DNA from: Deltaproteobacteria bacterium
GTDB taxonomy: Bacteria > Desulfobacterota > Deferrisomatia > Deferrisomatales > BM512
Direction of reading: 5' to 3'
Assembly (NCBI GenBank): GCA_002869015.1
Contig: PKTT01000020.1
Coordinates: forward strand, 1 to 40,451
DNA length: 40,451 bases
Shown one piece after another: positions 1 to 40,451 of this stretch; position 1 is the first letter of the stretch, and each line of letters begins with the position of its first letter. Position numbers and translations under genes: made by a program. Below the pieces are notes generated by a model that searched no databases, was not told the DNA's origin, and saw only the letters and a list, made by a program, of their open reading frames with translations.

Positions 1-5
1 AAAAA

Positions 6-80
6 TGGTAGGCACGGGCGGGATTGAACCGCCGACCCCCTGCGTGTCGGGCAGGTGCTCTCCCACTGAGCTACGTGCCT
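6..80 (-). tRNA. tRNA-Val (anticodon GAC)
   Basis: The minus strand folds as a complete cloverleaf of 75 nt. The acceptor stem is AGGCACG pairing with CGTGCCT, the anticodon stem is CCTGC/GCAGG, the T arm carries TTCAATC, and the CCA end is encoded in the DNA at 6-8. The seven-base anticodon loop is CCGACAC, giving anticodon GAC for valine codons GTC and GTT. Position 33, almost always U, is C here. A T-run on the minus strand begins right after the CCA at the window edge and may be the start of a terminator. A good promoter lies about 55 bases upstream. Confidence 0.95.
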
Positions 81-135
81 ATGCATTCGGAAGTCAAAAC
101 AAGCGCCGAGAGGTGTTTCCCTCGGGGCAGCAAAC

Positions 136-164
136 TCTATATCAGTACGGTATACCCTTGTCAA
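136..164 (-). promoter_or_regulatory. sigma70-type promoter of tRNA-Val
   Basis: On the minus strand a perfect TTGACA (164 to 159) is followed after 17 bases by TATAGA (141 to 136), close to the TATAAT consensus. Transcription would begin near 129 and run through a leader of about 50 nt into tRNA-Val. Spacing and sequence match a strong housekeeping promoter; assignment is by inspection only. Confidence 0.6.
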
Positions 165-183
165 GCATATCCTACAACCATTC

Positions 184-213
184 TTGACAGTTTGGAGCAA
201 TGGGCTCTATTCT
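184..213 (+). promoter_or_regulatory. possible promoter of tatBC
   Basis: A perfect -35 box TTGACA (184-189) is followed after 18 bases by TATTCT (208-213), which matches four of six -10 positions. It lies 42 bases before tatB and faces it. It is divergent from the tRNA-Val promoter, with the two -35 boxes about 20 bases apart. Confidence 0.45.
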
Positions 214-255
214 CAAAAGTTCATCAATAAGTTCATCCGGGGGATTGGATAGTAA

Positions 256-591
256 ATGTTTGGACTTGGTTTTTCAGAGATACTCTTGATTACGGCGATC
301 GCCTTGATTGTCATAGGGCCGAAAAAATTGCCTGACGTTGCCCGGGCACTGGGCCGCGGCTTTGCGGAGTTTAAAAACGCAATGGGCGATATACAGCGCT
401 CCGTCTATTCACCTCCTCCGGGTGAGTCGCAATACCTTGAAAAGCTCCTTAAGCAAAGGGAGGATGAGCGAAACCTCGAAACAGAGAAGATGTATACCGA
501 AGCTGATGCTGCCCAGCCCTCGGAAGCAAAAGAGCCCCCCGAAGAGGAGAGCCCAAAAGATGATGAGAGCGCCGGGAAGGCGGAGGGCTGA
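256..591 (+). CDS. tatB: Sec-independent translocase TatA/TatB family protein
   Basis: This 111-residue protein is a membrane component of the twin-arginine translocase, which exports folded proteins across the inner membrane. The start [12 protein letters not shown] gives a single N-terminal membrane helix (about residues 3-20), then the hinge GPKKLP and an amphipathic helix (about 25-45), as expected for TatA/TatB. The acidic residue at position 8 and the place directly before tatC favour TatB, but the two subfamilies are hard to separate by eye. The C-terminal half is a charged, Glu/Lys-rich tail of low complexity. Its TGA stop overlaps the tatC start codon by one base (TGATG), so the two are probably translationally coupled. 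A purine-rich GGGGGATTGGA precedes the ATG. Confidence 0.85.
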
Positions 592-1385
592 TGAGCATCA
601 AGGGCAAGATAGAAAACGGGAAAAACTCCGAGGAGCAGGAGAAGGTCTCCTTCACTGAACATCTGGAAGACCTACGCGCCACGGTAATAAAGTCATTTCT
701 TGCAGTGCTGGCGGGCTTCATTCTCTGCTACATATACTCGCGTGAGCTCTACGCCTTCCTCGTCATACCGCTTAACGATGCTATGCCCGAGGGCGGGCAG
801 GTAGCCATGATCTCTGTGACGGAGGGGTTTATAACCTTTCTCAAGGTCTCTTTGCTTGGCGGGATTTTGGCTGCAAGCCCTGTGATCTTCTACCAGATTT
901 GGAAATTCGTAGCCCCCGGGCTATACACGCATGAGAAGCGCTACATTTGGCCCTTTGTCTTCTCTGCTACGATTTTTTTCCTCCTGGGAGCAGCTTTCGC
1001 CTATTTCGTGGTTTTCCCCTTTGGCCTGAAATTCCTGCTTGAGTTTCCGGGTCCTGAGATCAGCCCGACAATCTCAATGGGGCAATACCTCTCCTTTACG
1101 ACAAAGCTTTTATTGGCTTTCGGGGCAATTTTTGAGCTGCCTGTCGTGGTCTTCTTCCTTGCGAGGATGGGGCTTATACACTACTCGACCCTTGCAAAGG
1201 GCAGAGGAATAGCGCTTGTTGTTATCTTCATCGTCGCTGCGGTTTTGACGCCCCCTGATGTCTTTACACAGTTTTTAATGGCGTGCCCGCTCTACATCCT
1301 CTACGAGATATCTATATGGGTGGCTAGAGTATTTGGAACGGCGGATCAGCTGGCCGATGAGGCGCGCGAGGATGCTACGGAGTAG
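591..1385 (+). CDS. tatC: Sec-independent translocase protein TatC
   Basis: TatC is the multi-spanning receptor subunit that binds twin-arginine signal peptides together with TatB. The 264-residue length is usual. The N-terminal motif FTEHLEDLRA is the TatC signature, followed by about six hydrophobic segments; YQIWKFVAPGLYTHEKR and the late VLTPPDVFTQ stretch are also typical. The first roughly 20 residues are a charged extension. It shares a TGATG junction with tatB and has GGAGGG upstream of the start. The last 40 bases overlap the 3' end of the convergent LysR gene, so both strands are coding there. Confidence 0.95.
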   Translation: MSIKGKIENGKNSEEQEKVSFTEHLEDLRATVIKSFLAVLAGFILCYIYSRELYAFLVIPLNDAMPEGGQVAMISVTEGFITFLKVSLLGGILAASPVIFYQIWKFVAPGLYTHEKRYIWPFVFSATIFFLLGAAFAYFVVFPFGLKFLLEFPGPEISPTISMGQYLSFTTKLLLAFGAIFELPVVVFFLARMGLIHYSTLAKGRGIALVVIFIVAAVLTPPDVFTQFLMACPLYILYEISIWVARVFGTADQLADEAREDATE

Positions 1386-2281
1386 CAGTGTGCTGATTTT
1401 TTCAGCGCGAACTCACTGAACACTCTAGCAGCCGGGGATAGCTCACGGCGCTTATTCTTTATTAAATAGAAGCGCCTCTCTACGGGTGGCATACCCTCCA
1501 CCGTGACCCGGCGCATGCTCCCCTCCAAAACCTCTTTTTCCATAGCGACTCCTGAGATAAAAGCTGCGCCGCTGCCCGAGGTGAGGGCCATCTTCACCGC
1601 TGTGGTGGAGCCAAGCTCAAGCATGATATTCAGGTCTTTTACCGTTAAGCCGACCTCTCCCAGGGTCTCCAAAAGCTCCCTCCTTGACGCAGAGCCCTCT
1701 TCGCGGATTATTATTGGGAGGTCTTTCAGCGACTCCAGAGGGATAACATCGGGGAGCTTTGTGTTTAGAGTCGAGGTAAAAAGATCAAGGGTGTCATCCC
1801 ATAGGGGAATGAACTCAAGGTCGGGATTATCATCCCGCGTCCCGACAACTCCAAGGTACGCCTCACCGCTTTCAACTTTTTTTATAGTCTCCGCCGAGTC
1901 GCTAACCTTGCAGACCAGCCTAAGGCTCGGGTGTAGCTCTTTAAACTGGGCGAGGCATAGGGGGGTAAGATATTCGCCTGGTATGTTCGAGGCGTGTATC
2001 TCCAAAGAGCCCCTTAGGAGCCCATTATACTCGGAGGCCTCGTGTAGGAGCTTTTTTCGTGACTCAAGGATCTCTATTGCGCGCGGCAAAAAGCGCTTCC
2101 CGGCCTCGCTGAGCTCGACCCCCCTCGGCATCCTGTGGAAGAGGACCGTGCCAAGCTCCTCCTCAAGCTCACGAAGCTGTCCGCTTACAGTGGGCTGAGT
2201 TATGTAGAGGGCCTCGGCGGCCTGGGTGACGCTACCCAGCTTGGCGGTCTCTACGAACGCTTCAAGGTGGCGGAACATCAT
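1346..2281 (-). CDS. LysR-family transcriptional regulator
   Basis: This is a 311-residue LysR-type regulator. The N-terminal winged helix-turn-helix spans about residues 2-60 (RHLEAFVETAKLGSVTQAAE, then a TQPTVSGQL recognition helix). The rest is a periplasmic-binding-like effector domain. From memory the whole protein resembles the LysR subgroup linked to selenium metabolism in Desulfobacterota and clostridia (for example SNIPGEYLTP and the closing RRFYLIKNKRRELSPAARVF), but this subgroup cannot be proved here. It overlaps the upstream DUF3786 gene by ATGA; a second ATG three bases later is an equal alternative start, and AGGTGA precedes both. Its 3' end overlaps tatC by 40 bases. Confidence 0.88.
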   Translation of the reverse strand: MMFRHLEAFVETAKLGSVTQAAEALYITQPTVSGQLRELEEELGTVLFHRMPRGVELSEAGKRFLPRAIEILESRKKLLHEASEYNGLLRGSLEIHASNIPGEYLTPLCLAQFKELHPSLRLVCKVSDSAETIKKVESGEAYLGVVGTRDDNPDLEFIPLWDDTLDLFTSTLNTKLPDVIPLESLKDLPIIIREEGSASRRELLETLGEVGLTVKDLNIMLELGSTTAVKMALTSGSGAAFISGVAMEKEVLEGSMRRVTVEGMPPVERRFYLIKNKRRELSPAARVFSEFALKKSAHCYSVASSRASSAS

Positions 2282-3090
2282 GGTATCACCTCATTTATAC
2301 TTTCCCCCGCGATCTCTTTTACCAGGGCTTCCGCCATGAAGACGATAGCCTCTTGATCGAGGTAGTCAAGAATTCCTTTGTCTATCAGGAAGGTTGCCCT
2401 TGCCGGGAATTCGCTGGTTTTCTCCCAAAAGAGGAGCATTACGTCAACTCTAGGGAGCATCTTTAATTTGAAGCTGCGGTCTGCGGAGCCGAACTTCTCA
2501 TCGACTCCGCCAAGCCTCTTTACCGCCGCCGCCAGCGCCTCTCCGCGCCCTGAGAAGAGGTCTGCAAGCTCTGCCGCGCAGGCTTCAAAGGAGTGCGATT
2601 TGGAGACTGAGTTGGGGAGTTCCCTAAATGCCGCCCACTCCCCTTTTGGTGGTGCCCCGTTTGCGCGTGTCAGGTAAATGTAGATGAAGATTTTAACCCA
2701 TACGCTTGGCTGAGGTCCCTCGCTTACTGTGATGGAATCGGGCCTTACCGTGTGTTCCCTATTTAAAAAATGTAGGCGAATCACACCATTTTCAAAGGCG
2801 CTGCCGCTGTTTTTCGCCAACTCGGCGAGGTCCGCCTCTTCCATCTTACCCTGTAAGTGCGCTAGCGCTTGGTCCCAGACAGGCGCCTTCTTACCGCCGC
2901 CCTGCGAGCGGTCATCTATTACAAGACCTTGAATACGCTCGGCCTCTTCGGCAGGTATGTGGGGGCACCCAGCGGGGTCAACACCCTCAAGGTAGACCAC
3001 TGTTGCAAAGGCAAAACAGCCGCTTTTGCCGCAATCCCCGCAATTTGTCCTTGGGAGGTCTTTATATATATCCAATACTTTATATGGCAT
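2278..3090 (-). CDS. Fe-S cluster domain plus DUF3786 protein
   Basis: The 270-residue protein has two parts. Residues about 12-45 carry C17-x2-C20-x4-C25-x16-C42 in a CGDCGKSGCF context, the pattern of the four-cysteine [4Fe-4S] domain found in RnfB and corrinoid Fe-S proteins. Residues about 85-265 match the uncharacterised DUF3786 family, with GEWAAFRELPN, the AAVKRLGG segment, PRVDVMLLFWE and the PARATFLID block. Function is unknown; the family is frequent in anaerobes. The gene is first in a two-gene unit with the LysR regulator, coupled by ATGA. A second DUF3786 protein without the Fe-S part is encoded at 4057-4692. TGAGGT lies before the ATG. Confidence 0.85.
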   Translation of the reverse strand: MPYKVLDIYKDLPRTNCGDCGKSGCFAFATVVYLEGVDPAGCPHIPAEEAERIQGLVIDDRSQGGGKKAPVWDQALAHLQGKMEEADLAELAKNSGSAFENGVIRLHFLNREHTVRPDSITVSEGPQPSVWVKIFIYIYLTRANGAPPKGEWAAFRELPNSVSKSHSFEACAAELADLFSGRGEALAAAVKRLGGVDEKFGSADRSFKLKMLPRVDVMLLFWEKTSEFPARATFLIDKGILDYLDQEAIVFMAEALVKEIAGESINEVIP

Positions 3091-3129
3091 TTGTAAAATA
3101 CCTCAGATGTATAGATACCACTTATGGCA

Positions 3130-3158
3130 AAGATAAGACACCTTCCCATCTCTTTCAA
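3130..3158 (-). promoter_or_regulatory. possible promoter of the DUF3786-lysR pair
   Basis: On the minus strand TTGAAA (3158 to 3153) and TATCTT (3135 to 3130) are separated by 17 bases and lie about 40 bases before the DUF3786 start codon. The match is moderate (five of six and four of six). The 112-base gap is shared with the divergent prmA gene. Confidence 0.4.
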
Positions 3159-3202
3159 CCGACTTCATGTTAATATAGCTGAAAACTAGGAGAGGATACG
3201 AA

Positions 3203-4054
3203 ATGCCAAGCACACCAATATGGATGAAGTGTACCCTTTATGCTCCCCCCGAGCTCCTTGAAGTGATAGCGATTTCCCTCGCAGAGGAGAGCGGCGGTGG
3301 AGTCGAGGAGGTTGCCGGAGGTGCTTGCGTTTACTTTAAGCCTGAGGACAAAGAACGCATAGGCAAGTACCTCAGCGAGTTGGATGTACCAGGTAAAGAA
3401 GAGGTTACATGGAGCTGGGAGAAGCTGGAGGGGGAGGAGTGGCTCGACAGTTGGAAGAAGTATTTTCATCCATTCTCACCCTCTAAAAGGCTCTGGGTTA
3501 CTCCAACATGGGAGGAAGCTCCAGCGGGAGAGGGTATGGCAACCCTTAAAATCGATCCGGGCCGCGCTTTCGGTACCGGGGGCCATGAGACGACAAAGCT
3601 GGTCCTTGGGCTGATTGACGATGTGCTTGACCGTAAACCGGTTTCTTCAATGCTTGATGTTGGTTGCGGCTCGGGGATACTTTCGGTTGCCGCCTTGCTC
3701 CTCGGCGTTGGCGAGGTAACGGCCATGGACATTGACCCTGACGCGGTAGATGTAACAGGGGAGAACGCCGCTTTAAACAACGTTGAGGAGCGTATTTACC
3801 TCTACTCAGGCGATTTACGAGGGGTCGAAGGAAGCTGGCCACTGGTCGTGGCAAATATACTCTATCAGATAATAATGGGGCTGGCCCCGACACTCTCTGA
3901 GAAGACTTCGCCGGGAGGCACATTAATAATATCAGGCTTGCTCTCAATAGAAGGGGAGGCGGCTTTGGAAATATTCGGCGCTCATGGCTTTACTTTGCTG
4001 GAGAGGAGAGAGCTCGGAGAATGGTGCGCCCTGGCGCTTATTAAGGATGCGTAA
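3203..4054 (+). CDS. prmA: ribosomal protein L11 methyltransferase PrmA
   Basis: PrmA methylates ribosomal protein L11 using S-adenosylmethionine. The 283-residue protein has the small N-terminal substrate-recognition domain (with EEWLDSWKKYFHPF), then a class I SAM-binding domain. The family-specific DPGRAFGTGGHETT lies at about residues 118-131, motif I LDVGCGSGILSVAA at about 151-164, and the catalytic-pocket VVANILYQII near 215. Length is normal for the family. GAGAGGAT lies six bases before the ATG. It is divergent from the DUF3786-lysR pair and ends two bases from the end of the convergent second DUF3786 gene. Confidence 0.93.
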   Translation: MPSTPIWMKCTLYAPPELLEVIAISLAEESGGGVEEVAGGACVYFKPEDKERIGKYLSELDVPGKEEVTWSWEKLEGEEWLDSWKKYFHPFSPSKRLWVTPTWEEAPAGEGMATLKIDPGRAFGTGGHETTKLVLGLIDDVLDRKPVSSMLDVGCGSGILSVAALLLGVGEVTAMDIDPDAVDVTGENAALNNVEERIYLYSGDLRGVEGSWPLVVANILYQIIMGLAPTLSEKTSPGGTLIISGLLSIEGEAALEIFGAHGFTLLERRELGEWCALALIKDA

Positions 4055-4056
4055 AG

Positions 4057-4692
4057 TTAGCCCTTGGAAACAATCTTTCCAATTGCGATATTGGTAAGGG
4101 CCCAGATTACATCAAGGGGCATGTGCAGGTGGGCTCGCCTGTCTGTTAACATAGTGGCTCGGGCTGGCTCTATATCGTCCTTCCCCCAAAGGATAATAAG
4201 CAGAGGGACCCTTGGGAGGGCGAAGAGTGACGCGGCAGCATCGCCGCCTTCTGCCATCTTGCCCCCCAACATTTTGACAGCCTCGATAAGACCTTGGGGA
4301 GTATCTCCGAACCGCTGCTCAAGACGAGGGGTCGCTATAGCGTGTGGGCCCCTGAAGAAGCCCGCCCCGCCTGGCATCTCCCTGAAGGCTATCCACTCTC
4401 CCGAAGGCTCAGTCTCAATGGCGTTGGAAAGGTATGATATAGCTGTAAGGGCTTCCTGAAAGGAGACGCTGTCACCCTTGTCGTCAGCCCACAAGAAGCT
4501 CCGTTCCTTCGTATCGATGAGTAAGTCGCGTCCAAGAAGGGTAAGGGTGAAGACTCCCGAGGATAAGGTCGCCCCTGCGCTTTTTGCTGAAATCTCCAGG
4601 GGACGTTTTTGAAGTTCCGCCCAGTGGTGTTCGTGGACCTCTGATGAATCCATGTACATGCTCTGCGGAGGGTTTTTTAGAAACTCTTCCAA
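4057..4692 (-). CDS. DUF3786 protein (second copy, no Fe-S domain)
   Basis: This 211-residue protein is a clear paralogue of the DUF3786 part of the gene at 2278-3090: both have GEW-AFREMP/FRELPN, a long helix with AVK-LGG, an LPRV-LL-LWG/FWE strand and PARATMLTDR/PARATFLIDK. It has no cysteine-rich N-terminal domain. Function unknown. The start is a TTG at 4690-4692 preceded by AAAGGGG at suitable spacing; no better ATG exists upstream. It is divergent from the methyltransferase at 4733, with only 40 bases between them, and convergent with prmA. Confidence 0.82.
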   Translation of the reverse strand: MEEFLKNPPQSMYMDSSEVHEHHWAELQKRPLEISAKSAGATLSSGVFTLTLLGRDLLIDTKERSFLWADDKGDSVSFQEALTAISYLSNAIETEPSGEWIAFREMPGGAGFFRGPHAIATPRLEQRFGDTPQGLIEAVKMLGGKMAEGGDAAASLFALPRVPLLIILWGKDDIEPARATMLTDRRAHLHMPLDVIWALTNIAIGKIVSKG

Positions 4693-4732
4693 ATATGGCC
4701 CCTTTCATTGGCTTTATGCCAATCATAATTTA

Positions 4733-5473
4733 ATGGAGGCGTTTAGGGAAGTGACTGACATACAAAGGAGCCTTTTGGAGGCGGTACTAAAAGCTTATGG
4801 CCATATCGGCCGAGAGGGTTCCACTTCGCCATCGGGGATGAATTTCCCCACGGGCGCAGCTTTGGCTGAAAAGTTAGGCTATCCCCGCCGCGTAATTGAT
4901 ATGGCGGCGTATGGGTCTCTTTCCTCCTTCGTCGGTGCTGCACCTCTTCCCCTCTACGTGCTGGAGGATGGGGGGAGGCCAGTGGTGGCGGATTTAGGCT
5001 GCGGCGCAGGGCTCGATTCTCTCTGGCTTGGCGTTGAAGGGGCTCGGGTCTACTCTTTGGAGGTCAGCCGGGAGATGCTCTCCAATCTAGCGGTGAGCCT
5101 TGAGGGAGCCAATCTGAACGTGACGACGATTCTTGCCTTGCTTCCGGAGTTGCCCCTGAAAGAGGGGGCCTTTACCCACGCGATAATGAATGGGGTGGCA
5201 AATATAATTCCTAATAAAGCAAGACTTTTGGAGGAATTATTCAGAGCCCTTGCCCCCAGCGGAAAGGCTCTAATTGCCGACATTTTGGCCATCGGAGAAA
5301 TCGACCAAGGGATACGCAATGAGCCCGATGCGTGGGTGTGGTGTGTGGGCGGAGCTCTCTCGCCTGATGAGTGGCGTGAGTACTCAGCCGCTGCCGGTTT
5401 CATTGAATGTGAGGTAGAGGTTAAAGAACGCTTTGAACCTCTTGCAAGGGGTATAATTAGGCTGCGAAAATAA
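4733..5473 (+). CDS. class I SAM-dependent methyltransferase
   Basis: A 246-residue class I methyltransferase. Motif I is VADLGCGAGLDSLWL (about residues 85-99), followed by an acidic residue at the end of strand 2 (YSLEVSREML) and the post-motif HAIMNGVANIIPNK region. The overall type resembles Methyltransf_11/25 small-molecule methyltransferases such as arsenite or quinone methyltransferases, and the substrate cannot be told. ArsM-type cysteines are not evident. The frame stays open further upstream, but the ATG at 4733 avoids overlap with the divergent DUF3786 gene; no good ribosome binding site is visible, so the start is uncertain. Confidence 0.75.
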   Translation: MEAFREVTDIQRSLLEAVLKAYGHIGREGSTSPSGMNFPTGAALAEKLGYPRRVIDMAAYGSLSSFVGAAPLPLYVLEDGGRPVVADLGCGAGLDSLWLGVEGARVYSLEVSREMLSNLAVSLEGANLNVTTILALLPELPLKEGAFTHAIMNGVANIIPNKARLLEELFRALAPSGKALIADILAIGEIDQGIRNEPDAWVWCVGGALSPDEWREYSAAAGFIECEVEVKERFEPLARGIIRLRK

Positions 5474-5542
5474 CAAAGACCGCTTTATACTTCCTAACGG
5501 GTTGACGCACACCCCGGCTGGTGGTTGAATGCGCTCTTTCGC

Positions 5543-5548
5543 TATAAT
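5543..5548 (+). promoter_or_regulatory. possible -10 element upstream of gatCAB
   Basis: A perfect TATAAT lies 65 bases before gatC in the 140-base gap after the methyltransferase gene. No good -35 box is found 16-18 bases upstream (nearby TTGAAT and TTGACG are at the wrong distance), so the site could depend on an activator or be chance. No terminator was seen in this gap. Confidence 0.3.
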
Positions 5549-5613
5549 TATCGATGCTTTTCTAGAGTTGTTTGTAAGTCATCCAGACCGGATATTTAAC
5601 TTTGGAGTTTTAA

Positions 5614-5907
5614 ATGAAGATTAGCAAAGAAGAGGTTGAGCACGTAGCATCATTGGCGCGCCTCGAATTCTCCGCCGTAGAGATTGAGACCTTTGCGAGC
5701 CAGCTCTCGTCGATTTTGGAATATGTCGAGAAGATGGGGGAGCTTGACCTTGCTGGGGTTGAGCCCATGGCCCACGTACACGAGATAGTCAACGCTTTTC
5801 GCGACGATGTCGTAGCCCCCGGTCTTACGAATGAGGAGGCACTCATGAATGCTCCCTACCCGGAGGATGGATGCTACCGGGTCGCTAAAGTCATAGAGGG
5901 GGAGTAG
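5614..5907 (+). CDS. gatC: Asp-tRNA(Asn)/Glu-tRNA(Gln) amidotransferase subunit C
   Basis: GatC is the small subunit that clamps GatA to GatB in the amidotransferase, which converts misacylated Glu-tRNA(Gln) and/or Asp-tRNA(Asn) to the correct amide. The 97-residue protein has the family N-terminus KISKEEVEHVASLARLEF, the YVEKMGELD helix, and the conserved end motif around VEPMAHV...FRDDV. Length is typical. TTGGAG lies eight bases before the ATG. It is the first gene of a tight plus-strand run through bamD; gatA starts three bases after its TAG stop. Confidence 0.95.
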   Translation: MKISKEEVEHVASLARLEFSAVEIETFASQLSSILEYVEKMGELDLAGVEPMAHVHEIVNAFRDDVVAPGLTNEEALMNAPYPEDGCYRVAKVIEGE

Positions 5908-5910
5908 GCG

Positions 5911-7368
5911 ATGAAAAGTGAGCTGATCTTAAAAAAGGGCCATGAGCTGAGGGCGCTCCTCGACAGCGGTGAGGTTTCAAGCGTCGAGGTGACCCAAGCC
6001 TTCCTTGATCGTATCGATGCCGTGGATGGAAAGATAAACGCTTTCCTCACGGTCACCGCCGACCTTGCCCTTGAGCAGGCTGCTGCTGCCGACAAGCGTA
6101 TTAAAGAGGGCCATGCCTCTCCTCTAACAGGGATTCCGGTCGGTCTTAAAGACCTTCTTGTAACAAAGGGGGTCAGGACAACATGCGCCTCTAAAATTCT
6201 GGAAAATTTCATTCCGCCCTATGACGGGACGGTAGTCGCGAAGCTGCGAGAAGCAGGCGCGGTATTTACCGGCAAGCTCAATATGGATGAGTTCGCCATG
6301 GGCTCGTCAAATGAAAATTCCGCCTTCGGAGCCGTTAAAAACCCTTGGGATCTGGATAGGGTTCCCGGCGGCTCAAGTGGAGGTAGCGCAGCCTCGGTAG
6401 CTGCTTTAGAGGTTCCGATAGCCCTTGGCAGCGATACCGGTGGCTCTATCCGGGAGCCGGCCTCCTTCTGCGGGATAGTCGGGGTGAAGCCCACCTATGG
6501 CAGGGTTAGCCGTTATGGGCTGATAGCTTTTGCCTCCTCCCTCGACCAGATAGGCCCGATGACCCGCGACGTTAAAGATGCGGCGCTAGTTCTGGATGGG
6601 ATCTGCGGCCATGACCCCAAAGACTCCACCTCCGTTCTGAAGGAGTCCACCGACTTTGCAGGAGCCCTTTCAAGCGGTATCCGGGGTGTGCGTATTGGCG
6701 TGCCTAAGGAGTACTTCGTTGAGGGCCTTGACCCCGAGATTGAGCGGGCGGTTAAGGGGGCAATCTCCAAGCTAGAGGAGCTGGGCGCCGAGGTGAAGGA
6801 GGTCAGCCTCCCCCATACAGAATACGCCGTTGCAGTTTACTATCTTTTGGCAACAGCCGAAGCGTCGAGCAACCTGGCCCGCTTCGACTCTGTGCGCTAC
6901 ACGACTCGTGTTGATGGCTCCGATCTCATAGATACATACAAAAAAACTCGCGCCGCTGGGTTCGGCGAGGAGGTTAAGCGCAGGATAATGCTGGGAACCT
7001 ACGCACTTTCAGCCGGTTATTACGATGCATACTATCGCCGGGCGCAGCGCGTTCGTACTCTCATTGCGCGTGATTTCGATGAGGCCTTCAAGGAGGTTGA
7101 CGTAATCTGTTCGCCCACTGTCGCTTCGGTAGCTTTTAAACATGGCGACAAGACCTCAGACCCATTGGAAATGTACCTTTCGGATATCTTTACAATTCCG
7201 CTAAACCTTGCGGGCCTCCCCGGCCTTTCAATGCCATGTGGGTTCAGTTCCGATGGGATGCCCATAGGGCTACAGATGATGGCCGGCCCCTTCCGGGAGG
7301 AGGTGCTTCTTAAGACCGCTTACGCCTTTGAAGAGGCTACCGATTTCTCCCGCGTACCGGGCTTGTAG
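5911..7368 (+). CDS. gatA: Asp-tRNA(Asn)/Glu-tRNA(Gln) amidotransferase subunit A
   Basis: GatA is the glutaminase subunit that releases ammonia for tRNA-bound Glu/Asp amidation. The 485-residue length is normal. The amidase signature is complete: the catalytic Lys in [11 protein letters not shown] (about residue 80), the cis-Ser in [11 protein letters not shown] (about 155) and the nucleophilic Ser in [12 protein letters not shown] (about 179). In the last motif the usual Q before PA is E, a minor substitution. The segment [19 protein letters not shown] is typical of GatA rather than other amidases. It is cotranscribed with gatC and gatB by spacing. Confidence 0.96.
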
Positions 7369-7377
7369 AGAGGATAA

Positions 7378-8823
7378 ATGATGCAGTGGGAACTCGTTGT
7401 GGGCCTTGAGGTCCATGCTCAGCTTCTTACCGATACCAAGATTTTTTGCGGTTGCTCCACATCCTTCGGCGCGCCGCCAAATACCCATGTCTGCCCTGTC
7501 TGCCTGGGGCTTCCGGGTGCATTGCCCGTTCTCAACCGCAAAGTAGTCGACTATGCGATAAAGGTGGGGTTGGCAACCAACTGCACCGTGGCTAGAATGA
7601 GCCGCTTTGCCAGAAAAAATTACTTCTATCCAGACCTCCCCAAGGGTTACCAGATAAGCCAGTTTGAGCTGCCTATACTTGAGCATGGTTATCTTGGAGT
7701 CAACGATGATAGTGGGTCGCCCAAGGATATCGGCATCACTAGGATCCACATGGAGGAGGATGCAGGAAAGCTAGTCCACCCGGATATACCGGGTGCCGAT
7801 TACAGCCATGTTGACCTAAACCGTGCATGTGTTCCTCTGTTGGAGATTGTCAGCGAGCCGGATATCCGCTCTACCGGAGAGGCGCTACAGTACGTCAAAA
7901 AGCTTAGAGAGATTTTGGTTTATCTGGGCGTCTGCGACGGCAATATGAATGAAGGGAGCATGCGCATCGACGCGAACATCTCTGTTAGGCCAATGGGGCA
8001 GGAGGAGTTTGGGACACGCGCGGAGATTAAAAATGTCAACTCCTTCAAATCCTTGGAGCAGGCAATAATTTATGAGCAAAGCCGCCAGATTGACCTCATT
8101 GAGGATGGCGGCAAGGTTGTCCAGGAGACGCGCCTCTTCGATGCCGATCGCGGGATAACAGTTGGAATGCGCTCAAAGGAGGAGGCCCACGACTACCGCT
8201 ACTTCCCTGATCCGGACCTCTTGCCGCTGGTTATTGAGGAGGAGTGGATAGACGCTGCGCGGGACACATTACCGGAGCTCCCCGACGCCAAGCGGAGCCG
8301 CTTTAGAAGCCAATATTCTTTGCCCGACCATGATGCTGACCTCCTCTGCCAGTCTATTGACATGGCTGATTTCTTTGAGGAGATAGTTACCCTTCACAAT
8401 GACCCGAAAGCCGCCTCCAACTGGATAATGGGCTACGTTTTGAGGGATATGTCCAGGGATGAGCTTAATTCAGTCAAAGAGGCGCCAATCACCCCAACTC
8501 ATATCGCCGGTATGCTTGACCTCATAAAAGAGGGGGTAATATCCAGCAAGATTGCCAAGGATGTTTTTGATGAGATGTGGGCGACCGGAAAAGAGGCGAA
8601 GGTAATTGTCGAGGAGAAGGGGCTCACTCAGATCTCGGATACTTCCGAGATTGAGGGAATCGTAGATGATATCTTAGCCGCAAACCCCGATGAGGTTGCG
8701 AGCTATAGGGGCGGCAAAACCAAGCTGATGGGTTTCTTCGTCGGCCAGGTAATGAAAGCCAGCAGGGGCAAAGCAAACCCCGGCTTGGTCAACCAGCTGC
8801 TCAAGTCCAAGCTTGAAGGTTAG
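7378..8823 (+). CDS. gatB: Asp-tRNA(Asn)/Glu-tRNA(Gln) amidotransferase subunit B
   Basis: GatB phosphorylates the tRNA-bound acid and amidates it with ammonia from GatA. The 481-residue protein begins with [13 protein letters not shown] and has the zinc-binding cysteines in FCGCSTSFG...CPVCLG (about residues 22-42). The catalytic cradle follows ([21 protein letters not shown] near 125), and the C-terminal third is the helical tRNA-binding GatB/YqeY tail. GAGAGGA precedes two adjacent ATG codons at 7378 and 7381; either may be used. Its TAG stop is directly followed by the mtnA region. Confidence 0.96.
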
Positions 8824-8832
8824 GTGATATTT

Positions 8833-9864
8833 ATGTCATTTGATACGCTACGCTGGCGTGATGGAAAGCTGGAGTTGATAGACCAGACCCTGCTCCCTGT
8901 GGAAGAGGTTTACCACTCCTACAGTGATTACCGCGCGGTGGCGAAGGCAATTGTTGATATGGTTGTTCGTGGCGCTCCAGCTATCGGTGTTACTGCGGCC
9001 TACGGGTTAGCCATCGCCGCGAGACAGGCAGTTGGCTCCCCTGATTTCTCAGCCTTTATGGAGGAAGCATACAGCGTCTTCGCCGCAACGCGGCCAACAG
9101 CTGTAAATCTCTTTTGGGGTATCGAAAGGATGAGGCGAAAAGCCGAGTAGTTGCAAGACATGGCACCAGCGCTAATCGCCGACGCCCTGGAGGAAGAGGC
9201 TGTAAAAATTGACCGTGAGGATGTGGAGGTGAATAGGGCATTGGGTAGTTTTGGAGCAGCCCTTTTGCCCGACGAGGTCAATATCCTGACTCATTGCAAT
9301 GCTGGAGCCCTTGCCACCGCAGGCTATGGGACGGCCTTAGGTGTCATCCGCGCCGCTGTCGAGGCGGGTAAGCGAGTTAATGTCTATGCAGATGAAACGC
9401 GTCCATTTTTACAGGGCGCTCGTTTGACCTCCTGGGAGCTTAAAAAGGATGATATCCCAGTAACGCTTATTTGCGACAATATGGCCGGATATCTCATGAA
9501 GCAGGGTAAAGTTGATGCCGTGATAGTAGGGGCGGATAGAATAGCTTCAAATGGCGACGTTGCTAATAAAATAGGAACATATTCAGTTGCTCTTCTTGCA
9601 AAAGCTCACAAGATACCCTTTTACGTAGCAGCGCCAATCTCCACGATAGATTATGCGATAACTTCTGGTGAGGATATACCGATAGAGGAGCGAAGCCACC
9701 TTGAGGTTACAAGGTGGGGCGGGGTCGCGACAGCCCCTGAGGGTATCGGGGTTTGGAATCCAGCCTTTGATGTAACTCCCGCAGAGTTTGTAACGGCTAT
9801 AATCACAGAGCGTGGGGTTGCAACTGCTCCTTACGGCGAATCACTCCTTCGGGTAAAGGGATAA
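8833..9864 (+). pseudogene. mtnA: methylthioribose-1-phosphate isomerase, interrupted by in-frame TAG
   Basis: MtnA isomerises 5-methylthioribose-1-phosphate in methionine salvage. Read through one TAG codon at 9148-9150, the frame gives about 343 residues, the normal family length. The first part has VVRGAPAIGVTAAYGLA and RPTAVNLFWGIERM. The second part has the catalytic Cys in [17 protein letters not shown] and the catalytic Asp in [19 protein letters not shown]. Both sides of the stop are in the same frame and well conserved, so a single base change, read error or readthrough explains it better than decay. The first piece alone lacks both catalytic residues; the second could restart at TTG 9151. 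The ATG at 8833 is chosen because TTAGGTGA precedes it. It sits between gatB and bamD in one run. Confidence 0.85.
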
Positions 9865-9867
9865 TAT

Positions 9868-10518
9868 ATGCTGCGTGCGCTAACGGGGTTTATTTTAATT
9901 CTCCTCCTAATAGGTTGTTCTTCTGTAAAGCCAGAAGACTACACGACCCTGGATTCACTTTATCAGCAGATACTTATAGAGATTGAGGACGAGGACTATA
10001 CCGACGCAGAAGTGCTCATTGCGGCACTAAAGTCGGAGTACCCCTTCTCTCCGCAGGCTGTGGAGGTTGAGCTTTTTCGAGCTGATATTGAGTTTGAAAA
10101 GGAGGAGTTTGAGCTTTCCGCCGCCAGCTATAGGCGCTTTTTCGAGATGCACCCCGCCCACGAGAAGCTGCCCTATGCCTTGTATAAGAGGGCTCTTTCC
10201 TATCGCGCCATGATGGACTCTGAGGATAGGGATCAGCTGCCCACGAGGCAGATGGTCGAAACTGCCAAAATGCTCCTCGCAGCATACCCTCAAAGTGAGT
10301 ACGCTGATGAGGCTGAGAAGATGGTGTCGGAGGGTAGAAAGAGCCTCGCGCTGCATGAGCTTTATGTAGCGGAGTATTATTTCAACAGGGACGAGTATGG
10401 CGCTTCTGCCGGTAGGGCTCGTATCGTTATTGAGCAGTACGGGGATACGGGCCTGGCTGAAAGGGCCAGGGGCATTCTAGAAAAGGCAAACGCCGCCGAG
10501 GCCCAAGAGGACCGCTAG
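9868..10518 (+). CDS. bamD: outer membrane assembly lipoprotein BamD/YfiO family
   Basis: The 216-residue protein has a lipoprotein signal peptide with lipobox LLIGC (Cys at about residue 17), so the mature part should be a lipid-anchored outer-membrane periplasmic protein. The remainder is tetratricopeptide-like helices with the BamD pattern: YQQILIEIEDEDYTDA, YPFSPQAVEVELFRAD, then YALYKRALSYRAM and the TAKMLLAAYPQSEYADEA segment. BamD is an essential part of the beta-barrel assembly machine. AAGGGA lies seven bases before the ATG, three bases after mtnA. Its TAG stop shares a CTAG with the stop of the convergent RNase gene. A non-Bam TPR lipoprotein is the alternative. Confidence 0.8.
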   Translation: MLRALTGFILILLLIGCSSVKPEDYTTLDSLYQQILIEIEDEDYTDAEVLIAALKSEYPFSPQAVEVELFRADIEFEKEEFELSAASYRRFFEMHPAHEKLPYALYKRALSYRAMMDSEDRDQLPTRQMVETAKMLLAAYPQSEYADEAEKMVSEGRKSLALHELYVAEYYFNRDEYGASAGRARIVIEQYGDTGLAERARGILEKANAAEAQEDR

Positions 10519-12056
10519 CCATTGCCGATTTCGTACTCTTCTATATGAAAATCCGGCCTAGCGTTGAGGGTTATTCTGACGCCCAAGGCTTTTTCGAGAA
10601 GCTCTAAGTCAGCGCGCTCCTCCTCGAAGATAAAGCGGACAACCTCCTTGTTGGCATCGACGACCACCTCTTTTTTGGGAAGTGCGTTACGCTTCCTTCT
10701 CAGCTCCCTGAAGATATCCGCCGCCATTGTCGCCTTTGAGCGCACCATCCCTGTTCCATCGCAGTAGGGGCATGGCTGTGAGAGGGAGCGGCCGAGGCTC
10801 TCGCCAACGCGCTTTCTAGTCATCTCCACGAGGCCAAGGCTTGAAATCTGTAGCAGATTGGTCTTGGCGCGGTCCTTCTCAAACTCTGTCCTGAACGCCT
10901 CGAAAACCTTTAGGCGGTTCTCCTCATGCTCCATATCGATGAAGTCTATGATTATAATCCCGCCGATGTTTCGGAGCCTCAACTGGTATGCAATCTCTTT
11001 TGCCGCTTCCAGATTTGTTTTGAGTATCGTCTCTTCAAGGTTGCGCTTTCCCACAAATGAGCCAGTGTTTACATCTATAGCGGTAAGCGCTTCCGTCATC
11101 TCGATGATTATGTATCCGCCGCTCTTTAGCCACACTCGTTTGTCAAGAGCGCGTGATAGTTCTATTTCAATTCCGTAAAAATCAAATATCGGGTCTGGGC
11201 GGTTGTAGAGTTCAATTGCCGAGACTGCGTCGGGTACGAAAGTCTCAACGAAATTCAATATCTTGCGGTATTCATCTGGAGAATCTACAACTATCCGCCT
11301 TACGGATGGGTTGTAAAGGTCCCGAATCGCTCTGAAGGTTACATCAAGGTCACAGTGCAGTAGTGTCGGCGCGGCTATGTTTTCACCCCTTTTTGAGATC
11401 TCCTCCCACATGCGCATGAGGAAAGTCATCTCCGGGGCCATCTCCTCCTCTGCGCAATCCACCGCTACCGTTCTAACAATGAAGCCTGCGCCCTTATTTC
11501 TCAGTTTTTCGACCAAATTGCGTAGACGTGTCCGCTCGGCGTCGTCCTCAATCCTGCGGCTTACCCCTATGTGATCAACCGTTGGCAGAAATACTACGTT
11601 CCTGCCCGGCAGGCTTATATGCTGAGTGATCCTTGCGCCCTTGCGGCCAAGCGGCTCCTTTGCAACCTGAACAATAATCTCCTGCCCCTCTTTAAGGAGT
11701 TCCTCAATGGGGGCGTTGGGGCGGTGGTGGTAGAGGTTCTCATCATCGGAGTCATGGCTATTCTCATCATCAAACTCCATCTCTTCAGCTTCTCGCCCCT
11801 GCCCGGCGACATCTGAAACGTAGAGAAAAGCCGCTTTCTCAAGCCCTATGTCTACAAAGGCGGCCTGCATACCTGGCAGCACCCTGGTTACGCGGCCCTT
11901 ATAGATCGAACCCACTATGCGTCTATCGCGAACTGACTCATGGTAAAATTCTGCGAGAACTTTGTTCTCCATCAATGCAATCCTCGTCTCTTGAGGGCTC
12001 GCATCGATTATGATCTCTTTTTCCAGAAGTGCCTGTTGTGCGGATTCTTCTACCAT
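10515..12056 (-). CDS. rng: ribonuclease E/G family endoribonuclease
   Basis: A 513-residue single-strand-specific endoribonuclease acting in rRNA maturation and mRNA decay. It has an N-terminal S1 RNA-binding domain (about residues 35-125) that holds an acidic, Asp/Glu/His-rich insert near 85-110, then the catalytic domain with metal-binding ALTAIDVNTGSF (about 325) and IIIIDFIDM (about 368), and the zinc-link CPYCDGTG near 427. There is no long C-terminal degradosome scaffold, so it is closer to RNase G in length. The ATG at 12056 is preferred over the TTG at 12059 because CAGGA lies seven bases before it. It follows the radical SAM gene without a gap. Confidence 0.93.
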   Translation of the reverse strand: MVEESAQQALLEKEIIIDASPQETRIALMENKVLAEFYHESVRDRRIVGSIYKGRVTRVLPGMQAAFVDIGLEKAAFLYVSDVAGQGREAEEMEFDDENSHDSDDENLYHHRPNAPIEELLKEGQEIIVQVAKEPLGRKGARITQHISLPGRNVVFLPTVDHIGVSRRIEDDAERTRLRNLVEKLRNKGAGFIVRTVAVDCAEEEMAPEMTFLMRMWEEISKRGENIAAPTLLHCDLDVTFRAIRDLYNPSVRRIVVDSPDEYRKILNFVETFVPDAVSAIELYNRPDPIFDFYGIEIELSRALDKRVWLKSGGYIIIEMTEALTAIDVNTGSFVGKRNLEETILKTNLEAAKEIAYQLRLRNIGGIIIIDFIDMEHEENRLKVFEAFRTEFEKDRAKTNLLQISSLGLVEMTRKRVGESLGRSLSQPCPYCDGTGMVRSKATMAADIFRELRRKRNALPKKEVVVDANKEVVRFIFEEERADLELLEKALGVRITLNARPDFHIEEYEIGNG

Positions 12057-12059
12057 CAA

Positions 12060-14585
12060 TTAATCCTGCCTGACGTCCATGCGGACCTTTATTATTCTCT
12101 CAGTGGCGCGTCGGTTCTCATCCAAACCCAAAAGTGAATGTAAAAAACCCTCCGGAGAGATTGATGAACCGTCACCACCCCTCGTCAGTTCAAGGGAGAT
12201 AGTATCACCGGTGAGCCAGACCCCTTCAACGTAATCTTTGGCCTCTAGGACACGGTCAGGCTTGTTTGCCCTTCTTTTGATTACCTTAAAGGATTCAGCG
12301 CGCCAATAATTATCGAATATTTTATTCCAGCCCCCCTCATTAGCTGCTGCTTCCATTGCCGCTTTCGATGGGTATATGCTGTACTCCTCCCTGCTGGCAG
12401 CTGTCGACAGCCCAGGGGAGAGGGGAGGGATGCTTATAAGCGCTTCAACCTTCAGCCCTTCGGGGAGAAAAGAGTTTACTCTTTCCTTGGTTGATGCAAG
12501 TGGAGGAATCTCCACTACCTTAGCTTCACCGGTTTCGCAGAGAGACTCAGTTCCAAGTGGAAGCGCAGTGCCAAGGGTCATTTTCGGGTGAGGGTTAAAT
12601 CCTTGGGAGTAGAAAATTGGCACCCCGGCAGCTCTAAAGGCCTTGTGCAGAGCGCTTGTAGTGTCAAGGTGAGACAAGAACACGGCAGGGCCTGTTTTTG
12701 AATAGCGAAAACGCATTTTAGGAAAGGAGGAGGGGTCTACCTCCTCGCGATTTTTTGAATCCCTGATAGCTGGATAGCTTAACTCCCCGCCCTCCGAAAT
12801 TGGTAAGATATCGGTAAAGTTACAGGTGCCGCAGTTTTCGCACTCCCCGGTGCGGCAGTCGCCTGTCGGAAGAGCTGAAGCGGCCTTTTCAAATTCCCCG
12901 AGAAAGTATTCGCGGTCAACCCCGATGTCGACCATATCCCAGGGCAGGCACTCCTCAATGTCTCTCTCCCTGAGGAATGTCTCCGCCTCCAGATTGTTTT
13001 CCAGCAGGGCTTTATCCCAAAGAGATTCCTTAAATTCGCTGGTCCAACCATCCATCCTGCAACCGCTCTTGTAAGCTGATAGCGCCACTTTGCCTAGCCT
13101 GCGGTCGCCTCTGGCAAAGATACCCTCTATACGGCTGACGCCGGCTCCATGGCCTTTGAATTTGATCTTTTTATTGTTGAGACGCTCTCTAAGCTTGCTC
13201 TGGATGCGAATTACTTCTTCGGAGGAAAGCTGTCGGGCCCATTGGAATGGGGTGTGCGGTTTAGGCACAAAGTTGGATACGGATACGGTTACCCGCCCCT
13301 TACCCCCCGGGGCAAGTCCAACAATTTTCTCCACGAGCTTGGGGATCGCCTCTCTGTCCTCCTCAGTTTCAAAGGGCAGTCCTATCATGAAATAGAGCTT
13401 CACACCTTTCCAGCCCGCTGCGAATATCTTTGAGACGGAAGAGAGTATTTCTTCATCTGAGAAGTTCTTGTTTATACGTGATCTCAAGGCCATAGAGCCC
13501 GCTTCGGGGGCCAGCGTGAAGCCTGTTTTCCTGACGCGGGAGACCTCTGAAAGAAAGCGTGTGTCAAGGGAGTCTATGCGAAGGCTTGGCAGGGATATGG
13601 AGACGTGATCCTCCTCATATTTATCCATCAGGTTAACTAGAAGGGGCCCAATAGATGAATAATCTCCCGTTGAGAGAGACAAGAGCCCTATCTCCTCCTC
13701 TCCTGTACAGGAGAGGCCGCTACGGATCTCATTCAGGAGCTCTCCAGGCGCCCTCTCTCTGACCGGGCGGTAGAGAAAGCCGGCCTGACAAAATCGGCAG
13801 CCCCTTGTGCAGCCGCGCGCTACCTCGACGGAGAGCCTGTCATGTACAATCGATCCAAATGGCAGAATGGGGGCAGGACTTGCATAGTTTGCGTTGAGGT
13901 CGGAGATTATCCTTCGGCGCACAGGGTCTCCACCTGTGAAGCCTGCGAAGCTACCTCCTTCAAATATTGGTGAATAGTCGGAGGGAATGTAAACCCCGTC
14001 GACCTCACGCAGGAGGTCTATGCGCGCGCTTCTGGATAGACCGAGCTCCAAACCAGCAGCCAGCGCTCCGGCGATCTCCTTTATGCCCTCCTCTCCCTCC
14101 CCGATAAAGAAACAATCGAAGAAGTCAGCATAAGGCTCGGGGTTAGCTGCTACCGGGCCGCCGCCCAGGACTATCGGGTCTTCCTCGGAGCGCTCACTTG
14201 TCAGTATGGGAATACCGCCCAGCTCAAGCATAGCGAGGACATTTGTTATAGAAAGCTCGTATTGGAGCGTGAAGCCAATTAGATCGAAATCTTTAAGTGG
14301 CTTGCCATTTTCTCGAGAGATTAGGGGAAGCCCCTCTCGCCTTAAAAGTGCCTCCATGTCAGGCCAGACAGCATAAGCGCGCTCTGCGCAAACCCCCTCC
14401 ATGGAATTTAAGACATTGTAGAGTATGGGAAGGCCAAGGTGGCTCATCCCTATCTCATATAAGTCCGGGAAACAAAGCGCTACTCTTAGTGCCTGTGCAT
14501 CCCAATCTTTGACCACGGCTCCGCTCTCTATCCCCTCATAGCGGCCTGGCTTTTCCACCTCCATCAGCAGTTGGCCGTAACGCAT
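12060..14585 (-). CDS. B12-binding-type radical SAM protein fused to DUF2344 (TIGR03960/TIGR03936 type)
   Basis: This 841-residue fusion has three parts. Residues about 30-190 form a B12-binding-like Rossmann domain (CFPDLYEIGMSHLG, GGGPVAANPEPYADFFD). Residues about 240-480 are a radical SAM core with CTRGCRFC at about 262. After a cysteine cluster (CRTGECENCGTC, about 578) the C-terminal 220 residues are DUF2344, starting at MRFRYSKTGPAVFLSHLD and including the FNPHPKMTLGTALPLG motif. Such proteins are common next to RNase E/G in Desulfobacterota and relatives; a role in tRNA or ribosome modification is suspected but unproven. ATG 14585 overlaps the preceding TGA by one base; TTG 14588 is an alternative start. 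Confidence 0.88.
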   Translation of the reverse strand: MRYGQLLMEVEKPGRYEGIESGAVVKDWDAQALRVALCFPDLYEIGMSHLGLPILYNVLNSMEGVCAERAYAVWPDMEALLRREGLPLISRENGKPLKDFDLIGFTLQYELSITNVLAMLELGGIPILTSERSEEDPIVLGGGPVAANPEPYADFFDCFFIGEGEEGIKEIAGALAAGLELGLSRSARIDLLREVDGVYIPSDYSPIFEGGSFAGFTGGDPVRRRIISDLNANYASPAPILPFGSIVHDRLSVEVARGCTRGCRFCQAGFLYRPVRERAPGELLNEIRSGLSCTGEEEIGLLSLSTGDYSSIGPLLVNLMDKYEEDHVSISLPSLRIDSLDTRFLSEVSRVRKTGFTLAPEAGSMALRSRINKNFSDEEILSSVSKIFAAGWKGVKLYFMIGLPFETEEDREAIPKLVEKIVGLAPGGKGRVTVSVSNFVPKPHTPFQWARQLSSEEVIRIQSKLRERLNNKKIKFKGHGAGVSRIEGIFARGDRRLGKVALSAYKSGCRMDGWTSEFKESLWDKALLENNLEAETFLRERDIEECLPWDMVDIGVDREYFLGEFEKAASALPTGDCRTGECENCGTCNFTDILPISEGGELSYPAIRDSKNREEVDPSSFPKMRFRYSKTGPAVFLSHLDTTSALHKAFRAAGVPIFYSQGFNPHPKMTLGTALPLGTESLCETGEAKVVEIPPLASTKERVNSFLPEGLKVEALISIPPLSPGLSTAASREEYSIYPSKAAMEAAANEGGWNKIFDNYWRAESFKVIKRRANKPDRVLEAKDYVEGVWLTGDTISLELTRGGDGSSISPEGFLHSLLGLDENRRATERIIKVRMDVRQD

Positions 14586-14887
14586 CAATGTACCCTGCCT
14601 CCCTGCGGTTCCTCGTTGGAGTCGTGTGTCTTCTGGGCCAGAGGGTCATTCATGAATTCCCTCTTGCACTTGGGGCATAGAAGAAAGCCGCGTGTCTGAA
14701 AGACATCGTTTCGGAGCTTCACCGGGTCGCTTCTGTCCATCTGAGCCATAAAGGCTTCGAGATCCTCAATCTCTCCCTCATTTGGAAGACTTCCCTCGAA
14801 ATCTGCCGTAACGTTTATGGTAAGTAAGTATCTGAGGGCGCCGCCCTCAATCTTCTCACCGCAACGTTCACAATAAGTATCAGCCAC
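14585..14887 (-). CDS. small zinc-ribbon-like protein of unknown function
   Basis: This 100-residue protein has one CxxC near the start (YCERCGEKI, residues 6-9) and a second near residue 72 ([10 protein letters not shown]), the layout of a zinc ribbon split by a middle acidic section. The tail is polar and probably disordered. Function is not recognised. Its start overlaps the 3' end of uvrA by eight bases, and its stop overlaps the radical SAM start, so it is an integral member of the long minus-strand operon. Confidence 0.7.
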
Positions 14888-17714
14888 GCTTTTTGCCTCG
14901 TTTTCCCAGGAGCTCTTTCAATGCCGCTCCGGTATGTGAACGTTTAACCCGCGAAACAGCCTCCGGGGTACCCTCTGCCACAATCTCTCCGCCGCCGTCG
15001 CCGCCCTCCGGGCCGAGGTCGACAATATGGTCCGCTGTCTTTATAACGTCAAGATTGTGTTCGATTACGACCACGGTGTTCCCCGCGTCACTCAGCTTTC
15101 CAAGTACCTCAAGAAGCTTTCTTACGTCATCAAAGTGAAGCCCCGTCGTAGGCTCATCTAAAACGTAAAGCGTGCGGCCCGTGGCGCGCCTTGATAGCTC
15201 CTTTGATAGCTTGATGCGTTGCGCCTCTCCTCCAGAAAGGGTGGTGGAGGGCTGCCCGATTTTTATATAACCAAGGCCAACCATCTCAAGAACCTTGAGT
15301 TTATTGTAAATCGATGGGATGTTTCTAAAAAAATCGAGCGCGGTGGAGACAGTCATCTCCAAAACATCAGCTATAGAGGCTCCTTTGTAGTGAACCTCCA
15401 AAGTCTCCCGGTTGTACCGCCTTCCCCCGCACTCATCACAGGTAACGTAAACATCCGGCAGAAAATGCATCTCGATTTTGACTAACCCGTCACCTTTGCA
15501 AGCTTCACAACGACCTCCCTTTACATTGAAAGAAAAGCGCCCTTTTTTGAAGCCCCGGACCTGCGCCTCAGGCAATCTGGCGAATATGTCCCTAATATGG
15601 GTGAAAAGCCCCGTGTAGGTGGCAGGGTTTGAGCGGGGGGTTCGACCAATAGGAGACTGGTTGACGTCCACCACTTTATCTACGTGTTCTACCCCTCTAA
15701 GGGACTCGTATGGCAGTGGGCGATGATGCCCTCCATGGAGGGTTTTTGACAGAGCCGGCAAGAGCGTGTCTATGATCAATGATGACTTACCCGAACCTGA
15801 AACGCCAGTGATGCAGGTGAATTTCCCAAGGGGTATCTCTAGGTCAAGGCCCTTTAAGTTGTGGCCCGTGGCGCCATTTATAAGCAATACATGGCCCTGG
15901 CCTTCGCGTCTCTTGTTGGGGACCGCCACCTCCATTTTGCCTGAGAGATAAGCTCCCGTAAGTGATTCCTTGAAGTCCGGCAGCTTCTCCGGGGGGCCCT
16001 CTGCTACAACCCTACCGCCCTTTTCACCAGCACCGGGACCCATGTCTATAACATGGTCGGCTATGCGAATGGTCTCCTCGTCATGCTCCACGAGGACAAC
16101 AGTATTGCCCAACTCTTTTAGCTCTTTTAGAGTCTCCAGAAGGCGGCGGTTGTCCCTATGGTGGAGCCCAATGGTGGGTTCATCCAGAATGTAGAGGACG
16201 CCTGTGAGTCTTGACCCGACCTGCGTCGCAAGACGTATCCTTTGACTCTCGCCACCCGATAAGGTACCGGCGGAGCGGTCAAGGGTCAGGTATCCAAGAC
16301 CGACATCTTTCAGAAAGCCAAGGCGGTCTTTAACCTCTTTTAGGACTCGCTGGGCTATTGCGGCGCGCTTTGGATCCAGCTCAAGGTGGGTGAAAAAATC
16401 AAGGCTCTCCTCTACCGATAGAGCTGTTAGCTGATTAATAGCTTTTTCACCTACAGTAACTGCGCGTGATTCCACCCTTAGCCGTCCCCCCTCGCAAAGC
16501 TGGCAATTTTGCATCTCAAGGTAAGGCGCCAGCTCATCGAGATTCTCACCGTTGGACTCGCGGATTTTTCTCTCCATGCGGGGAATAACCCCCTCAAAGG
16601 TGCGTATGGTCCTATGGCGTAGCTTCCTTGTGCGGAAGACAAACTCAATCTTCTGTCTTCCGGTTCCGTAGAGGATTGCTTTCTTTATCTCGTCGGGTAG
16701 GTTGACCCAGGGAGTATCTATCGATGCGCCAAAGTGTTTGGCGACCGCAGCAAGCATCTGGCTGTAATAGACTTGGGTTGGGCTGGCCCAGGGTGCGACC
16801 GCGCCGTTTTCTATCGAGAGGGAGGTGTCGGGCACAATAAGTGCCGGGTCCACAGTTGCCTTCATTCCCAGCCCGTCGCACTCGGGGCACGCGCCGTGGG
16901 GGGAGTTGAAGGAGAATGCCCGGGGGCTCATTTCGGGCAGAGAGATGCCGCAGTCCGGGCATGCGAAGCGCTCGGAGAAGATTAGCTTATCTTCGCCTTT
17001 AATTTTTGCACCCGCGAGCCCATCAGCGTGGGAGAGGGCCAACTCGAGCGCCTCGGAAATGCGGCTGCGTGACTCTGCCTTGATTACAATACGGTCTACG
17101 ACAACCTCGATGTCATGCGCTTTATTCTTATCAAGCTCTATGTCATCTTCCAGCTCGTACTGCTCCCCATCAACGAGGACGCGTAGGAAGCCAGCCTTCC
17201 GTAGCTGCTCGAAGAGGGTCTTATAGTGGCCCTTTCGCCCGCGGACGACCGGCGATAAAATCTCCACCCTGCTACCCTCATCCAGCGCGAGTAGCTGGTC
17301 CGTCATTTGGGTAACGGTCTGACTAGAGATGACTTTCCCGCAGCTAGTGCAGTGAGGTATGCCAGCTCTGGCGTAGAGTACCCTCAAATAATCGTATATC
17401 TCCGTCACAGTGCCGACGGTGGAGCGAGGATTCCTGCTAGTGGTTTTTTGCTCGATTGAGATCGCCGGGCTAAGCCCCTCAATGGAGTCCACATCGGGTT
17501 TGTCCATCTGCTCAAGGAACTGACGGGCGTATGCCGAGAGGCTCTCAACATAGCGCCGCTGCCCTTCCGCATATAGAGTGTCGAAGGCGAGGCTCGACTT
17601 ACCAGAACCTGAAAGGCCTGTAATCACAACGATCTCTTCTCGGGGGATGCGAATGTTGAGGTTTTTTAAGTTGTGTTCGCGCGCGCCGCGAATATCTATA
17701 AAATCATTAGCCAT
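14880..17714 (-). CDS. uvrA: excinuclease ABC subunit A
   Basis: UvrA is the damage-sensing ATPase of nucleotide excision repair. The 944-residue protein has both ABC modules: Walker [10 protein letters not shown] at about 33 and GVSGSGKSS at about 637, and signatures [14 protein letters not shown] at about 489 and [15 protein letters not shown] at about 826. Zinc modules include CTSCG near 123, CPDCG/CPECDG near 250-280, and CEACKGDG with CDECGG near 735-762. The start [11 protein letters not shown]-type region after the first Walker A is typical. Length is normal. It overlaps the phosphohexomutase stop by one base (TAATG). It lies in the same operon as mfd, its partner in transcription-coupled repair. 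Confidence 0.97.
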
Positions 17715-19144
17715 TAAATTCCAGCCAGTTTCTTTCCCTCTTGTAGGAGGCGCTCCACATCTTCCTCGGAGCGCCCTTCGGCATAGAGTCGCAGTAGCGG
17801 CTCCGTTCCCGAAACCCTGACCATAAGCCAGGAGTTGTCATCTCTGAAAATTTTTACGCCATCCATCCGCTCGACTCTAGTTACCGGTAACCCGCAAAGC
17901 TCCACAGGTGATGGCAGGTTTTTTACCCGCTCACTTATGCTCTCCATTAGAGAGCGGTCAAAGCGTGTGTCCAGGCGGTCAAAGGTAAAGTGGCCCAGTT
18001 CCTTGAAAATGCTCTCGATAGCGCCTCTTGGCCCCATGCCGTACTTGGACACAATCTCCGTAAGCAGGAGGGCGTTGAAGATTCCGTCCCGCTCCGGGAG
18101 GTGTTCGGTTACGCCTATCGCCCCTGACTCCTCGCCAGCCATAAATATACCTGCGCCCGGGGTCATATGTGGCGACATGTTTTTAAAGCCGATTGGGGTT
18201 GTAATGACTTTGTACCCACCCGCTTTAGCCAGCAGGTCCAGCAATACGGTGGCCGAGACCGCCTTAACGACCCCGCCATCCATGCCGCGCTCCTCCTTCA
18301 AATACTTTGCGAAGAGCGCCATTATCCGCTGAGGCGAAAAAAAATTACCTTTCTCGTCAACAGCCGCCAGCCTGTCGCCATCGCCATCACTCGCAATACC
18401 AAGAATGAAGTCACTCTCTTTGACGAGCGCCATCAGCTCAGTCAGGTTTCCTGACTTTGGCTCTGGCGGGGTTCCCCCAAACAGCGGGTCAGAGGAAGCG
18501 TTTATCTCACTTACAGTGCATCCCCAGCTGCGTAAAATATCAGCTGTCCATCCAGCTGAACAGCCGTGCATAGAATCTACCGCTATGCGCGGAGCGCTCT
18601 GTCTTATCATCTCAAAATCGATGAGGCCTGATACCCACTCCAGATACTCTTTACGTGGGTTGAGGTCTAGTATAAGTCCGCTCTCCCTCGCTTCCTCAAA
18701 GCCTATGACAGGTATCGAGGCCCCCTCCTGGTAGCGCTCGTTTAAGAGCTCCTCAATCGCTTTTACCCTTTCAGGGTATTCGGGGCCGCCGTGTGGCCCT
18801 TTTATTTTGAATCCGTTCCACTCGGGAGGGTTGTGTGATGCCGTTATCATAACCCCGGAAGCAAGCCCATATTCTCTAACTGACCAGGAGAGAACAGGTG
18901 TCGGAAGATAGCTCCTTGAAAGGTGCACTTTTATACCGCGCGCAGCTAGCACGCGGGCGCTCTCCTTGGCGAACTCCTCAGCTAAAAAGCGCCTGTCAAA
19001 ACTTATGGCGACCCCTTTTTGCGCTGATCCTTCCTCGTTTAGGAAATCCGCCAGGGCCGCAGTCACCCTCCTCACACCCTCGAAGGTGAAGTCTCGTGCC
19101 ACCTCTCCGCGCCAACCCTCGGTGCCAAAAGTTATCGGCTTCAT
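17714..19144 (-). CDS. phosphoglucomutase/phosphomannomutase family protein
   Basis: A 476-residue alpha-D-phosphohexomutase that interconverts hexose 1- and 6-phosphates. The phosphoserine loop [11 protein letters not shown] is at about residue 100, the metal-binding DGDGDR loop at about 256, the sugar-binding GEESGAIG at about 336, and the phosphate-binding [12 protein letters not shown] near 443. The N-terminal FGTEGWRG is also typical. The exact sugar (glucose, mannose or glucosamine) cannot be read from the sequence; the length fits the combined phosphoglucomutase/phosphomannomutase group rather than GlmM. It overlaps pdxA by ATGA and uvrA by one base. Confidence 0.92.
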
Positions 19145-20103
19145 CGCTGCCTTTTATTCCTCACTTTAGCTATGCGGATGGCGTATTTGATAGCTGCCAA
19201 CATTGAGTCTTCGCGGGCAATACCTCTGCCTGCAATATCCGGAGCGGTGCCGTGGTCTGGGCTGGTTCGCACTATTTTGAGCCCAGCCGTGATGTTTACC
19301 CCGTCGTGAAAATGGAGCATCTTGAAGGGGGCCAGACCCTGGTCATGGTACATGGCTATTACGCCATCGTATGCTCCTAGACTGGCTTGGTGAAAGAGCG
19401 TATCGGCGGGCAGGGGGCCAATCACATCTACCCCCGCTGACCTGGCTTTAGCTGCGACAGGTTTTATGATTTTCTCCTCCTCTATGCCGAGGAGCCCTCC
19501 TTCACCTCCGTGCGGATTAAGTGCGCAGAGCCCTATGCGGGGGCTATCTATGCCAAGGTCGCCGGCCAACGCTTCGTTGAAGCGTTCTAGAGTTCCAGAA
19601 AGACTATCCATGGTAAGGCTTTGAGCCACCATAGATAAGGGGAGGTGGGTGGTCGCTAGAGCTACTATCAGTTTGCCTCCGGCAAAATACATTGTTGGAA
19701 CCCCACCGCAAATAGCGCCCAATAATTCTGTATGACCGGGGAAGTTTCGGCCGGAGCTTGCGAGGCCGCTCTTAGTCAGTGGCGCAGTGACAAGCGCGTC
19801 CACATCTCCGGCAAGTGCCAGCTTGGCGCCCAGCTCAACTGCCTCAGCAGCTACCTTAGAGGTCTCTATGGACTCTACTCCCCAACTCCACTCAGGGGCT
19901 GGCGATGGGGTCTCTAAAACTCTTTGGCTAATTATATTATCGCCGGAAATTATCGCCTTGGCGCGGGACCATACCAAGCGGGGCCCAACGAGAAGAAACT
20001 CAGCTTCTTTATCACTTAAAGCCTCAAGTGCTTTGATAACTACCTCAGCGCCTATGCCGCTAGGTTCTCCGCAGGTTATGGCGATGCGTATGCGCTCTGG
20101 CAT
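19141..20103 (-). CDS. pdxA: 4-hydroxythreonine-4-phosphate dehydrogenase
   Basis: PdxA oxidises 4-phosphohydroxythreonine in DXP-dependent pyridoxal 5'-phosphate synthesis. The 320-residue protein starts with the family pattern ITCGEPSGIGAEVV. Metal-binding histidines lie in NFPGHTELLG (about residue 123), PADTLFHQA (about 235-243) and MYHDQGLAPFK (about 252). The substrate-binding end is TSPDHGTAPDIAG near 290. AAGGAG is six bases before the ATG. It lies between surA and the phosphohexomutase gene in the minus-strand operon; pdxA next to surA is also known in enterobacteria. Confidence 0.95.
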   Translation of the reverse strand: MPERIRIAITCGEPSGIGAEVVIKALEALSDKEAEFLLVGPRLVWSRAKAIISGDNIISQRVLETPSPAPEWSWGVESIETSKVAAEAVELGAKLALAGDVDALVTAPLTKSGLASSGRNFPGHTELLGAICGGVPTMYFAGGKLIVALATTHLPLSMVAQSLTMDSLSGTLERFNEALAGDLGIDSPRIGLCALNPHGGEGGLLGIEEEKIIKPVAAKARSAGVDVIGPLPADTLFHQASLGAYDGVIAMYHDQGLAPFKMLHFHDGVNITAGLKIVRTSPDHGTAPDIAGRGIAREDSMLAAIKYAIRIAKVRNKRQR

Positions 20104-20129
20104 GGTACTCCTTGAATATCTTCATTGAC

Positions 20130-21032
20130 TCAGCGGAGTTCTATCTGTGCGTCATCTCTGCGAGCTTCGAGCCACTCCTTCAATACTTCCTGCACCCCTT
20201 CACGCTCGAAATCGCGTCTGACGGAGTCGGCCACCTCCTCATAGGATGTATTGCCGCCGCCCCTCTCTATAACCTCGAATAGGTGTATGGTCTCTCCAAG
20301 AGGGATCGGTGCGCTGAGCTCACCATTTGAAAGTGGTTCGACCGCATCGGCAACCATCGGCGCTAAATCATCGAAGTGCATCATCCCGGTATCCACAGGG
20401 GGCTCCCCCAAAGTATCAAGGGCCGCCGAGGTAAGGGTCGCGCCTTTGGAGACAAGGTCAATTATTTTTTCGCTGGACTGGCTTCTCTCGTCGCCTGAGA
20501 TTGTAAGGTGGTTCAGTTTGACCCATTTATCCTTGGTGTATTGATCGCGATGCCTAATGAAAAATTCCCGCACAGCCACCTCGGTAGATGAATATTCGCT
20601 CTTTAAAAGTGACTGAATCAGGTCTTGGATCAATATCTGGTAGCGGATCTCTTTTAGATACTCATCCCAGCTTTCACCTCTTTTTGTCAGTTCATCTTTA
20701 AGCTGGCCGACTGTAAGAGAGAGCCTACTGGTAACTGTACCAACAGCCTCGTCAAGACGCGCATCAGAAACCATAATTCCCCGCTGCTTTGCCTCCGCTT
20801 CCAGGAGATATCTGTCAATCAGGGAGTTTAATGCCATCTCCCGGTGGGCTGGTGAGTTGGGGTCACCGTTCTTCACCTTGATAAGCTTCTCAACCTCGGA
20901 GGAGGTGATTACGTGCCCATCCACTGTTGCCGCTATTGAGTCAACAATGTGCGAGGAAAAAGCGGGGGTAGCGAAGAGCGCCGCCAGCGCCGCCACAATC
21001 AGTGTGGTTCGCTTGAAAAATCCCAGTTTCAT
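20130..21032 (-). CDS. SurA-like periplasmic peptidyl-prolyl isomerase/chaperone
   Basis: The 300-residue protein has an N-terminal signal peptide (TTLIVAALAALFATPAFS, cleavage near residue 27). The SurA N-terminal chaperone region follows (SIAATVDGHVITSSEVEKL, then NSLIDRYLLEAEAKQRG), and then one PpiC/parvulin-like domain at about 170-270. E. coli SurA has two parvulin domains, so this is a shorter type. It probably assists outer-membrane protein folding in the periplasm, in keeping with BamD nearby. The gene is 51 bases after mfd and 26 before pdxA. Confidence 0.82.
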   Translation of the reverse strand: MKLGFFKRTTLIVAALAALFATPAFSSHIVDSIAATVDGHVITSSEVEKLIKVKNGDPNSPAHREMALNSLIDRYLLEAEAKQRGIMVSDARLDEAVGTVTSRLSLTVGQLKDELTKRGESWDEYLKEIRYQILIQDLIQSLLKSEYSSTEVAVREFFIRHRDQYTKDKWVKLNHLTISGDERSQSSEKIIDLVSKGATLTSAALDTLGEPPVDTGMMHFDDLAPMVADAVEPLSNGELSAPIPLGETIHLFEVIERGGGNTSYEEVADSVRRDFEREGVQEVLKEWLEARRDDAQIELR

Positions 21033-21083
21033 ATATGTTTTCCCGTTTTTATGTTATTCGTTGGCAGAGGGAAAGCTAACACA

Positions 21084-24000
21084 TCATTCAAGTTGGCTCA
21101 ACAACTCCCTCGCGCCACCCAGAGCATCAACCGGACCCTCTGAACGTATGCTCCACCTTATCCGCTGATCTGGAGTCAGGCGGCATCTTTCAGGGTGCCC
21201 CGTGATAAGGGACATAACCTTCTCCGGGTCAACCGCCGGATCTTCTGCAAAAGCAATGAGCAGGCTATCACCCACAAGGTCCAGTGTTGTTGCCCTTAAA
21301 GCGACCATCCTGAAACGTATCTTCATCACCTCGACCAGATTGAGGACGGAGTCCGGCAAGGGGCCAAAGCGATCAATAAGCTCATAACGCATATCGTCCG
21401 CGTCGTCGAGAGAGGCGATACGAGAAAAACGTTCATATAGAGCGAGACGCTGGCGCGGGTCAGGCACGTAATCTTCCGGAAAATGCGCGGGCACCTTCAA
21501 ACGTATCTCCGGCTCCGGCGGATGTTTGATGTCTCCGCCCTTAAGACGCTCAACTGCCTCTTCGAGCAACTCGGCATAGAGATCGAAGCCAATTGCAGCT
21601 ATGTGACCTGACTGGTTTTTGCCAAGCAGATCTCCCGCGCCCCGTATCTCAAGGTCATGCATGGCTACTTTGAACCCAGCGCCCAGGTCTGAGAACTGCT
21701 GGATCGCCTGTAGCCTTTTATGAGCATCAGCTGTCATCCCCTGCTCCTCTGGTGGGAGGAGCAGATAGCAGTACGCGCGCACATTGGAGCGGCCGACCCT
21801 CCCCCTTAACTGGTAGAGGTCTGCGAGGCCGAACATGTCCGCGCGGTTTATTATGATAGTGTTGGCGCGGGGAATATCGAGCCCGGATTCAATGATCGCT
21901 GTGCAGATAAGCACCTCTACCTCGCCGGTGGAGAATTTCTCCATTACCTCTTGTAGCGCATTCTCTTTCATCTGTCCGTGGGCGACAGCAAAAGAAGTGC
22001 CGGGCATCAGCGCTTTTAGCCTCTCCGCTACTTCTCCTATAGATTGGACCCTGTTGTGAACAAAGTAGACCTGCCCTCCGCGCCCAAGCTCCCTCTTCAG
22101 TGCCTCTTTAACTACCTCATCGTCGAAACGGGCCACCCGGGTACGGACTGAGAGCCTGTCAGCAGGAGGTGTTTCGATAACCGATAGATCCCGTATGCCG
22201 GTGAAGGACATCTGGAGTGTGCGTGGAATAGGTGTTGCCGTAAGGGTAAGCGTATCAACATCGGCCCGAAGCTTTTTGAGTTTTTCTTTTTGAGAGACTC
22301 CGAAGCGGTGCTCCTCATCTAGGACCACAAGGCCGAGATTTTTAAAGCGGAGAGTACCCTTCAGGAGCGCATGGGTCCCCACGACTATATCCGTCTTCCC
22401 CTCGGCAAGGCTCTTGGTAACTATCTCCTGCTCAGCCTTAGAGACAAAGCGAGAGAGCATCTTGACCTCTACAGGGTATCCCTCGAAGCGTTTTTTGAAT
22501 GACTGAAAGTGCTGGGCCGCGAGGACCGTCGTCGGTGTAAGGATTGCCGCCTGCCTGCCATCATGGACAGCTTGAAAGGCTGCCCGTATGGCGACCTCTG
22601 TTTTTCCATAACCAACATCACCGCATATTAGGCGGTCCATTGGCTTTTCAGAGGAGAGATCCTTTAATACATCGTCAATCGCGCCTCCCTGATCCCGTGT
22701 TTCCTCATATGGGAAGGTCGCTGCAAATTCCCTGTAAGCAAGGTCCGGGAGGGAGTATGGCTTTCTCTTTGCGAGAGAGCGCCGGGCATATATATCCAGG
22801 AGCTCGTGGGCCATTCGCTCAACGCCTTCGCGTGCCTTTGCCCGCGCGCGCTCCCACCTTTTGCCTCCTATCTTGTCTAGTCTTACGTGTTCAGGGTCTG
22901 TGGGGGCGAGGTACTTCCTAATTAGCGCAAGACGTGTCACCGGCAGAAAGAGCTTGTCACCGCCGGCGTACTCCAAATGGAGGAAGTCTCCCTCGTTGCC
23001 TTCTACCTCAAAGCGGGTCATCCCCATGTAACGGCCGATACCGAAGTCGGCGTGTACGATGAGGTCTCCCTCCTGTAGCTCGCCAAGCGATGAGCGGGTA
23101 AGACCCTCCTTTGGGGGGGGCCTTCGACCCTTCATGCCGAAGATTTCCGCTTGAGTTATAAGGGTCAGCTTCTCCTCGGGAAAGCGGAAGCCGCGAGCCA
23201 GCGCGCCGAGACAGATAGTGACCTTCGAAGCCAGATCGGGAGTTGGGGCGATGAAATGCTCCATGCCCCCTGCCTCTACCTCATACTCGCGGAGAAAATC
23301 CCGAAGTTTTTCCGCCATGCCCACCGTTCTGGCTACAATACATACCCAGTGGCCCTCCTCCCGAGCCTTTCTTATCTCGGTGGCGAGTGGGGTAAGCAGA
23401 CGGTCCTCTCCTCGGTGGCGCCTCAAAGAGGAGACCAGATCGGAGTTGTCTCGCGTCACATAGGAGCGCACATCCTCCTTCTCTTCCAGCTCAAGGGCGG
23501 CGAGCTCCATCACCGGATGGCTCTCAAGGAGCTTGGCCCATTCGGATGAGTTTATATAGGATTCTTCTGGCTCGGTGGTTACGCGGCCTGAGCGACGCGC
23601 TCTAGCGCTGCCCTCCTCGACTTCCCCGTCAAGCTGCTCAGCCCGCTCTCTCACATCCAGGGGCTCATCAAGGGCTATAACGGTTCCCTCCGGAAGGTAC
23701 TCCCAGAGGGTTGCGGTCTCATCAACATAATATGGGAGAAGGGACTCTCGCTGGGGAGCGTAAGGATTATCCCTGAAAAGCTCTAGCGCTTCGGCGCTCT
23801 CAGAGCGGTTCATCCCCGCCTTATGGCAGCGCCTCCGGAGGATTGAAAAGGCGGCCTTGGCAGCCGCTTCACCGGCTATCACCTCTCTAGCCGGGAGCAA
23901 AAGCGCTTCCTCCAGCCGCTCGGTAGAGCGCTGCGTAGAGCTGTCAAAGGAGCGGATCGACTCTACCTCATCACCAAAGAACTCTACTCGAAGCGGCAGA

Positions 24001-24566
24001 GGGTAGTGTGGGGCGAAGATGTCCATGATCCCGCCGCGAACGCTTACCTCCCCGCGCTCCTCAACCTGCTCGACGCGTTGATACCCGTTTGCCAAAAGCT
24101 TTGAAATGAATGCATCGCGCTCAAGCTCCTGACCAACCGAGATTGTCATGAGAGCATCATTTAAAATTCTAGGCGCCGGTAGCTTTTGAAGTGTTGCCTC
24201 CACAGGGGCTACGATGACAAATGGCCCGCCCGACTGAGTGCGGTGGAGGGCGGCTATTCTTTGCGCTGATATCTCCGGGTGGGGCGGCAGATTCTCAAAA
24301 GTAAGAGTATCCCAGGGAGGAAAGAAGAGTACTCTGGGTTCACCGGGAAGACCACGCTCGGTATCGGCCAGAAAGAACTCAAGCTCCGCAGCGAAGGCGC
24401 GACCCTCCGGTATGCTCGAAGTAAGTACGAGCAGGGGTTTGCCAATCTTCTCCAAAAGCCGGGCGAGGTAGTATGCGCGGCTTGAGCTCCTTAAACCCTG
24501 CGCACGTACGTGGACGCCCTTGGCTTGGCCCTTTGCGAGCCGTCTCGCCAGTTCGCCTGAAAACAT
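21084..24566 (-). CDS. mfd: transcription-repair coupling factor Mfd
   Basis: Mfd removes stalled RNA polymerase and recruits UvrA to the lesion. The 1160-residue length is normal. Residues about 1-350 are the UvrB-like region that contacts UvrA; the CarD-like RNA polymerase-interacting domain is at about 500-570 (LQEGDLIVHADFGIGRYMGM). The translocase has Walker A GDVGYGKTEVAIRA (about 647), motif II DEEHRFGVSQKEK (about 750), TATPIPRTLQMS and the RGRVGRS motif VI. The C-terminal TRCF domain ends the protein (PEPEIRLKVPAHFPEDYVPD onwards). It begins three bases after nadA and shares the operon with uvrA. Confidence 0.97.
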   Translation of the reverse strand: MFSGELARRLAKGQAKGVHVRAQGLRSSSRAYYLARLLEKIGKPLLVLTSSIPEGRAFAAELEFFLADTERGLPGEPRVLFFPPWDTLTFENLPPHPEISAQRIAALHRTQSGGPFVIVAPVEATLQKLPAPRILNDALMTISVGQELERDAFISKLLANGYQRVEQVEERGEVSVRGGIMDIFAPHYPLPLRVEFFGDEVESIRSFDSSTQRSTERLEEALLLPAREVIAGEAAAKAAFSILRRRCHKAGMNRSESAEALELFRDNPYAPQRESLLPYYVDETATLWEYLPEGTVIALDEPLDVRERAEQLDGEVEEGSARARRSGRVTTEPEESYINSSEWAKLLESHPVMELAALELEEKEDVRSYVTRDNSDLVSSLRRHRGEDRLLTPLATEIRKAREEGHWVCIVARTVGMAEKLRDFLREYEVEAGGMEHFIAPTPDLASKVTICLGALARGFRFPEEKLTLITQAEIFGMKGRRPPPKEGLTRSSLGELQEGDLIVHADFGIGRYMGMTRFEVEGNEGDFLHLEYAGGDKLFLPVTRLALIRKYLAPTDPEHVRLDKIGGKRWERARAKAREGVERMAHELLDIYARRSLAKRKPYSLPDLAYREFAATFPYEETRDQGGAIDDVLKDLSSEKPMDRLICGDVGYGKTEVAIRAAFQAVHDGRQAAILTPTTVLAAQHFQSFKKRFEGYPVEVKMLSRFVSKAEQEIVTKSLAEGKTDIVVGTHALLKGTLRFKNLGLVVLDEEHRFGVSQKEKLKKLRADVDTLTLTATPIPRTLQMSFTGIRDLSVIETPPADRLSVRTRVARFDDEVVKEALKRELGRGGQVYFVHNRVQSIGEVAERLKALMPGTSFAVAHGQMKENALQEVMEKFSTGEVEVLICTAIIESGLDIPRANTIIINRADMFGLADLYQLRGRVGRSNVRAYCYLLLPPEEQGMTADAHKRLQAIQQFSDLGAGFKVAMHDLEIRGAGDLLGKNQSGHIAAIGFDLYAELLEEAVERLKGGDIKHPPEPEIRLKVPAHFPEDYVPDPRQRLALYERFSRIASLDDADDMRYELIDRFGPLPDSVLNLVEVMKIRFRMVALRATTLDLVGDSLLIAFAEDPAVDPEKVMSLITGHPERCRLTPDQRIRWSIRSEGPVDALGGARELLSQLE

Positions 24567-24569
24567 GCC

Positions 24570-25487
24570 CTAATCGCGGCCTGCCGCCATCATCTTCTCA
24601 AGGGCGCTAGCGGCGCGGACCCTGATATCCTCTTCGACTGTTACCACATTATCCATCCGCTCAAGCGCCTCAAGCACGTCCTCAAGGGAGGTGAGCTTCA
24701 TATTGGGACAGACGAGCCTGTTGGAGGGCGCCACGAAAACCTTATCGGGGCTGTCCTTCCTCAGCTGGTGGTACATACCCGTCTCAGTGCCGACGATGAT
24801 AGTCTTTTCAGAGGATTCCTTACAGTAAGCTATCATCCCCGAGGTTGAGCGGACCTCCTCTGCCAAATCCAGCACCGCCGGGCGGCACTCCGGGTGAGCG
24901 ATAAAGGGGGCTCCGGGGTTGGCGGCCTTTGCAGCCAGCACATCCTCGACGGTAAGGCGTTCGTGTGTGGGACAGTAACCGTCCCAATATAGAATCTCCT
25001 GATCCGTATTGCGTGCAACCCAGTGGGCTAGGTTTCTGTCGGGGGCCAGATAGACCTTTGGCGCTCCGACCGACTTGGTCACCTTAACCGCATTGGCGCT
25101 GGTGCAGCAGATGTCGCTCTCAGCTTTAACCGCGGCGGAGGAGTTGACGTAAGTCACTATGGGAACGCCGGGGTGCTCCGCCTTAACCTTAATGAGGTCA
25201 TCGGCGGTGATCATATCCGCCATCGGGCAGCCAGCATCGATGCGCGGCAGGATAACCGTTTTCTCCGGGCTTAGAATCGCCGCCGACTCCGCCATAAAAT
25301 GAACGCCGCAAAAGACAATGGTCTTAGCCTCCGTCTTTGACGCTACGATGGAGAGCCCCAGACTGTCACCGGCGAAATCTGCAATGTCCTGAATCTCGCC
25401 GCGTTGGTAATTGTGGGCAAGGAGGACCGCGTCGCGCTCCTTTAAAAGTGCCCTGATATCTTTGGAAATCTTATTGTTATCGTCCAT
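24570..25487 (-). CDS. nadA: quinolinate synthase
   Basis: NadA condenses iminoaspartate with dihydroxyacetone phosphate to quinolinate in NAD synthesis, using a [4Fe-4S] cluster. The 305-residue protein has [32 protein letters not shown] (Cys near 82), [24 protein letters not shown] and the late [16 protein letters not shown] with a cluster cysteine. Length matches the usual three-cysteine type. GAGAGA precedes the ATG. It is first in the minus-strand operon and has a plausible promoter; nadB and nadC are not in the window. Confidence 0.95.
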
Positions 25488-25517
25488 GATGTTCTCTCGG
25501 TATTCGTGGAAAAGGTG

Positions 25518-25546
25518 AATCTACAGCGGCGGTGGATAATAGTCAA
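25518..25546 (-). promoter_or_regulatory. sigma70-type promoter of the nadA-to-rng operon
   Basis: On the minus strand TTGACT (25546 to 25541) and TAGATT (25523 to 25518) are 17 bases apart, with transcription expected about 25 bases before the nadA ATG. It is divergent from the initiator tRNA promoter; the two -35 boxes are only eight bases apart, back to back. Confidence 0.45.
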
Positions 25547-25554
25547 GAATACCC

Positions 25555-25583
25555 TTGACAACATGGATATGGCAGAGCATAAT
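25555..25583 (+). promoter_or_regulatory. sigma70-type promoter of initiator tRNA
   Basis: A perfect TTGACA (25555-25560) and CATAAT (25578-25583, five of six) are separated by 17 bases and end 13 bases before the mature 5' end of the tRNA. Transcription should begin within about 7 bases of the tRNA. Confidence 0.65.
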
Positions 25584-25596
25584 CCCGCCTTCGTGT

Positions 25597-25673
<77 letters not shown>

Positions 25674-25683
25674 TAAAATGAAT

Positions 25684-25717
25684 AAGGGCTTACGCATATG
25701 CGTAAGCCCTTTTTTTA
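25684..25717 (+). terminator. rho-independent terminator after tRNA-fMet
   Basis: A perfect 28-base palindrome (25684-25711, arms of 14) is followed at once by a T-run to 25717. It lies 10 bases after the tRNA. The symmetric hairpin also lies beyond the stop of wrbA on the opposite strand, where a weaker T-rich stretch follows, so it may act in both directions. Confidence 0.93.
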
Positions 25718-25734
25718 TTTGCGTAAATTTAGCT

Positions 25735-26361
25735 TTAAGAGGCTAGCTTTTTGGCGATTTCTGTTGCGTGGCGTGCTTGTATCCTCACCAGATCAAGTTC
25801 GTTTTCCGAGGGCTGGCGTGAGCCGTCGGGGCCTGCTATGGTGCTTGCGCCGTAGGGTGAGCCGCCTGTTATTTCGTCAACTCTGCGCTGGCCTTGGGCG
25901 ATGGAGTAGGGGAGGCCGACGATAACCATGCCGTGGTGGAGCAGTGTGCTGTGAAAGCTGGTTATGGTGGTTTCCTGTCCGCCGTGTTGGGTGCCTGAGG
26001 AGGTGAATACGCTGCCTACCTTTCCTGTTAATGCTCCTTCCATCCAAAGTGACCCGGTTTGGTCGAGGAAGTTTCGCATTTGCCCCGCCATATTGCCGTA
26101 GCGGGTCGGTGTGCCGAAGATGATTGCGTCGGCTTCGGCTAGCTGCTCTACCCGCGCCACTGGTATGTGGGCGAAGGCTTTCTTTGCCTCTGCGGCGCCC
26201 ATTTGCTCCAATATATCGGGCGATATGAGCTCGGGGACCTGAAGTATGGTCACATCAGCACCATCTACTGATTCAGCGCCTTCAGCCGCTGCTTTTGCCA
26301 TCTTATAGTTATGTCCATAAGTTGAATAGAAGATGACGAGGACCTTTACCTTTGCGTTCAT
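25735..26361 (-). CDS. wrbA: NAD(P)H:quinone oxidoreductase, WrbA type
   Basis: A 208-residue flavodoxin-fold FMN enzyme that reduces quinones by two electrons, protecting against oxidative stress. It shows the FMN phosphate loop ([14 protein letters not shown], near residue 8), the isoalloxazine-contact [19 protein letters not shown] (about 75-93) and the WrbA block [13 protein letters not shown] near 115. The ending [17 protein letters not shown] is also family-typical. The ATG at 26361 is chosen because GGAGG lies eight bases before it; a start 15 bases upstream is possible but lacks this. Confidence 0.94.
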
Positions 26362-26410
26362 TTTCAACACCTCCAATGAAAATTTAAAAAATTATCTATG
26401 CCACGTTTGA

Positions 26411-26439
26411 AATATACCCATGTTACATGTTCTGTCCAA
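26411..26439 (-). promoter_or_regulatory. possible promoter of wrbA
   Basis: On the minus strand TATATT (26416 to 26411) is a good -10 box, preceded by 17 bases and a weak -35 TTGGAC (26439 to 26434). It is about 50 bases before the wrbA ATG. Confidence 0.35.
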
Positions 26440-26451
26440 TCGGCTTGGCTC

Positions 26452-26480
26452 TTGAAAGATTCTTACCCCCCATACATAAT
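26452..26480 (+). promoter_or_regulatory. sigma70-type promoter of the surE operon
   Basis: TTGAAA (26452-26457) and CATAAT (26475-26480) are separated by 17 bases, each matching five of six consensus positions. Transcription would begin about 50 bases before surE and could read the ten plus-strand genes to 33027. Confidence 0.55.
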
Positions 26481-26539
26481 GTGCTTGATGCTTTACGCTG
26501 TTGTAAATTGAACCCCTATTTAGACTATTTGGAAATGCG

Positions 26540-27310
26540 TTGAACATTCTCCTTAGTAATGATGATGGTGTCGATGCGCCGGGACTTCGGGCCCTGGCAG
26601 AGGCTCTTTCTCCCCTTGGCAGGGTCGTTGTCGTAGCCCCTGACCGTGAGCGCAACGCAGTAGCCCATGCGCTGACCCTCCACCGCCCCCTAAGGTTAAA
26701 GGAGGTTCGCAAGGATTGGTATTCCGCTGATGGTACCCCAACGGATTGCGTTCACCTTGGCGTACACGCTGTTCTTGAGCGCCCCCCGGAGCTCCTCGTT
26801 GCGGGGATCAACGCAGGGGGCAACCTTGGCGATGACCTAACCTATTCCGGGACTGTCGGCGTTGCTCTGGAGGGGGCGCTATTGGGTGTGCCCTCTATGG
26901 CGGTATCGCTTGTCGCAAGAGGCGGCTTCAACTTCGTTCCGGCGGCCAGGGTGGCTGCTTATATCGCCGGACAAATTATTGAGCGTGGACTTCCTGAGCG
27001 TGTCTTTCTAAATGTGAATGTTCCGAATCTTCCCGAAGGTGCCTCTATCCCTGATATTCGCGTGACTACGCAAGGGCGGCGGATTTTTGGTAGTGGCATC
27101 GTTAAGAATGAGGACCCTCGCGGTGGTGAGTATTACTGGATTGGGGGGAGCGAGCTGGGCTATGTAGATGGAGATGCGGGCAGCGATGTGGCCGCTCTTG
27201 CCGATGGGTGCATCTCTGTAACCCCATTACATACGGACCTTACCTTCGGAGGTTTTATCTCTGACCTCTCCGATTGGGAGCTAAACCAGAAGCCCGGGGG
27301 CCACCGTTGA
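26540..27310 (+). CDS. surE: 5'/3'-nucleotidase SurE
   Basis: SurE is a metal-dependent phosphatase of nucleoside monophosphates that aids stationary-phase survival. The 256-residue protein begins NILLSNDDGVDAPGL, where the paired Asp residues bind metal. It has VVVAPDRERNAVAHALTLH and the third metal/phosphate motif INAGGNLGDDLTYSGTVG (about 88-105). The start is a TTG, since the only nearby ATG is in another frame and hits a stop. It is the first gene of a surE-pcm-yqaA-LOG-nlpD-rpoS block, a conserved stationary-phase neighbourhood in proteobacteria. Confidence 0.95.
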   Translation: MNILLSNDDGVDAPGLRALAEALSPLGRVVVVAPDRERNAVAHALTLHRPLRLKEVRKDWYSADGTPTDCVHLGVHAVLERPPELLVAGINAGGNLGDDLTYSGTVGVALEGALLGVPSMAVSLVARGGFNFVPAARVAAYIAGQIIERGLPERVFLNVNVPNLPEGASIPDIRVTTQGRRIFGSGIVKNEDPRGGEYYWIGGSELGYVDGDAGSDVAALADGCISVTPLHTDLTFGGFISDLSDWELNQKPGGHR

Positions 27311-27948
27311 TACATCAAGCCAAAATGGTCCGCCTAGTAGAGGATATTGCTGCAAAGTTGGGGGTCACAGACCGCAGGGTGATAGAGGCTGTGGCCTCTG
27401 TCCCCAGACATTGGTTTGTGGATGAGGCCCTTAGACTGCGCGCCTATTCCGATGATGCCCTACCTATAGGTTATGGGCAGACTATCTCCAAAGTCTCTAC
27501 GGTCTTGAGGATGACGGCTCTCTTGAACCCTCAGCGCGGAGAGAAGGTTCTTGAGATAGGCACGGGATCTGGTTTTCAGGCGGCGGTGCTGGCAAGGTTG
27601 GCGGACTCGGTATATTCGGTTGAGCGAGTTGGCGCGCTGGCTTTAAGAGCCAGAGAGATGCTCAACAGTTTGAGGGCTTACCGCGTCCATATCCGTACAG
27701 GAGATGGCTCAAAAGGCTGGGCGAAGCATGCTCCCTATGACAAGATTATAGTAACGGCGGCGGCGGATCGTATGCCCCATGCGCTCCTTGAGCAGTTGGC
27801 CCACGGGGGGCTCCTGGTGACGCCGGTGGCGGGCAGCAGTGGGCAGGTGCTAAAAGAGGTTCGCCGTCTGGATGATGATAATTGGGAGGAGGTGGCCCTT
27901 GAGGCTTGCCGCTTCGTTCCGCTGGTAGAGGGGAGCACGGCAAGGTGA
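27307..27948 (+). CDS. pcm: protein-L-isoaspartate O-methyltransferase
   Basis: Pcm methylates L-isoaspartyl residues in aged proteins so that they can be repaired. The 213-residue protein has SVPRHWFVDEALRLRAY, the family motif ALPIGYGQTISKVSTV (about residues 50-65), SAM motif I VLEIGTGSGFQAAVL (about 81-95) and VTAAADRMPHALLEQL. TTG 27307 is proposed as start because it overlaps the surE stop as TTGA with G-rich sequence before it; ATG 27325 is the alternative. It overlaps yqaA by one base. Confidence 0.93.
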   Translation: MIHQAKMVRLVEDIAAKLGVTDRRVIEAVASVPRHWFVDEALRLRAYSDDALPIGYGQTISKVSTVLRMTALLNPQRGEKVLEIGTGSGFQAAVLARLADSVYSVERVGALALRAREMLNSLRAYRVHIRTGDGSKGWAKHAPYDKIIVTAAADRMPHALLEQLAHGGLLVTPVAGSSGQVLKEVRRLDDDNWEEVALEACRFVPLVEGSTAR

Positions 27949-28541
27949 TGCGCGCTATGCGCCGCTTATACCGCTGGGTGCTATCGTGGGCTGAGCGTCC
28001 AGGGGGAAGCTATGCGCTATTCTGGCTTGCATTTGCGGAGTCCTCCTTCTTCCCAATCCCACCTGATGTGCTCCTTGTTGCTCTTGGAGTCGGCGCCCCG
28101 AGACGAGCCCTCCGCTTCGCGATCATCGCAGGGGTGGGTTCGGTATTAGGAGGTGCCTTTGGATACCTTATTGGACTCCTCTTTATGGATTCGGTGGGGC
28201 AGTGGTTGCTTGATTTTTATAATGCCCAAGCCATGTACGATACAGTTAAGGTGTGGTTTGACACCTACGGCGTTTTAATCGTGGGAATTGCGGGGTTCTC
28301 CCCAATACCCTATAAAGTTTTTACGATTACCGGAGGGGCGTTCGCTATTAACTTCCCCCTCTTCTTGGCAGCCAGTATCCTCTCTCGCTTCGCCAGATTC
28401 TACTTGGTGGGGCTCTTGATAAAATGGAAGGGTGAGGTTGCCCGGGATTTCATTGACAGGCACCTAGATTGGGTGATTGTGGCATTTACGGTGCTACTTG
28501 TCGGCGGTTATTTCCTGATAGCTAATTGGCGGGGTGCCTAA
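27948..28541 (+). CDS. yqaA: DedA/YqaA-family membrane protein (SNARE-associated/VTT domain)
   Basis: A 197-residue inner-membrane protein of the DedA (VTT-domain) superfamily, YqaA branch. It shows the family motif FAESSFFPIPPDVLLVALG (about residues 27-45), a Gly-rich segment with GSVLGGAFGYLIG, and the second re-entrant motif IAGFSPIPYKVFTITGG (about 111-127). Some family members act as phospholipid or undecaprenyl-phosphate translocases; the substrate here is unknown. The ATG overlaps the pcm TGA as TGATG, and the same order is known in Geobacter-type genomes. Confidence 0.88.
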   Translation: MRAMRRLYRWVLSWAERPGGSYALFWLAFAESSFFPIPPDVLLVALGVGAPRRALRFAIIAGVGSVLGGAFGYLIGLLFMDSVGQWLLDFYNAQAMYDTVKVWFDTYGVLIVGIAGFSPIPYKVFTITGGAFAINFPLFLAASILSRFARFYLVGLLIKWKGEVARDFIDRHLDWVIVAFTVLLVGGYFLIANWRGA

Positions 28542-28545
28542 GATC

Positions 28546-29013
28546 ATGAAAAGACCCTTACAAATTTCAGTGGTTGGGGCAGGAAGCGCCGACTCCAATC
28601 TATATAAGCTCGCTAAAGAGGTTGGCGAGCAAATCGCCTTGCGGGGGGGAGTGCTTGTATGCGGCGGCTTAGGCGGCGTTATGGAAGCTGCCTGCCGAGG
28701 GGCCTCGGAGGCCGGGGGGTTGACGGTTGGAATACTGCCTGGACCTGAAGCCAAAGAGGCGAACCCTTGGGTTGGGGTTATCATACCAACTGGTATAGGC
28801 CACGCTAGAAACGTACTGGTAGCCCAGTCCGGCGATGTTGTAATAGCCCTGCCCGGGGAGAGAGGGACGATGAGCGAGATAGCCATCGCGCTTAAAACAG
28901 GCAGGCCGGTCATAGGAGTCAGGGCTTGGGGCGATATTGAGGGCGTCGAGGTCGAAGTTGATGCCAAAAACGCGGTCGCCAAGGCGTTCGAGTTTGCGGG
29001 GGGCGAGCGGTGA
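28546..29013 (+). CDS. LOG-like protein, TIGR00725 type
   Basis: A 155-residue Rossmann-fold protein of the SLOG/LOG superfamily (lysine decarboxylase-like), small TIGR00725 type. Visible motifs are VVGAGSADS at the start, CGGLGGVMEAACRGA (about residues 41-55), and the nucleotide-binding loop PGERGTMSEIAIALKTG (about 101-117). In typical LOG proteins this loop is PGGxGTxxE; here the second Gly is Glu. LOG enzymes cleave cytokinin monophosphates, but the small group has no firmly known substrate. ATG 28546 is chosen with GGCGGGG upstream; a GTG at 28534 is possible. It overlaps the next gene by GTGA. Confidence 0.82.
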   Translation: MKRPLQISVVGAGSADSNLYKLAKEVGEQIALRGGVLVCGGLGGVMEAACRGASEAGGLTVGILPGPEAKEANPWVGVIIPTGIGHARNVLVAQSGDVVIALPGERGTMSEIAIALKTGRPVIGVRAWGDIEGVEVEVDAKNAVAKAFEFAGGER

Positions 29014-29747
29014 AGATACGGCTGCTCTTTTTGCTCCTACTTTTAACGGCTTGCGCTGCGACATATGGTGAGCAATACATCGTCTCGCCTGGAGAGAGCA
29101 TCGAATCAATTTCCAGGGATCGTGGAGTGTCTTCCAATTTAGTTCGGGAGATGAACTACCTTCGTTCCGAGGACAAGGTTGCTGCCGGGGATATAATCTT
29201 TTTGCCCGCCTCGTCAGGTGAGATAAAGAGTGAGAAACCAGTTAAAAAGGCTGCAACTAAATCCTATGCTGCCCCGAAGAGCCGCCCAACAACCAAACCT
29301 TCTCCAAAGATAGCCAAGGTTGATAAAGCTCCGGTTAAACACAAGCCTCAAAAGAGCGCATCTCCTAAAAAGGCAAGCGCCAAACCCATGAAGGTTTCAA
29401 ATAGCGGCTTCCAATGGCCCTTGACCGGGAAGGTGCTATGCGAGTTTGGCGATGGTGGTGGCAAGGGCATCGAAATTGAGAGTGCTTCTGGGAAGTCGGT
29501 TTTGAGCGCCGCAAAGGGCAAGGTCTCCTATGCGGGGCTTCCCGCCCGCGCTTATGGACACATGGTCATCGTGGACCACGGCGCGGACCGCTATACGGTT
29601 TATTCCAACCTCAAATCTTTGGAGATCAAGGCAGGGCAGAAAGTTGCCAGAGGCGAAGTCCTCGGTACCGTTAGTGATTTTCTCCACTTTGAAGTCAGAG
29701 ACAAGGGCAGCGCCCGCGATCCCCTTTTATACTTGCCGAGCCGCTGA
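29010..29747 (+). CDS. nlpD: NlpD-like lipoprotein: LysM plus degenerate LytM/M23 domain
   Basis: A 245-residue lipoprotein candidate with signal peptide and lipobox LLTAC (Cys near residue 15). A LysM peptidoglycan-binding domain follows (about 22-66, YIVSPGESIESISRD), then a Lys/Pro/Ala-rich linker (about 70-130), then an M23 domain (about 132-242, GKSVLSAAKGKVSYAG, FLHFEVRDKG). Zinc ligands appear lost: the first His/Asp site reads GKGIEIE, and the usual HLHFE reads FLHFE. This fits NlpD/EnvC-type activators of cell-wall amidases rather than a peptidase. The start is GTG, overlapping the LOG-like gene as GTGA; the sigma factor gene follows, as nlpD-rpoS do in enterobacteria. Confidence 0.87.
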   Translation: MKIRLLFLLLLLTACAATYGEQYIVSPGESIESISRDRGVSSNLVREMNYLRSEDKVAAGDIIFLPASSGEIKSEKPVKKAATKSYAAPKSRPTTKPSPKIAKVDKAPVKHKPQKSASPKKASAKPMKVSNSGFQWPLTGKVLCEFGDGGGKGIEIESASGKSVLSAAKGKVSYAGLPARAYGHMVIVDHGADRYTVYSNLKSLEIKAGQKVARGEVLGTVSDFLHFEVRDKGSARDPLLYLPSR

Positions 29748-29804
29748 TACACCTATTACCATTACCTACTGGGGAGAAGGGGAAACTCTTTTCAGAGGGG
29801 AAGT

Positions 29805-30722
29805 ATGGGTAAGGGAATTGGTAGCCGGGGCTCGGATGACACAAACCCTGACGGTAGCGTAAAGAAAAGTCAAGGCAGCGGCGAGAAGAGGTCTGCGGGT
29901 AGCGCCATAACCCTATACCTCTCGGATATCCGCTCTATAGACCTCTTAAGCGCCGATGAGGAGCTTGCGCTGGCCGACTCTATGGCTGCCGGGGATGCAT
30001 CAGCGCGTGCAAAACTTATCGAGGCAAATTTGCGTCTCGTTGTGAGCATGGCGCGGCGTTACTCCAATAGAGGGCTCCCGCTATTGGACCTTATCGAAGA
30101 GGGCAATATCGGCCTAATCCGCGCCGTGGAAAAATTCCGCACAGACAAAGGATGCAGATTTTCGACCTATGCGACCTGGTGGGTAAGGCAGGCGCTGGAG
30201 CGTGCCCTTGTGAATCAGGCAAATACTGTCCGCCTGCCGGTGCATGTCTCCGAAGACCTCGATCGACTTATAAGAACGGCTGAATTTTTGCGCCGGGAAA
30301 ATGGCTGCGAGCCATCTGATAATACGCTTGCGGAGGAGCTGGGCGTATCGGTAGAGCGGGTAAGGAAGCTGACGACTCTTATTCGGCGAACATTCAGCTT
30401 CGACCAGCCACTGGGAGAAGAGGGTGATTTTAGCCTCCACGATACGCTGGAAGATAAAGATTCACCCACACCCATGGATTGCCTCCATCAGGATGAGTTG
30501 GTGGCTCTGGTGGAATCATGGGTTGAGTCCCTTCGGCCGCGTGAGCAGGAGATTATCGGTATGCGCTACGGGCTTGGGGAGCAGGACCCCATGACGCTTG
30601 AGGAGCTGGGAAAGCTAAATGGGGTCACACGAGAGCGCATAAGGCAAATTGAGAAGGGCGCAATACTCAAGCTTCGCAAGATGGCGATAAAAAAGAGAAT
30701 ACAGTTGACAACCGTTCTTTGA
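29805..30722 (+). CDS. rpoS: RNA polymerase sigma factor, sigma70 family (RpoS-like)
   Basis: A 305-residue group 1/2 sigma factor. Region 1.2 is around [18 protein letters not shown], region 2 is complete ([32 protein letters not shown], then [17 protein letters not shown], about residues 77-130), region 3 follows with TVRLPVHV, and region 4 has the helix-turn-helix [18 protein letters not shown] near 275. It lacks the long region 1.1 and spacer of RpoD. Together with the surE-pcm-nlpD neighbourhood this suggests RpoS, the general stress sigma factor. AGAGGGG lies before the ATG. Confidence 0.9.
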
Positions 30723-30765
30723 TGTATTCAATTGGGATTTATATTTCATTTTAAAGGGAGTGCCC

Positions 30766-31281
30766 GTGGACCAGCTAAAAGATATGATCCGGGAGGTCAA
30801 GGATTTCCCCAAGCCGGGAATAGGCTTTAAGGACATAACTACCTTACTGCGAGATGCCTCAAGCTTCAACCGCGCCGTTGACCTCATGGCGCACCGATAC
30901 CTCGATGTGAAAATCGATATTGTTTTGGGTGTTGAGGCGCGGGGCTTCGTAATGGGCGCTGCGCTGGCGTATAAATTGAACAAGGGGGTTATCCTCGTAA
31001 GGAAACCCGGCAAGCTGCCCTATAAGACAAACTCCATCTCCTATGACCTTGAGTATGGTAGCGATACCCTTGAGATACATCAGGATGCGATAACTCCCGG
31101 ACAGCGGATTCTAATCGTTGACGACCTCCTTGCCACTGGCGGTACTGTCAAAGCTGTTGCCGACCTGATAACGAATATGGGTGGAGAGATAGTTGAATGC
31201 TCATTTTTGGCAGAGCTCTCATTTTTATCCGGGCGAAAAAAATTGGAGGGGCTGCAGGTGTACAGCCTTCTTACCTTTTGA
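30766..31281 (+). CDS. apt: adenine phosphoribosyltransferase
   Basis: Apt salvages adenine to AMP with PRPP. The 171-residue protein has the N-terminal [18 protein letters not shown], the substrate-loop [14 protein letters not shown] (about 58-71), the KPGKLPY loop, and the PRPP-binding [14 protein letters not shown] (about 114-127). The GTG at 30766 is preferred to the one at 30760 because AGGGAG is then at normal distance. It could recycle adenine from methylthioadenosine, linking to mtnA elsewhere in the window, though that is inference. It overlaps the next gene as TTGA. Confidence 0.95.
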
Positions 31282-32261
31282 GGGTTAGCCATATATTAAC
31301 GAGCGCCGGAGCCTTACTCTTGCTCACGGCATTCAATCTCACCCTTATGTTGGGGTGCGGTGATACCAAGCTCGGGAATTGGTATATAGAGGATTCCGAA
31401 GAAGAGGTGGTCGACGACACTGAGATTGAAGTTGTCGGTCAGGATATATTGAATGACGCTTCCGGCGTAGCAGTTTACGGCAGCTTTTTATACGTTACGG
31501 ACCCAAATAGAGACAGTCTCTTTAAGTTGGACCAGGGGTATGTGGGCACAGCTGACGAGCAGGTTTTGGAGGTTGGCGTCCTCGGCGACGGAGAGCTTGA
31601 GTTTGATAGCCCCGCAGATGTAGTTGTGGACAGTGATGGGGACATCTACGTTGCCGATACAGGTAACGCAAGGATACAGAAGATTTCACGGGACGGTATT
31701 TTCATTAAGGAGTGGGGAAGCGATATACTTCAGGCTCCTGTAGGACTCTTCATGACCGCCAATGGGTACCTTTATGTAACTGATAAAAACATTGGCAAGG
31801 TATTTAAGTACAGCTCCGAAGGGATAAAAGAAGCAGAGGAGTATGGCCTTGAGCCAAACACTACCGCCAACGGCAGCTTGTCGACACCCACTGACGTAGT
31901 GGTTGGGATAAATGGCGACATATACATAGTAAACAGCGGTAATGACCGCATTGAGGTCTTCGGCCCCGATGGAACTTACAAATTCAATTTCAATGAGGAT
32001 AGCTTAGGCGATCCCGCCTTTCTCTCACCCTACTCGATTGCCATTGATTCCTCAGGTCGAATCTATGTATCCGATATAGACCATGAGGAGGTTCTGCGCT
32101 TCGACTCGGAAGGTAACTACAAATCCTCTATCGACGGTGCGGGCGATACGGGGCTCTTTAACATACCTATGGGAATCGATACCTCAGGGACATGGCTATT
32201 TGTTGCTGAGTCAGGGTCAAAGAGAGTGCGGAAAGTCCCCTTCAGCGAATTTCCTCAGTAA
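31278..32261 (+). CDS. NHL-repeat beta-propeller lipoprotein
   Basis: The 327-residue protein has a lipoprotein signal ending LMLGC (Cys near residue 25) and then about six NHL-type repeats forming a beta-propeller. Repeats are recognisable as [58 protein letters not shown] and the last [19 protein letters not shown]. It should sit on the outer or inner membrane facing the periplasm or surface; the ligand is unknown. The TTG at 31278 is proposed as start because it overlaps the apt stop as TTGA and gives a clean signal peptide; no ATG start does so. Confidence 0.83.
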
Positions 32262-32302
32262 TTTAAATAAGAATAAATCAGGCAATCAAAGGAAGCGCTG
32301 CA

Positions 32303-32629
32303 ATGAAAAAGCAGATTGTGATCGACTTCGATCGTGGTGATGACTATAGAATGATCCCGATGACGGGCGCGTGGGCTACCCACACCCCAACCGGGGATAT
32401 AGTCGCAGAGATTTTTGTAGAGCGAAGGCTCCCCCCAAGGGAAGTTACACTTGAGGTGGATGGGGCGCAAGCGAGGGAAATTGACCAGCAGGCCGGGCGC
32501 CTAGTCCGAGAGGTTCAAGCAGGGCTTGTAATGCGACCGGAGGTAGCGTTGGCATTTGGTCAGTGGCTAATCGCCAAAGCCCAGCAGGCCGGAGTCAAAC
32601 CGCAGGTGCCGAGCGAAGAGACAAATTGA
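32303..32629 (+). CDS. conserved-looking small protein of unknown function
   Basis: A 108-residue soluble protein. It starts KKQIVIDFDRGDDYRMIPM, has a Gly/Thr-rich ATHTPTGDIVAEIFVERRLP segment that looks like a beta-hairpin, and ends in a helical REVQAGLVMRPEVALAFGQW segment. No catalytic motif, signal or membrane segment is seen, and I do not recognise the family. AAAGGAAGCG precedes the ATG. It overlaps the NFACT-R gene as TTGA, so the two are probably made together. Confidence 0.65.
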   Translation: MKKQIVIDFDRGDDYRMIPMTGAWATHTPTGDIVAEIFVERRLPPREVTLEVDGAQAREIDQQAGRLVREVQAGLVMRPEVALAFGQWLIAKAQQAGVKPQVPSEETN

Positions 32630-33027
32630 GCGAGTCTGAAGTTAGAGCTATCCCCCAAGGGCTTAAGGTCCACAGGTACGAATTGGATGGCGGCTGGGAA
32701 GTATGGGCTGGAAAGAGCCAGGAAGATAATGACAGGCTATCCATAAAAATAGCTTCCCCAAACGATTGGTGGTTTCACGTCCGGGGCATGCCGGGCAGTC
32801 ATGTAGTGCTCTTCGTAGGCGGTGGGCCGGAGCCGCCCCGCTCCACAGTTAAAGAGGCCGCAGCTATAGCTGCTTACCACTCTAAAGCGAGAGAGGGCGG
32901 ACTCGTTCCAGTTGCCGCTTGCCGTGCGCGCTATGTAACAAAACCCCCTAAGGCCAAGCCTGGTACCGTCTCCATCCGGAAAGAGGAGGTAATAAAGGTG
33001 CGGCCGAAGGTGCCCGCTGCCGCCTAA
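32626..33027 (+). CDS. standalone NFACT-R (DUF814) RNA-binding domain protein
   Basis: The 133-residue protein consists almost only of an NFACT-R domain, normally the C-terminal RNA-binding domain of RqcH/NEMF/Fibronectin-binding-like proteins that bind tRNA and stalled 50S subunits. The signature is PNDWWFHVRGMPGSHVVLF (about residues 44-62), followed by TVKEAAAIAAYHSKARE and the basic YVTKPPKAKPGTVSIRKEE. The NFACT-N and coiled-coil parts are absent. TTG 32626 overlaps the upstream TGA. Its TAA stop overlaps that of the convergent DUF1847 gene. Confidence 0.85.
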   Translation: MSESEVRAIPQGLKVHRYELDGGWEVWAGKSQEDNDRLSIKIASPNDWWFHVRGMPGSHVVLFVGGGPEPPRSTVKEAAAIAAYHSKAREGGLVPVAACRARYVTKPPKAKPGTVSIRKEEVIKVRPKVPAAA

Positions 33028-33749
33028 TCCTCCTCAATTACAAGTTTTTGCGACTGAAGGCGCTTGTAGTAAAAATTCTGCCCATAGAGCACGCTGACAG
33101 GATTGTGCCCGGTAACTCTATCCTTTACGACCAGCGTAGTCACCGGGGCCTCTGAGTATTTGTTAAAGAGCATGTCGTGCCCTACGCAGAGCCCCACAAT
33201 AATATTCATATCGGTTCCCGCCTGATTGAGGAGCTTGGCTTGCGCCACAGGGTTACATGCTGGTTCAAAGCCGCCGGGAATGACCTTATCCTCCTCCAAG
33301 AGGCCTAGCTCAAGCTTATCTATCGAGCCTGCCTTGCAGCATACGCTAAGAGGATCAAACCCTTGAGCTTTTAGTATCTCAGAAAGCCTTTTAGTCTCCT
33401 CAAGGAGCCCAAGGCATGTTGCGATGCCAATCCGCTCATACCCCATCAACCTGGCAAGCGCTATTGTATCCTCAACCCTTGTCCAGCGTGCGTTTACAGC
33501 AGTTGAGCCAGGTATCGGCTGATAGCACATGCCCTCCACCCTGGCTGCCACAAAGGCCAATTTAGCATCTGCCTCGTTACCTTTGTAGAGCTCGAAGCAT
33601 TCGTTTATCAGCTCTTCATTGTCGTTTGAGGGGCAATTTTTAGGCTTTGGCGGTGCGTTTTCGGGGTCCCCCGACCAGCAGTTGGTCGTCCCCTTTTTTT
33701 TCCAAACAGCTATGCAGTCAGCGCAGGAATAGCTTTTCTTATCAGACAT
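33024..33749 (-). CDS. DUF1847 putative metal-binding protein
   Basis: The 241-residue protein matches the DUF1847 family found in anaerobes. The N-terminus has a Cys pattern (SCADCIAVWKKKGTTNCWSG, plus PKNCPS) that looks like a metal site, and more cysteines follow (MCYQP, CLGLLEE, SVCCKAG, ACNPVAQA, LCVGHDMLF). The middle is an alpha/beta domain (VEDTIALARLMGYERIGIA). No experimentally known role comes to mind. ATG 33749 is chosen because GGAGG lies before it at seven bases; an upstream start lacks this. It is followed after 145 bases upstream by the PilZ gene on the same strand. Confidence 0.85.
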   Translation of the reverse strand: MSDKKSYSCADCIAVWKKKGTTNCWSGDPENAPPKPKNCPSNDNEELINECFELYKGNEADAKLAFVAARVEGMCYQPIPGSTAVNARWTRVEDTIALARLMGYERIGIATCLGLLEETKRLSEILKAQGFDPLSVCCKAGSIDKLELGLLEEDKVIPGGFEPACNPVAQAKLLNQAGTDMNIIVGLCVGHDMLFNKYSEAPVTTLVVKDRVTGHNPVSVLYGQNFYYKRLQSQKLVIEED

Positions 33750-33894
33750 GTATTTCCTCCACGATAAGTTTTCTTTAATTTTTGGCACAGGGAAAGAGGG
33801 TTGTCCAATAAAAAAGGGGGAATTGTTCCGGAGGTGTGAATATCACAACTTGAGGGAGTATCTCCTCAAAACCATGCGTGAGAGAATATTGACC

Positions 33895-34215
33895 CTATTG
33901 GTATATAGTTTTTATTGCTTCTTCAAGCTCTTTTGAAATGTTTACCAGCTCTACTGCAAATCCTGGCCGCGCTGAACGAATCATACCTACATTGCCCCGC
34001 TTATGTCTGCAAACGATGGCCTCTGCCTCAATCCCCTCTTGAGTACCCCTTGGGTATATAAGAAGGTCAAGGTGAGTTCCTATTGGAAATGATTTTGAGG
34101 ATATGAGAAACATTCCGCTCTCACTGACATCTTGCGTGGGGCACAGGAGCTTGCTTGGCAATACGCGGACGCTCCAGCGCACCTTTTTTCTTGCCGCAGA
34201 TCTTTTCTCCGCCAT
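33895..34215 (-). CDS. PilZ-domain protein
   Basis: A 106-residue single-domain PilZ protein, a likely cyclic di-GMP receptor. The two ligand motifs are visible: the basic RKKVRWSVRV (about residues 9-18, RxxxR-type) and DVSESGMFLIS (about 29-39, D/NxSxxG). The beta-barrel continues through FPIGTHLDLLIYP and GFAVELVNIS. No output domain is attached, so it would act through a partner. AGGAGGGG lies directly before the ATG at 34215. Target unknown; the glycosylation genes to the right are one possibility. Confidence 0.82.
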   Translation of the reverse strand: MAEKRSAARKKVRWSVRVLPSKLLCPTQDVSESGMFLISSKSFPIGTHLDLLIYPRGTQEGIEAEAIVCRHKRGNVGMIRSARPGFAVELVNISKELEEAIKTIYQ

Positions 34216-34319
34216 TAGTCCCCTCCTCTTAAAGGCAGCTTGGAAAAGCACTCCTAAGTCATTTTATCAAAAGATTCAATAAAACGATAATTTTGCTCTT
34301 GTCCCTTGAAGTATGGGTT

Positions 34320-35348
34320 TCATAGGCTATTTTCGTTTTTTTCATCAAATATGATCTCGGCTCGCAAGTGGTAGGGCACTCCTAGAAGGTAATCAATATA
34401 TGTTAATCGCATGATTGCTAAGGCGGCATAGATAAGGGGGTTTAGCTCCCTTTCTTGGGTAAGGTACTTAACCTCAGCGGCTGAGCGGAGAGGATTAAAC
34501 CATATCTTGTAGCTCAAGCCCATATGCCGACATAGCATCGTAAGGGACTTCTTTGTGAAGAGATTAATGTGCCCTGGAAATGTTGGAGGCTTTTTGTTGC
34601 CTCGGATAAAATCCTGTAGCTTGTATCTGGCTTTTAGCAGCTTCTCATTTGGGACTTCAAGCAGAATTTTGGAGCCAGGGGGCGATATATCCATAAGCTC
34701 TTTGATCAGCTTTGCTGGATAAGCAATGTGCTCCAAGACATTATCCATAAAAAATAATATTCTTTTGCCCTTTTGTGACAATTCCTCTACCAGAACCGGT
34801 AACACTTCAGCTGCAGAACCCTCAATTACAGATAGCCCTCTTTTTCTCAAAAATGAGGCAAAGACCTTGTTGGGTTCAATTATGTGGTAACCAACAGCAG
34901 GTTTTGCCTCTCTCACTATTGATGCGACCAGGCCGAGACCGGCTCCAAGCTCCACAATCTCCATTCCGTCTTCAAGGTTTTTCACAAGCCAATTGGCTTT
35001 TTCTCCTGCAACCGGCATGAAGAGATCAAGGCTTTTTTCATAATTCAGGTAGGTGCTCTCAGTGTCCTCTTTTTTAACTTCAACTTCAGAAGTATAAGGA
35101 CTCAGAGCGCCCCCACTGCATGAAGGGCATTTTACCCACTCCAAATGTTTCCAAACTATATATGGTTTTGCCGACTGAGGGCTTTCGCAAATGGGGCAGT
35201 TAGTGGGAGAGTAATCTGTTGCCAAGGTTTTTATAAGCTCCGAAGAGTCATGTTTTAGGTTTGTATTAATGTGCGAATGGAATTGGCAAAATAATGTTTC
35301 ATAGTATAGCTTTGTGGCTGCTCTTATTTTGCCTGTGAGCTTGTGCAA
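34320..35348 (-). CDS. zinc-ribbon class I SAM methyltransferase
   Basis: The 342-residue protein has an N-terminal zinc ribbon (CPICESPQ near residue 51 and CPSCSG near 77) and a class I methyltransferase domain of the Methyltransf_23 type (about 110-250). Motif I is MEIVELGAGLGLVASIV, with FFMDNVLEHIAYPAKLI and LLEVPNEKLL further on. Proteins with this arrangement often methylate sugars or other cell-surface precursors. The start is uncertain: TTG 35348 has no clear ribosome binding site. It is divergent from the UbiA-type gene (56 bases), suggesting common control with the glycosylation cluster. Confidence 0.78.
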   Translation of the reverse strand: MHKLTGKIRAATKLYYETLFCQFHSHINTNLKHDSSELIKTLATDYSPTNCPICESPQSAKPYIVWKHLEWVKCPSCSGGALSPYTSEVEVKKEDTESTYLNYEKSLDLFMPVAGEKANWLVKNLEDGMEIVELGAGLGLVASIVREAKPAVGYHIIEPNKVFASFLRKRGLSVIEGSAAEVLPVLVEELSQKGKRILFFMDNVLEHIAYPAKLIKELMDISPPGSKILLEVPNEKLLKARYKLQDFIRGNKKPPTFPGHINLFTKKSLTMLCRHMGLSYKIWFNPLRSAAEVKYLTQERELNPLIYAALAIMRLTYIDYLLGVPYHLRAEIIFDEKNENSL

Positions 35349-35404
35349 GTGTTATTATGATTTTAACCTGAAAACAGTAAATAACGCCATCCAGACAAGT
35401 TGCC

Positions 35405-36307
35405 ATGCCTAAAAAACTTTTTTCAATTGTGGCAGTCTTAAAATTTCTCCGGCCACATCATTGGGCAAAAAATGTCCTCCTTGCGTTGCCTTTACTGGCC
35501 TCGCATAGATTTGACCTCAGGTCTTTGGAAGATACGTTTTCAGCGATAATAGCATTTTCCTTGGCTGCTTCCGCGGGTTACATAGTAAATGACATTGCAG
35601 ACGTCAAAGCGGATCAGAAACACCATGAAAAACGCAACAGGCTTCTAGCTGCTGGAGGAATCTCCATAGCAAATGCCGCTCTGCTGGCTTCATTTTTGTG
35701 GGCTGTCTCTATAGCATTGTCGATATCGTTATTGAATGTGCCTTTTACGGGATTGATAATTATATATTCTCTGCTTAGTCTTTTTTATTCTCTGTGGATT
35801 AAGCGGCTTCTTCTTCTGGACATTTTGGCACTATCAGCCCTCTACTGCATCAGGATAGTCGCAGGAGCGATTGCTATCGATGTCGAATTATCCAACTGGC
35901 TCTTGGCCTTTGCTTTATTCTTTTTCAATAGCTTAGTCTTTTTAAAACGTTATGTAGAAGTTAAGTATGCCATTGAGGTTTCCAATGATTCCCTTCTGAG
36001 CAACCGGAGAGCCTATGAAGCCGTTGACCTTGGTGTTTTGATATCTGCGGGCCTCTCCTCTGGCTACCTGTCAGTGCTTGTTATTTGTCTCTACATAAAT
36101 ACCGACCGCATAAACAGTTTATACTCTAAACCTGAAGCCATATGGATAATCGGATTCATTATTTTCTACTGGGTGACCAGGATTTGGCTATTGGCTGCAA
36201 GAGACAGGGTTGAGCAAGATCCTGTTTTGTTTACCCTTAAAGACCCAGCTAGTTGGCTCATCCTATCCTTGGTATCGGTGCTCTTTTCGGTGGGAATATG
36301 GCTGTAG
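35405..36307 (+). CDS. UbiA-family prenyltransferase, decaprenyl-phosphate phosphoribosyltransferase-like
   Basis: A 300-residue polytopic membrane protein of the UbiA superfamily. The first Asp motif is NDIADVKADQKHHEKRNR (about residues 62-79), and the later DILALSALYCIRIVAGAIA and SLVFLKRYVE segments match the phosphoribosyl-polyprenyl phosphate branch better than quinone prenyltransferases. That branch transfers phosphoribose from PRPP to polyprenyl phosphate to make a lipid sugar donor. Downstream genes for glycosyltransferases and a flippase agree with this. The exact donor is not proven. It overlaps the GT9 gene by ten bases. Confidence 0.82.
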   Translation: MPKKLFSIVAVLKFLRPHHWAKNVLLALPLLASHRFDLRSLEDTFSAIIAFSLAASAGYIVNDIADVKADQKHHEKRNRLLAAGGISIANAALLASFLWAVSIALSISLLNVPFTGLIIIYSLLSLFYSLWIKRLLLLDILALSALYCIRIVAGAIAIDVELSNWLLAFALFFFNSLVFLKRYVEVKYAIEVSNDSLLSNRRAYEAVDLGVLISAGLSSGYLSVLVICLYINTDRINSLYSKPEAIWIIGFIIFYWVTRIWLLAARDRVEQDPVLFTLKDPASWLILSLVSVLFSVGIWL

Positions 36308-37440
36308 TCAAAAAGTCTCTTCCCTTTGTCCTGCCTATATCGAGGATAATTAAACCATTCAAGAGATTTGACAGGATTACAGGCCCCCTGCTAAGCCGCT
36401 TAATGAAGCGCAATGCCTCCTCAAAGCTTCTTGGTTCAGATGAAATAGGCTCAATACTGGTTATACGACCAGGTGGAATAGGGGACGCGGTGCTCACTTT
36501 GCCGATGATGAATTCTTTGGGTAACTATTTCCCCAAAGCAACAATAGACGTACTCGCAGAGCGGAGAAATGCCGGCGTTTACAGAGCCGTTGAACCTGGG
36601 CCTGCTGTTTACATGTATGATGTAGACCCGCTTGTAACATTCAAAACACTAAAAGCGAAGCAATATGACCTGATTATAGACACGGAGCAGTTTCACTACC
36701 TCTCCACTATATATGCAAATCTCTTAAAACCGAGAAGCCTTATAGCTTTTGATACCGCTGGCCGAGGTAGCTTGGCAACCCATGTGGTTTCTTATTCCGA
36801 TGTTAAATATGAAGCACAATCATTTCTAGATTTGGCCGCTGTCTATTGCCGTTGGGGGGGACTTTTTGATGAAGAAAGACCATTTCTTTTCCCGCCCTCT
36901 GAATCTTTGGCTTTGGCGGAGGAGTTGTTTTGTATTTTTGATAAAAAACCTGTTGTCGCTCTGGCCCCAAGCGCAGGAGCCCTAAATAGGATTTGGGCAT
37001 TAGAGAAGTTTGAAGAGTTAGCTGTTTGGCTCTTTGGCAAAGGTTATTGCCTGTGTTTGGTAGGTGGGGCTGATTCTTTAGAGGCTGGAGCGCGCATAGC
37101 CTCACTGGGTGAAGGGAAAAACATTCTAGACCTTTGCGGTAAGGCCAGCCTAATTGAGACGGCCGCGGCGCTCTCTCTTTGCTCTGCATGTGTTAGCTCT
37201 GATACGGGAGTGTTGCATTTAAGCTATGCAGTCGGAAGCAAGGTAGTCGGGCTTTTCGGTAGTGGCTTATCTGTTAAGTGGGGTCCTAGAGGGACTCGTG
37301 CAAGGGTAGTATCGGCGGGGCTTGATTGTAGCCCGTGCACAAGAGGTTCGATTACTCCACAATGTAAAAATGGATTCAAGTGCATGGATGATATAAGCGT
37401 TGAAAGTGTTATAGCTGCCCTTGAGGAGTTGATTAGTTAA
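36298..37440 (+). CDS. glycosyltransferase family 9 (heptosyltransferase-like)
   Basis: A 380-residue GT-B-fold protein of family 9. Visible motifs are ILVIRPGGIGDAVLTLPM (about 50-67), the middle VALAPSAGALNRIWALEKF (about 221-239), and the C-terminal donor site with SSDTGVLHLSYAVGSKVVGLFG (split around residues 299-320). The family transfers ADP-heptose to lipopolysaccharide core or other sugars to cell-surface glycans. ATG 36298, with GGTGGGA before it, is chosen over an upstream in-frame codon. The TAA overlaps the next ATG (TAATG). Confidence 0.88.
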   Translation: MAVVKKSLPFVLPISRIIKPFKRFDRITGPLLSRLMKRNASSKLLGSDEIGSILVIRPGGIGDAVLTLPMMNSLGNYFPKATIDVLAERRNAGVYRAVEPGPAVYMYDVDPLVTFKTLKAKQYDLIIDTEQFHYLSTIYANLLKPRSLIAFDTAGRGSLATHVVSYSDVKYEAQSFLDLAAVYCRWGGLFDEERPFLFPPSESLALAEELFCIFDKKPVVALAPSAGALNRIWALEKFEELAVWLFGKGYCLCLVGGADSLEAGARIASLGEGKNILDLCGKASLIETAAALSLCSACVSSDTGVLHLSYAVGSKVVGLFGSGLSVKWGPRGTRARVVSAGLDCSPCTRGSITPQCKNGFKCMDDISVESVIAALEELIS

Positions 37441-39182
37441 TGTTTGAAGTCGGCAAAATGCGAGTGGAATTAAAAGATACCTCTCCTTTATGGGCCTTGT
37501 TCCCGGTTTTGGCGGCTGTCCTATTTAGTATCACTCTTTTGAAAGCGGGGCTTGTCTGGGATGACATAATATTTGAGTCCCGTCAGCTTCCATATTTTAA
37601 AACAATATCAGATGCATTTATTGCTCCAGATGGAGTTGAGAGCTTAACGTCTTTTTACTTCCGCCCGGTGGTTCTGCTCAGCTATATGCTCGACCAGTGG
37701 CTTGCCTCAAGTGATGGTTTTATCCCTGCCGCCATGGCTCACGGGGCAAATGTCGCCTACCACGTCATATCGACTTTTCTCCTCTACTGGTTGGCGTCTT
37801 TGCTTTTCCGTGGAAGCACCTATAGAGGGTTGGCAGCGCTGGTTGCTACCCTTATCTTCGCCTTACACCCCATACATGCTGAAACCGTGATGAATATCTC
37901 AGGCAGATCAGATGGGCTTGCGACTATGTTTTTCCTGGCTGCCCTAGTAGCGGCAATATTATGGCGAGACAAGGGCAAATGGCTGGCTGCCATCGCAACT
38001 ATAATCTTTATTTTTTTGTCATTGCTGGCAAAAGAGATTGGCATTTCCGCTCTCTTTGTTATCCCTGTTCTCTTATATTTTTCACCATATGGAGATTGTG
38101 TCCCCGAGAAGCCTCTGAGACGGCTGCTCATATTAATGGCCCTTATATGTTTGGCAGTGGCTTTGTATTTTGCAATACGAATGGGTTTTGGATTTAACTT
38201 AGGTGCAGAGAGTTCATTCTCTTTCGGCGAAAAGGTAATTCGGCTGGTGGGGGCTCTTGGATACTATTTGAGAAAGAGCATCTTTGTTTGGCCGCAAAGC
38301 CACTTTATGCCCAATATTCCTTTTAGCTGGGGTGACATTGCTGCGCTTGTCATAACTCCTGTTTTGCTCTTTTTTATGCTGCTGAAAAAGGAACACAGGG
38401 CGACTGGCCTTATCTGCTGTGCCATCTTTGCCTTGGGCCTTGCGCCATCCCTTCTTGTCGCGATTAAACCTCTTGCGGCAACACCTGTTGCAGAACGATA
38501 TCTATATCTGCCATCAGTAGGCGTTTGCTTGCTAATTGGCTACTTTGCTTCGAGGTTTTGGGAAATAGGCTCTCTGCGAATCGCCACGCTGGTGGTGGTA
38601 GCACTCCTCACGGCTGTATATGGCTATTCCTACTACGAGCGCACTCAGGTCTGGCATTCAAATCTAAGTTTTTGGCAAGACATTGAGCGTAATCCACAAA
38701 TGGCTAATAACAGAATGTTTTTAAATAATCTTGCCGAGGCCTACCTGACTGACGGGCAGCGGATAAAAGCCCTTACTTATTATGAACGTATGCTTACGCC
38801 TCAAGTTCAAAAAACCCCCTTTGAAACTGAGATGATCAAGTACAGCATAGGTATAGTGCATGTGGAAATCGCTGAAGAGAAATATGATGAAAATAAGTAT
38901 GCAGAAGCCTCAGCGCAGTTAAAAGAAGCCTTGCCGCTGCTTGAAGGTGCAGCTGTACGGTTGCCCTCTACGCCCATAGTACACAAGGGCTATGCCCTTG
39001 GCCTGCTGCTAAGGGGAAAGATTAGCCTTTCAGCTGAAAGGAGGCTTGATGAGAATACCCTCTACCAGGCAAGAAAACATTGCCTTATAGCGCTTAGCAT
39101 GGATAGAGAGAGCCAGCTGGCGAGAGATACACTTGCGGAGATTGACGCCATTTTGGCTCGTTATGGTGCTACAGCGAGATGA
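37440..39182 (+). CDS. TMTC-like membrane glycosyltransferase with C-terminal TPR region
   Basis: A 580-residue protein with about ten membrane helices (roughly residues 10-400), then a soluble helical C-terminal third. The GT-C-type acidic motif GLVWDDIIFE is in the first loop (about residue 39), and ALHPIHAETVMNISGRSDG (about 140-158) matches the TMTC/DUF1736 family of O-mannosyltransferase-like enzymes. The C-terminal part (WQDIERNPQMANNRMFLNNL onwards) looks like TPR helices. Such enzymes use polyprenyl-phosphate sugars at the outer face of the inner membrane. The function is inferred from family and context. Confidence 0.78.
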   Translation: MFEVGKMRVELKDTSPLWALFPVLAAVLFSITLLKAGLVWDDIIFESRQLPYFKTISDAFIAPDGVESLTSFYFRPVVLLSYMLDQWLASSDGFIPAAMAHGANVAYHVISTFLLYWLASLLFRGSTYRGLAALVATLIFALHPIHAETVMNISGRSDGLATMFFLAALVAAILWRDKGKWLAAIATIIFIFLSLLAKEIGISALFVIPVLLYFSPYGDCVPEKPLRRLLILMALICLAVALYFAIRMGFGFNLGAESSFSFGEKVIRLVGALGYYLRKSIFVWPQSHFMPNIPFSWGDIAALVITPVLLFFMLLKKEHRATGLICCAIFALGLAPSLLVAIKPLAATPVAERYLYLPSVGVCLLIGYFASRFWEIGSLRIATLVVVALLTAVYGYSYYERTQVWHSNLSFWQDIERNPQMANNRMFLNNLAEAYLTDGQRIKALTYYERMLTPQVQKTPFETEMIKYSIGIVHVEIAEEKYDENKYAEASAQLKEALPLLEGAAVRLPSTPIVHKGYALGLLLRGKISLSAERRLDENTLYQARKHCLIALSMDRESQLARDTLAEIDAILARYGATAR

Positions 39183-40087
39183 ATAAGCGGGTTAAGCTGC
39201 TCCTTAGGGTCGCGGTAAGTATCGGGCTACTTTATTTTCTGCTCGCCAGCATTGATACCGGCAACATTGGAGCTATTTTGAGTAGCGCCTCCTTGCCGGG
39301 GCTTATACTTTCCATGCTTGTGGTCGCTATAATAATCGTCATATCGGGGTGGCGTTGGCACAACCTTACCACTAAAGGGTTGACCCTGAAGTTGGCGGTC
39401 GACTACACCTTCATTGGTTGCTACTTCAATAATTTCCTGCCGACAAATTTTGGTGGGGACGGTGTTAAAATTCACCTCCTGGCAAAGCGTTTGTCAAGCT
39501 TGTCCGCCGCCGCTATTTCTGTTTTTTGGGACAGATACACGGGGCTCGCAGGGCTAGTGCTGGCGGGACTTATCGGCTATCTGGCGGCCTTCAATAAATT
39601 GAGAGATACCCCGCTGACCTGGGTCTATCCATCCGCATTGGCCGCCCTGCTTTTTAGCGCTGTGCTTTTAAAAAGTCGCTGGATAAAAAGGTCGGTCTCC
39701 TTTCTTGCAAAGAGGGAAATATCCACTTCGGGGAATCCCGGCGCTAAAGAAATATTCAAGGCGTTGGCCGCCTCATTGGTAATTCAACTCCTCGGCTCCC
39801 TCTACATTTACATGCTGGCTTTGTCGCTCGGGATTGAAGTCGGCTTTATAGAGTGTCTGGTCTTCTGCCCATTGGCCAATCTGGCAGCGGTGCTGCCACT
39901 TTCGATAAGTGGGCTAGGCATCCGCGAGGGCGCGATGGTCTATCTCTTTGGTCTTACCGGAGTCCCGAAAGAGGAGGCGCTGGTGCTCTCTCTTGCAGGA
40001 TTCGCCGCCATGCTTGTCGTCAGCTTGTGGGGTGGGGTGCTATACGTGAAAAGAGATGGTGAAACAAAGGCAAAAAAGACTACTTAA
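39179..40087 (+). CDS. lysylphosphatidylglycerol synthase TM-region/flippase-like membrane protein
   Basis: A 302-residue protein of the UPF0104 / LPG_synthase_TM family with about seven to eight membrane helices. Typical segments are GWRWHNLTTKGL near residue 58, FNNFLPTNFGGDGVKIHLLA (about 82-101), DRYTGLAGLVLAG, and LPLSISGLGIREGAMVYLFG (about 239-258). Members are found beside glycosyltransferases and may flip or transport lipid-linked intermediates. The start overlaps the preceding gene by ATGA; it ends the cluster. Confidence 0.85.
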   Translation: MNKRVKLLLRVAVSIGLLYFLLASIDTGNIGAILSSASLPGLILSMLVVAIIIVISGWRWHNLTTKGLTLKLAVDYTFIGCYFNNFLPTNFGGDGVKIHLLAKRLSSLSAAAISVFWDRYTGLAGLVLAGLIGYLAAFNKLRDTPLTWVYPSALAALLFSAVLLKSRWIKRSVSFLAKREISTSGNPGAKEIFKALAASLVIQLLGSLYIYMLALSLGIEVGFIECLVFCPLANLAAVLPLSISGLGIREGAMVYLFGLTGVPKEEALVLSLAGFAAMLVVSLWGGVLYVKRDGETKAKKTT

Positions 40088-40162
40088 CGCGGAATGCATT
40101 GTCGCGTCTGGCACCTGTAGCGAATTATAAAGCCCCGCACAAAACTGCATTCACAGGCAATA

Positions 40163-40183
40163 GGGGTCACAAGGCCTGGCCCC
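40163..40183 (+). repeat. hairpin, possible REP-like remnant or weak terminator
   Basis: GGGGTCA (40163-40169) and TGGCCCC (40177-40183) form a seven-pair stem with one G-U pair and loop CAAGGCC. A T/C-rich stretch follows, so it might terminate the glycosylation operon 75 bases upstream. The core CAAGGCCTGGCCCC also looks like sequences that flank REP-associated tyrosine transposases in many Desulfobacterota. The rest of 40088-40353 shows no gene I can support. Confidence 0.35.
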
Positions 40184-40310
40184 GTTCTCTTGTAATCTGG
40201 CATGAAGGTGGCCGAGAGGGGCTTCCGGGGCCAGAAGGGGCGTCAGAGGAGCCAGTCGGCGAGAATCGATTCAGGGGAACTGGTCGAGACCGTAAGAAGA
40301 CCGTAAAGAC

Positions 40311-40345
40311 AAAAAGAGAGGGCTTCCACAATCGCGGAAGCCCTC
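40311..40345 (-). terminator. rho-independent terminator of tRNA-His
   Basis: Inverted arms of ten bases (40318-40327 and 40336-40345, GAGGGCTTCC and its complement) enclose an eight-base loop. On the minus strand they are followed by TCTTTTTGTCTTT, a usual U-tract. The hairpin begins nine bases after the encoded CCA of tRNA-His. Confidence 0.85.
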
Positions 40346-40353
40346 GGTATTGC

Positions 40354-40430
40354 TGGGGTGAGTGATGGGAATTGAACCCACGACAACCGGAGCCACAATC
40401 CGGTGCTCTACCAACTGAGCTACACCCACC
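40354..40430 (-). tRNA. tRNA-His (anticodon GTG)
   Basis: A 77-nt cloverleaf on the minus strand including the extra 5' G (position -1) and C73, the identity pair of tRNA-His, and an encoded CCA (40354-40356). The anticodon loop is TTGTGGC between stems CCGGA and TCCGG. The acceptor stem has one G-U pair. A terminator follows; the promoter is largely outside the window. Confidence 0.95.
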
Positions 40431-40451
40431 ATATATCTTAAAGCTTGTTTC

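Follow-up and report, generated by a model that had tools for sequence, protein, structure and literature searches.

The closest described counterpart of this locus is the three-component pentofuranose system of Citrobacter youngae O1/O2, which consists of a PRP-PPPRS, a MATE-type flippase and a GT136 GT-C enzyme (Kelly et al. 2024; PMC11127046). The PRP-UbiA architecture has been proven there for ORF15, and the ribofuranose of this system is made without epimerisation (PMC11127046). Two further points of comparison are the mycobacterial DPA pathway (Rv3806c, Rv3807c, DprE1/E2 and Emb/Aft) and the eukaryotic TMTC1-4 O-mannosyltransferases and PMTs. The window, i.e., the whole analysed stretch of 40,451 nucleotides, carries an operon that is a variant of the 2024 "three-component" pathway with a GT9 glycosyltransferase added. 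The cluster consists of the following features:

34320..35225, minus strand: class I SAM methyltransferase with an N-terminal CPIC...CxxC zinc ribbon (PF13489, Methyltransf_23, 43 bits), divergent from the operon
35226..35404, no strand: divergent intergenic region of 179 bases between the methyltransferase and UbiA starts, presumed promoter
35405..36307, plus strand: UbiA-superfamily protein, predicted PPPRS, lacking the HAD/PRP phosphatase domain found in its nearest relatives (from NCBIfam, PDB, residues, fold and tree)
36298..37440, plus strand: GT9 with the ADP-heptose transferase fold, PPPRS-associated subfamily (PF01075, Glyco_transf_9, 95 bits; subfamily identity and motifs)
37440..39182, plus strand: predicted polyprenyl-phosphate-sugar transferase of the GT-C type, carrying TMTC-type motifs and a C-terminal part that is helical and TPR-like (AlphaFold2 model and motifs)
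39179..40087, plus strand: PF03706 (LPG_synthase_TM / YbhN-type) membrane protein, candidate flippase (129 bits across the full Pfam domain; TIGR00374)
40354..40429, minus strand: tRNA-His, cluster boundary (ARAGORN)

Re-reading the open reading frames bore out the five genes and the overlaps given in the first-pass annotation, namely 10 bases between UbiA and GT9 (which starts at ATG 36298), 1 base between GT9 and GT-C, and 4 bases (ATGA) between GT-C and the PF03706 gene. Pfam agrees with its UbiA, GT9, zinc-ribbon methyltransferase and flippase-like labels (UbiA, Glyco_transf_9, Methyltransf_23 and LPG_synthase_TM). Promoter and terminator scans, including the region 35226..35404, gave matches no better than chance.

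Like the Citrobacter system, the window holds a PPPRS that shares its branch with PRP-fused enzymes, together with a GT-C acceptor enzyme and a membrane protein that is proposed to act as a flippase, all within the cluster, and the window assembly has no DprE1, as the ribose version in Citrobacter has no DprE1/E2. In contrast, the window PPPRS is without the PRP phosphatase domain, a PF03706 protein stands in place of the MATE-type flippase, the GT-C enzyme is TMTC/Pmt-like with a helical-repeat C-terminus, and a dedicated GT9 gene, unmentioned in PMC11127046, is present. The mycobacterial pathway shares the fold and PRPP-site residues of the first enzyme, whereas the window has no DprE1, a different GT-C and an extra GT9. 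The GT-C fold, the DD, RP, KE and ERxxY motifs and the TPR C-terminus seen in relatives resemble the eukaryotic TMTC1-4 and PMT enzymes, but the PF08409 loop is undetected in the window protein, and a pentose donor is expected instead of mannose. The pentofuranose pathway would then have a second form, widespread in Desulfobacterota and recognisable by its extra GT9 and, in many cases, a TMTC-like transferase; Omnitrophota, Syntrophobacterales and other groups show traces of it.

The operon probably makes and uses a lipid-linked ribose by means of the PPPRS, an unlinked phosphatase, flipping by the PF03706 protein and transfer by the GT-C enzyme. The PPPRS would join PRPP and polyprenyl phosphate to polyprenyl-phosphate-ribose-5-phosphate, and an unlinked phosphatase may strip the 5-phosphate to give polyprenyl-phosphate-ribofuranose, which, without DprE1, would not be converted to arabinofuranose. 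The PF03706 protein may flip this lipid across the inner membrane to the periplasm, and the GT-C enzyme would move the ribofuranose onto a periplasmic or surface acceptor. The GT9 presumably acts in the cytoplasm, where it could build the acceptor glycan or extend the lipid. The first-pass annotation had proposed that a lipid-linked pentose or related sugar is made, flipped and transferred; the identity of the UbiA protein and the fold and motifs of the GT-C enzyme support this outline, within which flipping is a step that we infer.

The UbiA protein is strongly supported as a predicted polyprenyl-phosphate phosphoribosyltransferase: by sequence, conserved residues, fold and tree position alike, it groups with decaprenyl-phosphate phosphoribosyltransferase (DPPR synthase), in line with the branch to which it had initially been assigned. 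Among NCBIfam models it scores 321 bits with PRK08238, a HAD-UbiA model of which it matches only the UbiA half, and 132 bits with DPPR synthase. The sole matches of a PDB sequence search were two Rv3806c entries (8j8j and 8j8k). The residues of Rv3806c that contact PRPP/Mg are R22, K28, Y70, N73, D77, K87, R90, Q135, Y138 and K143 (PMC10994848). Nine of these ten are kept in the window protein (R22, K28, Y70, N73, D77, K87, R90, Y138 and K143); Q135 is replaced by Ser, at a position that is variable among 76 relatives. The AlphaFold2 model (pLDDT 83) fits best to 8j8j, the Mycobacterium tuberculosis Rv3806c (TM 0.84, rmsd 2.5), compared with TM 0.60–0.70 for true prenyltransferases. In a tree of 76 rows, the window and sister-species proteins fall inside a 15-row branch (support 100/100) made up mostly of fusions to a PRP-type HAD phosphatase. 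A single-sequence scan of the genome contigs with the UbiA protein as query gave no match. The reading of this protein as an ordinary quinone or heme prenyltransferase in an incidental gene order has a negligible chance of being correct. The protein does belong to the UbiA superfamily, but heme and quinone models score at most 41 bits, and the PDB matches, the fold, the PRPP-site residues and the conserved gene association all disagree, so this candidate was rejected. Neither outcome named in the first-pass annotation as refuting its reading was observed, i.e., neither a firm grouping of the UbiA protein with quinone or heme prenyltransferases nor a failure of the genes to occur together in relatives.

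Ribofuranose is the simplest predicted product of the pathway. The first-pass annotation had noted that the classical partners are missing at the cluster, and searches for DprE1 and a PRP-type HAD phosphatase across the window assembly (G000) and that of a sister species of the same genus (G001) were likewise empty. DprE1 is absent from both (best match E 5e-5, 24% identity), whereas the same search in relatives that have DprE1 gave E 7e-99 and 1e-81, and no relative of the PRP-type HAD phosphatase occurs anywhere in either assembly. With no DprE1 in the assembly, ribofuranose rather than arabinose is the likely sugar, and the earlier suggestion of an unusual sugar is needless, as ribofuranose without epimerisation is known from Citrobacter (PMC11127046). 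It is improbable that the lipid is instead an arabinofuranose donor, with epimerases unlike DprE1/DprE2, or lying in assembly gaps, acting in trans. Of the 76 UbiA loci placed in the tree, about 21 do adjoin a DprE1 relative, some of them in the window's own UbiA branch, and the window assembly is 95% complete. However, DprE1 is missing from the sister species as well, it is nearby in none of 17 UbiA loci grouped by a GT9 or TMTC-type neighbour, and DprE1 and such a neighbour occur together in only three UbiA loci (L154, L110 and L113). A route to arabinose through DprE1, whether encoded in cis or in trans, was rejected on the absence of this enzyme from both assemblies.

It is not certain that the lipid carries free ribose, because no phosphatase is linked and the UbiA gene itself has no HAD/PRP domain. 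The 5-phosphate might be retained, with the GT-C enzyme moving ribose-5-phosphate to give a charged surface modification. The window UbiA protein nests among PRP-fused enzymes yet is without the phosphatase domain, as are the other GT9-linked UbiA proteins. Transfer of phosphoribose is nevertheless very improbable in our estimate, since the mycobacterial and Pseudomonas enzymes are also without PRP and use unlinked phosphatases (PMC11127046), and generic phosphatases such as SurE at 26540–27310 could serve.

The strongest evidence for the system lay out of sight of the first reading, which saw a single stretch of DNA: a sharp GT9 subfamily, new in this analysis, accompanies PPPRS in many unrelated bacteria across the phylum. 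In a comparison with 20 genomes, the best matches of the window GT9 form a set at 36–42% identity (E 1e-51 to 1e-74), beyond which the next GT9 proteins fall to about 30% identity (E 1e-27). The subfamily conserves the motifs RPGGIGDA, D-S/T-G-x-x-H and C-x-P-C and an N-terminal segment with K22/D25/G29, and the GT9 matches structures of the WaaC/WaaF type. It is present in 18 of 395 genomes of the phylum, 17 of which have a PPPRS-type UbiA, compared with 74 of the 395 overall (hypergeometric P 1.3e-12, shared ancestry ignored). Counted by genus, the figures are 14 of 15 with the subfamily and 57 of 246 overall (P 4e-9, shared ancestry again ignored). The one exception (G053) has its subfamily GT9 on a 9 kb contig next to an ABC-exporter trio. 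The 17 double-positive genomes correspond to exactly three UbiA groups, i.e., the window genus, f40/f41, and a third group whose 11 members are of Geobacter and Desulfobulbus type. The window UbiA sits in a different deep branch from the other GT9-paired UbiA proteins; with two separate branches paired to GT9, the pairing formed, or its UbiA was swapped, at least two times. Against the link, UbiA was found within about 10 kb at only 13 of 54 named loci of the subfamily (and at 1 of 26 loci of other GT9s), a low count to which short contigs and distances of 10–30 kb between the genes in some Geobacter types contribute.

The GT9 of the cluster is an extra one. HldE (ADP-heptose kinase) lies beside ordinary GT9 genes on another contig of the assembly, so ADP-heptose is probably available, and the cluster GT9 most likely uses it in the cytoplasm to assemble a lipid-linked or membrane-bound glycan, which the ribose would decorate. 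We consider it unlikely, but worth stating, that the acceptor of the GT9 is the lipid-linked ribose itself, yielding a polyprenyl-phosphate disaccharide (e.g., heptosyl-ribose) that an OST/Pmt-like GT-C would transfer whole. If so, a polyprenyl-monophosphate pathway would deliver an oligosaccharide instead of a single sugar, and it would be explained why GT9 follows PPPRS despite a changed UbiA lineage or GT-C family. Such changes are seen in the neighbourhoods of relatives. L129 and L143 (another family, f41) have the GT-C, GT9 and UbiA genes side by side, and GT-C and UbiA overlap in L132, L134, L135 and L141, with GT9 farther along or on another contig. In Omnitrophota (L274 and L271), the UbiA-GT9 pair stands with a DUF2079 GT-C, assigned by Pfam in L274 and by resemblance in L271; a Syntrophobacterales MAG (L241) has the UbiA-GT9 pair, and an Acidobacteria MAG (L235) has GT9 with a TMTC-like GT-C. 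GT9 and PPPRS thus stay while the GT-C varies.

A role for the GT-C enzyme in transferring a polyprenyl-phosphate sugar is supported by its modelled fold and its motifs. The 580-residue open reading frame has no Pfam domain above cut-off. Its AlphaFold2 model (pLDDT 75.5) matches Pmt4, catalytic subunits of OST, PglB, DPY19 and ArnT with probability 1.00 at modest TM values (0.30–0.45), Pmt4 being the best PDB fold match. The TMTC motifs DD, RP, KE and ERxxY (PMC7801869) are found as D41D42, R75P76, K198E199 and E352-R353-x-x-Y356 (ERYLY at 352). The earlier label "TMTC-like" holds for the fold and key motifs, but the PF08409 (DUF1736) loop of true TMTCs gave no match up to E 10. At the C-terminus, TPR_2 stays below cut-off (E 0.0015), TPR is above cut-off in relatives, and TPR-repeat proteins are among the matches listed in a PDB sequence search with the GT-C profile. 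We know of no established substrates for bacterial TMTC-like enzymes, for which the lipid-linked ribose would be a first testable donor.

The acceptor could possibly be protein, with the TMTC/Pmt-type enzyme adding the pentose, or a unit that contains it, to a pilin or secreted protein, which we hold to be a plausible but minority reading. Arabinofuranose on the type IV pilin of P. aeruginosa is a proposed precedent for pentose O-glycosylation. Besides the Pmt4 match and the TMTC motifs, the Geobacter-type locus L135 has an N-methyl pilin open reading frame and a gene for a small secreted protein immediately upstream of its GT-C/UbiA pair, and in L134 and L316 the GT9 is at the edge of genes reading as prepilin peptidase, pilM and pilN. 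However, the window has no pilin or obvious secreted acceptor near the cluster, and related loci also encode ABC exporters of polysaccharides and numerous sugar transferases, which points to glycans. The xap locus of Geobacter sulfurreducens directs an ABC-dependent exopolysaccharide (xapD/GSU1501), and the locus of the Geobacter-type relatives is possibly this same locus. These relatives carry the GT-C, UbiA and GT9 subfamily in an ABC-exporter locus adjoining the pilin, whereas the window cluster is without a nearby ABC exporter or pilin. Such loci are linked to genes for pili and exopolysaccharide in electroactive Geobacter relatives, whose surface glycans are important in biofilms.

The PF03706 protein is a candidate flippase of the lipid-linked sugar. 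Its TIGR00374 match is labelled "flippase-like", and a PDB sequence search with the protein gave no match. Its gene stands beside UbiA only in the window genus and in g17, a second genus with a GT9 of a different subfamily from that of the window; in most relatives, UbiA has no PF03706 gene nearby. PF03706 was therefore ruled out as a constant partner.

The cluster is more than a chance arrangement, as the sister species has the same genes, gene order and upstream flank. A search for the gene set in other genomes, proposed in the first-pass annotation, found genes of the set recurring together there and in relatives. In the sister assembly, one contig ends with the methyltransferase, UbiA and the first part of GT9, the break falls inside GT9, and the rest of GT9, GT-C (which shows a frameshift in this assembly) and the PF03706 gene stand alone on a 3.3 kb contig. 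The sister methyltransferase begins with MKYSPETCPIC, which places the start of the window gene at TTG 35225 instead of 35348; its divergent orientation was as first described. The association of this gene with the cluster was found only inside the window genus, and it was dropped as a core part of the system. A PHROG search gave no match for any cluster protein, and a phage origin was ruled out on this ground. DUF1847 and tRNA-His flank the cluster in the window. In a genome from another genus of the same family, without the cluster (G003), these two keep their order and are separated by 3.8 kb, which fits either a gain of the cluster beside tRNA-His or its loss in G003. The G+C content is 0.46 in the cluster and 0.53 in the rest of the window. 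Third-position G+C is 0.41–0.46 in four of the five cluster genes and 0.59 in the PF03706 gene, compared with about 0.53–0.69 in most other genes checked, PilZ (0.43) being an exception.

In genus g17, the UbiA-type polyprenyl-phosphate phosphoribosyltransferase and the PF03706 protein, a candidate flippase, form a further independent set with a GT9 transferase of another subfamily, and no GT-C gene lies near these genes. An arrangement of pilin-like, exporter and glycosylation genes also recurs, and other loci place the GT9 subfamily of the window beside apparent type IV pilus assembly genes.

L015:5664-9004, L125:8294-11338 and L127: consecutive UbiA, PF03706 and GT9 genes (g17)
L135:2850-8765, L264:6238-11011 and L242:5662-11005: pilin-like ORF, three-part ABC exporter, then GT-C with UbiA or the GT9 subfamily
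L316:6139-11197 and L134:170-4147: GT9-subfamily gene adjoining an apparent pilD/pilM/pilN operon

The missing dephosphorylation step could in principle be supplied by SurE, a generic phosphatase encoded on the same contig as the cluster. UbiA fused to a PRP-type phosphatase may have another type of GT-C partner in family f10, and a soluble protein found near the fusion in two families, with the common motif TTILKDNISWH.PFLSANTTPWQ, is a possible unrecognised partner.

Window 26540-27310: SurE nucleotidase
L096:6573-9277 and L107:1036-3749: multi-pass protein of ~403 residues ahead of PRP-UbiA (f10)
L099:10317-11405 and L100:442-1473: soluble protein near PRP-UbiA

In the sister species G001, the GT-C gene is broken at about 1909-1921 of L038 (contig C43) into two overlapping frames covering residues 5-318 and 315-580, reflecting either an assembly error or a true frameshift. 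The 2.9-Mb genome of G002, from the same family as the window organism, has 26 matches to the TMTC-like GT-C, a striking expansion.
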